Assembly (NCBI GenBank): GCA_030637025.1
Contig: DAOVVV010000017.1
Coordinates: forward strand, 1-53,131
Origin: JAGLHV01 sp023143305 [NCBI: Clostridia bacterium]
GTDB taxonomy: Bacteria > CBDUZB01 > JAGLHV01
Direction: 5' to 3'
Length of the DNA: 53,131 bases
Below are positions 1 through 53,131 of this stretch, one piece after another (within the stretch, counting starts at the first letter, position 1; each line of letters begins with the position of its first letter). The translations under genes were made by a program, and so were the position numbers. The notes under the pieces are model-generated. The model did not search any database and had not been told where the DNA came from. It was given only the letters and a program-made list of their open reading frames with translations.

Positions 1-630
1 AGCCCCTCCGGGATTATCTCCTTTACCAATTGAAAAGGAAAGTCCGCTAATAATATTAGACATATCTTTTCCGCTTAAATCAATAGTATATTGTTTCCAT
101 TCTTTAGTACCTACTATCGGACCATGACTTCCTTTAGCCGTATCAGAAGAGACAGAACCATCCATTATTCCCCCTACGGTAAATCCCCCTATTCTTTCTC
201 CTCCTTTTTCACCTCTTAACCAAAAAGTAAACTTTGTTGCCCCTGCTAAATTGAAACCACCCTTCACAGTTCCCCAGTTATTCGCCGGTTCCTGCCAATA
301 AATACCGGCCCAACCATTAGGTCCTTTTGCCGAATAAGAAATTTTAAAAGAAGTTCTTCCGGAATGAGGTTTTACCGGATAGGCACCATCTATTTTTAAA
401 TCACTTATATCTCCCATCCAACCGGAAGGACAATAATGGTTACTCATAGAACCTTCCTCGGTATAAATATAAAAGGGTTTAAAATTAGAAGACCTGACTT
501 TAGAAGCAGAAGTTTTTACTGTGGAAACTGCTGCTGTATCTCTCTTTACCGATTTTTCTATCGGCGTGCAAGCAAATAAAATACCTCCAATCATTGTACT
601 GGCAACGACATAAACTAAACTCTTTCTCAT
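1..630 (-). CDS. Lipoprotein with carbohydrate-binding-like domain (partial)
   Basis: The reading frame starts at an ATG at 630 and runs off the left edge without a stop, so only the N-terminal 210 residues are present. The N-terminus is a lipoprotein signal ending in the lipobox LFAC, so the protein should be lipid-anchored. The rest is rich in G, W and T and contains a stretch TKFTFWLRGEKGG followed by WKQYTIDLSG. The lipoprotein at 1321-1965 has the same pattern (KITFWAKGA, WRQYEIDI). That pattern is typical of jelly-roll carbohydrate-binding modules (CBM11/CBM-like). It is the last visible member of the surface cluster. Function beyond surface binding is inferred. Confidence 0.7.
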   Translation of the reverse strand, partial: MRKSLVYVVASTMIGGILFACTPIEKSVKRDTAAVSTVKTSASKVRSSNFKPFYIYTEEGSMSNHYCPSGWMGDISDLKIDGAYPVKPHSGRTSFKISYSAKGPNGWAGIYWQEPANNWGTVKGGFNLAGATKFTFWLRGEKGGERIGGFTVGGIMDGSVSSDTAKGSHGPIVGTKEWKQYTIDLSGKDMSNIISGLSFSIGKGDNPGGA

Positions 631-669
631 TTCTTCCTCCTCTTTATTATTTTAAACTTCTGTCAAAAA

Positions 670-1212
670 CTAAAACAACTTATTATAGGCTAAAACAAAT
701 TGCTTCGTCCCCTGCAATTGAAAAACCAAACCCTCTTTTTCCTGCCTTTTAGCATTGGTGGTCGAAGAAGAAGCAAATAAATAAGCATCTATCACCCCCC
801 ATGTCCAAACAGCTGCCGTTACATATCCACAAATTCTACTGGTATCTAACTGTTCACTATACTCATCGTATAAATCATCATCTATAAGACCTCTATCTCT
901 TCTATCCTCATACTCACTATAAGTATTATTGGCTTTACTATACATCACTACTGCTGCAGTTATACCTGCCAGTGCCGTCGTAGTAATAATATATCCTTTT
1001 GTTTTTTGCTGATTAAAAATTTGTCCCCAACCAGGTAGTAATAATGACCGTAAAGAAGCATTTATGGGAGTCTTAGCATAAAAATCAAATCCTTCCTGTG
1101 TCTTCCATTTATCCTGAGCAAACGCTTTTGCCGGTAATAGAAGAAAGCTAATTATTACCGTTGAATACAATAAAATTAATTTCTTTTTTATCTCTTTCCT
1201 CAATATCCACAC
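670..1212 (-). CDS. DUF5683-like membrane/periplasmic protein
   Basis: The start is taken as the GTG at 1212 because an AGGAGG ribosome site lies 10 bases upstream; a longer frame opens at a TTG at 1251. The product, about 180 residues, begins with a signal segment ending in AKAFAQ. It then has the motif SLLLPGWGQIFNQQKTKGY, a hallmark of DUF5683/P13-like proteins, and a second hydrophobic segment. Such proteins commonly accompany outer-membrane lipoprotein and barrel genes in diderm bacteria; no biochemical role is known. It lies between two lipoprotein genes on the same strand and is probably co-transcribed with them. Confidence 0.6.
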   Translation of the reverse strand: MWILRKEIKKKLILLYSTVIISFLLLPAKAFAQDKWKTQEGFDFYAKTPINASLRSLLLPGWGQIFNQQKTKGYIITTTALAGITAAVVMYSKANNTYSEYEDRRDRGLIDDDLYDEYSEQLDTSRICGYVTAAVWTWGVIDAYLFASSSTTNAKRQEKEGLVFQLQGTKQFVLAYNKLF

Positions 1213-1274
1213 TCTTTTTTCACCTCCTCTCTTATTTCTTTTAAAATTCAACTATCTTTGTTTTTTGTCTTTGT

Positions 1275-1304
1275 CTATGGACTGTCGACTATGGACTATG
1301 AACT
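1275..1304. repeat. Short direct repeats of CTATGGACT
   Basis: The gap between two minus-strand genes holds two exact copies of CTATGGACT (1275-1283 and 1289-1297) and a third near copy (CTATGAACT) overlapping the second. No coding or promoter signal is seen. Confidence 0.4.
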
Positions 1305-1320
1305 AAATCTTAATTTATAA

Positions 1321-1965
1321 CTATTTAACATACCTGATATCATCCACATAGACAAATCCTCCGGTCCCCGGGATATCTCCACCGCTATAACTAAAAACTA
1401 TACTAAAATATGCTGTTATGCTGGTTAATTGCTCTATATCAATTTCATACTGTCTCCATGTATTGGTAAGGCTTGCTACTTCTACTTTTCCCCCATGAGG
1501 TCCGGTAAAAGACACTTTGGTATTAACAGACAAAGCACCTTTAGCCCAAAAAGTAATTTTTGTATATCCCCCGGGAGTAAAATCTTTATAAGTAAAGCCG
1601 TCTTCGTCTACAATCAAAGATAAAGCACAGTAATAATGTTGCATCCCATTAATTTCATAATCGTAAACATCTTGTCCTGTCCAGGAATATTTCATACACA
1701 TATATCCTTGAGGAGGACTCTGGTCGGCAACCCGAAAATCCGTTTCCTGTCCTTGCGGACCGGTCAGATAGGTTATACCACCCACCCCTCTCAAATCATC
1801 ATCGTAAACCACCCAATCCCCCCATGTTGTATTTCCCAACGACTCATCTAATGTAGGATTGGTCAGTTTATTTAAAGGATTTAATTCACATCCCACCATA
1901 AAAATAAGCGGCAAAAGATATATATACTTAAAAAATTTTTTGTTTATTTTAAGATAAGATTTCAT
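1321..1965 (-). CDS. Lipoprotein, carbohydrate-binding-module-like
   Basis: 214 residues. The N-terminal signal ends in a lipobox (MVGC, Cys about residue 26), so this is a predicted lipoprotein. The C-terminal two thirds resemble a CBM11/CIA30-type beta-sandwich: a KITFWAKGA strand, WRQYEIDI, and a terminal FVYVDDIRYVK, the usual last strand of such folds. It has an AGGAG ribosome site and starts 5 bases after the stop of the OmpA-family gene, which indicates an operon. The partial lipoprotein at 1-630 is a distant paralogue. Ligand unknown; polysaccharide binding is inferred from fold-like motifs and the neighbouring glycosidase-like genes. Confidence 0.65.
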   Translation of the reverse strand: MKSYLKINKKFFKYIYLLPLIFMVGCELNPLNKLTNPTLDESLGNTTWGDWVVYDDDLRGVGGITYLTGPQGQETDFRVADQSPPQGYMCMKYSWTGQDVYDYEINGMQHYYCALSLIVDEDGFTYKDFTPGGYTKITFWAKGALSVNTKVSFTGPHGGKVEVASLTNTWRQYEIDIEQLTSITAYFSIVFSYSGGDIPGTGGFVYVDDIRYVK

Positions 1966-1970
1966 CTTCT

Positions 1971-4637
1971 TTACTCCTGATTTTCTAATTTAAGGATAAT
2001 TATTTCTACCCTTCTATTCTTAGACCGTCCTTCTTTGGTGGCGTTAGAAGCTACCGGTTTTGTCTCTCCCAATCCGACAACGCTCATTCGTGAAGCGGAA
2101 AGATCTCCTTTATAAATAAAATAATCCGCCACACTTTGTGCACGCAATTCAGATAATTTCTGATTATACCTTGCACTACCAATACTATCTGCATGCCCTT
2201 CTATTTTAAGTTTGTTCTCAGGATAAGATTCCAGTATTTCTTTGGCTTTATTTAAAATTTTAAAAGCAGATTTTTTTAATACCGAACGATTAAGGTCAAA
2301 AAGAACACTTGCTTTTATGGTAACTTTCAATCCTTCTTTTTCTTTGGTTATTTTAATCTCTTCAGGCATTTCTTTAGGAGAAATTTCTATTTTTAAGCAA
2401 ACAAGAGGAGCGGTAACTTTATTACCTGCGTTATCTTCTGCTTTAAAAAGTACACTGTATTCGCCTGCTGTAATCTCTTTTCCCGGAGAATCACTTTTCC
2501 CATTCCATTCAATACTCGGGGGAGGTGCTCCTGCTCGGGTAAACAATTTTATTAAATAACCTTCATTATCCAAAATTTCCAACCGCCATTTTTTTATTCC
2601 TGATTCAGATGAAGCCATCAACCGGAAATAAGTAGTATCATTTATACCATCCCCGTCAGGAGAAAATAAAGGTGGCAGTGCTTCTACAAGAAGACGGGGG
2701 GGACTCTTATCCGACGAAGGTGGCGGACTAACGAAAAGACCGAAACGCCAGATGCAAAACAATTTTATTTCATCAAAGCCTCCGATCATAGAGGTAATAT
2801 ATTTCCCGTCTATTTCTCTGGTTCCTAAATATTCCATTCCTATTTCAAAATTTCCGACATTGCGGCTCAAAGAAGCTTTATATACCCGGTCAAAAGTCTG
2901 TCCAAAAGAGCGATGCCAATCCTCCGGACCCCATACACCCTGTTGATAGGTAATTGAGGCCAAATAAGGTTTTTTGTTCAAACTTACCGTCGCACTAAGC
3001 AATCCGGTAATAGGTTTACATTCTTCCTGACTGGTAGTATAAGAATAAATTCCATCTGATAATTCTTCACCGGCTCTTAAACTAATGAGGAACTTATAAT
3101 CCTGCGGTAAGTTAACTTTACTCAAAATAGTTACAAAAGAAAGCGGCCTTTTTGTTGCCCACCTACCATGGGTTGCACTGGGCTCCCACACTGTTTCACC
3201 TGAACTTTCAATATAAGTTTGCAAATCAGTAGTAGTAGGAAAATAAGAAAGAGAATAACCCAGGGCAAAAGCAAATTTTGCATTTTCTTCACGGTTTAAA
3301 TTCCATTCCTGAAGAACATTGGGTTCCCATTGATAAAACCAGCTGCCCGGAGTCGGGTCGTAAGTTAAAAATAAAGAATATATTGATGCTTCGCGATTAT
3401 CATTACTCACCCAAAAAGGTTCATCCTTACCCCGGGGAGTAGACCATATCGGACCGGGATTTTCGTCCGTTCCTTCATGCAAAAAGGGCATCGGCCCGAT
3501 AAGAGGTTGACGATAAGTAAATATTCCTGTAGTATAAAATAAAGAAGAAAGTTTTTTATCCAATTGCAGGGTAACTTCATTTTTATTTCCGGCCACTAAT
3601 CCGGCATGAGTATATGTAATAGCACTTTCATCGATTAAAGGTGCACATTTTCTAGTATTTACCTTTATTTTTAAAGCAAGGGCATCTAAAAAATCGGTTT
3701 TTCCTTTTTTAATCAGATATTCGCTTCCAGCATACCCTGTACCGGCAGGAACTTCTTTTATATAGCTGTATTCTTCCCCTATCATAAAGGGTTTATAAAG
3801 CAACCCCACCTGAAAAGGAAAATTCCGGATAATATTTGTTTTTGTGCTTATTTCTCCTATCTTTAAAAAATCTTCTTTTTCACTCCAATCTATTTTTTCA
3901 TTTTTAAGAATTAAAGCAGAATCAAAAAGGCCTACTTTAAAATTATACTTAGCTAAAGTAGCCTCTCCTCCGCCCCAGATCAAACGGGGACCGCTTACTA
4001 CAGTAAGCTTATTTACTTTTCCTTTTATATTAATTTCCGCGCCCTGGGGAACAGCTATTCCGGTAATCCGGCGATAGTCATTGGGAATATAAGTCTCCGG
4101 ATAAAGATTAAACATATCCCCTTCATAACCCCAATGATAATGGCCGATACCGCTAAAATAACGTGCCGTAAATCTCTTTCCTCCTAAATACTTCAGCTCT
4201 CCCCTGACCAATTTTACATTCTGACGATCAAGATGCATTCTGTGCTCATCATTAACCGGCAGCCAAAAAGTATCAGCATAATTACCTATTGCTTCTATCC
4301 CTAATCCTCCCATTATTCTTTTAAAAGGATGAAATCCTACATTTAAATTTAAAATCTGGCCTGTTGATTGTTCCCAGTCATGCTCTATTCCTGCATTATG
4401 ATAATATGTATAGGATTTGCTTATTTCATCATCGGTTATGACCCATTCGGGATCCGGCCTGTTCCATAATGATTCTAAACTTAAAGAAGATTCTATTTTT
4501 ATACAGCGGTAAGGCAAAGGCTTATATACACAAATTACCGGAATCAACCCCCCTTCTTCTTTAGCAAAGGCAAAAATGAAATTAAGCACTATAAAAAATA
4601 TTAAAAGCACACTTAACTTTTTTGTTTTCTTAAACAT
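1971..4637 (-). CDS. Large outer-membrane barrel with Ig-like and OmpA C-terminal domains
   Basis: 888 residues with a signal peptide (about 1-25). Residues about 30-640 show alternating aromatic beta-strand patterns of an outer-membrane barrel. Around residues 645-755 is a gliding-motility/FlgD-type Ig-like module opening with FSPDGDGINDTTYF. Residues about 770-885 are an OmpA peptidoglycan-binding domain, with SVLFDLNRSVLKKS at its start, IEGHADSIG, and NRRVEI near the end. The protein would span the outer membrane and tether it to peptidoglycan. It lies downstream of a PorV-like gene and the glycosidase-like genes in a same-strand cluster. The barrel's cargo or partner is unknown. Confidence 0.75.
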   Translation of the reverse strand: MFKKTKKLSVLLIFFIVLNFIFAFAKEEGGLIPVICVYKPLPYRCIKIESSLSLESLWNRPDPEWVITDDEISKSYTYYHNAGIEHDWEQSTGQILNLNVGFHPFKRIMGGLGIEAIGNYADTFWLPVNDEHRMHLDRQNVKLVRGELKYLGGKRFTARYFSGIGHYHWGYEGDMFNLYPETYIPNDYRRITGIAVPQGAEINIKGKVNKLTVVSGPRLIWGGGEATLAKYNFKVGLFDSALILKNEKIDWSEKEDFLKIGEISTKTNIIRNFPFQVGLLYKPFMIGEEYSYIKEVPAGTGYAGSEYLIKKGKTDFLDALALKIKVNTRKCAPLIDESAITYTHAGLVAGNKNEVTLQLDKKLSSLFYTTGIFTYRQPLIGPMPFLHEGTDENPGPIWSTPRGKDEPFWVSNDNREASIYSLFLTYDPTPGSWFYQWEPNVLQEWNLNREENAKFAFALGYSLSYFPTTTDLQTYIESSGETVWEPSATHGRWATKRPLSFVTILSKVNLPQDYKFLISLRAGEELSDGIYSYTTSQEECKPITGLLSATVSLNKKPYLASITYQQGVWGPEDWHRSFGQTFDRVYKASLSRNVGNFEIGMEYLGTREIDGKYITSMIGGFDEIKLFCIWRFGLFVSPPPSSDKSPPRLLVEALPPLFSPDGDGINDTTYFRLMASSESGIKKWRLEILDNEGYLIKLFTRAGAPPPSIEWNGKSDSPGKEITAGEYSVLFKAEDNAGNKVTAPLVCLKIEISPKEMPEEIKITKEKEGLKVTIKASVLFDLNRSVLKKSAFKILNKAKEILESYPENKLKIEGHADSIGSARYNQKLSELRAQSVADYFIYKGDLSASRMSVVGLGETKPVASNATKEGRSKNRRVEIIILKLENQE

Positions 4638-4734
4638 ATCTATTCTCTCTTTTTTATTTTTGAATTAATTTACAAATTGTCTACTTAATTTTATACTATT
4701 TTTATCGCTAATTGTAAAGACTTGTTTTTAAGGA

Positions 4735-5817
4735 TTAAAATAATATGGCTAAAGAAAAACGATGCGTGTCTTTTAATTTAGGACGAAAAACAAAAGCATA
4801 ATCTATTTTAAAATGCCCTTGCTTCAAAGAAGCTCCTGCTGAAAAATCATCCAAAAAAGAAATCCTTAAACCATATATTTCATGTAACCAGCATTCTATT
4901 CCCTGAAAAAACTTTAAAGAATCTGTTTCGTCCGGAATATAATCAAACTCAAAAGCGATATTTAGTTTTATGTCTATCGATTCGTTTTCTTCTTTTCGTA
5001 AAGAATTTTTATTTCGTTCTAAGGCTTGAGGATTTTGAGAAATTCTTGGCTCGTAAATACTATATTCTCCCCCATGCTCTTCTTCTTTAAAAAAACTAAC
5101 CAGGGAAGAAAAAGCTTTCTTTGCTTTTAACACTACTCCGGAACGAATATGGCAGGGAATTACTTCTTTTACCTGCCTATCACTCCAATAAGAAGTTCCT
5201 TTGATTTGGGTCTTTCCTATATTTTGAATATTTACTCCCCATGTCAAAAAACCTTCTCCGCCCAACAACATTCCCAGATCCATTCCCCATCCCTCACTGG
5301 AAAAGGTATCGATATTCTGGGTTATTCTTTTACCGCTAATTCCTAAATACAAAGGTAAAGAGGATACAGGCTGAATACTGCCGGAAACAAAAAAAGCATC
5401 ATTAACCATCCGGGTCTCTCCCAGGGATTCTTCCTGGTTTGTCTTTTCTATATTTAAGCTCCTTAGCTGTAACCATCCTGCACCCAGAGCAATCCTGCTT
5501 TTTTCTTTTTTGCAGGCAAAAACAGGCTGAGCATAGCTCATAAAGCTATATGTCGTGTCGGTAAATAAAGAACCGTAAGTTCCGCTAAATTCCCTGTTTT
5601 TTAGTAAACCCAATCCGGCCGGATTCCAATAAACCGCACTGGAGTCATCAACTAAAGCCGTAAAAGCACCTCCCATTCCCATAGATCTTGCTTCTACTCC
5701 GACAAGCAAAAAGCTTGCCGGTTCCCCCGCAGCAAAACAAACATCCGGGAATTGAGTTGCCGGAATGAAAAACAAACCAATACAAACTAAAAATAATAAT
5801 TTTGTATGTATCTTCAT
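4735..5817 (-). CDS. PorV/UPF0164-family outer-membrane protein
   Basis: 360 residues with a signal peptide. The mature N-terminus has the family signature: VEARSMGMGGAFTALVDDSS followed by AVYWNPAGLG. This is the PorV/PorQ/UPF0164 barrel family, related to FadL. In type 9 secretion, PorV shuttles cargo that carries C-terminal signals; here that role is inferred. Its ATG overlaps the stop of the upstream glycosidase-like gene by four bases (ATGA), so the two are translationally coupled. That upstream protein ends in a FlgD-like C-terminal module, so cargo and barrel sit side by side. A second PorV-like gene (32296-33588) also neighbours such cargo. Confidence 0.75.
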   Translation of the reverse strand: MKIHTKLLFLVCIGLFFIPATQFPDVCFAAGEPASFLLVGVEARSMGMGGAFTALVDDSSAVYWNPAGLGLLKNREFSGTYGSLFTDTTYSFMSYAQPVFACKKEKSRIALGAGWLQLRSLNIEKTNQEESLGETRMVNDAFFVSGSIQPVSSLPLYLGISGKRITQNIDTFSSEGWGMDLGMLLGGEGFLTWGVNIQNIGKTQIKGTSYWSDRQVKEVIPCHIRSGVVLKAKKAFSSLVSFFKEEEHGGEYSIYEPRISQNPQALERNKNSLRKEENESIDIKLNIAFEFDYIPDETDSLKFFQGIECWLHEIYGLRISFLDDFSAGASLKQGHFKIDYAFVFRPKLKDTHRFSLAILF

Positions 5818-7271
5818 TTTAATACCATAATCCGCCGATATTTTACCTCGGTAAGATTTTCATTTTTTGCTTTAGCTTTTATCCGGCAAATATACACCCC
5901 ATTGGCTACTACATGGTTATTCTTATCCCGTCCGTCCCAGTATATCTGATAATTAATTTCACTATATAATCCATTCCAATATATCCGTGATATAACATCT
6001 TCTTCTATCTCCGACCAGGAACAAACTAATTTACCGGCAATATCATATATTTCAACTTTTATATCGGCTATTCGATTTAAAGTGAATTCAATTCTTGTTT
6101 TGTTTTGATAAGGATTAAACGGATTAGCGTAATTTTTTACTGCACTTATAAATAAAGGAACCTCTTCCAGATAATCTTCTCCTGTCCAATGTTTTCTTAA
6201 TGCATAGTAAGCTTTCTTCGGTATTTTCTGGTAACTGTTAGTTAAAAGACTGACTACCCCGCACCATTCATCATTCCAGTTTTCAAGCCCGGGGGCAGAA
6301 TCATAAATATTATCAAGAGAACCTCTTCCCTCTGTGTTATGTACCCAATCCGGAGTTCCGTTTTGATCCCGGGACCAGTCATCGGCCCACATATGTAATG
6401 TTCCCCCGATACACACTCTATTACTATTAAAAGCAGAAAGATTATGTTTTATGTGTGTCCAGAGATTAGATAAAACTTCCGCATGGGCACCCTGGTTTTC
6501 CTGAAGTTTTATTGAATCCCAACTATCACATCCGTACTCGGTAATACAAAGCGGTTTTTCACTTTTTCCTTTATATTCCGTAAACAAGTCATAAAACGAA
6601 TTACCTCTATAAACCTGCACCGACCAGACATCCAGATAAGGCATATTAGCATCGTCAGCTAACTCAGCGGCATCCCCTATATTAAATATTTCCCAGTTAC
6701 CTGTAGTTACCGGATGAAAATTATCTCCCTCCAGCTCATGGCTGGCCTGAGCACATTCATTAACCAAACTGTACCAATCTTTAACATCTTCTTCATGATT
6801 CCAGGGGGCATTTTGCTCGTTTCCCAGACACCACATTAATATTGCCGGATGGTCTTTCCAGTCATTCACCATATTTAAAAAATCCGCTTTTACCTCATCC
6901 CTTACTGACTGCACACTAAAGTCTGCTTTAGCAACCTTCCAGGTCATAATCACATATATTCCATTTTCATAAGCAGCATCCAGGGCAGCTACTTCCGAAG
7001 GCGGATCATAAATTCTTATGGTATTACCGCCCATTGCCTTAATTAAAGGAAAATCAATATTGTATAAATCAGGGTCCTTGCTCCAGTCATAAAGAGGATA
7101 CCAACCTTCTCCCACCGGCGTAGATCCAAAACAAACACCCCTTACAGTAAAAGGCACACTATCTACTAAAAGTTGCCGGCCTTCCACCTTTACTTCCGTA
7201 GATTTACTTGCGGACGGAAAACTAAAACAAATGGCAAACGACACAATAATTGCAACAAGTACCTTTTTCAT
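5814..7271 (-). CDS. Secreted glycoside-hydrolase-like protein with FlgD-type C-terminal domain
   Basis: 485 residues: signal peptide, a TIM-barrel glycosidase-like domain (about 30-370), then a FlgD-like Ig module to the end (WDGRDKNNHVVANGVYICRI, ending in MVLK). The clan GH-A catalytic pair is visible: WCLGNEQN (acid/base Glu near residue 151) and CITEYGCDSW (nucleophile Glu near residue 245). The fold resembles GH2/GH5-type enzymes, but the substrate cannot be read from the sequence. The C-terminal module is of the type used for type 9-style surface export. It overlaps the genes on both sides by four bases, so it sits in a tightly coupled operon. Compared with its two larger neighbours it lacks the N-terminal helical region and the calcium-loop insert. 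Confidence 0.75.
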   Translation of the reverse strand: MKKVLVAIIVSFAICFSFPSASKSTEVKVEGRQLLVDSVPFTVRGVCFGSTPVGEGWYPLYDWSKDPDLYNIDFPLIKAMGGNTIRIYDPPSEVAALDAAYENGIYVIMTWKVAKADFSVQSVRDEVKADFLNMVNDWKDHPAILMWCLGNEQNAPWNHEEDVKDWYSLVNECAQASHELEGDNFHPVTTGNWEIFNIGDAAELADDANMPYLDVWSVQVYRGNSFYDLFTEYKGKSEKPLCITEYGCDSWDSIKLQENQGAHAEVLSNLWTHIKHNLSAFNSNRVCIGGTLHMWADDWSRDQNGTPDWVHNTEGRGSLDNIYDSAPGLENWNDEWCGVVSLLTNSYQKIPKKAYYALRKHWTGEDYLEEVPLFISAVKNYANPFNPYQNKTRIEFTLNRIADIKVEIYDIAGKLVCSWSEIEEDVISRIYWNGLYSEINYQIYWDGRDKNNHVVANGVYICRIKAKAKNENLTEVKYRRIMVLK

Positions 7272-9400
7272 TCTTCCCCTTTTTTACTCTTGAGGAGTTT
7301 AAAAACAAGTAATACCTGGACCCCCAACAAAGGGAAAATTATTACTTTTGCTTTCTGAGGTAAAAAGGGGGAATTATTTTTGACCTTTTTCGTTTTTTCA
7401 TTATCAATAAACTTCCCCTGCTCGGTATTCCCGGTAATATTCTCAATAATTTTATTTTCCAATTTTAAATTAATATTTTGCTCTGATTTGTTCAGTTTTT
7501 TTTCATTTTCATTTGCTGAATATTTCTCTATCTTTTTATTCCATATTTCCTTATGTACATAATAAGCTTTTCGTAACTGACGCAGGTAAGGACTCTTCTC
7601 CCCATCTCCCTGACTGGTAATACCAAACCATTCCGAATGCCCCCAACCATCAGGAAAAGGACCGCTCGACCGGGAAGCAGTATCATGCACTTTAGGGTCA
7701 TAACCGTTTCCACTTAACCACCATTCATCAATCCATTCGTAAAGTATTCCCCCCATGGCATTTCCTGCTTCACTACCGGCTAAATTAAGCACAATATCCT
7801 GCCAGCATCCAACTAAATATTCCGCTTGTTTTTTCTCTGCAAATTTTTGTTTTTTCCCTTCATAATAAGCCGGACAACCATATTCAGTAATTAATACCGG
7901 CTTATCACATATTTTCTTGACTTTTTCCCATAAACCGCCAAAACCCCGGCTTCCCCGGTAGGCATTACAACCAAAAATGTCCACTGCCGGACAATGAGCA
8001 GCAAAAAGTTCCAAATCACCTTCATCTCCCATACAAACTGCTACCGGATGTTCCGGATCCAGACGATGAATTAATTCCGCTGCCTGGTTAATAAATTGAT
8101 AATAAGCCGTTGGATTTTCTTTATAATTGTTTCCTACACCATAATTATTTTCGTTTCCTAAAACCCAAAGCAAAAGGTACGGCTCATCTTTAAATTCCAA
8201 AACCTTTTTTTCCAGATTATAAAGAATATCCGTACGTTGTTCCGCATTAGTATAATCGGTAAAACCTCTCCCGGAGCCTGTCCCATACATCCCCATAAAA
8301 TCGCCCATAAGACACATTATACCAAAATCTTTATACAATTTTCGCAATAATTTTTTGCTTCCGGCACTATGATAAATGCGGATAGTATTACATCCCATTT
8401 CTTTTAATAATTGAAAATCACCTATTACCGGTTCATCTGCATCCTGTTTGTTGTTTTTGTTTTTATCTACCCATGAATCATAAGGACCATCAATCTTTCC
8501 GTTTTTATTATAATCCATCAATGTCCAATCTTCCTGTGTCCCCAATTCCGCACTCTGCCCTACAGGAGTACATCCATAAGTTATACCTTTAATAATATAC
8601 GGTTTGCCTTTTACTCTCAATTGATAATGCCCATTAGTAAATCTTGTCACTTCTACTTTTTTTACTTTCTTTTTTTCTTTTTCTTTTACTTCTATTAATC
8701 TTCCATTCTCAAGTTCTTCTTTCTTTCTTTGCTGTTTTGTATATTTTACCAACTTTCCCGGATTAACCGTAACAATATCATTGTCCAAATCCGTATCATC
8801 AAAACTTTTTATCTTAATCTCGGCTTCTATTAATTTTAATTCCAATTCAGGATGATTTTTACAAATATTATTGATGGAATCCAGGGCTACCGGAGCTAAA
8901 TACCAAACAAAGGTTTTCTCCTGCGCCCAGGAAGCAGAACGGGGAAAATGTACTACCAGAGCATAATAAGCTTTTATTGCTTGTTTATAAAGACCTGCTT
9001 TTTCTAAATTCTGGGCAACATAAAAAAGTTTAACCGCGGGACTTTCAGGGGCTGTTGCCCACTTATAAAAATTCGCCTGAGCATCACTTCCTAAAAAACT
9101 CCACCGACTACCGTCCAATTTCCCTTCGGAGAGAAACTTTTGGTACTCAGGGTCCTGTCTAACAGTTTTGTCATTAGGATAAATTCCTTCGCCTACGGCC
9201 CGGGATAATCCTTTTCTATCTTCAATGACATACTTATACTTATCAGTTTTTATTCCCTCAAAAGTTCCGTATTGAGAATAATCAACTATCCCTTCTGTCC
9301 CCGAATCAAACAATTTAAATCCTGTTTTTGCCCCGGAAATAGAAACTATATATAAACAAAAAATAATTACCCCACCTGTTTTTTTTAATAATCCCTTCAT
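7268..9400 (-). CDS. Glycoside-hydrolase-like protein with helical N-terminus, Ca-loop insert and C-terminal membrane anchor
   Basis: 710 residues. After the signal peptide comes an N-terminal region (about 28-240) with a TPR-like helix pair (KAGLYKQAIKAYYALVVHFP). A glycosidase-like TIM barrel follows (about 250-640), with WVLGNENNYG and LITEYGCPAY carrying the predicted catalytic glutamates. Between the first strand and helix is an insert with two acidic loops (DYNKNGKID and DKNKNNKQDADE) that resemble dockerin/EF-hand calcium loops. The C-terminus has a single hydrophobic segment (about 680-700) followed by KSKKGEE, so it is probably membrane-anchored. It is paralogous to 9525-11408 and overlaps the downstream gene by four bases. 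Substrate unknown. Confidence 0.7.
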   Translation of the reverse strand: MKGLLKKTGGVIIFCLYIVSISGAKTGFKLFDSGTEGIVDYSQYGTFEGIKTDKYKYVIEDRKGLSRAVGEGIYPNDKTVRQDPEYQKFLSEGKLDGSRWSFLGSDAQANFYKWATAPESPAVKLFYVAQNLEKAGLYKQAIKAYYALVVHFPRSASWAQEKTFVWYLAPVALDSINNICKNHPELELKLIEAEIKIKSFDDTDLDNDIVTVNPGKLVKYTKQQRKKEELENGRLIEVKEKEKKKVKKVEVTRFTNGHYQLRVKGKPYIIKGITYGCTPVGQSAELGTQEDWTLMDYNKNGKIDGPYDSWVDKNKNNKQDADEPVIGDFQLLKEMGCNTIRIYHSAGSKKLLRKLYKDFGIMCLMGDFMGMYGTGSGRGFTDYTNAEQRTDILYNLEKKVLEFKDEPYLLLWVLGNENNYGVGNNYKENPTAYYQFINQAAELIHRLDPEHPVAVCMGDEGDLELFAAHCPAVDIFGCNAYRGSRGFGGLWEKVKKICDKPVLITEYGCPAYYEGKKQKFAEKKQAEYLVGCWQDIVLNLAGSEAGNAMGGILYEWIDEWWLSGNGYDPKVHDTASRSSGPFPDGWGHSEWFGITSQGDGEKSPYLRQLRKAYYVHKEIWNKKIEKYSANENEKKLNKSEQNINLKLENKIIENITGNTEQGKFIDNEKTKKVKNNSPFLPQKAKVIIFPLLGVQVLLVFKLLKSKKGEE

Positions 9401-9524
9401 TTTTCCTCTTTTTATAATTACTGCAAAAATAAATTTAACGGCTTTCCCCTTTTGGGTAAAAAAATCCCCGCATTTATCAATTATTGACTATCCGTAATAA
9501 CATCGTAAATTGATAAACCGCCCC

Positions 9525-11408
9525 TTATTTTTTGTCATTCCATAAATCTTTATAAGTATAATAAGCCTGACGGAGTTGACGCAAGAAAGGACTTTTGCTT
9601 CCATCCCCCTGGCTACAAATTCCCAACCATTCATCCAGAGAACAAGGTTCATCAAAATTTTTGTCCATTCCTCCCCATATATCCTGTTCATCAGGAGAAA
9701 ACTCACTGGAATGTCCTGCTTTCCACCATTCGTCTAACCACTGGTAAACTATTCCTCCCAAAGAGTTGCCTGCCCCACTACCGCCCCGGTTGTAGGTTAT
9801 GTCTTCCCAGCAACCGTAGTGATAATCTGCCTGTTTCTTTTCGGAAAACTCCTTGCTTTTTTTATGTTTATAAGAATAAATCCCGTATTCAGTTATAAAA
9901 ACAGGCCGGTCACAACTCTCCTTTATTTCGTTCCATAATCCCCCAAAACCTTTATCTCCCCGATAAGCATTACATCCGAATATATCCACATCCGGACAAT
10001 ACTTAACAAAATAACTCAAATATCCCAGGTCTCCATTACAAATTGCTACAGGATGGTCGGGATCAAGCTGGTGAATTATTTTAGCTACTTCATTGACAAA
10101 TTTATAATATACAGCGGGATCTTTCTGACAATTATTAGCTACTCCGTAATTATTTTCGTTTCCCAAAACCCAGAAAAGAACATAGGGTTCATCCTTGAAT
10201 TCCATAACCATCTTTTTTACCCCTTCAATCATCTTTGCCCGCTGTTGGGGATTACTATAATCCGTCCCCTCCTCCCAACTTGCTCCGGACCCCACACTGT
10301 ACATACCTAAAAAATCTCCCATTATGGACATAATCCCATAATTTTCATAAAGTTCCCGCAGCAATTCTTTATTAGCTGCAGAATGATAATTTCTTATAGT
10401 ATTACACCCCATTTCTTTTAACAATTGAAAATCTCCTACCACCGGTTCATCCGCATCCTGTTTGTTATTACCGTTTTTATCTACCCATGAATCATAGGGC
10501 CCATCTATTTTCCCATTTTTATTATAATCACAAAGCATCCAATCAGCTAAATCCAAATTATCCGGACTCTGGCCAATTTTAGTTGCTCCATAAGCCATTC
10601 CCTTTATTATATAGGGTTTCCCTTCCACCAACAACTGCCAATGACCATTTTTATACTTCACCAGCTGTACTTTTTTCCCACCTATACTCTTAACAATTTT
10701 TGACTTTTTAAGCTTAACCTTTTTGGGTGCTACGTTTTTAGGTTTACATTTAACTATTTTTCCCGGATTAGTAATAATTATATCATTCTCGGTATCACGA
10801 TCATCAAAACTATTTACTTTAATCTTAGCTCCTACTAATTTCATCCCTAATTCCGGATGATTACGACAAAGCCAGTTAATTCCGTCTATGGCTGCCGGCC
10901 CTAAATATATCGGTGTCTGCCACATAAGTGTCCATGTTACAGTTTTAGGATAATGAACTATTATAGCATAATAAGCTTTTATCGCGTGTACATAATGACC
11001 TGCTTTCTGTAAAGCAAAAGCAGTATAAAAAAGTTTTACTCCTGCTGCTTCTGAAGCAGTAGCCCATTTAAAAAAATCAAGCTGGGTATCATCTCTATCA
11101 ATAAACTTCCAATGTGAACCTTCTAACCTGCCTTTATGTTTTGCTTCCTGGTATTCCATATTTTTTATTATACTATTACTCGGATGAATTCCTTCTCCTA
11201 TAGCTGCAGCTAATCCTTTTCTATCGGTAATTTTATATTTATAATCCGGCGTCCCAACTTTCTCAAATTCTCCATATTTCTCATAATCAACGATCCTTTC
11301 TTTCCCCGGGTCTAATAAAGTAAATAGTTCTTTGCCTAGAATATTTACCCGTAAAGAAAAAATAAACATTATTAACCCCGCCATTGCTAGTGCTCTACTC
11401 TTTTTCAC
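9525..11408 (-). CDS. Glycoside-hydrolase-like protein, paralogue with Ca-loop insert
   Basis: 627 residues, close paralogue of 7268-9400 over most of its length. The start is the GTG at 11408, preceded by an AGGGGG ribosome site. It has a signal peptide, an N-terminal helical region with a matching TPR-like segment (KAGHYVHAIKAYYAIIVHYP), then the barrel with the same acidic insert (DYNKNGKID, DKNGNNKQDADE). The predicted catalytic glutamates are in WVLGNENNYG (near 417) and FITEYGIYSY (near 507). It ends just after the barrel and lacks the C-terminal membrane segment of its paralogue, so it is likely periplasmic or released. It is the first gene of the surface cluster, directly behind a strong promoter. 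Confidence 0.7.
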   Translation of the reverse strand: MKKSRALAMAGLIMFIFSLRVNILGKELFTLLDPGKERIVDYEKYGEFEKVGTPDYKYKITDRKGLAAAIGEGIHPSNSIIKNMEYQEAKHKGRLEGSHWKFIDRDDTQLDFFKWATASEAAGVKLFYTAFALQKAGHYVHAIKAYYAIIVHYPKTVTWTLMWQTPIYLGPAAIDGINWLCRNHPELGMKLVGAKIKVNSFDDRDTENDIIITNPGKIVKCKPKNVAPKKVKLKKSKIVKSIGGKKVQLVKYKNGHWQLLVEGKPYIIKGMAYGATKIGQSPDNLDLADWMLCDYNKNGKIDGPYDSWVDKNGNNKQDADEPVVGDFQLLKEMGCNTIRNYHSAANKELLRELYENYGIMSIMGDFLGMYSVGSGASWEEGTDYSNPQQRAKMIEGVKKMVMEFKDEPYVLFWVLGNENNYGVANNCQKDPAVYYKFVNEVAKIIHQLDPDHPVAICNGDLGYLSYFVKYCPDVDIFGCNAYRGDKGFGGLWNEIKESCDRPVFITEYGIYSYKHKKSKEFSEKKQADYHYGCWEDITYNRGGSGAGNSLGGIVYQWLDEWWKAGHSSEFSPDEQDIWGGMDKNFDEPCSLDEWLGICSQGDGSKSPFLRQLRQAYYTYKDLWNDKK

Positions 11409-11465
11409 TTTTACCCCCTCTGTTTTTGTTTGTAAGATTTTTTATATTATAATATTTGTAGTTCT

Positions 11466-11494
11466 TTTATACCATAAAAACACCTAAAAGTCAA
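11466..11494 (-). promoter_or_regulatory. Sigma70-type promoter of the surface cluster
   Basis: On the minus strand a TTGACT -35 box (11489-11494) and a TATAAA -10 box (11466-11471) are separated by 17 bases. It lies about 60 bases upstream of the GTG of the first glycosidase-like gene and could drive the whole cluster down to position 1. Confidence 0.65.
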
Positions 11495-11580
11495 CATATC
11501 ATTCTTAGTTATAAGACATTCCTTATAAATTTAGTCCAACAAAAAAACCTCTTTATCAACCAAATTTCAAAGAAAGGAGT

Positions 11581-12852
11581 CTAGTCTACCCACAACCACC
11601 AATTAAATAAGGCAGCTGAAGTAACCGCTGCTAAAGTAAAAGGTAACCCTACTTTAACAAAATCCCAGAAAGAAATAAAATGACCGTTCTTTTTTAACAA
11701 ACCTACTGAAACAATATTAGCTGAGGCTCCGATAGGAGTAATGTTGCCCCCCAAACTTGCGCCGATTAAAAGCCCAAAGAAGAAAAGAGGGGAAGAAAAT
11801 CCACCCCGAAGGGTAATGGTTTGAACTACAGGCAACATTGCCACCAGAAAAGGTATGTTATCAATAAAAGCAGACATAAAAACCGAAAAAGTAATTAAAA
11901 CTATATATGCCAATCCCTGATTTGACCCAACCAATTTAGAAAATTTATCAGCAAAAACAGACATCCATCCCGCTTCTATTAAAACCCCCACTAAAATAAA
12001 AACAGTCATCAGGAAAAACATAGTTTGCCAATCAAGTTCTTTCAAGGAAACAAAGAGTGTCTTTTTCTTGTTTTTTATCAGCCAGAACAAGGCCAGGAAA
12101 CCACCTGCCATACAAATAGTTCCGTTAAGATATTCAAAATTAAAACGAACAAAGGAAGTAACGGCAAGGATAATAATTACTCCCATCAGAATTATTGCAG
12201 GAACCAAACTTTCTACTTTTTCTTTTCTCACCAGAGAAACTTCCTGTTTTTCCTTGCGGAAGAACAAATAAAGAACAACTAAAGAAATACAGGCACCGAT
12301 TTGCACGGCAAAAAATATTCCCACTTTTCCCTGATAAAAAAAGAAATCGCTAAAGGTTAAGTTCATAAAGCTGGCCAAAAGCATACTGGGAGGATCTCCG
12401 GTAAGGGTTGCCGCTCCCTGCAGATTAGAAGATACCGCCAGAGCAATTAAGAAAATAGTTGGGTTCATTTTAATTCTTTTAGATAAAGCCAGAGCAATGG
12501 GAGCAACTACCAGAAAAGTAGATACATTTTCCACAAAGGCAGAAATAAACCCGGTAAGAAAACAAATTGCCAATATCCCCCATACTGCTTTCTTTAATTT
12601 ATAAAGGATCCATTCGGCTAAATAAGCAGGAACATTAGAAAGCATAAAGGCATCGGCTACAAAAAACATGCCAATTAAAATGCCCATTATATTCCAATTA
12701 ATAAAAGTTAACGCTTTGATTAAATGAATCTGTCCGAAAAAAAACATAGCAATTGTTCCCAAGGCACCACAAAGCATTCTTCTGGCAGGAAAAATCATAA
12801 AAAGAAAATATGAAAGAACAAAAATAAATAAGATTATATTTCGTGTATCCAT
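11581..12852 (-). CDS. Ion transporter superfamily permease (ArsB/NhaD/SLC13-like)
   Basis: 423 residues of almost continuous hydrophobic helices, an inner-membrane transporter. It has the two pseudo-symmetric helical-hairpin signatures of the ArsB/NhaD/DASS group: FVENVSTFLVVAPIALAL with LQGAATLTGDPPSMLLASF in the first half, and FIDNIPFLVAMLPVV with SLGGNITPIGASANIV in the second. Family members exchange Na+/H+ or carry arsenite or dicarboxylates; the substrate cannot be assigned here. The ATG at 12852 opens directly into the first membrane helix, so it is the likely start although no ribosome site precedes it. It is transcribed divergently from gyrA and stands alone. Confidence 0.75.
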   Translation of the reverse strand: MDTRNIILFIFVLSYFLFMIFPARRMLCGALGTIAMFFFGQIHLIKALTFINWNIMGILIGMFFVADAFMLSNVPAYLAEWILYKLKKAVWGILAICFLTGFISAFVENVSTFLVVAPIALALSKRIKMNPTIFLIALAVSSNLQGAATLTGDPPSMLLASFMNLTFSDFFFYQGKVGIFFAVQIGACISLVVLYLFFRKEKQEVSLVRKEKVESLVPAIILMGVIIILAVTSFVRFNFEYLNGTICMAGGFLALFWLIKNKKKTLFVSLKELDWQTMFFLMTVFILVGVLIEAGWMSVFADKFSKLVGSNQGLAYIVLITFSVFMSAFIDNIPFLVAMLPVVQTITLRGGFSSPLFFFGLLIGASLGGNITPIGASANIVSVGLLKKNGHFISFWDFVKVGLPFTLAAVTSAALFNWWLWVD

Positions 12853-12892
12853 AATGGTAAAATATTATACATTTTACCATTAAATTTTGCAA
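12853..12892 (-). promoter_or_regulatory. Promoter with overlapping perfect 11-bp inverted repeat (operator)
   Basis: Minus-strand TTGCAA (12887-12892), 17-base spacer, TATAAT (12864-12869). A perfect inverted repeat, AATGGTAAAAT - 7 bases - ATTTTACCATT (12853-12881), covers the -10 box and the expected transcription start. Its inner edge abuts the ATG of the permease. The predicted transcript would have a leader of only about five bases, effectively leaderless. The geometry is that of a repressor operator; the repressor is not in the window. Confidence 0.65.
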
Positions 12893-12989
12893 TAGCAAAA
12901 TATGTTAAAAAAAACAGTCCTTACCCCATAAATTTTGAGTGTTTATCAGATACGTAACAATAAAAAATATCGTATTACTAATTTTTTAC

Positions 12990-13018
12990 TTGAAAATTTT
13001 AGAGATTTACTATATTAT
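12990..13018 (+). promoter_or_regulatory. Probable gyrA promoter
   Basis: TTGAAA (12990-12995) and TATTAT (13013-13018) with a 17-base spacer. It lies about 210 bases upstream of the gyrA start, so the inverted-repeat element at 13049-13202 would fall inside the gyrA leader RNA. Confidence 0.5.
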
Positions 13019-13048
13019 AGAGACGTTTATTGCTGACTACTAATAAAT

Positions 13049-13202
13049 AGACTTCTGCAAAATAGCTTTTTATCTTTTTTGTCATTCCTGCGAAAGCAGG
13101 AATCTGTTGATATTTAAAAACATTATAAATTCCGCATCATCCTTCGCCTCAGGCGGATTAGGCGAAGAGGAATGACAGAATATTATCTTTTGCAGAACTC
13201 TT
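13049..13202. repeat. MITE-like inverted-repeat element in the gyrA leader
   Basis: About 150 bases bounded by imperfect terminal inverted repeats: ACTTCTGCAAAATA on the left, and TTTTGCAGAACTCTT on the right, whose complement reads AAGAGTTCTGCAAAA. A second inner pair is GTCATTCCTGCG on the left and GAGGAATGACAG on the right. Further palindromes lie inside (CCTGCGAAAGCAGG; TTCGCCTCAGGCGGATTAGG). There is no coding capacity. The form fits a non-autonomous mobile or REP-like repeat. Confidence 0.6.
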
Positions 13203-13227
13203 ACTACATAAAATTAAAGGAGATTCC

Positions 13228-15672
13228 ATGACTGACACAACAAAAGAAAATATCGGGAAAGTTATTCCCTGTACTATTGAAGATGAAATGAAAAAATCTT
13301 ACATTGATTATGCAATGAGCGTAATCATCGGCAGAGCATTACCGGATGTCCGGGATGGATTAAAACCGGTTCATCGGCGTATTTTATTTGCCATGAAAGA
13401 AATGGGTTTATCTCATAATAGGCCTTATAAAAAATCCGCTGCTGTAGTCGGAGATGTATTAGGAAAATATCATCCCCACGGTGATACTGCTGTTTATGAT
13501 ACAATGGTTCGGTTGGTACAAAAATTTTCTATGCGCCACCCTTTAATTGACGGACAGGGTAACTTTGGTTCTATAGACGGAGATTCTGCCGCAGCATACC
13601 GTTATACTGAAGCACGCTTAACAGAATTAGCCGCTGAATTATTATCCGATATTGACAAAGAAACGGTAGATTTCACTCCTAATTTTGATAATACCCGGCA
13701 GGAACCGGTAGTTCTTCCCAGCGCCTTTCCTAATCTTTTAGTAAATGGGTCTTCGGGTATTGCCGTAGGAATGGCCACAAACATACCGCCTCATAATTTA
13801 GGGGAAATAATAGATGGTTTATTCGCTCTCATTGACAATCCGGATATTGAAATTAAAGAACTAAATAAAATAATCAAAGGACCTGATTTTCCTGCCGGGG
13901 GTATAATTCACGGGAAAAACGGCATAAAAGAAGCTTATCTTAACGGAAGAGGGTCAATAAAACTCCGTGCTAAGGTAGATATCGAAGAAAATAGCCAGGG
14001 AAAAGAAACTATTATCGTTAAAGAAATTCCCTATCAAGTCAACAAATCCTCCCTGGTAGAAACCATTGCCAAATTAGTAAGGGATAAAAAAATTGAGGGA
14101 ATTTCTGATTTAAGGGATGAATCGGATAGAAAAGGAACCCGGGTAGTAATTGAATTAAAGAGAGAAGCACATTCTCAAATCGTTCTTAACCAATTATTTA
14201 AGCATACTCAATTAGAAACTTCTTTTGGAATAATTATGTTATCGCTGGTAAACAACCGCCCTAAAGTGCTTAATCTAAAAGAAATGCTGTATTATTATCT
14301 CCAACATCGTCAGGAAATGGTTGTCCGGCGCACTCAGTTTGAACTGAAAAAAGCAGAAGCCCGGGCACATATTTTAGAAGGATTACAAATTGCTTTAGAC
14401 AACTTAGATGAAATAGTTAAAATTATTCGAGCCTCTAACAATGTAGAAGCAGCAAAAACGGCCTTAATGGAAAAGTTCCCTTTAAGTAAACTCCAGACGG
14501 AAGCTATATTAAATATGAGATTACATCAACTAACCGGCTTAGAAAGAGAAAAAATTCAACGGGAATATTTGGAATTGATTAAAATAATAGAAAAATTTAA
14601 ATTCATTTTATCCAGCCCGCAAAAGGTATTATCTATTGTTAAAGAAGAATTATCCGCTATAAAAGAAAAATATCAAAACAAAAGAAGAACATCTATCGTA
14701 GCCAAATCAATAGAAATGGATATTGAAGATTTAATTCAGGAAGAAGAAACAGTCATTACCATATCTCACGCCGGATATGTAAAAAGGCTGTCCCTTTCTG
14801 TCTATCGCGCTCAACACCGGGGAGGAAAAGGGTTAATCGGAACAACCCTTCGGGATGAAGATTTTGTAGAGAATATTTTTATTACTTCTACTCACAGTTA
14901 TCTGCTTTTCTTTACCACTTTTGGACGGGTTTATTGGCTGAAAGTTTATGAAATCCCGGAAGGAAGCAGACAATCTAAAGGAAAAGCCATTATTAACCTT
15001 ATTTCCCTTTCCTCCAATGAAGAAAAAATCGCTGCGGCTATCCCGGTGAAGGAATTTAATCTTGATACTTTTTTAATAATGGTCACACAAAACGGGACTT
15101 TGAAAAAAACAGCTTTAACCGAATATAGTAATCCCAGAAAAAAGGGTATCATTGCTATAAACTTTAAAACAGGGGATTCTTTGATTGATGCAAAACTTAG
15201 TACCGGGACAAATTACATAATTATCGGAACTAAAAAAGGAATGGCCATAAAATTCAAAGATCAGGAAGTAAAAGCTATTGGAAGAACCGGAAAAGGTGTT
15301 CGCGGAATAAAATTAAATAAAGGAGACGTGGTTATTGGAATGGAAACAATGTCCGAAGACGACACCCTTTTAAGTGTCACTTCCAACGGCTATGGAAAGC
15401 GCACCAGGATAAAAGAATATCGTCTTGTCTCCCGTGCTTGTAAAGGCGTAATTAATATCAAAACCACAGCAAAAAACGGAGAAGTGATTGGTATAAAGCG
15501 GGTAAATAAAGAAGACGAAATAATGCTGATCACCGCAAAAGGTATAGTAATTCGGGAAAAAATTAAAAACATCCGCACCATCGGACGAAGCACACAAGGA
15601 GTAAAATTAATCAGATTAGAAAAAGACGATCGCCTGGTAGGTCTGGCTAAAATAATTCCTCAGGAAAGTTAG
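13228..15672 (+). CDS. gyrA: DNA gyrase subunit A
   Basis: 814 residues, normal length. It carries the breakage-reunion domain of the GyrA/ParC family: [20 protein letters not shown] near the N-terminus, the quinolone-region motif [17 protein letters not shown], and the active-site segment [11 protein letters not shown] with catalytic Tyr about residue 126. The C-terminal beta-pinwheel includes a GyrA box (QHRGGKG, near 530), which distinguishes it from ParC. With GyrB it introduces negative supercoils; gyrB is not in this window. The ATG has a clear AAAGGAG site. Threonine stands where E. coli has Ser83. The archease gene follows by 40 bases and may share the transcript. Confidence 0.95.
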
Positions 15673-15712
15673 ATTTATAAAAATTACTAAGATAATATTC
15701 CAACAGCTAAAA

Positions 15713-16141
15713 ATGAAAAAATTAGAATGTATTAACCACCCTGCAGATTTAGGATTTAAAGTTTACGGAAAGAATGTAAAAGACTTATTTAATAATGCAG
15801 CCTGGGGAATGCTTAATATTTTAACCGACTTAGATAAAATAACTCCCCGGGTGACAATAAAAATAGAACTAAAAGCCGCTAATCTGGAAGAACTGCTCAT
15901 AATCTGGTTAAACGAATTACTTTATTACTATAATACCCAACAAATCATTTTCAACAAATTTAAATTTCTAAAAATTAATGAAAGTTATCTTTGTGCCACT
16001 GTTCAAGGAGAAAAAATTAATCCTTCTAAGCATCAAATAAATATAGAAATAAAAGCAGCCACCTACCACCAATTAAAAATTAATTATTTTCCTAAATATA
16101 AAACTTACCCCTGGCAAGTACAAATAATCTTTGATGTATAA
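15713..16141 (+). CDS. Archease
   Basis: 142 residues, the usual archease length. Family features: the N-terminal NHPADLGFKVYGK segment (H and D expected for metal binding), LEELLIIWLNELLYYY in the middle, and the C-terminal block AATYHQLKI...PWQVQIIFDV. Archease activates the RNA ligase RtcB in tRNA splicing/RNA repair; rtcB is not in this window. It lies 40 bases behind gyrA on the same strand. A hairpin with T-run downstream (16284-16348) probably ends the transcript. Confidence 0.85.
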   Translation: MKKLECINHPADLGFKVYGKNVKDLFNNAAWGMLNILTDLDKITPRVTIKIELKAANLEELLIIWLNELLYYYNTQQIIFNKFKFLKINESYLCATVQGEKINPSKHQINIEIKAATYHQLKINYFPKYKTYPWQVQIIFDV

Positions 16142-16189
16142 AAATACAGGCAAATCCTAAATCCCCGCCTTATCTCCTCCAGAGGCGAA

Positions 16190-16224
16190 GTGGACCCGCC
16201 TTACGGACTGGCGGACAGGCAGGC
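16190..16224. repeat. GC-rich palindromic repeat
   Basis: A GC-rich island in AT-rich spacer contains CCGCC-N9-GGCGG (16196-16214) followed by ACAGGCAGGC. Such CCGCC palindromes are common interspersed repeats in candidate-phylum genomes; only this copy is obvious here. Confidence 0.4.
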
Positions 16225-16283
16225 AAATTCCAAATTCGAAACTCAACCTTTTAAACAAAAATAAACGACAGGGTAAAATACAA

Positions 16284-16348
16284 GGGGTCAGGCATTGAAC
16301 GTTGAATAGCTTATATTCAAATTTCAAGGTCTGACCCCAATTTTTTTA
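16284..16348 (+). terminator. Inverted repeat with T-run (terminator or REP-like)
   Basis: GGGGTCAG (16284-16291) pairs with CTGACCCC (16331-16338); the arms extend through TTGAA/TTCAA with two mismatches, and a run of seven T follows. It sits between the convergent archease and PilZ genes and would terminate the plus-strand transcript. Long arms framed by GGGGTCAG are also typical of dispersed REP-type repeats. Confidence 0.5.
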
Positions 16349-16370
16349 TCAAAGGATAAAGCAGAGGTTT

Positions 16371-16826
16371 TTATTTTTTCCTTTTTTTCAAATGTCCTTT
16401 TATGGTTTGAGAACAAAGCGCATAATAAGAACACTTTTTAAAACAAATATTTTTCTCACCGTTAAGATGTCTCATTTTACAATGGTGAAAATCTTTAGCC
16501 ATTTGATTAATTTTATCTTTCACCGCTTCACTCAATTTAGTAAAACCGATACCAACAGTATATGTCCCTGTTTTTTCTTCTACTCTAACTATTTTTCCTA
16601 CTACTTTTTTGATTTTTAATCCGGGAATATTTATGCTTAATTCCAGTAAAGATTTTTCCGGTAAAGGAATAAAAGTAATTACTACCACCCCTCCGGCACT
16701 CAAATCCATCATAATCCCCGGAACACCTTCCTTAATCTCACAGGAAGAAACTTTTAACATAATAGGCTCAACCAAATCAGAAATAATCGGGAACCTGGAA
16801 TGTTTTCTTCTTTCTTTTTTAATCAT
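16371..16826 (-). CDS. PilZ-domain protein with C-terminal cysteine cluster
   Basis: 151 residues. The PilZ c-di-GMP-binding signature is present: RKHSR (RxxxR form, residues 7-11) and DLSAGG (D/NxSxxG form, about residue 40), followed by beta-strands of the PilZ barrel ending near residue 110 (VGIGFTKLSE). The C-terminal tail has four cysteines spaced C-x11-C-x3-C-x5-C, preceded by HH, which could bind zinc or an iron-sulfur cluster. The tail is not part of PilZ itself. The protein would be a cytoplasmic c-di-GMP receptor. It lies downstream of a PilX-like gene that has a GEMM riboswitch, so the same second messenger is likely read twice in this region. Confidence 0.8.
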   Translation of the reverse strand: MIKKERRKHSRFPIISDLVEPIMLKVSSCEIKEGVPGIMMDLSAGGVVVITFIPLPEKSLLELSINIPGLKIKKVVGKIVRVEEKTGTYTVGIGFTKLSEAVKDKINQMAKDFHHCKMRHLNGEKNICFKKCSYYALCSQTIKGHLKKRKK

Positions 16827-16979
16827 ATTACCCTTTCAATAAAAAGCTTTATTTTAGATTTATTTATCTTTAATATACAAAATTACTTTTTATTTGACAA
16901 GGAAAAAGTTTGAATTTTTTTTTAAATTGGCTGGAAAAAAAATATTCCCTTAAAATTATTCCGGCAAACCTATAATAAT

Positions 16980-18065
16980 TTAAATTTTCTCCTCTCTCCA
17001 TGATAATATTTTAGTTTTAAGTACACCACCCGGTAATCCGTTTAAAGCATCATTATAATCCATATCTGCCGTTCCTAAAGAAGTAAAACTATGCACGTTC
17101 ATCGACCCATCAGCAAGACTGGTTCCTGATAAAATAGCATCATAAGCAGGAGCATATACAGCAGCATAAAGATCCGCAGTACCGTCAAACCTTACAGTAC
17201 TACCAACCGGCCCTGTTCCATAAATAAGAAAGTTAGTTGCATCCAGCGAGGAATTTACAATACCTGTGCCCCCGGCATCAATATCACCGGAACAATATAT
17301 AATCACCGGACCAAGTGTCGAATCTATGGTTATCCTGGCAGTTCCTCCAATATTTATAGAACTACAAATATAAGTCCCTGCAGTTAAAACTAAATCAGCC
17401 AGCCCCACTAAATTTATCTCCCCCAGATCAGAAGTATAGACCCCGGGCATTTCCGGAGGTTCAAAATCATCTACTGCAGATTCTCCTTCGCTAACCGTTC
17501 CGGTAACCCGTTCAGGATTTGTAACAGTACCACTGGTAATAACATCCCCCTGGATCTGGCAATCTCCCCCGGAAAGGTCAACCCCCCCGGCACCGGCAGT
17601 AATAGCAAAATCAAAAGGGGCAATATCTATTCGTTCAGCTGTAACAACAATTTTTCTTTTTTCCTGTATATTAGTCACATTAGGCACATAACCAATAGCA
17701 CTTATCTGATATCGGCCATCCGGCAATACAGCACTTTCTCCGGGAGGAATAGAACCCGGGGTAGAAACACCTATAGAATACTGTCCTGAAGATAAAGTGT
17801 CCACAGATCCTACCGATTCCGAAGCAAAAGAGGAAAAACCGGTATAACCGGGATTATTAGTTACTTCGACCATTGCCCTTTTTATTCCGGCGTCAGCCAC
17901 CTGAACGGCCCGAATTGTTGCTTTTGCTCTTACCGTCGCTTCCGTTTCTATTTTAGTTAAATTGGATAAACCCAACCCAACAGGAATTAAAACTAATACC
18001 ATTAAAACAACCAGAGGCAGAACCATGCCTTTTTCCGTTAATAAAAATATGTTTTTTTTATCCAT
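16980..18065 (-). CDS. PilX-like minor pilin (riboswitch 1 controlled)
   Basis: 361 residues. The N-terminus is a class III pilin-like signal with Glu-Lys-Gly before the hydrophobic stretch (TEKGMVLPLVVLMVLVLIPV) and AVQVADAGIKRAMVEV, the PilX N-terminal pattern. The remainder is low-charge, beta-rich, with GDIDAGGTGIVN-type stretches of a beta-helix/DUF7305-like passenger, and ends in ILSWREEKI. The paralogue at 20335-21408 ends in the same nine residues. PilX-like proteins belong to the minor-pilin tip complex of type IV pili or to type II-like pseudopili. It is the first gene after promoter, aptamer and terminator at 18117-18344; a PilZ gene follows. Confidence 0.75.
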   Translation of the reverse strand: MDKKNIFLLTEKGMVLPLVVLMVLVLIPVGLGLSNLTKIETEATVRAKATIRAVQVADAGIKRAMVEVTNNPGYTGFSSFASESVGSVDTLSSGQYSIGVSTPGSIPPGESAVLPDGRYQISAIGYVPNVTNIQEKRKIVVTAERIDIAPFDFAITAGAGGVDLSGGDCQIQGDVITSGTVTNPERVTGTVSEGESAVDDFEPPEMPGVYTSDLGEINLVGLADLVLTAGTYICSSINIGGTARITIDSTLGPVIIYCSGDIDAGGTGIVNSSLDATNFLIYGTGPVGSTVRFDGTADLYAAVYAPAYDAILSGTSLADGSMNVHSFTSLGTADMDYNDALNGLPGGVLKTKILSWREEKI

Positions 18066-18116
18066 TTTTTTCCCCCTTTATTTAAATTTTTCTAATTTAT
18101 AAATTATATATTATCA

Positions 18117-18270
18117 ATAAAAAAACCGGGTTAATCCTTGTTTTCTACGGATAACCCGGTCTTTAATATACCTTTTTTTACTTTCCATTTCCCTTGGGTA
18201 GCCCAGCCTCCCTGTTATGTATCCGGGACCGTAGCTTTGTGCCTCCGCCTTACGGCGAATTTACCTTTTT
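18117..18270 (-). ncRNA. GEMM-I cyclic-di-GMP riboswitch 1 with terminator
   Basis: Read on minus, the aptamer (18268-18192) has GGTAAA, a stem closed by a GTAA tetraloop (CGCC-GTAA-GGCG), then GGCACAAAGCTACGG, a second hairpin and the 3' strand GGCTGGGCTACC. These are the conserved parts of GEMM-I (c-di-GMP-I) aptamers. The base matching G20 of the Vibrio Vc2 aptamer is G, which predicts c-di-GMP. About 30 bases later an intrinsic terminator follows (18117-18161): CCGGGTTATCC pairs with GGATTAACCCGG, then seven T. The PilX-like ATG is about 50 bases downstream. Confidence 0.85.
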
Positions 18271-18315
18271 CCAATATTTTTAAAAGAACTATTTCTTTAA
18301 CTATCTCTCATTATA

Positions 18316-18344
18316 AAAATAGCACACTTTTTAAGAACTGTCAA
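18316..18344 (-). promoter_or_regulatory. Promoter of riboswitch 1
   Basis: TTGACA (18339-18344), 17-base spacer, TATTTT (18316-18321) on minus. The start would fall about 40 bases before the aptamer, so the leader is transcribed independently of the upstream HAMP gene, which ends at 18366. Confidence 0.6.
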
Positions 18345-18365
18345 GCCAAATTCCACCACAGCTAT

Positions 18366-18929
18366 TTATACGATAAAAGCACCATTAATATTCTTTATCT
18401 GCCTGACAATATCTTTTAGAGCGTCACACATTTTAACAAAATCTTTAACATCCGAAGGATTTTTAGAAAGGTCTTCAACGACTTTTTCTATTTGTTTACT
18501 AATCAGTTCTATATTAGCTCTTTCTTTTACAATTTCTTGCTGTATAAAGTTAATAGCCTCATTTACTTTTTGGGATAGTTCCTGTAATTCGTCATTTTTA
18601 CGTAAAACCACTTTCTGATTAAAATACCCGCCTCTCAACTTATCAAAAATCTTTTCGAAACGGTAAATAGGCCCGGCAACCCGGTGGGATACTAAAATAC
18701 TAAGCCCTACTCCAATAACAATAAGGAGTAAAATCCAGGATGTCATTAATACCTTAAAAACATTAATTTCCACTAATTGGTTAACAATAGCTCTATCCAG
18801 ACAATAAGTTCCCCAAGACACAACCATTCCGGTCAAAAGCATTAATAATAATATAATTATGGTAAACCTCATCTGAAACTTCATCTTTATAAGTTTAATT
18901 CTTCTCTTATTTCCACTTTTTTCTGACAT
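18366..18929 (-). CDS. HAMP-domain membrane protein without output domain
   Basis: 187 residues. Two transmembrane helices (about 22-42 and 63-82) with a short loop between them, then a HAMP domain starting HRVAGPIYRFEK (about 85-135), then a coiled coil (QQEIVKERANIELISKQIEKVV). There is no kinase, GGDEF/EAL or chemoreceptor signalling tip. It may relay a membrane signal to a partner protein. It follows the PilW-like gene by 23 bases on the same strand and is probably the last gene of the riboswitch 2 operon. Confidence 0.7.
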   Translation of the reverse strand: MSEKSGNKRRIKLIKMKFQMRFTIIILLLMLLTGMVVSWGTYCLDRAIVNQLVEINVFKVLMTSWILLLIVIGVGLSILVSHRVAGPIYRFEKIFDKLRGGYFNQKVVLRKNDELQELSQKVNEAINFIQQEIVKERANIELISKQIEKVVEDLSKNPSDVKDFVKMCDALKDIVRQIKNINGAFIV

Positions 18930-18952
18930 ATTTTCTCCTTTCTAATTATCCC

Positions 18953-19630
18953 TTAATTTAAATTAGGAGGACTTACTCCTCCTCTTAAAATAAACTCTTC
19001 TCTTCCTGCCGCAGTTCCTTCCTGCCCAACTCCCTTTTTCACTGTCAAAGTAATTTCAATGTAACGGATATCATAACGGTCATTACCTACAACCGGATTC
19101 GTCGGTAAAGGATTTCCGTTAATATCTTTATACATAAAATTTAAACCTGTTACTTCCACTGCCGAAAAAGTAAAATTTTTATTCTCAGTTATTCCACCTG
19201 CCTTTACCGAATGTCTTTGAACTTTTGTAGTCCCCACAGGAATAGAAAAAGTAATTGTTTCCGTATCTACATTAACCGCCCAATTAAGGTCATTATCTTT
19301 AACTCCATCGCGATTTAGATCCCGCACTACAGCGTTAAAAACAATTCTATCATCTTCAGCAATATCTATAGCCGGCCCATTCCCCCCACTACCAACATCC
19401 GTATTCCCAAATACATACCCTGCTTGCCGTATTTCTCTAATCATTTGCTGTAAAGCAATTCGGGCATTCTGTTGAACGTCTCTCTGTTGATCTGTCTTTA
19501 TCCATAGCCTTGTACTCCCTTGATATACAGAAGCAAAAGCCAACATAATCATCCCCAAAATAGCCAAACTAACCATTGTCTCAATTAAGGTAAATCCCCT
19601 ATTTTTCTTTTTTACCAATTTACCACTCAC
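18953..19630 (-). CDS. PilW-like minor pilin
   Basis: 225 residues. Class III pilin/prepilin signal KKKNRGFTLIETMVSLAILG with cleavage expected after Gly and Glu at mature position 5. PilW-type features follow: RRDVQQ-like segment QQRDVQQNARIALQQMIREI, then RQAGYVFG and a C-terminal block (DRYDIRYIEITLTVKKGVG). It overlaps nothing but lies 12 bases after the PilV-like gene. The PilW-like protein at 24191-24877 shares the same block order, so the PilV-PilW pair is duplicated in the window. Predicted inner-membrane minor pilin, processed by a prepilin peptidase not encoded here. Confidence 0.8.
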   Translation of the reverse strand: MSGKLVKKKNRGFTLIETMVSLAILGMIMLAFASVYQGSTRLWIKTDQQRDVQQNARIALQQMIREIRQAGYVFGNTDVGSGGNGPAIDIAEDDRIVFNAVVRDLNRDGVKDNDLNWAVNVDTETITFSIPVGTTKVQRHSVKAGGITENKNFTFSAVEVTGLNFMYKDINGNPLPTNPVVGNDRYDIRYIEITLTVKKGVGQEGTAAGREEFILRGGVSPPNLN

Positions 19631-19642
19631 TTGCCGTCTCCC

Positions 19643-20146
19643 TTATGGTTTAGCAATAATTGTTTCCAGTGTTACTGTCCTCAATAATGAAGAATCTATA
19701 GATTCAACGAAAACAGTTACAGTTTTATAACTGCTAACACCTACAACCGTAGTCACTACCTTATATTTCCGATTACCCCTAACCCCTGCTGCACCGGTAG
19801 AAAGAATAATCGGGTTAAACGGATCAGGATAAGTATTATCAGGACCTAATTGAATTTCTCGATAATTAGCCGTTTCAATAGTCCCGGAATCATTAGTATC
19901 ACCTATTTCATACCCGGTACTGGTAGAAGCAACTCTTTTTACTATTTCAATAAATTCTTCTGCTCGCTGAGTAGCTAATGTATCCCATCTATCCCGCACA
20001 TTACCTTTCATTACCATACTCAACACAGGAATCAGTCCTAATAAAACAAGAGATAAAAGGACCATTCCTACTATTAATTCTATAAGAGTCATTCCTCTTT
20101 GTTCTCTTATTTTACTAACTTTTTTTCTTTCCATCATTATTTCCAC
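19643..20146 (-). CDS. PilV-like minor pilin
   Basis: 167 residues. Prepilin signal EQRGMTLIELIVGMVLLSLV with cleavage after Gly and Glu5 of the mature pilin. After the helix comes GNVRDRWDTLATQRAEEFIEIVKR, and a repeat of this pattern (TRDRWETFAVAQTRELIETIKR) occurs in the paralogue at 24891-25370. Both also contain GDTND. It lies 189 bases behind the PilX-like gene 20335-21408 and 12 bases before the PilW-like gene, which fits a PilX-PilV-PilW-HAMP operon. No separate riboswitch precedes it. Confidence 0.8.
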   Translation of the reverse strand: MEIMMERKKVSKIREQRGMTLIELIVGMVLLSLVLLGLIPVLSMVMKGNVRDRWDTLATQRAEEFIEIVKRVASTSTGYEIGDTNDSGTIETANYREIQLGPDNTYPDPFNPIILSTGAAGVRGNRKYKVVTTVVGVSSYKTVTVFVESIDSSLLRTVTLETIIAKP

Positions 20147-20334
20147 CTATAAAAATCATTTCTAAAATTAAATCAAAACACACACTATTTTTCTATTAAA
20201 CAATATATCTCTATTTTTTAAATCTGTCAAGAAAATTCGGGCAGGAATTTGTTTGGTGATTCTAATAACTTTTAAATTTATCACCAAAAAAATACTTTTC
20301 TTTTAAAAAATTTACGACTTTAAAAAAGGCCCTA

Positions 20335-21408
20335 TCATATTTTTTCTTCTCTCCAGGAAAGTATTTTTACCTGATCTATTCCCCCAACCCCTCCTATGCC
20401 GTTTAAATTTGCATCATAGATCATATCCGGATTTCCATTACTATCATACTTATAAACATTCATAGCACCTGTAACCAGATTATTTCCTCTTGAAAAACAG
20501 TTATACTTAGGAGCATAAACAGCCGCATAAATATCAGCAGTGCCATGTAAATCTATATTACCACTTTCTCCCGTACCATAGAGAAAAAACTTGGTGGCAT
20601 CTGCTCCGGTATTTACAAAACCAGTCCCTGCAGCATCAATATCACCGGAACAATATAAAAAAACTGCATCCCCTCCGGGGATTGTATTCAGGGTTATTCT
20701 AGCATTTCCCCCGATATTTATAGAAGTACAAGTATAAGTTCCCGGATTTATAGTAAAATTACTATTTCCATTTAGATTTATTACTCCTAAATCTATTGCT
20801 GTTTCCGGAGCAACCAGGGGAGAAAAATCAGCAACTGAAATATCTCCGTCGGTAACTGTCCCGGTAATAGTTACACTACCTTGACTATTTGCGGTACCAC
20901 TGGTAATTACATCCCCCTCTACTAAGCAACTCCCTCTAATATCAATTCCCCCATCCCCCGCGGTAACAGCAAAATCAAATAAACCATGATTGTTGAATGG
21001 TATCCTGTTAACAAAAGCAACAACTTTTATTGTTTCGCTTGCCTGAATCATATCCGGAACATAACCAATGGATTCTATGCCGTAACGATTAGCCGGTAAA
21101 ATACTTCCTTCAAAAGCACTTCCCGGGGTAGAAATATTAATTGTATACTGCCCTGTTGATAAACTTTGTACTGCTCCGGTACCGGTATATGCTGAATTAT
21201 TAACAATTTCAGCCATAGCTCTTTGTATCCCGGCATCAGCTAATTGAAAAGCCCTGATTGTTTTCTTTGCCGATACAACCATCTTTGTTTCTATTTTGAT
21301 TAAATGGGACAAACCCATTCCCACAGGCACTAAAACTAAAATCATTAACAAGACTAATGGTAAAACAATTCCTTTTTCTGAGTGTAAATACATACTTTTT
21401 TTACCCAT
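20335..21408 (-). CDS. PilX-like minor pilin (riboswitch 2 controlled)
   Basis: 357 residues, paralogue of 16980-18065. Prepilin-like N-terminus SEKGIVLPLVLLMILVLVPV, then AFQLADAGIQRAMAEI. The passenger is beta-rich with NGNSNFTINPGTYTCTSINI and GDIDAAGTGFVN, and the protein ends in ILSWREEKI. Likely a large minor pilin or pilus-associated adhesin with a beta-helix-like passenger. It is the first gene behind riboswitch 2; genes for PilV-like, PilW-like and HAMP proteins follow on the same strand. Confidence 0.75.
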   Translation of the reverse strand: MGKKSMYLHSEKGIVLPLVLLMILVLVPVGMGLSHLIKIETKMVVSAKKTIRAFQLADAGIQRAMAEIVNNSAYTGTGAVQSLSTGQYTINISTPGSAFEGSILPANRYGIESIGYVPDMIQASETIKVVAFVNRIPFNNHGLFDFAVTAGDGGIDIRGSCLVEGDVITSGTANSQGSVTITGTVTDGDISVADFSPLVAPETAIDLGVINLNGNSNFTINPGTYTCTSINIGGNARITLNTIPGGDAVFLYCSGDIDAAGTGFVNTGADATKFFLYGTGESGNIDLHGTADIYAAVYAPKYNCFSRGNNLVTGAMNVYKYDSNGNPDMIYDANLNGIGGVGGIDQVKILSWREEKI

Positions 21409-21457
21409 TTTTTTTCCTCCATTTATCTTTGAGTTTAGCCAACTGTTACCGGTAAAT

Positions 21458-21608
21458 AAAAAACCGGATTACCCATTTTGCTACGGATAATCCGGTTTAA
21501 TAAACTTCTTCCTTGATTTTTCTTTTATTTTCGGTAACCCGACTACCCGCCATTATTTAGTGACGAGCCCGTAGCTTTGCGTCCCACCTTTACAGATGGT
21601 TTGCCTTT
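21458..21608 (-). ncRNA. GEMM-I cyclic-di-GMP riboswitch 2 with terminator
   Basis: The aptamer (21608-21531, minus) reads GGCAAACC, a stem with GTAA tetraloop (CCATCT-GTAA-AGGTGG), GACGCAAAGCTACGG, a second hairpin and GTCGGGTTACCG: a textbook GEMM-I. The Vc2 G20 equivalent is G, so c-di-GMP is predicted. The terminator (21458-21498) pairs CCGGATTATCC with GGGTAATCCGG, followed by six T. The 5' arm of the terminator resembles the aptamer's 3' strand, so the terminator's 3' arm could pair with either. Confidence 0.88.
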
Positions 21609-21639
21609 ATCGATATTAATTTATACTTCACTCATTTTT

Positions 21640-21668
21640 AGTATAGCATCATTTTTGCAATTCGTCAA
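21640..21668 (-). promoter_or_regulatory. Promoter of riboswitch 2
   Basis: TTGACG (21663-21668) and TATACT (21640-21645) with a 17-base spacer on minus, placing transcription start about 25 bases before the aptamer. Confidence 0.6.
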
Positions 21669-21727
21669 GAGCAAAATTAAGTTTTTATACAATTTTTTTC
21701 ATAGTTACTTCAAATTATTAGTAAAAT

Positions 21728-21788
21728 AATAGGAATTAGACCCGAACTTCAGATAAAGACTATTAAAATTTCAGGTTTAACTCCTATT
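21728..21788 (-). terminator. Imperfect inverted repeat between pilin transcripts
   Basis: AATAGGAATTAGACCCGAA (from 21728) mirrors TTCAGGTTTAACTCCTATT at the other end with a few mismatches, enclosing about 22 bases. It lies just after the stop of the small membrane protein gene (21793) and upstream of the riboswitch 2 promoter. It probably ends the upstream transcript; there is only a weak T-run, so a REP-like repeat is the alternative. Confidence 0.45.
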
Positions 21789-21792
21789 CATT

Positions 21793-22098
21793 TTATCTTT
21801 TCTTTTTTTTATTTTTCTTTTTAGGAGATTTCAACAATATCCATCCAATAACCACACCTGCGATTATAATAAAAACTAATCCTTTATTGCCCTTCTCAAT
21901 TTCTTCTTTTTTCTCTTCGGGCTTTACCTCTGCTTTTTCCCCGGAAACAACAGTCTCTACCGGTGCTTCCACTTTTTTACTTTCCAGACGCCTTTCTACC
22001 GGAGATGAACCAACTATTTTAACCCCGGCAGCTCCTCTTGCAAACAACATTCCTAATACCAAAAAACTAAAAATTACTAGCGAAAATTTCTTTATCAT
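21793..22098 (-). CDS. Small secreted protein with C-terminal membrane anchor and basic tail
   Basis: 101 residues: an N-terminal signal peptide (about 1-24), a charged linker rich in E, K, P and V, one hydrophobic segment (LVFIIIAGVVIGWILL, about 73-88) and a very basic end (KSPKKKNKKKKR). This layout resembles tail-anchored or sortase-like C-terminal signals, but no LPxTG or PEP motif is seen. It lies 50 bases downstream of the large PilX-like gene on the same strand, so it is probably co-expressed under riboswitch 3. No known family was recognised. Confidence 0.6.
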   Translation of the reverse strand: MIKKFSLVIFSFLVLGMLFARGAAGVKIVGSSPVERRLESKKVEAPVETVVSGEKAEVKPEEKKEEIEKGNKGLVFIIIAGVVIGWILLKSPKKKNKKKKR

Positions 22099-22147
22099 TT
22101 TTTTCTCTCCTATATTTTTTTAAAACTCATTTGTTTACTACTTTCTG

Positions 22148-23887
22148 TTATTCTCTCCTCCAACTTGGTGCTGTATTAAAATCCAGAACATCCACCTGAT
22201 AAGCACCCAAAGTAGGAAATTTCGGTGGGATTATGCCTTGTTTAAACCTAACATCATAAACATATTGATCTGAATAACCATGTTCAAATGCTCCCGTAAG
22301 ACTATTAAAGACTCCATGATAACCCATTTGGTCACCAATTACTCCTCCTAATAAATTCAAATCTCCCCGTAAACCACAACCAAGATAATTTTCTACCTCA
22401 AATATACCCTGCGGAGTCATAATAGAGGCTTGTATTGTAATATCATTAGGAGCAGTAGTTCCAATCAAAATATCATCATTCCATGAAAGGATACCTAAAA
22501 CATTAGTTGCAGCTGGATTTCCAAGGGGATCATCTGCATATTGAATATGATTATCAATAGTAATCCCCCCGGTACTAGCAATAGTAACCTGGGAATCTTG
22601 CTGAACCGTACCGGAAAGAGCAGCTACTTCACCGCCGTTACTAAAAATTACCCCATTAGTAGTTCCGGTGTAATTATAAGTATTTGTACCGTCAACAAAC
22701 TGAGTATTTCCGGTATTCATATCAACAGAAACAGTATATGTCGTCCCATTATTATGGTCAATACTATATACTGCCGTATTTCCCAGATTTGCCGTACTCA
22801 TAGTGAAACTATTTACATCCCCCTGAATATAAATACCCCCGGTTACATTAGCTCCATCATTAGGAACATAAACTCCATTAGCATAAGCAGGTATCACAGA
22901 TCCTTCGATTAAACCCAATGCCGTAGTTTGCTGTAGTTGCATTTGAACAAGTGCAGGCATATCAATTATATCTACACCTCTCTGAAACCCTGCGTTAAAT
23001 ATCGGCCGATCATCACCTGCACTAGCCACTAGATCACCATTATCATAAAAATCCGCATCTAACTGACCCCCGTGAAAAAAATTAGCTGTAGCTGCCGAAC
23101 AGGTAACTTCATCATTGAAAGTACCGGAAATACCATTGTTCGCGGGATCACCAAAAAAATTGAGTTCATCGTTAAAATGAACCGGACCGGTAAAATCATA
23201 ACGGGAGGTAAACCAATTATTATTCTGTAAACTGTTACAGAAAAGATTATACCGGGTAAAACTCGGTTTTTGTATTGTTATCTCAAATTCACCACCGGGG
23301 CGAACAGCATTGGGACCAAGCGAATCTATTACCAGAGTAGAAGTTTTATCTGCTTGTGTCTCGTATTTTACTGTACTATTTGTTATTATTCGATATTTAA
23401 AATAAAAATGGGCTATAGGATTATCCGGACCTCCTCCATGCGGATCCCACCCGGAAGCCTGAGTAGTACTAATAACAACCATAGTGCTGTAACTTCCTGT
23501 TTCTAGATTTTCTGAAAAAGTAAGGGTTGCAGAAGTCATTCCAATATTAAATGTATCAGTCGAAGCAGAATTAACCATACAATCTCTAACAAAATTCATC
23601 GGATTACTTGTATAAGCCTGTATTGCCGCAGAAACATAATTATTTGTATTCAAGTTTTCTTTCAGATCTTCATTTATGCGCTTTTTTAATTCTATCAATC
23701 CTCTATTAGCTGCCCCTTCAGCAAGTTGATCCGCCTGAGCAGAAACTTTACTTTGTCTTACCACCTTAGTCTCTTGTTTTAAAAAAAACACTAATCCTAT
23801 AGCCACCGGAACAAAAACAACAGCTATTAAAAAAACCATAGGTAAAGCTATCCCTTTCTCATTTAAACCCTTTTTTATCCCTAACAT
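22148..23887 (-). CDS. Large PilX-like minor pilin (riboswitch 3 controlled)
   Basis: 579 residues. Prepilin-like start NEKGIALPMVFLIAVVFVPV, then SAQADQLAEGAANRGLIEL, the PilX N-terminal arrangement. The long passenger is rich in N, T, G and S, has few lysines, and contains IQGDVNSF and GILSWNDDILIG; the ILSW element recurs at the C-termini of the two shorter paralogues. It is probably a surface-exposed minor pilin or adhesin. It is the first gene after riboswitch 3, which is the one with A at the ligand-recognition position. Confidence 0.72.
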   Translation of the reverse strand: MLGIKKGLNEKGIALPMVFLIAVVFVPVAIGLVFFLKQETKVVRQSKVSAQADQLAEGAANRGLIELKKRINEDLKENLNTNNYVSAAIQAYTSNPMNFVRDCMVNSASTDTFNIGMTSATLTFSENLETGSYSTMVVISTTQASGWDPHGGGPDNPIAHFYFKYRIITNSTVKYETQADKTSTLVIDSLGPNAVRPGGEFEITIQKPSFTRYNLFCNSLQNNNWFTSRYDFTGPVHFNDELNFFGDPANNGISGTFNDEVTCSAATANFFHGGQLDADFYDNGDLVASAGDDRPIFNAGFQRGVDIIDMPALVQMQLQQTTALGLIEGSVIPAYANGVYVPNDGANVTGGIYIQGDVNSFTMSTANLGNTAVYSIDHNNGTTYTVSVDMNTGNTQFVDGTNTYNYTGTTNGVIFSNGGEVAALSGTVQQDSQVTIASTGGITIDNHIQYADDPLGNPAATNVLGILSWNDDILIGTTAPNDITIQASIMTPQGIFEVENYLGCGLRGDLNLLGGVIGDQMGYHGVFNSLTGAFEHGYSDQYVYDVRFKQGIIPPKFPTLGAYQVDVLDFNTAPSWRRE

Positions 23888-23925
23888 TTTTTTCTACCCC
23901 CTCTTTAAAAAAATAACGCATCGAC

Positions 23926-24034
23926 AAAAAAACCGGATTACCAATTTTTTTTAACTTTCGGTAACCCGGCTTTCGCTATTACTTAATAGTGGCCCGTGGC
24001 TTTGCGTCTTCGTTTTACAACGAATTTGCTTTTG
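23926..24034 (-). ncRNA. GEMM-I riboswitch 3, possibly cGAMP-type, with overlapping terminator
   Basis: The aptamer (24034-23958, minus) reads AAAAGCAAA, a stem TTCGTT-GTAA-AACGAA, GACGCAAAGCCACGGGCC, a hairpin and AAGCCGGGTTACCG. The base matching Vc2 G20 (the base before GCAAA, position 24030) is A; in Geobacter GEMM-Ib aptamers A here goes with recognition of 3',3'-cGAMP. The terminator (23926-23970) uses the aptamer's own 3' strand: CCGGGTTACC pairs with GGTAATCCGG, then seven T. Aptamer and terminator are therefore mutually exclusive, which predicts an ON switch. Confidence 0.85.
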
Positions 24035-24079
24035 TCTCTTAAAATTTTAAGGCACTATATCTACTTTCCCTTTACTATA

Positions 24080-24107
24080 AGGATATCACTTTTTTCTTCT
24101 TTGTCAA
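24080..24107 (-). promoter_or_regulatory. Promoter of riboswitch 3
   Basis: TTGACA (24102-24107), 16-base spacer, TATCCT (24080-24085) on minus, lying between the PilW-like gene's stop at 24191 and the aptamer. The PilX-like gene thus has its own start separate from the PilV-PilW pair upstream. Confidence 0.5.
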
Positions 24108-24190
24108 CAGAAAACAGTATTTATTATTATTTACCAAAAAGAAATGTTTCCGTTTTTAAAATCTTTGCGAAAAAAAATAAAAAGTTATTT

Positions 24191-24877
24191 TCACTGCTTT
24201 AAATTAGGCGGACTGACTCCCGAGGTTAATGTTATTTCTTCATATCCTGCAGCTGCCTTTTTGTCTCCTGCTCCTTTTTTTACCGTTAAATTAATTTCGA
24301 TATAGCGAATATTATATCTATCATTACCAGAAATCGGAAATGTAAAGACATTTCCTGACTCGTCTCTATATTTAAATTCAAGATTTTCCACCCCCACTTG
24401 CGGCAAAGTAAAATCCATATCAAGAACTCCATACGCAGATACAGAACGTTTTTGAATTTTTTTTCTGGAAGTACCGGAAATAGGCATCATAGAAAAAGTT
24501 ACCGTCTCCGTATCTCTATTAACCGACCAGGTAGTAGTATCTTCTTTAAGTCCATCCCCATTTACATCCCTGATTACTGCATTAAAACTAATTCTATTCT
24601 GCTGGGCTATATTAATTGCCTGTCCAATACCGGGGGGTATGTCTGTTGAAGCTCTATTTCCATAAATATATCCCGCCTGTTTTATATCCTTAACCATCTG
24701 ATCCAGTGCTATTCGGGCATTCTGTTGAACATCCCGCCGCTGATTTGATTTGAACCAGACTTGTTGATTTCTTTTTTGCACCAAACTCCCCATCAATACC
24801 ACCACAGATAAAATAGCAACACTAATTATTACTTCTAACAAAGTAAAACCTTTTTGTTTTCTGTCTTTCTTTCGCAT
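24191..24877 (-). CDS. PilW-like minor pilin
   Basis: 228 residues, paralogue of 18953-19630. Prepilin signal KQKGFTLLEVIISVAILSVV (Glu5 present), then QRRDVQQNARIALDQMVKDI, KQAGYIYGN and a C-terminal block DRYNIRYIEINLTVKKGAG. The block order matches the other PilW-like protein closely. It lies 13 bases after the PilV-like gene and is expected to be co-transcribed from the promoter at 25408-25435, not from a riboswitch leader. Confidence 0.8.
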   Translation of the reverse strand: MRKKDRKQKGFTLLEVIISVAILSVVVLMGSLVQKRNQQVWFKSNQRRDVQQNARIALDQMVKDIKQAGYIYGNRASTDIPPGIGQAINIAQQNRISFNAVIRDVNGDGLKEDTTTWSVNRDTETVTFSMMPISGTSRKKIQKRSVSAYGVLDMDFTLPQVGVENLEFKYRDESGNVFTFPISGNDRYNIRYIEINLTVKKGAGDKKAAAGYEEITLTSGVSPPNLKQ

Positions 24878-24890
24878 TTTTTTCTCCTCT

Positions 24891-25370
24891 TTACGGTGAA
24901 GAAAGTATCGTTTGCAGTGTTACCGCTTTCAATAATGTTTCTGTGGAAGAACCTAACGGCTCTACCCAAACGGTTATGGTCTTATAGCTCGATGTTCCAA
25001 TAGGTGTAGTAATTACCCTGTAATGTCTATTAACCTTCATCGTTTTCGCACCTGAAATAAAAGTAATCGGATTATTCGGGTCGGGGTGATTTCCATCGAC
25101 AAGAGTAAGCTCTTGATATCCTGTAGTATTATTGAGAAGAGCATCGTCATTGGTATCACCATTTATATACCCGGTCGGCGTAGAAGCTATTCTTTTTATG
25201 GTTTCAATTAATTCGCGGGTTTGTGCTACCGCAAAGGTTTCCCATCTATCCCGGGTATTAACTCGCATCATCGCTATAAACATAGGCATAAGACCCATTA
25301 ATAGGGTAACTAAAACAACCATAGCAATAATCACTTCCATTAAAACCATCCCTCTACTGTTTTCTTTCAT
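24891..25370 (-). CDS. PilV-like minor pilin
   Basis: 159 residues, paralogue of 19643-20146. Prepilin signal NSRGMVLMEVIIAMVVLVTL, followed by TRDRWETFAVAQTRELIETI and a short beta-rich C-terminus with WVEPLGSSTETLLKAVTLQT. First gene of a PilV-PilW pair behind a TTGACA promoter; unlike its neighbours it has no riboswitch. Confidence 0.8.
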   Translation of the reverse strand: MKENSRGMVLMEVIIAMVVLVTLLMGLMPMFIAMMRVNTRDRWETFAVAQTRELIETIKRIASTPTGYINGDTNDDALLNNTTGYQELTLVDGNHPDPNNPITFISGAKTMKVNRHYRVITTPIGTSSYKTITVWVEPLGSSTETLLKAVTLQTILSSP

Positions 25371-25407
25371 TTTTTTATTACCTCTTGTTTTTCTATATAT
25401 ATATAAA

Positions 25408-25435
25408 ATAATACTCTTTTTTTTCTATTTGTCAA
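25408..25435 (-). promoter_or_regulatory. Promoter of the upstream PilV-PilW pair
   Basis: TTGACA (25430-25435), 16-base spacer, TATTAT (25408-25413) on minus, in the short gap between dnaE and the PilV-like gene. No aptamer follows. Confidence 0.55.
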
Positions 25436-25461
25436 TGAGAAAAAAACTGTTCTCATTAATT

Positions 25462-28400
25462 TTATACCTTTATTTCCACGCTTTTTTCACCAAGAATTTT
25501 TTTTATTTCCAAAATTAATTCTTCTGAAGGAAAAACACGGCTCATTGAATCAATTATCACATCTTTTTTTTGCGGCACACTAAGATTAAAAATTACCGGA
25601 CAGTTCCCTTCATTTTGCTCTATTACTTTTTTTAACGAATGCAAAATTTCTTCTTTATTAAGAGTATCCGGTCCTATTTTCAGATAAAGACTCTTTATAT
25701 TTCTCTGCCGGGCTAATGATAAAGATATAATTTCATCAGCTAAAATTTTACCCCGTTCTTCACGCCTATCTATCTTTCCCTTTACCAGAACAATCGCATC
25801 TATTTTCAAAGATTGACTGATCCCATTGTTATAATTTCTGGGAAAAATTATTACTTCTATTTTATCTTTTAAATCTTCCAGAATACATACAGCCATTAAT
25901 TCGTTTTTCCTGGTGGTAATTCTTTTAATATGAGAAATTAGTCCTCCTACATTTACAATATCTCCATTATCATTTTCCTGATGATGTAATTGGCTAATAT
26001 TATGGGTAGAGTATTTTTCTATTTCTTCTACATAATCTTTAAGCGGATGCCCGCTAAAATAAAAACCCAAAACTTCTTTTTCATAAGCAAGAAGTTTGTT
26101 TCTGGACCATTCTTTTTTTTTCTCGGATAATGTTTTATTTTGGTTTTGCTCAGATATTTTTTTTTCTTCATCCATTATTTCAAATAGTGATGTTTGTCCT
26201 ATTATTTTATCCTTTTGTCTGCTGCTCGCTTCATTTAAAATTTCATCCAGTTCTTGCATTAATTCTGACCGATAAACACCCAAAGAATCAAATGCACCGG
26301 CTTTAATCATACTCTTGATTACCTGCTTATTTACCTGATATAAATCCACCCGGAAACAAAAATCATAAAGAGACTTAAAATGACCTTCTTTTTTTCTTGC
26401 CGCCACCAAGGAAGTGATTGATCCTTGCCCTACATTTTTTATACCTAAAAGCCCAAAACGAATTCCTTCTTTTTCAATTACAAAATACTGAAAACTACTC
26501 TTAATATCCGGAGGCCAAACAGGAATTTTCATCTTTTGGCATTCATTGATATATTGTACCATTTTATCTGTATTATTAATTTCACTATTTAAAAGAGCGG
26601 TCATATATTCCAGGGGATAATTTGCTTTAAGATAAGCAGTTTGATAGGAAATCAGGGCATACGCCGCAGAATGGCTTTTATTAAACCCATATGCTCCAAA
26701 TTTAGACATCGTATTAAAAATTTTATTTGCCGTTTTAGTTTTTATTCCTTTTTCTTTAGCCCCTTTCATGAATTCGTTTCGTTGTTTTTCCATCTCGTCT
26801 AAATCTTTTTTTCCCATAGCCCGGCGTAAAATATCCGCCTGAGCTAAACTAAATCCGGCTAAATCCTGAGCTATACGCATCACCTGTTCCTGATATACAA
26901 CAATACCATAGGTTTCTTTTAAAACAGGTTCTAATAACGGATGGTCGTAAACAACCTTTACTTTTTTATGTTTTCTTTTAATAAATTCATCCAACATCCC
27001 GCTTCCAATAGGTCCCGGACGATATAAAGCAAGCAAAGCAATTAAATCAAAAAACTCTGCCGGTGCCATTTTACGCAACAGGTCTTTCATCCCGGAACTT
27101 TCTAATTGAAAAATTCCTGTTGATTCGGCTTTGCAAAGAAGTTGATATGTTTTCTCATCGGTTAAAGGAAAATCTTCTTCTGTATTTATTTTTTCGTTTT
27201 TTTTGTTTTCTTTAATTAAATTTATTGTTTTTTGAATTACAGTAAGCGTACGCAGTCCGAGAAAATCCATTTTTAAAAGACCTAATTTTACTAAACTCTT
27301 TCCCTCATACTGAGTAGTAATAATATCTTTAGACCCTTTAGCAAAAGGGACATAATTAGTCATATCATCTTTAGAAATAACTATTCCTGCTGCATGCACA
27401 CCTGTATGCCTTTTCAATCCTTCTAGTTTAGAGGAAATTTTTATTAAACGAGCAATTTCTTCATTTTCTTTTGCCTGTTTGGCTAATTCTTCCACTTTTT
27501 TTAATGCTGAATAAATACTTTCTCCAAAAGGAATTTGTTTAGCAATTTTATCTACCTGGGATAAAGGAATATTTAATACCCGGCCTACATCCCGAATAAC
27601 TAAACGCGCCTGCATACTTCCAAAGGTAATAATCTGAGCAACATTCTTTTCTCCGTATTTATTCTTTACATAATTTATTATCTCTTCTCTCCCTTCATCC
27701 GAAAAATCTATATCCAGATCCGGCATAGAAACCCTGTTGGGATTTAAAAATCTTTCAAATAAAAGGCCGTATTTTAAAGGGTCAATATTAGTGATTTCTA
27801 AAGTATAAGATACGACACTCCCTGCACCTGAACCCCTTCCCGGACCAACAGGAATGTTACGCTGTTTTGCATGCTGAATAAAATCCCAGACAATTAAAAA
27901 ATAAGCGGAATATCCCATCTGTTTAATAATATCAAGCTCATATTGCAAACGCTTCTCTATCAGGGAAGAACCCAAACCATAGCGTTTCTTTACTCCTTCC
28001 CTGCACAATTTCTCTAAATAAGAATCAGGAGAAAATCCGGAAGGAACATTATAATGAGGCAAATAAATTTCCCCAAATTCTAATTCTAAATTGCATTTTT
28101 CCGTAATTTCAATAGTATTACTTATGGCCTGGGGAACATAAGCAAATAATTGTTTCATTTCTTCCGGAGATTTAAAATAAAACTCTTCTGTGCTCAAACG
28201 CATCCGGGTAGGATCATCAATAGTCTTACCAGTGCCAATACCTAATAAAACTTCATGACTTACAGCATCTTCTTTAAAAAGATAATGGGTATCATTGGTA
28301 GCGACCAAAGGAGCATTGCATTCTTTGGATAAGGGAAGGAGATTTTTTATTATTTCTTTTTGCTCACTAATCCCATGGTCCTGGAGCTCTAAATAGAAAT

Positions 28401-28938
28401 TTTCTTTTCCCAAAATATCCTGATAAACAGTAATCATTTCTCGTGCTGCATCGATATTACCCTTTAAAATCAACTGGGGAATCTCCCCCTTCATGCAACC
28501 GGAAAGGCCGATCAATCCTTCACTATACTGTGCTAAAACCTCTTTATCTATACGCGGGCGATAATAAAATCCTTCTAAATATCCTATACTTGCTAAATGT
28601 ATGAGATTTTTATATCCAATTTCATTCTTAGCTAAAAGGGTTAAATGAAAAGCAGCTTGGGATATTCCGGAGCTTTTCTTATTTAACCTTGATTGCGGAG
28701 CGATATAAACTTCGCTACCAATAATCGGCTTAATTCCTATTTTTACACAGGCCTGGTAAAATTCAATAACACCAAACATATTTCCATGGTCGGTTATAGC
28801 CAGAGCAGGCATCTTGTATCTTTCTGCTTGCTGCAGAAAATCTCCTGCTTTACCGGAATCATTTAAAATACGGCAGGCACCATCTAAAAGACTGTATTCG
28901 GTATGATTATGCAAGTGAACAAAATCAGAATGTTTCAT
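25462..28938 (-). CDS. dnaE: DNA polymerase III subunit alpha
   Basis: 1158 residues from the ATG at 28938, which has a GAGAG site nearby and gives the usual family N-terminus (FVHLHNHTEYSLLDG, the PHP domain); a TTG ten codons upstream is less likely. The C-family polymerase core is visible: GPGRGSGAGSVV and the catalytic aspartates in PDLDIDFSDEG (about residue 407). Then come SGMKDLLRKMAPAEF, LALYRPGP, and an OB fold near the end (VNVGGLISHIKR). It is the replicative polymerase. It lies between groEL and the pilin region on the same strand; its own promoter was not clearly seen. Confidence 0.95.
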   Translation of the reverse strand: MKHSDFVHLHNHTEYSLLDGACRILNDSGKAGDFLQQAERYKMPALAITDHGNMFGVIEFYQACVKIGIKPIIGSEVYIAPQSRLNKKSSGISQAAFHLTLLAKNEIGYKNLIHLASIGYLEGFYYRPRIDKEVLAQYSEGLIGLSGCMKGEIPQLILKGNIDAAREMITVYQDILGKENFYLELQDHGISEQKEIIKNLLPLSKECNAPLVATNDTHYLFKEDAVSHEVLLGIGTGKTIDDPTRMRLSTEEFYFKSPEEMKQLFAYVPQAISNTIEITEKCNLELEFGEIYLPHYNVPSGFSPDSYLEKLCREGVKKRYGLGSSLIEKRLQYELDIIKQMGYSAYFLIVWDFIQHAKQRNIPVGPGRGSGAGSVVSYTLEITNIDPLKYGLLFERFLNPNRVSMPDLDIDFSDEGREEIINYVKNKYGEKNVAQIITFGSMQARLVIRDVGRVLNIPLSQVDKIAKQIPFGESIYSALKKVEELAKQAKENEEIARLIKISSKLEGLKRHTGVHAAGIVISKDDMTNYVPFAKGSKDIITTQYEGKSLVKLGLLKMDFLGLRTLTVIQKTINLIKENKKNEKINTEEDFPLTDEKTYQLLCKAESTGIFQLESSGMKDLLRKMAPAEFFDLIALLALYRPGPIGSGMLDEFIKRKHKKVKVVYDHPLLEPVLKETYGIVVYQEQVMRIAQDLAGFSLAQADILRRAMGKKDLDEMEKQRNEFMKGAKEKGIKTKTANKIFNTMSKFGAYGFNKSHSAAYALISYQTAYLKANYPLEYMTALLNSEINNTDKMVQYINECQKMKIPVWPPDIKSSFQYFVIEKEGIRFGLLGIKNVGQGSITSLVAARKKEGHFKSLYDFCFRVDLYQVNKQVIKSMIKAGAFDSLGVYRSELMQELDEILNEASSRQKDKIIGQTSLFEIMDEEKKISEQNQNKTLSEKKKEWSRNKLLAYEKEVLGFYFSGHPLKDYVEEIEKYSTHNISQLHHQENDNGDIVNVGGLISHIKRITTRKNELMAVCILEDLKDKIEVIIFPRNYNNGISQSLKIDAIVLVKGKIDRREERGKILADEIISLSLARQRNIKSLYLKIGPDTLNKEEILHSLKKVIEQNEGNCPVIFNLSVPQKKDVIIDSMSRVFPSEELILEIKKILGEKSVEIKV

Positions 28939-29035
28939 ATTTTCTCTCGGGTAAATCAATCTAAACAATTATACCTTTTATTCTTTCCTTTTCAATTTCA
29001 GGTTTTTAATTAAACTACTTTTATAGTCAAAAGTC

Positions 29036-29075
29036 AAGAAAAAAGGGTCCCTTTCTGTTAAAAAGGAACCCTTCT
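29036..29075 (-). terminator. Intrinsic terminator after groEL
   Basis: On minus, AAGGGTTCC pairs with GGGACCCTT (one bulge) around a loop, followed by a T-run (29044-29036). It lies about 50 bases after the groEL stop and would end the groES-groEL transcript before dnaE. Confidence 0.75.
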
Positions 29076-29122
29076 GAAAACTATTTTATTTTACATCTTT
29101 TACATCAATTCCTACTCCTTAC

Positions 29123-30763
29123 TTAATACATTCCTCCCATTCCTCCCATTCCTCCGCCTGGAGGCATTGGAGGCATAGCCATTTTTTCCTTCTCAGGAAT
29201 ATCTGTAATTAAAACCTCGGTAGTAAGTAACAAAGAAACAATACTGGCCGCATTTTCCAAAGCGGTTCGAATGACTTTAGCCGGATCAACAATTCCACTT
29301 TTTATCATATCTACATATTCTCCGGTCTCCGCATTTAAACCAATTCCTGCTCCTCCGTTTTTTACTTTATCCACCACTACTGAATCCTCTAATCCTGCAT
29401 TAGTAGCTATTTGCCGAATAGGATCTTCCAAAGATCTTTTTATGATATTAATCCCAATTTGCTCATCGGCATCACTGACTTTCATTTCATCTAAAAGAGG
29501 AATTGCATTTAAATAAACTACTCCGCCGCCGGGAACAATCCCTTCTTCAACACCTGCCCGGGTAGCATGCATCGCATCTTCCACTTTGAACTTCTTTACC
29601 TTCATTTCAGTTTCTGTAGCAGCTCCCACATTAATAACCGCTACTCCACCTACTAATTTGGCCAATCTTTCCTGTAATTTTTCCTTATCATAATCAGAGG
29701 TGCTTTCCTCAATTTGTTTTTTAATCTGGCCAACTCTTTTTTTAACTTCACTGCTGTCACCGCCACCACCGACAATAGTAGTATTTTCTTTATCGATAAT
29801 CACCCTTTTGGCCTGGCCTAACATCTCTAGCGAAGCTTTTTCTAATTTTAATCCCAAATCCTCAGAAACAACAGACCCACCGGTAAGAATAGCAATATCC
29901 TCCAACATTTCTTTGCGCCGGTCACCAAAACCAGGAGCCTTCACTGCTACTCCCTTAATCGTCCCCCGTAACTTATTTACCACTAAGGTAGCTAATGCTT
30001 CTCCATCTACGTCATCAGCAATTAGTAAAAATGGTCTTCCTGTTTTGACTATCTTTTCCAGGGGAGGAAGTAATTCCTGCATAGAACTTACTTTTTTATC
30101 GGTAATAAGAACTTGCACATCTTCCAATACACATTCCATCCTTTCCGGATCAGTCACAAAATAAGGAGAAAGATATCCACGATCAAATTGCATACCCTCG
30201 ACCACTTCCAAAGTAGTCTCTGCTGTTTTACCTTCTTCTACGGTAATTACCCCGTCTTTTCCTACTTTTTCCATGGCATCAGCAATCAAATCCCCTATTT
30301 CTTTGCTATTGGCGGAAATAGAAGCTATCTGAGATGTCTCTTCCTTACTTTTTACCTGTTTACTTGCTTTTTTTATTTCTCCAACTACTGTTTCTACCGC
30401 TTTGTCAATTCCTTTTTTAATATGAATTGGATTTGCTCCGGCAGTAATGTTTTTCAATCCTTCTTTTAAAATAGCCTGCGCTAATAAAGTTGCGGTAGTC
30501 GTCCCATCCCCGGCTACATCATTAGTTTTGGAAGCAACCTCTCTTACTAATTGAGCTCCCATATTCTCAAAGGGATCTTCTAATTCAATATCCTTAGCAA
30601 TAGTTACCCCATCATTAGTAATAGTGGGAGAACCAAATTTTTTATCCAACACAACATAATGCCCTTTTGGTCCCAAAGTTACCTTTACTGCATTAGCTAA
30701 TTGGTCAACACCTCTCTTCATTGCTTGCATAGCATCATCTTTATACTTTAATTGTTTTGCCAT
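29123..30763 (-). CDS. groL: Chaperonin GroEL
   Basis: 546 residues, standard length. Family signatures: [18 protein letters not shown] near the N-terminus, the ATP-binding [26 protein letters not shown] motif ([13 protein letters not shown]) and the flexible C-terminal GGM repeats ([11 protein letters not shown]). It forms the 14-mer that folds proteins with GroES. It lies 34 bases after groES and shares its heat-shock control. Confidence 0.97.
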
Positions 30764-30797
30764 TTTCTTTCATCTCCTTTCTTTTTATCTTTTTTTA

Positions 30798-31085
30798 TTA
30801 TTCTATTATTGCTAAAATGTCGTCCCTGTCTAAAATTTTATGTTCCACATCGCCGATTTTTATTTCGTCGCCGCCATATTTTTTAAACAAAATCTTTTCT
30901 CCTATTTTTACATCCATAGGAATTTTTTTTCCTTCATCGGTTATTTTACCTGTACCTAAGGCAATTACCTCTCCTTCCTGAGGTTTTTCTTTTACCGTAT
31001 CAGGGATAATAATTCCTCCTTTCTTTACTTCTTTTGCTTCTGTGGGTTTTACTAAAACCCGATCACCCAATGGCTTTACTTTCAT
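30798..31085 (-). CDS. groS: Co-chaperonin GroES
   Basis: 95 residues, standard length, with MKVKPLGDRVLVKPTEAKE at the start, the mobile-loop region KKGGIIIPDTVKEKPQEG, and LFKKYGGDEIKIGDVEHKIL near the end. It caps GroEL. It is the first gene of the groES-groEL operon behind a consensus promoter and CIRCE operator, and a CTCCT-complement ribosome site precedes the ATG. Confidence 0.97.
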   Translation of the reverse strand: MKVKPLGDRVLVKPTEAKEVKKGGIIIPDTVKEKPQEGEVIALGTGKITDEGKKIPMDVKIGEKILFKKYGGDEIKIGDVEHKILDRDDILAIIE

Positions 31086-31169
31086 TTTCTCTTTACTCCT
31101 TTCCTAAATAAATTTTTTATTTTCTCTACTTAAAGTGCCTATTCCTTTTCTTTTCCTTAAAAAAAATAA

Positions 31170-31196
31170 TTAGCACTCAAGTAACAAGAGTGCTAA
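31170..31196. promoter_or_regulatory. CIRCE element (HrcA operator)
   Basis: A perfect TTAGCACTC-N9-GAGTGCTAA. It starts on the last base of the -10 box of the groES promoter, so the HrcA repressor would block transcription directly. hrcA is not in the window. Confidence 0.95.
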
Positions 31197-31224
31197 TTAT
31201 AGAAAAATATTAAATCTTTGTCAA
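31196..31224 (-). promoter_or_regulatory. Consensus groES promoter
   Basis: TTGACA (31219-31224), 17-base spacer, TATAAT (31196-31201) on minus: full consensus for a vegetative promoter, overlapping the CIRCE by one base. Confidence 0.9.
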
Positions 31225-31229
31225 GATTT

Positions 31230-31451
31230 TTTTTTAGAGATAATATTTTCAAAAAAACCTGTCATTAAACTATATGCCATTATTACATAATGTCGACGAT
31301 AAACAGATTGCGATTGAAAAACAGAAGGTTGATCAAATTATAAATTTAAAATTTATTGGAAATTCAGTTTAAAAAAGTATAATTAAAAAGAACAAGATGA
31401 ATTGTTTAATAACCAGCTTTGTTTTAGATTTCACAGCCAATCCCTTTCCCT
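31230..31451. other. AT-rich spacer, no clear gene
   Basis: Between the groES promoter and the end of the secreted-protein operon. One 32-codon plus-strand frame (31274-31372) has no ribosome site and no recognised family. Nothing else is seen. Confidence 0.4.
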
Positions 31452-32252
31452 TTATTTGACTAGGGCTATTTTACCTTTCTTCTTTTCTCCTGCTTTATTA
31501 GTTATTAAATAGATATATATTCCACTGGCTATCTTTTTCCCTTTTTTATTTCTTACATCCCATTCCGCCATTCCGCCAATTTGTTCTTTTATCACTTTTA
31601 TCAATTTCCCGGAAATGGTATATATTTTTATTGTACTATTCTCGGTTAAATTCATAAATATTATCCGGCTATGACCGGAAGAAGATTTATATGGATTAGG
31701 ATAGGCTTTAGTATACGACAAATTGTCATAAACCTCCGGAGATTGTATTGCTATTGCACCATTTGTACCATTACTGTCGATAATCGCAGCATCTTTATCA
31801 CACATAACTATTTGATTTAATGTTACCGGAGCTACGCCGGGCACAGCTGTAGAAGCAAGCTTAAAAATCAATTGGGCAATTCTTCCCTGACCAATACTAT
31901 TTTGACTTTCTGTTCCTGCTGCATAAACAAGAACCCGTACTTTGCCGGGACTAATAGCACTAAATTCTAATCCTTTTCCTGCTGCTTGCGCCGCTGCTCC
32001 AACCTCTACCCTTTCCAAAATTAAATTACCTGCACTAAAGTTCACATCAAATTGCAATGCAGCAACCTCCTCTCCGCCTCCCGGAGATAAATCAGCGCCA
32101 ATATTAATCTCCGGCGTTTTTCCTAAAATCCCCGTGCCTTCTCCCATAGTAATATTAGCTGCGTTCACCTTGTTAATCCAGACCATCATAAACAAAAAGA
32201 CCATAAAGATTTCTACACTTCGTTTTATTCCCTTTAAAATTGTTTGATTCAT
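31452..32252 (-). CDS. Secreted cohesin-like protein with FlgD-type C-terminal domain
   Basis: 266 residues: signal peptide (about 1-31), then a beta-sandwich with cohesin/carbohydrate-binding character (EEVAALQFDVNFSAGNLILE, GQGRIAQLIFKLAS). A C-terminal FlgD-type/type-9-like module follows, containing KAYPNPYKSSSG, IKIYTISGKLIKVIKEQ, SGIYIYLI and a terminal GKIALVK. The same end pattern (GKIAIIK) closes the beta-helix protein two genes upstream. It is the last gene of the operon led by riboswitch 4, 43 bases after the PorV-TPR gene. Surface export is inferred from the C-terminal module; the ligand of the cohesin-like domain is unknown. Confidence 0.7.
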   Translation of the reverse strand: MNQTILKGIKRSVEIFMVFLFMMVWINKVNAANITMGEGTGILGKTPEINIGADLSPGGGEEVAALQFDVNFSAGNLILERVEVGAAAQAAGKGLEFSAISPGKVRVLVYAAGTESQNSIGQGRIAQLIFKLASTAVPGVAPVTLNQIVMCDKDAAIIDSNGTNGAIAIQSPEVYDNLSYTKAYPNPYKSSSGHSRIIFMNLTENSTIKIYTISGKLIKVIKEQIGGMAEWDVRNKKGKKIASGIYIYLITNKAGEKKKGKIALVK

Positions 32253-32295
32253 TTTATTGATCCTTTTATACTCCTTTATATTTAATTCCTAATTA

Positions 32296-33588
32296 TTACT
32301 TTTTTAATTTATTTTCTGCTTTCTTCTTTAATTTTTTAGCACTTTTATGCGTAGGTCTTAATTTTAAAATTGCTTCCATTTGAAATATTGCCTGCATATA
32401 TTTACCGCTTTTATAATATTCAACCCCTTCTCGATAAAATATCCTTATTATCGCTGCTTTTTCTAATTTTTTTGCTTTTTGGTGAGCGGGATTTAACTTT
32501 AAAACCTTCTTCAGCTGTTTAAGCGTTTGTTTATATTTTTTTTGCTTATATAATTCCAGACCCTGGACGTAATATTTTTCTGCTTTTTTAATTATTACTT
32601 TTTTCTCTTTTTTACTTATTTTTTTTACTTTTTCAATTTTTTCTGTTTCCCCCCCAAACTTCGTTCCCAGAGAAATACGATGGGTATCTCCCAAATCCCC
32701 ATAAGGCACCCAGGCATAATTAACCTCCAGGCCATGCAAGATAAATCCCATTCCACCGGAAAATCCGGAAAAAGCATCTAGATCTTCAGTGGTATTAGTT
32801 TTATATCCTACCCGGCAAGCAATGGGAAAATTTTCAATTCCTTTGAAAGAATATTCACTTCCCACACGAAAACTGATATCTTCATCGACAGGAGCTACAG
32901 TATCTAAAGAAAGAATTATCTTTTCATTCAATTTATAACCCACTCCTAATCTTATTGTCATCGGTAAAGGAGCACTCTCTTCGATAAATGTTATCTCCGG
33001 CCCAAGGTTTTGCACTGCTAATCCCAACTGCATCTTGTCCTCTAAAAATTTATGCATCAGGCCTAAATCAACTGCATATCCTGTAGCCGATTCATCCCCT
33101 ATTTCCTGTTTAATAAACTTTAGATTTATTCCGCTTTTTACCTGCCCAAACTCTCGAGCATACGCAACATTTATTGCTGCATCATAAGGACTGAATGTCC
33201 CTTCTTTCTCTCCATATTCATTCATTTTATCAATTCCGGACATTGAGAGATAATTAAGGCTTGTTCCTATAACCCCTCCTAAAAACGGTTGGGCAAAAGC
33301 AACATAATCATAATTCATCTCTTCCAGCCATACTGTATGCATCGCGTAAACATGGATATTGTCCACATAATTCAAACCTGCCGGATTCCAATAAATAGCA
33401 TTCACATCATCCGCTACCCCGCTATAAGCTTCTCCCATTCCAATGGCTCTTACTCCACATCCTATCTTTAAAAACTGTGCCCCGGCTGTCCCTTCTTCCC
33501 CTCCTGCTGCATAAGCAGTTGCAGATAAAAAACAAATACTTACCAATAATAATAAACCTACCTTAATTTTATTTATTTTCTTACTCAT
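32296..33588 (-). CDS. PorV-family barrel with C-terminal TPR region
   Basis: 430 residues with a signal peptide. The N-terminal 310 residues are a PorV/UPF0164 barrel (GVRAIGMGEAYSGVADDVN, AIYWNPAGLN). The C-terminal 100 residues are lysine-rich TPR-like helices (YYVQGLELYKQKKYKQTLKQ, YYKSGKYMQAIFQMEAILKL), an unusual add-on for this family that probably faces the periplasm. It lies between two genes with FlgD-type C-terminal modules, so a shuttle or assembly role for those neighbours is likely. It shares family and context with 4735-5817, which lacks the TPR part. Confidence 0.75.
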   Translation of the reverse strand: MSKKINKIKVGLLLLVSICFLSATAYAAGGEEGTAGAQFLKIGCGVRAIGMGEAYSGVADDVNAIYWNPAGLNYVDNIHVYAMHTVWLEEMNYDYVAFAQPFLGGVIGTSLNYLSMSGIDKMNEYGEKEGTFSPYDAAINVAYAREFGQVKSGINLKFIKQEIGDESATGYAVDLGLMHKFLEDKMQLGLAVQNLGPEITFIEESAPLPMTIRLGVGYKLNEKIILSLDTVAPVDEDISFRVGSEYSFKGIENFPIACRVGYKTNTTEDLDAFSGFSGGMGFILHGLEVNYAWVPYGDLGDTHRISLGTKFGGETEKIEKVKKISKKEKKVIIKKAEKYYVQGLELYKQKKYKQTLKQLKKVLKLNPAHQKAKKLEKAAIIRIFYREGVEYYKSGKYMQAIFQMEAILKLRPTHKSAKKLKKKAENKLKK

Positions 33589-33625
33589 ACTTCCCTCCTG
33601 TTTTTATTTATGTTAAACTCCATGG

Positions 33626-36600
33626 TTATTTAATTATAGCTATCTTTCCGGATTTTTTATTGCCCTTTTCATCAACAATAACATAAATATATATCCCGCT
33701 GGCTATTTCTTTACCATCTTCGTTTTTTACATCCCAAAACACCCTTCCCTCGGCACCAACATCTATTTCTTTTACCAATTGGCCACTCAATGTATATATC
33801 TTTATCTTTGAACCTTCGGTTAAAAAATTAAAGATTATTCCCGAAAAAGAATTTCCTTTGTATGGATTAGGATATGCCTTTACCTGAGAAAGATCTTCGG
33901 TAAAAGTAATTTCGGATTGTTCAATAATAAAAGAATAAGCATGTTGAGGCATTACATTAACCGGATCAGCTAAATCACAGGCATCTATAGTTACATTAAT
34001 TTTCTGTCCATAAGAAAAATCCACAAGTGGATTGTAACTTAAAACATATTCTGCCGGGGTACCGGTAATGGAGGGAACGATCGTTATTCCTTCCACTGTC
34101 ATCACTATAGAATCAATGTTTACTCCCGCCTCATTATCCCCAACAGAAACGATAATGTTAGTATCTATAGGAACTTCTGTAGCATTCCTTGCCGGATTAT
34201 GCCCGGTCACTATCGGGGGAAAAACATCTTCTGTCATCACTCCTATTCCTCCATATGCACCCATATCATTCCTGGTTCCGTCCGAATCATTATATTGAGT
34301 ATCGGGATCACCGGCATCAATACAGGGAGAACCTGCTCCAAGGCGATAATCCTCACCAGGTGGATTAAAAAATAGCGGATCAGCAGAAATATCCTCTGTT
34401 CCGGCAGAACATCCTTTATAATTAACCGTATTATTATACAAATTATTATAAGAAATAGAAGAACTTCCATAAATAGCTATCCCTTCATCTAGACAATCAA
34501 CAATGATATTATTTTTAATTATAGAGGAACTGCCATTTCCAACAGCAATTCCATACTTAAACCCGATAATAGTATTATTAATAATCTCCGGGGATGAACT
34601 TAAACTTACTAAAACACCATAATATCCTTCACTGGCAATAAGCAAATTATTTCTTATTACAGTAGATGCATAATTACAATATATATATGTCTGTCCTCTT
34701 TCTCCTTTTATCGTAAATCCTTCTATCACACAATTATCTGCTCCTGTAATAACATATGAGCCAAAGTTCCCAATAATTTTAGTTGTAGTAGTTCTTTCCC
34801 CTTTTACGTTTACTCCTTTTTTTAAGACGATATTTTCCTCATAAATTCCTGCGGATACATAAATAAAATCCCCTGTGTATGACACATCTATTGCTCCCTG
34901 GATAGTGGCATAATCAGCAGGAACATTTATAACTCTTCCTGAGTTTCTTATTGTAAAATAATAGCTATCCTGCGTCATTACATTGCCAACTATGTCCTGG
35001 CAATCAATAGTTACATTGACCACCTGTCCATAACTAAAATCCACCGAAGAATCATAAGTAAACATATAATCGGTGTCATTCCCGGAATAAGGCGGTTCTA
35101 CAACAGTAACATCAGTATATGCTCCCGGATTACTACCATCATATACTGTTGTCCCTTCCACCGTTATTATCACAGATGATAAATCAACCCCTGCAAAATT
35201 ATCCTTAACCGTTACCAAAATATTAGTGTCCTGAATGTTTTCAATACTATTTTTAGCCGGCGAATGATTTAAAGTATTTGGAGGAGTAGTATCTAAAATT
35301 ACATTTATATTTACCGCTGAAGAATCTCTGTTGAAATATTCATCTTCCGTAGCTACTACTACAGAATTATTCCCCTCAACCAAACTTAAACCACCGGCAC
35401 TCCAGGTACTATAGCCATCCGTAGTTGTTGCTTCTATTCCGTTTACTTCTACTGAAACAATCGTACTTTCATTAGCATCGGATGCTGTTCCGCTTACTGT
35501 AATAGGAGAAGAACTTACTATCTGGTCATTCGTGTGTGAAGTAATAGTTGCTGTGGGAGCAATAGTATCTTCTGCCCCAATAATGGTAAAGGAATAAACT
35601 TCCTGAGTCATGACATTAAACGGTTCAGCTAAATCAGCAGCGTCTATGGTTACATTCACTTCCTGTTCCATATTAAAATCTACCGGGGGATCATAAGTTA
35701 AAACATATTCCACTGACATACCGGTAACTGAGGGAACAACTATCGCTCCTTCAACAGTCATTACTAACGAATCAATATCCACCCCTAATCCGGGATCTTT
35801 AATATGAACAACAATATTGGTATCCACAGCTACTGCCGTAGCACTTTTTGCCGGAGTATGCCCGATTGTTTCCGGCGGAAAAATATCTTCTGAATTAGGG
35901 CCTCCGTACGCTCCCATATCATTTCTGGTTCCATCCGGGTCATTATATTGAGCAAGCGGATTTCCGGCATCAATACAAAGAGAACCTGTTTGCAAGTGAT
36001 AATCATTCCCTGCTGAATTAACAAATAAAGGGTTAACAGAAATCTCCCCTACTCCCAGGGTAACTTCATCATAATTAGTCTCATTACCATATACATCATT
36101 GTAGTTACAAACAACCTCACCAGAAGTACTTGATCCACTAATTCCTATATGAGTATTGTTGACTATAATGTTGTTTTCTATTATGGGAGTACTAAAATTA
36201 TGATAAGAAATGCCAATTTGGTTTTTAACGATAGTGTTATTTCTTATGATCGGATTGGATATTGAATTCCAGGTGCTAATTCCTCGCCAGCTATTATTGT
36301 AAATAACATTATTCTCAATCAAGGGCGAATCAAAACCGATAGATAGACCATATCTACGGTGCCCATAAATTACATTATTAATGGCAGAAGAAGTATTGGA
36401 CTGACCGCTAAAATCAATCCCATAATAACTTCCTGTGTGAATAATATTATCCCTTATACTCACTCCGGAACTAACACAATAAATTCCTGCCACCTCCGAC
36501 GTATTTCCGGTATATTCTCCGGTAAACCCATTAATAATCGAAAATCCTTTGATTTTCGAATTGGACGACATATATATTACCGGACCTTTACCCCCTCCAT

Positions 36601-36835
36601 CAATAGTAGTTACCTCTGCCCCGGCACCTTCAACTGTTACACCCCATTTCATGGTTATATTTTCCACATAAGTTCCCGAGGACACCTGAACAGTATCTCC
36701 GGAACCGGCCGCATCTATCCCGGACTGAATAGTGGCATAGTCAGCAGGAACATTGATTGTTGCCGCTAAAACAGGAAAAGAGCAAAACCCTATTATTATC
36801 CCGGAAATTATCCCTAAAAAAATCATCTTTTTCAT
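33626..36835 (-). CDS. Large secreted beta-helix protein with Ig-like domains and sorting module
   Basis: 1069 residues. After the signal peptide are two parallel beta-helix (DUF1565/NosD-type) regions, each opening with the same motif (INVPADYATIQ, near 28 and 640). Each is followed by Ig-like/Big-type modules (TDTNIVVHIKDPGLGV and TNIIVSVGDNEAGV are matching segments). So the protein is built from an internal duplication of helix plus Ig block. The C-terminus is a FlgD-type export module (KAYPNPYKGNSFSG, SGIYIYVI, GKIAIIK). It is probably a surface adhesin or polysaccharide-acting protein. It is the first gene after riboswitch 4. Confidence 0.75.
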   Translation of the reverse strand: MKKMIFLGIISGIIIGFCSFPVLAATINVPADYATIQSGIDAAGSGDTVQVSSGTYVENITMKWGVTVEGAGAEVTTIDGGGKGPVIYMSSNSKIKGFSIINGFTGEYTGNTSEVAGIYCVSSGVSIRDNIIHTGSYYGIDFSGQSNTSSAINNVIYGHRRYGLSIGFDSPLIENNVIYNNSWRGISTWNSISNPIIRNNTIVKNQIGISYHNFSTPIIENNIIVNNTHIGISGSSTSGEVVCNYNDVYGNETNYDEVTLGVGEISVNPLFVNSAGNDYHLQTGSLCIDAGNPLAQYNDPDGTRNDMGAYGGPNSEDIFPPETIGHTPAKSATAVAVDTNIVVHIKDPGLGVDIDSLVMTVEGAIVVPSVTGMSVEYVLTYDPPVDFNMEQEVNVTIDAADLAEPFNVMTQEVYSFTIIGAEDTIAPTATITSHTNDQIVSSSPITVSGTASDANESTIVSVEVNGIEATTTDGYSTWSAGGLSLVEGNNSVVVATEDEYFNRDSSAVNINVILDTTPPNTLNHSPAKNSIENIQDTNILVTVKDNFAGVDLSSVIITVEGTTVYDGSNPGAYTDVTVVEPPYSGNDTDYMFTYDSSVDFSYGQVVNVTIDCQDIVGNVMTQDSYYFTIRNSGRVINVPADYATIQGAIDVSYTGDFIYVSAGIYEENIVLKKGVNVKGERTTTTKIIGNFGSYVITGADNCVIEGFTIKGERGQTYIYCNYASTVIRNNLLIASEGYYGVLVSLSSSPEIINNTIIGFKYGIAVGNGSSSIIKNNIIVDCLDEGIAIYGSSSISYNNLYNNTVNYKGCSAGTEDISADPLFFNPPGEDYRLGAGSPCIDAGDPDTQYNDSDGTRNDMGAYGGIGVMTEDVFPPIVTGHNPARNATEVPIDTNIIVSVGDNEAGVNIDSIVMTVEGITIVPSITGTPAEYVLSYNPLVDFSYGQKINVTIDACDLADPVNVMPQHAYSFIIEQSEITFTEDLSQVKAYPNPYKGNSFSGIIFNFLTEGSKIKIYTLSGQLVKEIDVGAEGRVFWDVKNEDGKEIASGIYIYVIVDEKGNKKSGKIAIIK

Positions 36836-36877
36836 TTTCTAATCCTCCCCCTTTTTGAATAATTGTCACTTAAATAT

Positions 36878-37064
36878 AAAAAACCGGGCCATCCCAAACA
36901 TTTTGATGTTGGTAACCCGGCCATCCGCCATTAGCGGACCACGTAGTTTTGCCTGTCTAATTTTTTACCTTTTGACAGACCCGACCACCACAAAAAGAAT
37001 TTTTTCATTAAATCTTTTTGATCCGGCAGACGAGCGTCCCCCAATCACTCGAGGTTTGCCTTTT
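36878..37064 (-). ncRNA. Expanded or tandem GEMM-like leader (riboswitch 4) with overlapping terminator
   Basis: Read on minus from 37064 the leader has GGCAAACC, a hairpin and GACGC, as in a GEMM-I 5' half. It then departs from consensus for about 80 bases that include a second GGTAAA, and ends with GCAAAACTACG, a hairpin and TGGCCGGGTTACC, as in a GEMM-I 3' half. Either one aptamer carries a large insert or two partly decayed aptamers lie in tandem. The terminator (36878-36920) reuses the 3' strand: CCGGGTTACC pairs with GGGATGGCCCGG, then six T. The ligand cannot be predicted. Confidence 0.65.
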
Positions 37065-37102
37065 CAATATCTATTATCTTTTTTACTATATTTTATACTA
37101 CA

Positions 37103-37111
37103 ATTATATCA
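37103..37111 (-). promoter_or_regulatory. Possible extended -10 promoter of riboswitch 4
   Basis: TGATATAAT on minus, an extended -10 box about 40 bases before the leader RNA. No good -35 box is visible. The remaining spacer to 37302 holds nothing recognised. Confidence 0.4.
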
Positions 37112-37302
37112 CAAATTTACTAATTTATCTATGTGTTTTCTATCACATTATAAAAAACCCACTCTATCCCGGAACAATCCCCTCCTCTCCGTTATGCTCT
37201 TATATTGTCCCTAAATATAAAAAGATTTCGTGTTTTCCTTATAAACTTATTTATGCTTTTATGTATCTTCCCTAAAACTAAAATACTAAAATTCCTTCCG
37301 GC

Positions 37303-37953
37303 TTATTTTTCGAGTGGTTTGTGACAAAACCACCAGTCATATCCTTCAAATTCCTTTAGCCTTTTTTGGGCAGTTTGTTCATCTTTTGCCGGTGGAACAA
37401 TAATACGGTCACCTATCAACTCATTATTCGGCCATCCTGCCGGCACAGCACCTTGTTTATCTGATATTTGAAGTGCTTTAACTGCTCGAACAACTTCATC
37501 CATATTTCGGCCGACTTCCTGCGGATAGTACATTATCAAACGAACTTTACTCTCAGGATCAACGATAAATACTGCCCGGACAGTGTTTGTCCCTTTCCCC
37601 GGGTGCAACATGCCAAGTTTTAAGGCAACGGAATCATTTGCTGCAACAATCGGAAATTTAATCTCAACATCTAGTTTTTCTTTTATCCATTGAACCCATT
37701 TGATATGAGAAAAGACCTGATCGATGGACATCCCAATTAATTGACATTTAAGCTTATTAAATTCCTCGTATCTCTTTTGAAATGCAACAAATTCTGTTGT
37801 GCAAACCGGAGTAAAATCCGCAGGATGACTAAACAGCACAAACCATTTCCCTTTCAGATCACCCGGGATATTCATTGGCCCGTGTGTCGTTTGAACCTTC
37901 AGTTCCGGAAAGTCATCCCCCAATAACGGCATGTTGATTTTTGTTTCTTCCAT
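37303..37953 (-). CDS. Peroxiredoxin (Prx6/AhpC-TSA family)
   Basis: 216 residues. The peroxidatic cysteine is Cys51 in [13 protein letters not shown], the Prx6-subfamily active site, with [19 protein letters not shown] further on. A second cysteine near the C-terminus (WWFCHK) could serve as resolving cysteine, as in archaeal Prx6-like enzymes. It reduces peroxides in the cytoplasm. It stands alone, upstream on the minus strand of the riboswitch 4 operon, with its own start (GGAAG before ATG). Confidence 0.92.
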
Positions 37954-38269
37954 TTCGTTCTTCCTCCCTTTTGTTAATTATTTATTATGCCTAACGACCA
38001 AAATCAGCAGTTTTTCCAACGGCAAAGACCCGGAAAAAGTCCGTTGTGTTGAGTGGTTAAGCCGTTTTATGTCCACCAGAATAATTCCCATTCTTTCTTG
38101 CTTTTCCCTTAGATGTTTTTTATGTATTGTTTTATATCCAAAAATGCGTAGTTAAAAATCAACTGATAAATTCAATATAATTATTCGGTGATATTAGATG
38201 ATACTCGGATTTTTTGTACGTTTTACACCATTCTTTTGGTGATTTTAGTTTTTTATCCTGCCACTTTAT
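37954..38269. other. Spacer without recognised gene
   Basis: About 315 bases between the peroxiredoxin start and an ATPase remnant. No frame with a plausible start and family was found; the stretch looks like decayed sequence. Confidence 0.4.
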
Positions 38270-38479
38270 TCAATAACCAAACAAATTCCCGTCAACTTCC
38301 TCAATAAAATATTGTTCTTTTACGTCTTTGTCTTTTAAAAATTGCTTTAGAAAAGTAGTCTTACCACATCTTCTTGGCCCATAAACAAGTACTACCTCTT
38401 CCAGACCAAGAAACTTATGAATATTTTTTAATTGATATTGTGGGATATAAATAAATTCACCGTATTTATTATAATTGAG
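38270..38479 (-). pseudogene. Remnant of a P-loop ATPase (AAA, DUF4143-type)
   Basis: A 70-codon open stretch on minus with no start codon, opening just after a stop at 38480-38482. It encodes a P-loop VVLVYGPRRCGKTTFLKQFL followed by the usual continuation KDKDVKEQYFIEEVDGN, then stops. Homologous ATPases run for 350-450 residues, so only the N-terminal part survives. It lies beside toxin-antitoxin genes in a region of gene debris. Confidence 0.7.
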
Positions 38480-38596
38480 TCACTTAACTGACCAAATTAT
38501 ATAATATTTATCCGATTTTGTCAGTCTATTTGTTACTATAATCGGCAGGGGTCACAATTAATGTCGTATGTCCTCTAAAACATAAACTAAAACTAA

Positions 38597-38863
38597 TTAT
38601 TCATAATGTGTCCACATACGAATAATTTTTATCTTTTTATATTGCTTTATAACTTGATATATCAGTCGATGTTGAATATTTATTCTGCGAGAATAAGCTC
38701 CTTCGAGATCACCTACTAATTTTTCTAACGGAGGGGGAATTTGAAAAGGGTTTTTTTCTAATATTTCAAGAAGAATTTCTGCTTTTTGACGTAATCCTGC
38801 ATGAGAAAGTTTTTTTGCGTCTTTTTGTGCTTGTTTTGTATAAACCAGTTTCCACTTTACCAT
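38597..38863 (-). CDS. yoeB: YoeB/Txe-family ribosome-dependent mRNA interferase (toxin)
   Basis: 88 residues, normal for the family. Family features: VYTKQAQKDAKKL at the start, KNPFQIPPPLEKLVGDLEG, AYSRRINIQHRLIYQV and a C-terminal MWTHYE, where the usual end is a basic-aromatic HY pair. It would cleave mRNA at the ribosome. It overlaps the antitoxin's stop by seven bases, with the antitoxin first. The pair is probably functional: no stop or frameshift is seen. Confidence 0.85.
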   Translation of the reverse strand: MVKWKLVYTKQAQKDAKKLSHAGLRQKAEILLEILEKNPFQIPPPLEKLVGDLEGAYSRRINIQHRLIYQVIKQYKKIKIIRMWTHYE

Positions 38864-39099
38864 TTTAACTTTTTATCGCATTTCTTAAGAGGAGTTTTTA
38901 ATCCTTTGATAATAGATTTTCTCATTCCCGGAATGGAAAGCAGATATAGGGTTTCATTGATTGCAAGCCAATCCTCTTCCGCAATTAAAACAGCATTATG
39001 TCTTTTTCCGGTAATTTGTATTGGCTTATGCGCTTCAGCTACTTTATCTAACAACTTATATAAATTTGCTCTTGCTTCACTAGCTGTAAGTACTGTCAT
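38857..39099 (-). CDS. yefM: YefM/Phd-family antitoxin
   Basis: 80 residues. Typical YefM/Phd start MTVLTASEARANLYKLLDKV, then PIQITGKRHNAVLIAEEDW, and a helical toxin-binding tail with the lysine-rich end KKCDKKLKW. The N-terminal part binds DNA and, with toxin, represses the operon. It is preceded by AGGAGG-type ribosome site and a promoter with overlapping palindrome at 39120-39148. Confidence 0.88.
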   Translation of the reverse strand: MTVLTASEARANLYKLLDKVAEAHKPIQITGKRHNAVLIAEEDWLAINETLYLLSIPGMRKSIIKGLKTPLKKCDKKLKW

Positions 39100-39119
39100 T
39101 TTAATTACCTCCTATTTAA

Positions 39120-39148
39120 AGCGTACCATATTATGTACGTAATGTCAA
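39120..39148 (-). promoter_or_regulatory. Toxin-antitoxin promoter with palindrome
   Basis: TTGACA (39143-39148), 17-base spacer, TACGCT (39120-39125) on minus. An inverted repeat CGTAC-N8-GTACG (39122-39139) covers the -10 box and spacer, the expected place for autorepression by the YefM-YoeB complex. Confidence 0.65.
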
Positions 39149-39267
39149 GCAACAATTTTAATTTGTCTTCGCATTTTTTCCGCAATTTTGCCATCATCCA
39201 CATAAAAGTCTCCTTTTAAACTTCTCCTTCTTCCGTTTTCCATCATTTTATAAGTCTTTTCTTTTTT

Positions 39268-39738
39268 TCATTTCAGAGAATATAACCCCGCTTTTTCAAA
39301 TAAATTTTCTTGATATTCTTTAGTCCAATCCGTAGATTTATCTTCCGAAAAAACATCAAAAATATTATCGTAATTTGTAATTACTTCATCTATTGAGTTT
39401 TCAAATGCAGAAAATCTTTGGCTGCAATCCCCTATTCCTTCCGCATAAATTACTAATGGATAAATTCCATTCGATTGATCTACTACGACAAACCCTAAAT
39501 CTTCTTTTAACGGAAAAATTTCGAGAAACCATTCCTTTTTAAAATGTGCTTTATTCTCAATACTGCTCTTCAACTCTCTCAAAGTTTTTATTCCTGAATT
39601 TTTATCAAAGCCAGTTGAATCAAGATAACGCCTTAGAGAATAACAAATCACATATCTATAACATACGGGATAATCCTGTTTTTCATCTTTTCCCAAAAAC
39701 CACTCATTTTCTTTCAAAATTTTCAAATTTCTTGGCAT
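39268..39738 (-). CDS. Hypothetical protein
   Basis: 156 residues, soluble, no signal peptide or membrane segment. The sequence has a mixed alpha/beta look with aromatic residues (NEWFLGKDEKQDYPVCYRYV, FKKEWFLEIFPL) and an acidic C-terminus. No family was recognised. It lies between two toxin-antitoxin pairs and on the same strand; its start is supported by a purine-rich AGGGGGGGAGA stretch just before the ATG. Being in a defence or accessory stretch suggests, but does not show, a defence role. Confidence 0.5.
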   Translation of the reverse strand: MPRNLKILKENEWFLGKDEKQDYPVCYRYVICYSLRRYLDSTGFDKNSGIKTLRELKSSIENKAHFKKEWFLEIFPLKEDLGFVVVDQSNGIYPLVIYAEGIGDCSQRFSAFENSIDEVITNYDNIFDVFSEDKSTDWTKEYQENLFEKAGLYSLK

Positions 39739-39831
39739 CTCCCCCCCCTTTTTTATTTATACTTTTTTTCTGCGTCCTTATAATTTTATTTTTAACATTA
39801 CCGTTTTTTTTAACCAGGACATGAATAAGAA

Positions 39832-40698
39832 TTAAATGGTTTTAATTTTATCGCAAATAACCCGAAAATATTTTTCCGACCAAAGCTTAAGAGATGAAGT
39901 ATCTTTTAGAAAATTTTCAACATCTTCTTTAGCCTTATCAAAATCCGTAGTCTTGATTTTTTCTAAAAGCATTCTTTTTAGTGTTTCTTCATTTAAACAT
40001 GCACTCTTTTTTAAAAATCCTGTCTGTTTCATCCTATTTTCAAGATGTTTCAAACGAACCGCTATATCTCTTCCCACAAACCATACCATATCATACCAAT
40101 CTCTTCCTTTTACCCTATTCCCCCATGACCTGCATAAGACCGCATGTAATTTCCCTGCAAAAAGATCAGGCTGAACATAAGTATTAACTGAAAAAGGTAC
40201 CGGATGAAAAAGGTATTTGGCTTCCACCTGAAATCCTTGCGGAGGATTTACATCAACTTCTATTTTTATTTTTAGTATTTTTCCCGGATGTATTCTTTTA
40301 GTTGCAGATTTGGGGATATCAATCATAATCATATTTTGTAATGTCCCCGTCTTAATAAAGGCAGAATCGATATTCGTTTGTATTTTTTTTTTCTTCTCGT
40401 CAATAGTTACAGAAAATCCAAAGCTCTTCAATTCGTTTTTAACGGCCTTACAATAACTCATTAATGAAAATTTTTTATTTCTCTTCAGAAGTGAAAAATC
40501 CATGTCCTCAGAAAATCGATCAAGTCCGTATAGTATTCTTAACGCCGATTCTCCGTAAAAACAAGCTTTCTCGAAAAATTTCGAACGCCAAAAACCAAGT
40601 AATGCTATCTCCTGAATTATTTCTTTCAAAGCATTTTCATAATCATCCGTGCCTCGACAGTTATACCGGGACAACATTATTCTTATAGCATCATTCAT
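39832..40698 (-). CDS. abiEii: AbiEii-type nucleotidyltransferase toxin
   Basis: 288 residues. The nucleotidyltransferase signature is visible: CFYGESALRILYGLDRFSED leading into MDFSLL, the GS-x(n)-DxD motif of the DUF1814/AbiEii group (Gly-Glu-Ser stands where Gly-Gly-Thr/Ser is usual). The later conserved block is RSWGNRVKGRDWYDMVWFV. AbiEii enzymes act as toxins in type IV toxin-antitoxin/abortive infection systems. Its start overlaps the stop of the upstream regulator by four bases, as usual for AbiE pairs. Confidence 0.85.
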   Translation of the reverse strand: MNDAIRIMLSRYNCRGTDDYENALKEIIQEIALLGFWRSKFFEKACFYGESALRILYGLDRFSEDMDFSLLKRNKKFSLMSYCKAVKNELKSFGFSVTIDEKKKKIQTNIDSAFIKTGTLQNMIMIDIPKSATKRIHPGKILKIKIEVDVNPPQGFQVEAKYLFHPVPFSVNTYVQPDLFAGKLHAVLCRSWGNRVKGRDWYDMVWFVGRDIAVRLKHLENRMKQTGFLKKSACLNEETLKRMLLEKIKTTDFDKAKEDVENFLKDTSSLKLWSEKYFRVICDKIKTI

Positions 40699-41321
40699 TT
40701 TATCCCCTTAAGCAATTTATAAAAAAACTTAACATTTTGTCCGTACAATTGGGCTAATTTTTTAATTTTATTTAAACTAAAATTTTTAAGATCCTTTTTC
40801 TCAATTCTTAAATCTTCAAAAAGGTATTCTCTCATCTGATTTTCATCAATGATTTTATTCGAGAAATATATCAAATCGCTAAGAGCCTTTTCTTTAGTAG
40901 CAATTAAAATCGTATGAAAATTATCTATTTTGTAAAGAGTTGTACCATATGAAAAAACCGCCGGATTTATGTGCCGGTATGAAAAAACCCCGAGTGGCGT
41001 AGTAAAAAGTTTCTTCCTCTTATTTGTAACACTGGTAACGGTCTTTACCCTTTCAGGAATTAACCCATAAAAAGAAAGTGCATATTCAAGAGAAATATAT
41101 GAAGGACCATAAATCAGGTTTGCCAATGTTTCTTTTGAGTATGGTTGCCTGGATAAGTCAGGGCCAAACACATAAAGCCCCTTTTTCACCCGTATTATTT
41201 TACCTTTCTTAAGCAAATCATTTATTTTCACTCGCGGATTTTTATATTTCGATAGCGCACAAATAAGAAGATTATAATCAAATTCTTCCGTTAAAGCTAA
41301 TTTTCTTAGATTCATAAACAT
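40695..41321 (-). CDS. abiEi: AbiEi-type antitoxin/transcriptional regulator
   Basis: 208 residues. The N-terminus is a winged helix of the AbiEi kind (NPRVKINDLLKKGKIIRVKKG then LYVFGPD), followed by YISLEYALSFYGLIPE and FSYRHINPAVFSYG of the AbiEi_4-type C-terminal domain. AbiEi represses its own promoter and counteracts AbiEii. It is the first gene of the pair and is preceded by an operator-like palindrome at 41340-41356. Confidence 0.82.
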   Translation of the reverse strand: MFMNLRKLALTEEFDYNLLICALSKYKNPRVKINDLLKKGKIIRVKKGLYVFGPDLSRQPYSKETLANLIYGPSYISLEYALSFYGLIPERVKTVTSVTNKRKKLFTTPLGVFSYRHINPAVFSYGTTLYKIDNFHTILIATKEKALSDLIYFSNKIIDENQMREYLFEDLRIEKKDLKNFSLNKIKKLAQLYGQNVKFFYKLLKGIK

Positions 41322-41339
41322 TTTTATTCTCTCCAGTAT

Positions 41340-41374
41340 GTTAGTATATTACTAACTTACCGGTTGTTTGTCAA
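41340..41374 (-). promoter_or_regulatory. abiE promoter with perfect palindrome over the -10 box
   Basis: TTGACA (41369-41374), 17-base spacer, TAATAT (41346-41351) on minus. The perfect repeat GTTAGTA-ATA-TACTAAC (41340-41356) covers the -10 box, as expected for AbiEi autorepression. A GGAGAG ribosome site follows. Confidence 0.75.
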
Positions 41375-41427
41375 GACAAAAGTCTGAATGGGAAGTTTGA
41401 ATGGAAAAGTCAACAGGGAATGGTTGT

Positions 41428-41678
41428 TTGTGGGATGAGAAAAAGACGGAGTGGAGTTGTTTCCAGCCAGAGGCTGATCTTCGGAAATGTGTGCAGTTTG
41501 TTTGCGGAGTGAGAACGGAGCAAAGTAATTGGTGCCTGTCCACATCAGGAGGAAACGGATTTCTTTGCTTTAAGAATTTAAGCAAAGAAAAAAATGTTTT
41601 TGAGTGTTAACGAAAAATCATTTGGTGAACGAACAGACATTAAACAAATGGAGCGGAGTGTTTTTGGGGGTGGGGATA
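41428..41678. repeat. Repeat element A, copy 1
   Basis: Non-coding repeat, also found at 44941-45162 and 47057-47180. Shared blocks in plus-strand order: TTGTGGG, CGGAGTGGAGTTGTTT, AGTTTGTTTGCGGAGTGA, CGGAGCAAAGTAA, ACGGATTTCTT, TGTTTTTGAGTG, TAACGAAAAATCATTTGGTGA, CATTAAACA and CGGAGTGTTT. This copy has two small insertions compared with copy 2. It lies just downstream (minus sense) of the hypothetical gene 41699-42190. Long palindromic pieces suggest a folded DNA or RNA. Confidence 0.75.
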
Positions 41679-41698
41679 GGCGGAGGGTAAGTAAATTT

Positions 41699-42190
41699 TT
41701 ATGCGGGGTTGGGACTTTTACTTAGTAACAATTCAAGTTTTTCCATGAAATATTCAGTTAATATGCATTGATTTGTAAAACCAGGCCAATATGAATGGTC
41801 TACTTTTTTTAAGAAAAATAAAAATCCTCCTGTAACATCAAACATTTTTCTACCGGTTTTTGAACTGAATGTATCTGTATAATCTGTGAGCCGTTCATTT
41901 AATACTTTGAACCAAATATTTATATCTCCATCTTTAATGATTTTTTTAAAGATAAGATTAAAAAATATATTTCTTAATTCAAAGGAAATACGACGATCTA
42001 AGCTCGAATAAAGTTCGAAAAAGAAAAGATATAAAAAAGCTAACTCGCTTTTTAAAATATTTTTCCGATTATCGAAAAAGTCAACCTTAAACCCGCTAAG
42101 AGAAGATATTTTATTAAGATTTTCGGGCTTTAACTCTTCATGAATCCATTCAAACAGGACATCAATCAAATTTTTTTCAATTTCATTCAT
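41699..42190 (-). CDS. Hypothetical helical protein (cargo of module 1)
   Basis: 163 residues, largely alpha-helical, with several aromatic/hydrophobic helices (SELAFLYLFFFELYSSLDRR, RNIFFNLIFKKII) but no clear transmembrane span or signal peptide. No family recognised. The ATG lies about 15 bases after the end of the broken B1 ORF, with an AGGTG ribosome site, so B1's promoter could serve it. Repeat A copy 1 follows directly, giving the order B - gene - A. Confidence 0.55.
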   Translation of the reverse strand: MNEIEKNLIDVLFEWIHEELKPENLNKISSLSGFKVDFFDNRKNILKSELAFLYLFFFELYSSLDRRISFELRNIFFNLIFKKIIKDGDINIWFKVLNERLTDYTDTFSSKTGRKMFDVTGGFLFFLKKVDHSYWPGFTNQCILTEYFMEKLELLLSKSPNPA

Positions 42191-42204
42191 TCACTTTTCA
42201 CCTG

Positions 42205-42411
42205 TTATTCCTTTGGTCTTTCCGGGGTAGTTAGTTGTTTTATGGTGACTTCCAGGGTGTTCTTTTTCTTTTTTAGCTTTTTATAGGTTGTTTCTATGGA
42301 TTCTAATTATTTTGATGTCTTTGCCGAGTCGTCTTTTAGTTGTTTGACCAGGGCTTCGGTGGTTTCAAATTTATATTCTTTGCCGGAAATTTTTGTGGTT
42401 AGTTTTACCAT
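42205..42411 (-). pseudogene. B-family small ORF, copy B1 (nonsense mutation)
   Basis: Same 5' end and coding sequence as the intact copy B3: MVKLTTKISGKEYKFETTEA, then VKQLKDDSAKTSK. Codon 35 is TAA (42307-42309) where other copies have GAA. After this the frame continues as LESIETTYKKLKKKK to its original stop at 42205. A promoter matching the other copies lies at 42449-42477, and an AAAAGGAAT ribosome site precedes the ATG. Confidence 0.8.
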
Positions 42412-42448
42412 GGGGATTCCTTTTGGCTGTTAAGTTGTAATATGGAAT

Positions 42449-42477
42449 ATGGTAACAAAAAGGAAGGGAAAAGTCAA
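42449..42477 (-). promoter_or_regulatory. B1 promoter
   Basis: TTGACT (42472-42477), 17-base spacer, TACCAT (42449-42454) on minus. The same boxes at the same spacing precede copies B2 and B3. Confidence 0.6.
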
Positions 42478-42541
42478 TGTGAGACGGAAAGAGATCAATA
42501 AAATCAGGTTAACTATTTGTTATTAATTGTTTTCTCATTCG

Positions 42542-43039
42542 CTATTTGAAATAAAAGTTCATTCCTAAATTGACTACAAATTCTATTCCACTTACACTCA
42601 AATCAAACTCATCTTCAGTAAGACCGACATAAGCAGGACCTATGTCTGCACTCAGAGCAAATCTTCGATTAATAAAATATTCTCCTCCAACAAAAAGAGA
42701 ACAAACATAACCTGTACCTTCAACATCTTCTTGGTTATCCTCAGATAAAACATAATCTACATAGTCTATACCTAATCCGGTAAAGAGCAAACCTTTTTTA
42801 TAATGATTAAAATTACAATATCCCCTCATTCCATAGACTCCTATTTCATCCTCATATGCACCCCTTGCTTCTATTGCCCAGTTTTGTTGGAAGTTATATT
42901 TAAAAGAAAGATATGGCCAGCCAAGACCAATGCCAAACGTATGGTTTGTATCACTAGCTCCGGCTGCTATTCCGGCAAAACTAAATAGTATAATTCCCAA
43001 GATTAAAACCACCCACTTCTTTAATTGTTTTGTCCTCAT
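42542..43039 (-). CDS. Small outer-membrane beta-barrel protein
   Basis: 165 residues: signal peptide (about 1-28, AGIAAGASD), then alternating strands with aromatic girdle residues (FGIGLGWPYLSFKYNFQQNW, YVCSLFVGGEYFINRRF) and a terminal phenylalanine-rich strand (VNLGMNFYFK), typical of OmpA/OmpW-type 8-stranded barrels. The C-terminal aromatic residue region fits BAM-dependent insertion. It lies between the beta-propeller gene and B1 on the same strand. Specific function unknown. Confidence 0.65.
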   Translation of the reverse strand: MRTKQLKKWVVLILGIILFSFAGIAAGASDTNHTFGIGLGWPYLSFKYNFQQNWAIEARGAYEDEIGVYGMRGYCNFNHYKKGLLFTGLGIDYVDYVLSEDNQEDVEGTGYVCSLFVGGEYFINRRFALSADIGPAYVGLTEDEFDLSVSGIEFVVNLGMNFYFK

Positions 43040-43130
43040 CTTTATAACCTCCCCATCATAATTCTTTATTGGATATTATTTGTTTTATCAACCAATGACC
43101 CTAAAACATAATTATTGGGCCGCTTTTTCA

Positions 43131-44834
43131 TTATTCATTCTCATACCTGTTTGAATAAATGTTACCCCCCTGCGTCCAAACAGCAAGTGCATTTCCGCTT
43201 GAATCTATCGCAACCTGAGGAGGATAATAGGGATATCCTGTATTATCAGCAATTAAGTGAGCTGTCCCCCATCCTGTTCCCAACTCATACCTGTTTGACC
43301 AAATGTTAGACCTTGTACCATCATGCTGCTGCCAGACAGCAATGGCATTTCCACTTGAATCTATTGCAATCTGAGAACCCCCGGCACTTCCTGCATCATC
43401 GGTTTCAATTAACTGGGCTACACCCCATCCTGTTCCTAACTCATACCTGTTGGACCAGATGTTAAACCTTATACCATCATACTGCACCCAGACAGCAATG
43501 GCATTCCCACTTGAATCTATTGCAATCTGAGAACCCCAGGCACTTCCTGCATCATCAGTTTCAATTAACTGAGCTGTCCCCCATCCTGTTCCCAACTCAT
43601 ACCTGTTGGAACAAATGTTAGCCCTTGTACCATCATGCTGCTCCCAGACAGCAATGGCATTCCCACTTGAATCTATTGCAATCTGAGAACCCCCGGCACT
43701 TCCTGCATCATCAGTTTCAATTAACTGTGCTGTTCCCCAACCTGTGCCCGATACATACCTGTTGGACCATATGTTAGACCTTGTGCCATCAGACTGGGAC
43801 CAAACAGCAATTGCATTTCCACTTGAATCTATTGCAATCTGAGAACCCCCGGCACTTCCTGCATCATCAGTTTCAATTAACTGAGCTGTCCCCCATCCTG
43901 TTCCCAACTCATACCTGTTTGACCAAATGTTGTCCCTTAGGCCATCATTCTGTCTCCAGACAGCAATGGCATTTCCACTTGAATTTATTGCAATCTGAGG
44001 ATAATAAACATCTCCAGCATTATCGTTTTCAATCAACTGAGCTGTCCCCCATCCTGTTCCCAACTCATACCTGTTTGACCAGATGTTAAACCTTATACCA
44101 TCATACTGCACCCAGACAGCAATGGCATTCCCACTTGAATCTATTGCAACCTGAGAATACCCGGCACTTCCTGCATCATCAGTTTCAATTAACTGAGCTG
44201 TCCCCCATCCTGTTCCCAACTCATACCTGTTTGACCAAATGTTGTCCCTTAGACCATCATACTGCATCCAGACAGCAATGGCATTCCCACTTGAATCTAT
44301 TGCAACCTGAGAATACCTGGCATTTCCTTCATTATCGGATTCAATCAATTGTGGGGCTCCCCACCTTGAGGTTTTAAGTGTCCAGACCGGCCCAGACGAA
44401 CATGCGCCATTATTATCTTTTGCAACTACCTTCCAATAATAAGTATTAGCGCAAGATAATGTTACCGGATTATAAGTAGTAGTTGTTTGGTCATCTGAAA
44501 TAAGAGGAGGGTTGGTTGAATTGCCAAAGTATAGTTCATAGGTCACTATATCTCCTGTATCCGGATCACCACCTGTCCAGGAAAGATCTACAGTTACTAA
44601 TTGATCAGTTGCTCCATCTGCAGGTGTTGGATTTGATGGGATACTTGGTGGATTATTTTGTGGATTATTAAGAATGAATATCTCTTCTCTCTTTTTTTCT
44701 ACCTTCTCCTTCAAATCTTCTCCCCTATTCTTGATAGCCCCGGTTATTCCAAAGTTGAATCTTGCATAACTAAAATCTGTAAGATAGAAAAAACCCAATA
44801 AGATAGTTATTGACACCATTATCTTCTTATTCAT
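43131..44834 (-). CDS. Secreted FN3 plus eight-repeat beta-propeller-like protein
   Basis: 567 residues: signal peptide, a short charged linker, a fibronectin type III-like domain (about 62-150; PSIPSNPTPADGATD and YYWKVVAKDNNG). Eight tandem repeats of about 52 residues follow, each with WGTAQLIE...SQIAIDSSGNAIAVW, then NIWSNRYELGTG. The repeats are nearly identical at DNA level, with repeats 2 and 6 sharing the same variable end (VQYDGIRFN), a sign of recent duplication or gene conversion. Eight blades predict a beta-propeller, likely a surface binding protein. It lies downstream (minus sense) of repeat A copy 2, from which its TTGACA promoter box (44926-44931) starts. Confidence 0.75.
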   Translation of the reverse strand: MNKKIMVSITILLGFFYLTDFSYARFNFGITGAIKNRGEDLKEKVEKKREEIFILNNPQNNPPSIPSNPTPADGATDQLVTVDLSWTGGDPDTGDIVTYELYFGNSTNPPLISDDQTTTTYNPVTLSCANTYYWKVVAKDNNGACSSGPVWTLKTSRWGAPQLIESDNEGNARYSQVAIDSSGNAIAVWMQYDGLRDNIWSNRYELGTGWGTAQLIETDDAGSAGYSQVAIDSSGNAIAVWVQYDGIRFNIWSNRYELGTGWGTAQLIENDNAGDVYYPQIAINSSGNAIAVWRQNDGLRDNIWSNRYELGTGWGTAQLIETDDAGSAGGSQIAIDSSGNAIAVWSQSDGTRSNIWSNRYVSGTGWGTAQLIETDDAGSAGGSQIAIDSSGNAIAVWEQHDGTRANICSNRYELGTGWGTAQLIETDDAGSAWGSQIAIDSSGNAIAVWVQYDGIRFNIWSNRYELGTGWGVAQLIETDDAGSAGGSQIAIDSSGNAIAVWQQHDGTRSNIWSNRYELGTGWGTAHLIADNTGYPYYPPQVAIDSSGNALAVWTQGGNIYSNRYENE

Positions 44835-44940
44835 AATTTACCTCCATTTTAGATAATAAAAAAATTAGATTTAAAAGCTTTTAATAGAATAACCTCTTAT
44901 TTATCATTACAAATACAGTTAACAATGTCAACAAATTTTT

Positions 44941-45162
44941 TAAGTATTATTTAAGAAAAAATTTGCCTTGTGGGCTAGGAAAACCGGAGTGGAGTTGTTT
45001 AATGTTTGTAGTTTGTTTGCAGAGTGATAGCGGAGCAAAGTAACTAGTGAACGGATTTCTTGTGTGAGCAAGAAAAAAATGTTTTTGAGTGCTAACGAAA
45101 AATCATTTGGTGAGCGAACATACATTAAACAGAATGGAACGGAGTGTTTGGAGTGGGGATAA
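44941..45162. repeat. Repeat element A, copy 2
   Basis: The most complete copy. Its two ends carry an inverted pair, GTTTAATGT and ACATTAAAC, about 130 bases apart; inside is a hairpin TTTCTT-N8-AAGAAA. The flank TTAAGTATTATTTAAG (from 44940) is shared with copy 3 and leads into a TTGACA box for the next gene. It lies just after the stop of the PEP-CTERM gene (minus sense). Confidence 0.75.
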
Positions 45163-45174
45163 ATATAAGATTAT

Positions 45175-45885
45175 TTAAGCTTTTTTCTTTTTTTTGAATC
45201 CCATCAAACCTAAAAGACCTGTGCTTAAAAGTAGCATTGTTGCGGGTTCGGGAACAGGTTGGGAAGCTGGGGTATAATTTACTGTTAAAAGTGGGTGATA
45301 AGAAAGAAAGAGATGATCATCACTAGTAAATAGCGAGTGGTATACATATGGTGGTAATGCTTTCATAATCCAGCCATAATTATCAATACCATTTGACCAA
45401 TGCTGAAGAGAAGGGGTAACAGAAATATTAGTGAAAGGAATGCTCTCTAAAAATGTATCGTCGGGAATTGAAGACCAAGTAGCCGCACTAAAATTATTCC
45501 AAGTTACAGTCTCTTCATCCCATGGTGTATACAATTGGTTTATTTGTTTTGTATATTGCCAATGGCTATAAGTCTTCAAAGTAAGCGTTGCTGAATTGAT
45601 AGTTGACCCATAACTTATTTGTCCATCGGAATCACCAAAAATATTGAAAAAACCAATAAGAGTTTTTGCTTCTCCCCAAAAATCCCCTGCATAAAAGAAT
45701 GAACCCGAACCATAACAAACATCAGGATATCCCTCTAAAATCATCGTTCCGTCTGTTTCAGAGTGAGGATAAACCCCTTGCTGAAAATTTACTACAATTG
45801 CATGGGCATTAATTCCGGTTAAAAAAAGTATGCTGATAATGGCAAAAAAACACAAACTTAGTTTTATTCCTGTTTTTTTTCTCAT
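45175..45885 (-). CDS. PEP-CTERM surface protein with DNRLRE-like domain (cargo of module 2)
   Basis: 236 residues: signal peptide, a DNRLRE-type beta domain (SATLTLKTYSHWQYTKQINQ, WDEETVTWNN, WIMKALPPYVY). A C-terminal PEP-CTERM signal follows: PVPEPATMLLLSTGLLGLMG plus FKKKKKA. The protein should be processed by an exosortase, not in this window, and sent to the surface or exopolysaccharide. Its promoter (TTGACA at 45964-45969, 18 bases, TACAAT at 45940-45945) lies inside the 3' end of the B2 ORF. Repeat A copy 2 follows the gene. Confidence 0.82.
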   Translation of the reverse strand: MRKKTGIKLSLCFFAIISILFLTGINAHAIVVNFQQGVYPHSETDGTMILEGYPDVCYGSGSFFYAGDFWGEAKTLIGFFNIFGDSDGQISYGSTINSATLTLKTYSHWQYTKQINQLYTPWDEETVTWNNFSAATWSSIPDDTFLESIPFTNISVTPSLQHWSNGIDNYGWIMKALPPYVYHSLFTSDDHLFLSYHPLLTVNYTPASQPVPEPATMLLLSTGLLGLMGFKKKKKA

Positions 45886-45927
45886 TGATTTCTCCCTGTT
45901 TTGGATCGAAATTCGAGGTTTACTTAA

Positions 45928-46131
45928 TTATTTTAAGCTATTGTATATTTTTTGTGGAGTGGCTGTCAATGATTTTTTAATCTTTTTCTTTTTTAGTTTT
46001 TTGTAGTTTCCTTCGATTGATTCTAATTCTTTTGATGTCTTGGCTGAGTCGTCTTTTAGTTGTTTGACCAGGGCTTCGGTGGTTTCAAATTTGTATTCTT
46101 TGCCGGAAATTTTTGTGGTTAGTTTTACCAT
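45928..46131 (-). CDS. B-family small coiled-coil protein, copy B2
   Basis: 67 residues, starting MVKLTTKISGKEYKFETTEA and continuing VKQLKDDSAKTSKELESIE, a short beta-hairpin then a charged coiled coil ending in a lysine run. After the lysines its tail (SLTATPQKIYNSLK) differs from B3: the DNA there is the promoter of the next gene, so the original C-terminus appears to have been replaced. Promoter TTGACT-N17-TACCAT (46169-46197) and an AAGGAG site precede it. No known family recognised. Confidence 0.65.
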   Translation of the reverse strand: MVKLTTKISGKEYKFETTEALVKQLKDDSAKTSKELESIEGNYKKLKKKKIKKSLTATPQKIYNSLK

Positions 46132-46168
46132 GGGGGACTCCTTTGGCTGTTAGATTGTAATATGGGAT

Positions 46169-46197
46169 ATGGTAACAAAAAGAAAGGGAAAAGTCAA
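46169..46197 (-). promoter_or_regulatory. B2 promoter
   Basis: TTGACT (46192-46197), 17-base spacer, TACCAT (46169-46174), near identical to the B1 and B3 promoters. Confidence 0.6.
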
Positions 46198-46344
46198 TGT
46201 GGGACGGGGGATTTATTCTGACATTACCTTTGCTCTAACGGAAAAATATTCTGTTAGAATGTGAAATTAGGGTATCTGGAAAAGAGGGATTGAAATGTCC
46301 TATTATAGGGGTGTTCAGAGGACATTTTACCTACATCTATTAAA

Positions 46345-46974
46345 TTATTTTGCATCTTTATTTTCAATGTTCCCATTTGATTCAAATGTGCAGGAAATTA
46401 TATTCTGCATTGTCGCTTGATCTATAACTTTAATGCCATATTTAAATAAGTTAAATTTTCCGGTATGAGTTGGCATTCCATATATTCCATTTTTCCCTGA
46501 TAAAATTATATCTTTATCAGTTATATATCCAAAGATCTTTTCTTTTATTTTAATAATATAGGTCTTTCCTGCACCAATATAAAATTCTACTACTGAACAT
46601 GGTTTATCGTCAGCAGGCCCAGAATTATAAAAAAACATACCATTACTATTAATTCCTCCTCTAATATGATACACATTCCGAGTAATGTGGATTTTGTATT
46701 TTCCAGGTAAGACTTTCAACGGTTTACTATATAAATTGGGTTTGCTAAAAAAATGATGCAATAGTATTTCGTTTGATCCATCCTTCTCCTTCGAAATCGT
46801 AACTACGCAGCCAACATGCTCTTCAGAGTAATCTATTATAATTCTGCCAACACTACTCTCTGGGAGGGTAGATCCTTTATAAAGTTTCGTAGGATTGAGG
46901 CTAGCACATCCCATTAACATTAAAAAGAGAAACGAATATACAATGAGCATTTTAATCAAATTGTGAATTTTCAT
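46345..46974 (-). CDS. Lipoprotein of unknown function
   Basis: 209 residues with a lipobox (LMGC, Cys near residue 23). The body is beta-rich with an IDYSEEHVGCVVTISKEKDG start and a second part containing GAGKTYIIKIKEKIFGYI, which is reminiscent of small periplasmic beta-domains (DUF2846-like), but the match is weak. It lies downstream (minus sense) of repeat A copy 3, whose flank supplies a TTGACA box (47042-47047). It precedes B2. Confidence 0.55.
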   Translation of the reverse strand: MKIHNLIKMLIVYSFLFLMLMGCASLNPTKLYKGSTLPESSVGRIIIDYSEEHVGCVVTISKEKDGSNEILLHHFFSKPNLYSKPLKVLPGKYKIHITRNVYHIRGGINSNGMFFYNSGPADDKPCSVVEFYIGAGKTYIIKIKEKIFGYITDKDIILSGKNGIYGMPTHTGKFNLFKYGIKVIDQATMQNIISCTFESNGNIENKDAK

Positions 46975-47056
46975 ATATCAAATCTCCTCTTTTATATATA
47001 ATACATTACCTATTTAATAGTATTACAAATATAATTACTTGTGTCAACAATTTTTT

Positions 47057-47180
47057 TAAGTATTATTTAAGAAGCAAGTTGTCTTGTGGGGCGGGGAAAA
47101 ACCGGAGTGGAGTTGTTTAATGTTTGCAGTTTGTTTGCGGAGTGAAAACGGAGCAAAGTAACTGGTGAACGGATTTCTTT
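47057..47180. repeat. Repeat element A, copy 3 (half copy)
   Basis: Matches the left half of copies 1 and 2 (shared flank, TTGTGGG, CGGAGTGGAGTTGTTTAATG, AGTTTGTTTGCGGAGTGA, CGGAGCAAAGTAACTGGTGA, ACGGATTTCTTTG) and then stops. Its last 64 bases are read as the C-terminal codons of the small secreted protein at 47117-47329. Confidence 0.75.
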
Positions 47181-47329
47181 GTAGAAGTTTGATTTTCAGA
47201 AAGAGCCGACAACTTTTCAGTTGCTTTATTTACCTGTTCTTGAGCAAATGAAATATTAACAAAAAGACTCATGACGATCAAAACCAGCAAAATCACTCTA
47301 AAATCAATGTAATTGCCCTTTTTCCTCAT
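47117..47329 (-). CDS. Small secreted protein, C-terminus made from repeat A (cargo of module 3)
   Basis: 70 residues: signal peptide (about 1-29, SLFVNISFAQ), a short helical segment (EQVNKATEKLSALSENQ), then VHQLLCSVFTPQTNCKH. Those last 17 or so residues come from the repeat A sequence, so the gene has been truncated or fused at its 3' end. It has a strong AGGAGG site and follows B3 by 40 bases. Probably a remnant of a longer secreted protein. Confidence 0.5.
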   Translation of the reverse strand: MRKKGNYIDFRVILLVLIVMSLFVNISFAQEQVNKATEKLSALSENQTSTKKSVHQLLCSVFTPQTNCKH

Positions 47330-47369
47330 CTTCTTTTCCTCCTATTTTTTAGTTAATTATTTAACGTTA

Positions 47370-47585
47370 TTATATATTTACTTCCTTTGGTTTTTCACTT
47401 GTAGTCAGTTGTCTTATGGTGGCTTCCAGGGTGTTCTTTTTCTTTTTTAGTTTTTTGTAGGTTATTTCTATGGATTCTAATTCTTTTGATGTCTTGGCCG
47501 AGTCGTCTTTTAGTTGTTTGACCAGGGCTTCGGTGGTTTCAAATTTGTATTCTTTGCCGGAAATCTTTGTGGTTAGTTTTACCAT
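47370..47585 (-). CDS. B-family small coiled-coil protein, copy B3 (reference copy)
   Basis: 71 residues, the most intact copy: MVKLTTKISGKEYKFETTEA, a coiled coil rich in K and E, and a tail NTLEATIRQLTTSEKPKEVN. The N-terminal part suggests a beta-hairpin (TTKISGKEYKF), the rest a single charged helix, so it may dimerise or bind a partner. The first 45 residues are identical in B2. It sits between the TPR gene and a small secreted protein, with its -35 box directly abutting the TPR gene's stop. AAAGGAG precedes the ATG. Function unknown. Confidence 0.65.
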   Translation of the reverse strand: MVKLTTKISGKEYKFETTEALVKQLKDDSAKTSKELESIEITYKKLKKKKNTLEATIRQLTTSEKPKEVNI

Positions 47586-47622
47586 GGGGGACTCCTTTGG
47601 CTGTTAGATTATAATATGGGAT

Positions 47623-47651
47623 ATGGTAGCAAATAGGAAGGAAAAAGTCAA
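47623..47651 (-). promoter_or_regulatory. B3 promoter
   Basis: TTGACT (47646-47651), 17-base spacer, TACCAT (47623-47628); the third copy of the same promoter. Confidence 0.6.
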
Positions 47652-49112
47652 TTATATGGATTTTGCTAAATTTTTATATTTTTCTGTATTTTCATAATTT
47701 CCGATTTTTTCGTAGGTAAAAGATAAATTATTGTAGGTCACCTTTAAATAATGATATTGTTTTATTTCTTTAAAAATCCCCTCTGCTTTCAAATAATATT
47801 CTATTGCCCTCTTATATTTTCCTAAGCTCTTATAAGCATTACCTAAATTTACATAGCATTTTGACTCTCCTTGCTTATCCCCAATTGCTCTAGCTATTTT
47901 TAAAGACTTCTTATAATATTTTATTGCCCTCTTATATTTTTCTAAGCTATCATAAGCAAGACCTAAATTTGTATAACATGCTGATTTTCCTTCCTTATCC
48001 CCAATTGCTTTAGCTATCTTTAAAGACTTATCATAATACTCTATTGCTCTCTTGTAATCTCTTAAGCTATCATAAGCAACACTTAAATTTACATAGCATT
48101 TTGACTCTCCTACCTTATCTCCAATTGCTTTAGCTATCCCTAAAGCCCTCTCCTGATACTCTATTGCTCGATTGTAATCTCCCAAGCTATTATAAACAAC
48201 CCCTAAATTGCCATAACATTTAGACTCCACTGCCTTATCCCCAATTGCTTTGGCTATATCTAAAGCCCTCTCTTGATATTCTATTGCCCGCTGAAAATCT
48301 CCTAAACTATGATAAGCAAGCCCTAAATTTGTATAACATGTTGATTCTCCTGGCTTATCCCCAATTGCTTTAACCTTCTCTAAAGCCTTCTCATGATATT
48401 CCTTTGCTCGCTTATATTCTCCTAAGTTATAATAAGTAATCCCCAAATTTCCATAACATCTATACTTTCCTTCCTTATCCCCAATTGCTTTAGCCTTCTC
48501 CCATTCGGTGGTGTAGTCTTGTTCAAACTGTTCTCCGCCTTGAAACCTTTTTGCTCGAATCCCCATTGCTATTTCTACACATATCCACCAGATGATGGTA
48601 ATCACGAGGATACTTTTAGTACTAATATCCCATGAAATTTTGGATTCATTAACCGTAATAACAAAAAGTCCTATACATAACCACCCTAAAACATCTATTA
48701 TGGTAGGAAAACCTTTTAAGAGGTCATGAGTTACTTTGCTTATTTTGATTTTTCCTTTCTCTTTTCTCAATTCTAAAAGGTTGGTTTCCCAAAAAACACC
48801 CGTTGCCTCATTTTCATAAAAAAATCGGATGTAAGATGCAATTCTGCGAAGTGTCTTCACTTGCTCTAGCATTAGGTAGTACCCGCTGGGTAGAACAAGG
48901 AGAGCAAATAAAACAATAAGACTGGGCCACAGCCACAGATCTTTGTTTTCATTTTTAAGAATTATTGCAAGGTTCATCAAACCAAAAGTAATGGCAAGTG
49001 TAGAAAAATAGATATTAAAACCCCTATTTAAAACCACTGAAATTTCTTCTTTTAATGCTCGATATTCCAGCAATTGATACTGTGATTTTGTTTCGTTTTT
49101 TCCCTCTCCCAT
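47652..49112 (-). CDS. Membrane protein with tandem TPR repeats
   Basis: 486 residues. N-terminal half has about four transmembrane helices (for example TLAITFGLMNLAIIL, LWPSLIVLFALLVLPSGYYL, IIDVLGWLCIGLFVITV, SILVITIIWWICVEIAMGI). From about residue 195 there are six to seven TPR repeats of 40 residues, each with the signature KAIGDK-GES-CY-NLG-AY-SLGDY-RAIEYQERAL. These LGN/Rapsyn-type repeats bind protein partners, and here face the cytoplasm or periplasm from the membrane. The repeats are nearly identical in DNA, suggesting recent expansion. The B3 promoter begins right after its stop. Confidence 0.7.
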   Translation of the reverse strand: MGEGKNETKSQYQLLEYRALKEEISVVLNRGFNIYFSTLAITFGLMNLAIILKNENKDLWLWPSLIVLFALLVLPSGYYLMLEQVKTLRRIASYIRFFYENEATGVFWETNLLELRKEKGKIKISKVTHDLLKGFPTIIDVLGWLCIGLFVITVNESKISWDISTKSILVITIIWWICVEIAMGIRAKRFQGGEQFEQDYTTEWEKAKAIGDKEGKYRCYGNLGITYYNLGEYKRAKEYHEKALEKVKAIGDKPGESTCYTNLGLAYHSLGDFQRAIEYQERALDIAKAIGDKAVESKCYGNLGVVYNSLGDYNRAIEYQERALGIAKAIGDKVGESKCYVNLSVAYDSLRDYKRAIEYYDKSLKIAKAIGDKEGKSACYTNLGLAYDSLEKYKRAIKYYKKSLKIARAIGDKQGESKCYVNLGNAYKSLGKYKRAIEYYLKAEGIFKEIKQYHYLKVTYNNLSFTYEKIGNYENTEKYKNLAKSI

Positions 49113-49139
49113 AAAACATCCTCCCTTTAGATAAAAATC

Positions 49140-49339
49140 CTATGTGACTTTATAGATTATTAAATCTTTTATCGCTTTGTCTAACTTCTTTAGTTCAAAT
49201 ATTTTAAGTAAGTCTTCGTTTGGCTCGTATTTATCAGCAACTACCGGATTTGCATTAGTTTGTGAAGTAATGTCTATTAATCAAAATACCATAAATAAAT
49301 CCCTGTTGAAAGAAATTTTCTTTTTTTAGTGTTTTTCAT
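49140..49339 (-). pseudogene. Decayed gene after B4 (cargo of module 4)
   Basis: An ATG at 49339 with AGGAGG-type site opens MKNTKKRKFLSTGIYLWYFD, then a stop. A second frame downstream (ITSQTNANPVVADKYEPNED and more) ends at 49140 with no start. A promoter lies upstream: TTGACA (49417-49422), 18 bases, TACAAT (49393-49398), the same as the promoter of the PEP-CTERM gene behind B2. An internal deletion or frameshift is likely. The parent family is not recognised. Confidence 0.6.
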
Positions 49340-49431
49340 TTTTCCTCCTGTTTTGGATTGGAATTTAAGTCTTGGTTAATTATTTTTAACTTATTGTATA
49401 TTTATTTTTTTGGTGGTGTCAAGGAAATTTT

Positions 49432-49648
49432 TTATTTCTTTTCTTCTTTGGGTTTTTCAGTGGTGATTAGTTGTTTTATGGTGGCTTCCAGGGTGTTCTT
49501 TTTCTTTTTTAGTTTTTTATAGGTTGTTTCTATGGATTCTAATTCTTTTGATGTCTTGGCTGAGTCGTCTTTTAGTTGTTTGACCAGGGCTTCGGTGGTT
49601 TCAAATTTGTATTCTTTGCCGGAAATTTTTGTGGTTAGTTTTTACCAT
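49432..49648 (-). pseudogene. B-family small ORF, copy B4 (frameshift)
   Basis: The nucleotide sequence matches the other B copies, but one extra A after GTAAAA (ATGGTAAAAACT) shifts the frame at codon 4, giving an early stop. The length is 217 bases, one more than a multiple of three. The usual promoter is missing: the sequence switches to unrelated DNA just upstream of the AAGGAG site, which lies about 20 bases behind the stop of the TPR gene 49667-50578. Confidence 0.8.
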
Positions 49649-49666
49649 AGGGACTCCTTTTTTAAA

Positions 49667-50578
49667 TTATTTATAAATTAAGTTAAAAAGTTTGTTGGCT
49701 AATTCCTTGTCTAATTCCTTCAATATTTTGTATTCCTTAAGCGATTCACCTCTTCTGCCTAAAACATAATAATCTCTTCCAAGATTATAATGCGCCAATG
49801 AAAAATTAGGATTTATCTTTATCGCCTCTTTATGCTCCTTAATCGCCTTATCATACAAACCTTTTCTGTAATAACTCATGCCAAGATTATTATGTGCAAG
49901 CGCATGCTCCGGATTAATCTTTATCGCTTTTTTATATTCCTCCATTGCTTTATCATATAGGCCTTTATTCCCATAAGCCACCCCAAGATTATAATATGCT
50001 TTTGCATAATTAGGATTTATCTTTATCGCCTCTTTAAATTCCCTTATCGCTTTATCCCACAATCCTTTATTCCCATAGGCCAATCCAAGAAAAAAATGCC
50101 CACCTGCATAATCAGGATTAATCCTTATCGCCTTTTTAAATTCCTCTATCGCAAATTCATATCTGTTTTGTTTTATATAAGCTCTTCCTTGTAAAATATA
50201 AGGATACGCATTTTTTTTATATTTATCTTTCCATTTTTTACATTCTTCTTCAATTTCAATAAATTTATTTTCGTTTAAAAGGGTTTTAAGTAGTTCATAT
50301 TTCTCTTTTTGAAATTTGTTTTCGGCTTCTGCCTGCCCAGAAAAAATAATTTCTTCTGTTTCATTTTCACCTTGTAGCGAAGAAACCTCTGTATATCCTT
50401 GATCAATAACTAATTCTATTTTTTTCTCCTCTTTTGATAATTTGACCCTTTTAGATTTTTTTATAAATTCACTTATAGGTTCTCTAAAAATAATTAAAAT
50501 AAATACACCAAGTACAAACACGCATATTGTCCATTGACACTTTTTTATTAAATCAATTAATAATTTTAAAATTTCCAT
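49667..50578 (-). CDS. TPR protein with N-terminal membrane anchor
   Basis: 303 residues. One transmembrane helix near the N-terminus (about 14-30, WTICVFVLGVFILII), then a charged linker, then about five TPR units. Their signature is YDKAIKEHKEAIKINPNYAL and AHYNLGRDYY. TPR arrays of this 34-residue type are protein-protein scaffolds. It has no clear link to the neighbouring larger TPR protein except proximity. A degenerate B copy (B4) follows 20 bases after its stop. Confidence 0.72.
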   Translation of the reverse strand: MEILKLLIDLIKKCQWTICVFVLGVFILIIFREPISEFIKKSKRVKLSKEEKKIELVIDQGYTEVSSLQGENETEEIIFSGQAEAENKFQKEKYELLKTLLNENKFIEIEEECKKWKDKYKKNAYPYILQGRAYIKQNRYEFAIEEFKKAIRINPDYAGGHFFLGLAYGNKGLWDKAIREFKEAIKINPNYAKAYYNLGVAYGNKGLYDKAMEEYKKAIKINPEHALAHNNLGMSYYRKGLYDKAIKEHKEAIKINPNFSLAHYNLGRDYYVLGRRGESLKEYKILKELDKELANKLFNLIYK

Positions 50579-50617
50579 TTTATAATTTTCTATCCTTTCA
50601 AGTTCTGAAACTTCTTT

Positions 50618-50853
50618 TTAATCATCGTCCTCATGGGTAATGTTAAACATTGCCCAGATGGGACGATGGTCGGATACGGCTAATTTTGCTTTTGTGTCGT
50701 CATTATTAAACATTGTTTCATCGAACATGTCAATACCGGAATTTTGGTTATATTCGGTTACATATTCATTTTGAAACCAGAAATTATCTAAAAGAAATTT
50801 TGTAATTTCTGAGGACTTTCTAATTCTTTTTTCTCCTTTCTCGACTATCTCCT
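50618..50853 (-). pseudogene. C-terminal remnant of an endonuclease/exonuclease/phosphatase-family protein
   Basis: About 78 codons with no ATG ahead of them. The end carries KLAVSDHRPIWAMFNITHED, where SDHRP is the last catalytic motif of the EEP (DNase I-like) superfamily. Upstream the frame is closed by a stop, so only the C-terminus is left. It lies between the TPR gene and the alpha-2-macroglobulin gene. Confidence 0.65.
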
Positions 50854-50880
50854 TTTTTCAATATCGGATTTAGGGTAATT

Positions 50881-53131
50881 TTATTCAACCACCTCAATTA
50901 CAAACCCGGCACTGTGGGCAGTCATTTCCGGAGAATACATCGATTGCAGAGTCGCCGCACCCATACGGTAAATACCTGCTTTGGTCGGCCTTAATCTATA
51001 GCGTAAGATATATTCCCCGTGAGGAATCCAACTCATAAAAAAGTTAGTTAATGAATCCCGCGGCTCTTCATAAAACCATAGCGGGTCATATTTCCAGCCA
51101 CTCAATAAAGTCTCTGCCTCGAAACCGGCTGCCTTGGGATCTTTAAGATGCATATATTCAAACTGGCTGCGGGTATTAATTTTAAGTTGAACCTCTATCT
51201 GGTCACCTACCTGTACCTTTGCCCCTGATTTTATCGGTTTTAGATGATATTTCTTGCCTACTTTTACCCTGCGATAAAATTTACGCTTTAACTCCAGCAT
51301 ACCCGGAGTAGAAGCTTCCGGTATCCGGTCGGTGGAATAAATCCAGGTAAGACTGGCAAAAGCAAGCCCCGGGCCTTCTTTTTTTATGGTAGCTTTTTGT
51401 TTATCCGGAGTAATTTTAAATCCTTTTTCCTTCCAGCGTAAAGGTTTCTCCAGCCAATCGTCAGCTTTTACTACTACAGAATCAGTCATTTTCCCCCATT
51501 TTATCTGAAACAACTCATCAGCCGCTAAGGCTCCGCGCTGATTTAAGTAATCCAATAAAGCATAAACCGCAGCTACAGAAGCCTTGGTTGATTTCCAGAC
51601 AGTTCCTTTCCGATTAAATAAAAGCCATTGCACCATACCCGGAATGAGTTTATCTTTGGGGCGTATTTCCTGCAGTGTACGCAGAAAAAATGCATGCTTT
51701 TCTACCGTGTCGGAATACCAAACCCAGGAATATTTTTCCGGTGTCCAGTAAGCACCGGCTATGGGGTCTTCCCTTACCCCGTCCATAGCCATATCCAGAA
51801 TTTCCTCCGCTCTTTTTTTATTACCTAATCGCAGATAAGTATAGGAAAGATACGCTTTACCCAACGGCGTTAAAGCATGGATATGCCGTTCCAAAAAGAC
51901 CACCCATGATTTTGCTGCCTGATGGCCTGCTTTAGCAGCAGAAAATTTCTCCACAGGATAAGAAGTTACTACATAAGCAGCATAAGCCACTAAAGATAAA
52001 TACCTTTCCTCTGCTTTTAATTTCAAAGGAATTTCCTTGTTTACATAGCGTAAAGCTTTTTGAATCATATCCTTAGGTATTTTTACCCCATATCTCCTGG
52101 CCTGGGCAAGTCCGTCAAGAACATAAAGGGTCATATAAGCATCCTCTTTTCCTCCCGGCCACCAAGGAAAAGCACCGTTGGAAAGCTGTGCTGCTTTTAA
52201 TTTATTTAAATTCCTTTCTTTTTGCCTTTGCACAATTTTTGGATTAAGCAGGTCAATCGTAGGCCAACAAGGCGGCCGTCCCTCTGACTGCCATACCCAG
52301 GGTGTTTCCATTAAACTAAGCAATCTTTTAGGATCGTCTTTTTCCCATGCAGGAGTAATTGTTTTACGCCTGGGAATTTTACTCACCGCTTTTCTTAAGG
52401 CAGGATATTTTTTGTATATTTCATTAACGATGCTTAAAGGCACAAACTTATTTAATATCTGCTCTACACAATTATAAGGATACTGAAGAAGGAAAGGCAT
52501 TGTATTTAAGATGCTTAAAGCCAATTGCGGATCGACCTGCAGAACCATCGATTCATTAATTCTGATAGAATCGGGTTTAAGGGCGATTTCCAATTTTTTG
52601 GTTTCATTTCCTGACAAAGTAGTAATTGCCGATTCAATCAGCCTCTGCCGGGAAGGAAGTATGGGAAGTTCTCTCTCCTCGGCATCAGAGAATTTATCGG
52701 TCATTGCTACCACCCTTACTTTATAGGTAGTTATCCCCTCCGGTATTTCTACTGTCCAGTTAAAAGTAGCTAAACTATGGGGCTCTATTTCAAACGGTTT
52801 TCTATTATTTTTTAGTTTTACCTTTTGATGAATTAATTTATTGTTTTCACTAATTTCGATCACTAATTCACCCTGCATCATTTTTTCCGATTCATTATGC
52901 ACTATTGCCGAAACCGTTCCTTTATCCTTCTCCCGGAAGAAACGCGGTAAGTCAGCCCGCACCATCAAATCCTTTTTGGTAACCGCTTCCTGGGTTAAAA
53001 TTCCTTCTTTTACATCTTTAGTAAAAGCAAAGAGCTTTACCTTCCAACTGGTTAACTGCTCCGGCACGGTAAAAGTAAACTTTTTAGTTCCCTTGCTTGA
53101 GCTAATAATATGCGGTTTAAAGAAAGCAGTA
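50881..53131 (-). CDS. Bacterial alpha-2-macroglobulin (partial at 5' end)
   Basis: The frame is open to the window edge; the GTG at 53067 is internal, because codons before it still read as family sequence (FFKPHIISSSKGTKKF, then FTVPEQLTSWKV). The thioester motif is present: YPYNCVEQ, with Cys codon at 52468-52470 (about residue 200 from 53067), matching the CxEQ of bacterial type I A2Ms. Thioester-domain helices and a C-terminal receptor-like domain (SAGFVIEVVE) follow. These proteins trap proteases in the periplasm and are usually lipoproteins; the start and lipobox lie outside the window. Stops at 50881. Confidence 0.88.
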   Translation of the reverse strand, partial: TAFFKPHIISSSKGTKKFTFTVPEQLTSWKVKLFAFTKDVKEGILTQEAVTKKDLMVRADLPRFFREKDKGTVSAIVHNESEKMMQGELVIEISENNKLIHQKVKLKNNRKPFEIEPHSLATFNWTVEIPEGITTYKVRVVAMTDKFSDAEERELPILPSRQRLIESAITTLSGNETKKLEIALKPDSIRINESMVLQVDPQLALSILNTMPFLLQYPYNCVEQILNKFVPLSIVNEIYKKYPALRKAVSKIPRRKTITPAWEKDDPKRLLSLMETPWVWQSEGRPPCWPTIDLLNPKIVQRQKERNLNKLKAAQLSNGAFPWWPGGKEDAYMTLYVLDGLAQARRYGVKIPKDMIQKALRYVNKEIPLKLKAEERYLSLVAYAAYVVTSYPVEKFSAAKAGHQAAKSWVVFLERHIHALTPLGKAYLSYTYLRLGNKKRAEEILDMAMDGVREDPIAGAYWTPEKYSWVWYSDTVEKHAFFLRTLQEIRPKDKLIPGMVQWLLFNRKGTVWKSTKASVAAVYALLDYLNQRGALAADELFQIKWGKMTDSVVVKADDWLEKPLRWKEKGFKITPDKQKATIKKEGPGLAFASLTWIYSTDRIPEASTPGMLELKRKFYRRVKVGKKYHLKPIKSGAKVQVGDQIEVQLKINTRSQFEYMHLKDPKAAGFEAETLLSGWKYDPLWFYEEPRDSLTNFFMSWIPHGEYILRYRLRPTKAGIYRMGAATLQSMYSPEMTAHSAGFVIEVVE

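What the first reader, a model, noticed from the sequence alone, without database searches (positions are those of the whole stretch)
16371..24107. Three PilX-like genes each behind their own GEMM-I riboswitch and terminator
Within 8 kb three separate promoter-aptamer-terminator leaders each precede a PilX-like minor pilin, while the PilV/PilW pair at 24191-25370 has a plain promoter. A PilZ protein lies at the end. This points to second-messenger control aimed at the PilX-like, probably surface-exposed, subunit and not at the whole pilus. Aptamer motifs are seen directly; the regulatory logic is inferred from the GEMM-I family.
Basis: partly seen in the sequence, partly recalled or inferred. 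Interest (0 to 1): 0.8.

Follow-up and report, generated by a model that had tools for sequence, protein, structure and literature searches.

The report
Riboswitches swapping rival pilin-like subunits
Three pilus-subunit-like genes in a little-known bacterium each sit behind an RNA sensor for a signalling nucleotide, and the RNA anatomy suggests the signal turns one of them on while turning the other two off.

Summary
Three c-di-GMP-I (GEMM-I) aptamers, each behind a promoter-like site and before a terminator, precede three PilX-like genes. Neither PilV/PilW pair has one. In three related genomes, 9 of 9 PilX-like genes with a visible leader have an aptamer (one degenerate); 0 of 10 PilV/PilW genes do.

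In leader 1 the aptamer's 3' strand is the terminator's 5' arm, so ligand should turn PilX1 ON. Leaders 2 and 3 have a separate terminator plus a helix between the aptamer's P3 5' strand and the terminator's upper arm and loop, so ligand should turn PilX2 and PilX3 OFF. Both helices covary across lineage copies (87.5% and 91.3% of cells paired; 0 of 500 shuffles reach either covariation score). PilX1-type genes have the ON form in 3 of 3 copies, PilX2/3-type the OFF form in 6 of 6.

Best reading: a nucleotide-driven swap of pilin-like subunits. Polarity is inferred, not measured. Leader 1's ligand is uncertain: it has A at position 20. New variant of a known kind.

The parts
24891..25370 (-). 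PilV-like minor pilin 1 (PilV1), promoter-like site 25435-25408, no aptamer
   Evidence: ORF; weak sub-cut-off type_IV_pilV hit; promoter-like site; no Rfam hit
24191..24877 (-). PilW-like minor pilin 1 (PilW1)
   Evidence: N_methyl PF07963 37.3 bits
24080..24107 (-). promoter-like site of leader 1 (TTGACA-16-TATCCT, TG before -10)
23957..24040 (-). GEMM-I aptamer 1 (leader of PilX1), position 20 = A
   Evidence: RF01051 64.4 bits, E 2.2e-10; position letters
23926..23971 (-). ON-type terminator of leader 1: 5' arm 23971-23960 is the aptamer's own 3' strand, 3' arm 23942-23931, then U tract
   Evidence: covariation; energy gap
22148..23887 (-). PilX1: 579-aa PilX-like protein, DUF4900-like (below cut-off)
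   Evidence: orthologs 79% and 62% identical in G002
21793..22098 (-). small 101-aa protein with hydrophobic segments, follows PilX1
   Evidence: 66% identical over 90 aa in G002:C72; no family
21640..21668 (-). promoter-like site of leader 2 (TTGACG-17-TATACT, TG before -10)
21529..21614 (-). GEMM-I aptamer 2 (leader of PilX2), position 20 = G; P3 5' strand GCTACGGG at 21575-21568
   Evidence: RF03167 66.2 bits, E 1.6e-13
21458..21498 (-). OFF-type separate terminator of leader 2; antiterminator strand TCCGTAGC at 21487-21480 pairs with the aptamer's P3 5' strand
   Evidence: terminator; pairing; folding sweep; energy gap
20335..21408 (-). PilX2: 357-aa PilX-like protein with DUF7305
   Evidence: PF23981 49.8 bits
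19643..20146 (-). PilV-like minor pilin 2 (PilV2), promoter-like site 20230-20202, no aptamer
   Evidence: N_methyl 28.2 bits
18953..19630 (-). PilW-like minor pilin 2 (PilW2)
   Evidence: N_methyl 37.4 bits
18366..18929 (-). 187-aa membrane protein with weak similarity to sensor-kinase linker regions ('HAMP-like' is my label)
   Evidence: sub-cut-off NCBIfam hits; conserved in G002 and G003
18316..18344 (-). promoter-like site of leader 3 (TTGACA-17-TATTTT, TG before -10)
18193..18274 (-). GEMM-I aptamer 3 (leader of PilX3), position 20 = G; P3 5' strand CTACGG at 18234-18229
   Evidence: RF03167 59.1 bits (cut-off 59), E 1.8e-11
18119..18163 (-). OFF-type separate terminator of leader 3; antiterminator strand CCGTAG at 18150-18145
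16980..18065 (-). PilX3: 361-aa PilX-like protein with DUF7305
   Evidence: PF23981 52.8 bits
16371..16826 (-). PilZ-domain protein, promoter-like site 16900-16872, no aptamer
   Evidence: PF07238 39.6 bits; follows PilX3 in G002:C191 and G003:C34 too

Best explanation
The cluster is a cyclic-dinucleotide-controlled exchange switch for minor-pilin-like subunits. PilV and PilW are made from ordinary promoters. Each PilX-like gene is made only if RNA polymerase passes an intrinsic terminator governed by a GEMM-I aptamer. In leader 1 the terminator consumes the aptamer's 3' strand, so without ligand the terminator forms and PilX1 is off; ligand holds the aptamer together and PilX1 is made. In leaders 2 and 3 the terminator is a separate hairpin. 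Without ligand, the P3 5' strand of the aptamer pairs with the terminator's upper 5' arm and loop as soon as these are transcribed; this antiterminator delays the hairpin and PilX2/PilX3 are made. Ligand locks P3, frees the terminator, and PilX2/PilX3 stop. A rise in the messenger would therefore replace PilX2/PilX3 by PilX1 on a shared PilV/PilW base, while the neighbouring PilZ protein could add a protein-level response. Shown here by computation: aptamers, the two architectures, their covariation, their conservation by gene type. Inferred: ligand, sign of the response, and that the three proteins occupy the same place in a pilus.
For: Three Rfam hits with significant E-values. Two main architectures among the 43 lineage matches, sorted by my reading: 20 with a shared-arm terminator, 16 with a separate terminator and P3 complement, 4 with another separate terminator, 3 with none. 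OFF helix on 16 leaders: 87.5% of 128 cells paired, covariation 0.288 against 0.187 shuffled, 0 of 500 shuffles as high, slid partners at most 54.7% paired. Its column pair 44-139 reads A-U in 13 and G-C in 3. The aptamer base of that pair is unpaired in P3 in the Rfam structure, and no single rival helix holds both columns; in one of the three changed leaders (G003:C34) the partner base is also unpaired in the terminator fold. ON helix on 20 leaders: 91.3% of 240 cells paired, 0.217 against 0.155, 0 of 500. Free-energy gaps: leader 1 at full length favours the terminator by 7.5 kcal/mol over a shut aptamer; in leader 2 an open fold is favoured by about 9 and in leader 3 by about 3 before the terminator's 3' arm is out, falling below 1 at +65. 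PilX1-type genes are ON in 3 of 3 copies, PilX2/3-type OFF in 6 of 6. GGDEF domains 8/9/7 per genome and secretion/pilus ATPases of PF00437 6/7/7 show that the messenger enzymes and such motors exist.
Against: No expression or binding data. At full length the terminator is the favoured fold of the OFF leaders even without ligand (terminator base paired 0.66 in one and 0.98-1.00 in 14 of 15), so antitermination must be kinetic. For leader 2 the program does not predict the lower part of P3 even in the aptamer alone, so its 9 kcal/mol gap is against other aptamer folds. A pseudoknot in which antiterminator and lower terminator stem coexist is not excluded by these nested-fold methods. Column 139 is also paired inside the terminator fold in 13 of 16 leaders, so the terminator could explain part of the change on that side. 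In the shuffle control no shuffle matched the observed value in 8 of 15 OFF leaders, 1 to 4 of 20 did in six (3 of 20 for leader 3), and 8 of 20 in one whose value was mis-indexed by my script; one further leader scored low (0.19). The covariation score of the OFF terminator itself is reached by 61 of 500 shuffles. G002's PilX2 leader has lost part of the P3 complement and its PilX2 is truncated; G003's PilX2 aptamer is degenerate (39.1 bits). Leader 1 has A20, so its ligand may be cGAMP or either dinucleotide. Only three genomes of the lineage were drawn, so copies are related and independent events few (at least two double changes at columns 44-139 by my reading). That PilX1, PilX2 and PilX3 are interchangeable in one filament is not shown.
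Confidence: 0.66

Rival explanations
1. Two messengers, two directions: leader 1 (A20) is a cGAMP-type switch that turns PilX1 on, while leaders 2 and 3 (G20) sense c-di-GMP and turn PilX2/3 off, so the two subunit types answer different signals.
For: Position 20 is A in leader 1 (window and G001) and G in leaders 2 and 3. In print, the G20A mutant of class I binds cGAMP and position 20 is called a selectivity factor (passages). Some GGDEF domains of the lineage carry Asn in place of the Asp of the GHxxGD motif together with a GGDEF signature; Hypr enzymes have Ser at their selectivity position (passage). That the two positions correspond is my recall.
Against: The PilX1 orthologs in G002 have G20 in both copies, so A20 is not a fixed trait of the PilX1 switch. 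Only 4 of the 43 lineage copies have A20. The GGDEF variants have Asn, not the Ser/Thr reported for Hypr enzymes.
Confidence: 0.2
2. All three switches work in the same direction; the P3-to-terminator pairing of leaders 2 and 3 stabilises the terminator (a pseudoknot) without ligand instead of blocking it, so ligand turns all three genes on, as with Geobacter GEMM-Ib.
For: A pseudoknot is topologically possible because the antiterminator leaves the lower terminator stem free (columns).
Against: The separate terminators are already strong alone (downstream segments -22.8 and -21.3 kcal/mol for leaders 2 and 3), and the pairing shares columns 135-137 with the terminator's upper stem. The separate-terminator layout is that of Cd1, described as a transcriptional OFF switch.
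Confidence: 0.15
3. The leaders are ordinary GEMM-I switches of a large c-di-GMP regulon and the differing terminators are neutral variation without regulatory meaning.
For: GEMM-I upstream of pilus and adhesion genes is known elsewhere (passages), and copies in this lineage are many.
Against: Architecture follows gene type across three genomes (PilX1 ON 3 of 3, PilX2/3 OFF 6 of 6), and both switching helices covary.
Confidence: 0.1

Closest known systems
pilM GEMM-I (cGAMP) riboswitch of Geobacter metallireducens, an ON switch (PMC9262584; abstract, introduction part 1 of 2, sections 15 and 18, and passages seen)
   Same: Leader 1 has the same layout: the aptamer's 3' strand is part of the terminator, so bound aptamer and terminator exclude each other. 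Its A at position 20 is the letter I recall for cGAMP-type switches.
   Different: pilM is a cGAMP switch before a polycistronic pilus locus; leader 1 serves one PilX-like gene (with a small gene after it) and its G002 orthologs have G20.
Cd1 class I c-di-GMP riboswitch of Clostridioides difficile, an OFF switch (PMC9262584 as above; PMC6366702, passages seen)
   Same: Leaders 2 and 3 have a separate terminator that can coexist with the aptamer, and a competing antiterminator that uses an aptamer strand.
   Different: Cd1's antiterminator is described as strands T + A + H, A being the strand that pairs with the aptamer's 5' strand; here the antiterminator is the aptamer's P3 5' strand with the terminator's loop and upper 5' arm.
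C. difficile flagella/type IV pilus swap by class I (OFF) and class II (ON) riboswitches (PMC6366702, PMC11477304; passages seen)
   Same: One messenger drives opposite responses of surface organelles through riboswitches.
   Different: There the two directions belong to two different riboswitch classes and to two organelles; here both are class I and act on related subunit genes inside one pilin cluster.
Vibrio cholerae Vc1 and Vc2 (PMC6366702; passage seen)
   Same: Two class I switches in one genome that respond in opposing directions.
   Different: Neither V. cholerae switch acts by transcription termination, and they lie before gbpA and tfoX-type genes.

Membership tests
c-di-GMP-I (GEMM-I) riboswitch, RF01051 / clan CL00126 | Score above the Rfam gathering cut-off with full-length match | tested here: met
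   Three full-length hits; the third passes RF03167 by 0.1 bit, its G001 twin passes RF01051 with 55.8 bits (cut-off 35)
c-di-GMP-I (GEMM-I) riboswitch, RF01051 / clan CL00126 | Ligand-contact letters G20, A47, C92 (Vc2 numbering) | tested here: inconclusive
   Leaders 2 and 3: G, A, C; leader 1: A, A, C (read by pattern). Numbering recalled and checked against the contact list in PMC7288161; the three positions are named in PMC11218506
c-di-GMP-I (GEMM-I) riboswitch, RF01051 / clan CL00126 | Ligand-dependent structure change | not testable with these tools
   Needs in-line probing or transcription assays
c-di-GMP-I-GGC variant (RF03167) | G at position 47 (my reading of the name and of the model consensus GACGCGAAG; not taken from a paper) | tested here: not met
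   All three window aptamers have A at position 47 although two score best with RF03167; not filed as this variant
GEMM-Ib (cGAMP) riboswitch | A at position 20 (recalled; the G20A mutant binding cGAMP is) | tested here: inconclusive
   Met by leader 1 and by G001:C125, G003:C179 and G002:C56 (4 of 43 lineage copies), not by leaders 2 and 3; binding not tested
Transcriptional ON riboswitch (pilM-like layout) | Aptamer 3' strand is the terminator's 5' arm | tested here: met
   Leader 1; on 20 lineage leaders 91.3% of cells paired
Transcriptional OFF riboswitch (Cd1-like layout) | Separate terminator plus antiterminator that uses an aptamer strand | tested here: met
   Leaders 2 and 3; on 16 lineage leaders 87.5% of cells paired. 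The sign of the response itself was not tested
PilX minor pilin (PilX_N, PF14341) | PilX_N above gathering score | tested here: not met
   16.7 bits against 25.5 in PilX2, no hit listed for PilX1 or PilX3; called PilX-like only
PilZ domain protein (PF07238) | PilZ domain above gathering score | tested here: met
   39.6 bits against 22.5

The most novel reading that the evidence does not exclude
One riboswitch class, with two opposite termination platforms placed in the same 8-kb cluster, lets a single cyclic dinucleotide replace one pilus subunit by another on a constitutive PilV/PilW base; the OFF platform uses a form of antiterminator that reaches into the aptamer's P3 5' strand.
Probability: 0.5. 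Interest if true: 0.78.

Novelty: new variant of a known kind. Interest (0 to 1): 0.62.

Why it matters
c-di-GMP is usually described as switching whole organelles on or off. If the polarities are right, this cluster would change which minor subunit is made, by RNA alone, from one signal. It also gives ON and OFF platforms on aptamers of the same class in one genome, a natural test set for how a riboswitch changes sign, and it makes 'does c-di-GMP retune the composition of a pilus' a question that a simple transcription assay could start to answer.

Tried and rejected
Filing aptamers 2 and 3 as the c-di-GMP-I-GGC variant: rejected, position 47 is A. A fourth GEMM leader in the window: none found. 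A single regulatory logic for the three leaders: set aside because of the two terminator layouts. Using the equilibrium fold of the full OFF leader as proof of switching: rejected, it shows the terminator with or without the aptamer. Structure-based naming of PilX1 and PilX2: models were poor (mean pLDDT 38.1 and 37.3), so no fold search was run. Class I leaders in other genomes as a comparison set (17 leaders): too few per genome and often unclear; no claim made from it. A GEMM element near the distant PilX1 relative L089: none at gathering threshold.

Errors of mine: the 'closed' rows are invalid (the constraint emptied the fold); one search replaces them. In one search the value for G001:C75 is mis-indexed by a regular expression; one search gives 1.00 for it. 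The sweep measures pairing of the P3 5' strand with any downstream base, so values for G003:C2 and G002:C193, high already at +20, are not specific to the antiterminator. In one search part of the output was cut; four of the missing leaders were reprinted.
Full report
What is there. The window carries, on the minus strand from 25370 down to 16371, the order PilV1, PilW1, [aptamer 1] PilX1, a 101-aa protein, [aptamer 2] PilX2, PilV2, PilW2, a HAMP-like membrane protein, [aptamer 3] PilX3, PilZ. Rfam finds exactly three hits in the 53-kb window at gathering thresholds, all in this stretch, with nothing further of the class at E up to 1 in 16000-26000. Promoter-like sites precede each aptamer and also PilV1, PilV2 and PilZ; that scan as a whole is close to its shuffles, so single sites are only plausible.

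Where it comes from. The own assembly is not held. The nearest genome, G001, shares 60% of sampled 31-mers and has a syntenic contig (C323, 8596 bases) on which PilX1 is 99.3% identical to the window's and the other eight cluster genes found (PilV1 cut by the contig edge) are identical in protein. The contig has the length of JAGLHV010000039.1, 'MAG: bacterium isolate RS_2_16 ROV157', which the PilX1 search returned at 99%; in the same way G002 matches JAUVLC01, 'Clostridia bacterium isolate CSMAG_496'. Of 60 genomes drawn around G001, only G002 and G003 are of the same genus and the other 57 are 'same domain' only, so the lineage is isolated among held genomes.

A large GEMM-I regulon. RF01051 matches number 12, 19 and 12 in G001, G002 and G003; 42 of these 43 pass the cut-off. 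I sorted all 43 by reading their leaders. Twenty have a terminator whose 5' arm is the aptamer's 3' strand. Sixteen have a separate terminator plus a complement to the aptamer's P3 5' strand. Four (G002 C142, C183, C48; G003 C333) have a separate terminator of another design. Three (G001 C125, G002 C122, G003 C354) show no such terminator and end 2 bases before the start codon of a gene; the G003 one encodes a subtilase. Two of the twenty (G003 C112 at 16431, G002 C169 at 18483) pair poorly with their terminator arm and were kept in the counts.

The two platforms by covariation. For the sixteen OFF-type leaders (alignment A1) the P3-to-terminator helix pairs in 87.5% of 128 cells, has 13 cells changed on both sides and a covariation score of 0.288, reached by 0 of 500 shuffles; sliding the partner by 1 to 3 columns drops pairing to 24-55%. 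Two of the five measures, the number of pairs with double changes (102 of 500) and of further pair types (353 of 500), do not exceed shuffles. Column pair 44-139 is A-U in 13 and G-C in 3 sequences; the three belong to two gene lines (PilX3 of G003, and the 142-aa-protein leaders of G002 C137 and G003 C5). The aptamer base is unpaired inside P3 in the Rfam structure. Its partner is paired within the terminator fold in 13 of 16 leaders and unpaired in three, among them the changed G003 C34. No single rival helix holds both columns, so the paired change is best explained by the antiterminator, while the terminator may share the constraint on one side. Columns 140 and 141, next in the helix, read U-A in 14 and C-G in 13 of 16 with their aptamer partners and fall in the terminator loop in the folds shown. 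For the twenty ON-type leaders (A2) the aptamer-terminator helix pairs in 91.3% of 240 cells, covariation 0.217, 0 of 500 shuffles (there too the pairs with double changes, 76 of 500, and pair types, 230 of 500, do not stand out). The OFF terminator's own covariation score is reached by 61 of 500 shuffles. The tool warns that related sequences can exceed all shuffles without structure; the slid controls carry more weight.

Energetics. For leader 1 the free ensemble is 7.5 kcal/mol below that of a shut aptamer with free downstream at full length (+32). For leader 2 the open ensemble is favoured by 9.1-9.4 kcal/mol from +50 to +56 past the aptamer and by 0.9 at +65; for leader 3 by 2.9-3.2 from +50 to +62 and 0.8 at +65. 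The minimum-energy folds at +56 show the P3 5' strand paired with CCGTAG in both. In the sweep against shuffled downstream sequence, 13 of 15 OFF leaders examined (of 16; the degenerate one left out) reach 0.63 or more as computed, and 0 of 12 ON leaders examined (of 20) exceed 0.05; no shuffle reached the observed value in 8 of the 15, but 3 of 20 did for leader 3. At full length the terminator is favoured with or without a free aptamer. So ligand would have to bind before the terminator's 5' arm emerges, and control would be kinetic.

Polarity follows gene type. PilX1-type genes (G001 C323, G002 C72 and C140) have the ON platform in 3 of 3. PilX2/3-type genes (G001 two, G002 C72 and C191, G003 C34 and C346) have the OFF platform in 6 of 6, of which G002 C72 has lost part of the complement and G003 C346 has a degenerate aptamer. 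A further DUF7305 hit (G002 C174) runs off a contig edge, so its leader cannot be seen. No PilX1-type gene was found in G003, an assembly rated 86% complete. No aptamer precedes any of the ten PilV/PilW genes seen, one of them cut by a contig edge and one starting 122 bases from an edge.

Ligand. Using Vc2 numbering recalled and checked against the contact list in PMC7288161 (passage), 40 of the 46 leaders listed (43 lineage copies plus the three window copies, which repeat G001) read G20-A47-C92, five read A20-A47-C92 (leader 1 counted in window and G001, plus G001 C125, G003 C179, G002 C56) and one is degenerate. Position 20 is reported as a selectivity factor, and G20A allows cGAMP binding (PMC9262584, PMC6274999 and PMC7288161, passages). 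Leader 1 may therefore answer cGAMP or both. PilX1 orthologs in G002 have G20. GGDEF domains number 8, 9 and 7; of the 20 fetched (of 24), one set present in all three genomes and one more in G002 carry Asn where canonical domains have the Asp of GHxxGD. I do not know what that does.

Comparison with what is known. pilM of Geobacter (ON) and Cd1 of C. difficile (OFF) have the two layouts (PMC9262584; abstract, introduction part 1 of 2, sections 15 and 18). In C. difficile the functional class I switches are uniformly OFF and class II ON; V. cholerae has two class I switches of opposing direction, neither by termination; B. thuringiensis Bc2 is a class I ON switch acting by read-through (PMC6366702, passages; also PMC11477304, and PMC11218506). 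I found no paper describing class I switches of both signs by termination inside one pilin cluster in the searches and 79 of the held open-access library; most hits were seen as listings only, and subscription papers are mostly not held, so this is a limited statement.

Verdict. The larger point is that the control appears to have two signs. I rate the swap model at 0.66 as the best explanation overall and 0.5 in its strict single-ligand form.

Noticed in passing
G002:C183 3664-3751 (L052), also G002:C142, G002:C48, G003:C333: High-scoring GEMM-I aptamers (75-82 bits) with a different separate terminator; the C183 one precedes a protein matching PADLOC candidate PDC-S02 (148.7 bits) with a YhcG/NucS-type nuclease domain, so a cyclic-dinucleotide switch may control a defence-like gene. 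The C142 and C48 proteins had no PADLOC match.
   Followed up: partly
G001:C125 1077-1160, G002:C122 4965-5047, G003:C354 4011-4093: Aptamers end 2 bases before an ATG with no terminator and no visible Shine-Dalgarno between; the G003 gene encodes a subtilase with a C-terminal sorting-like domain. Possibly translational control by the aptamer itself.
   Followed up: no
G001:C393, G002:C170, G003:C360, G002:C131 (GGDEF loci L116, L117, L118, L108): GGDEF domains with Asn in place of the Asp of the GHxxGD motif, next to an intact GGDEF signature; candidate altered nucleotide specificity.
   Followed up: partly
G001:C38, C75; G002:C137, C152, C193; G003:C2, C5: A family, similar by eye, of 142-153-aa secreted-type proteins, several copies per genome, each behind an OFF-type GEMM-I leader; the one member scanned has no Pfam match; the C75 copy is cut by its contig end.
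   Followed up: no
G003:C346 314-396 (L076): Degenerate GEMM-I aptamer (39.1 bits, 3' part eroded) upstream of a PilX2 ortholog (68% identical) with other neighbours; looks like a decaying switch.
   Followed up: no
G002:C72 4242-4997 (L058): PilX2 ortholog of 251 aa, without the DUF7305 part, behind an aptamer that has lost part of the P3 complement.
   Followed up: no
G001:C31 4467-4608, G003:C336 3944-4085, G002:C178 2822-2901, G002:C9, G003:C69: By eye, aptamers with long insertions or a second copy of the aptamer 3' strand just before the terminator, as if that strand had been duplicated to make the terminator arm.
   Followed up: no
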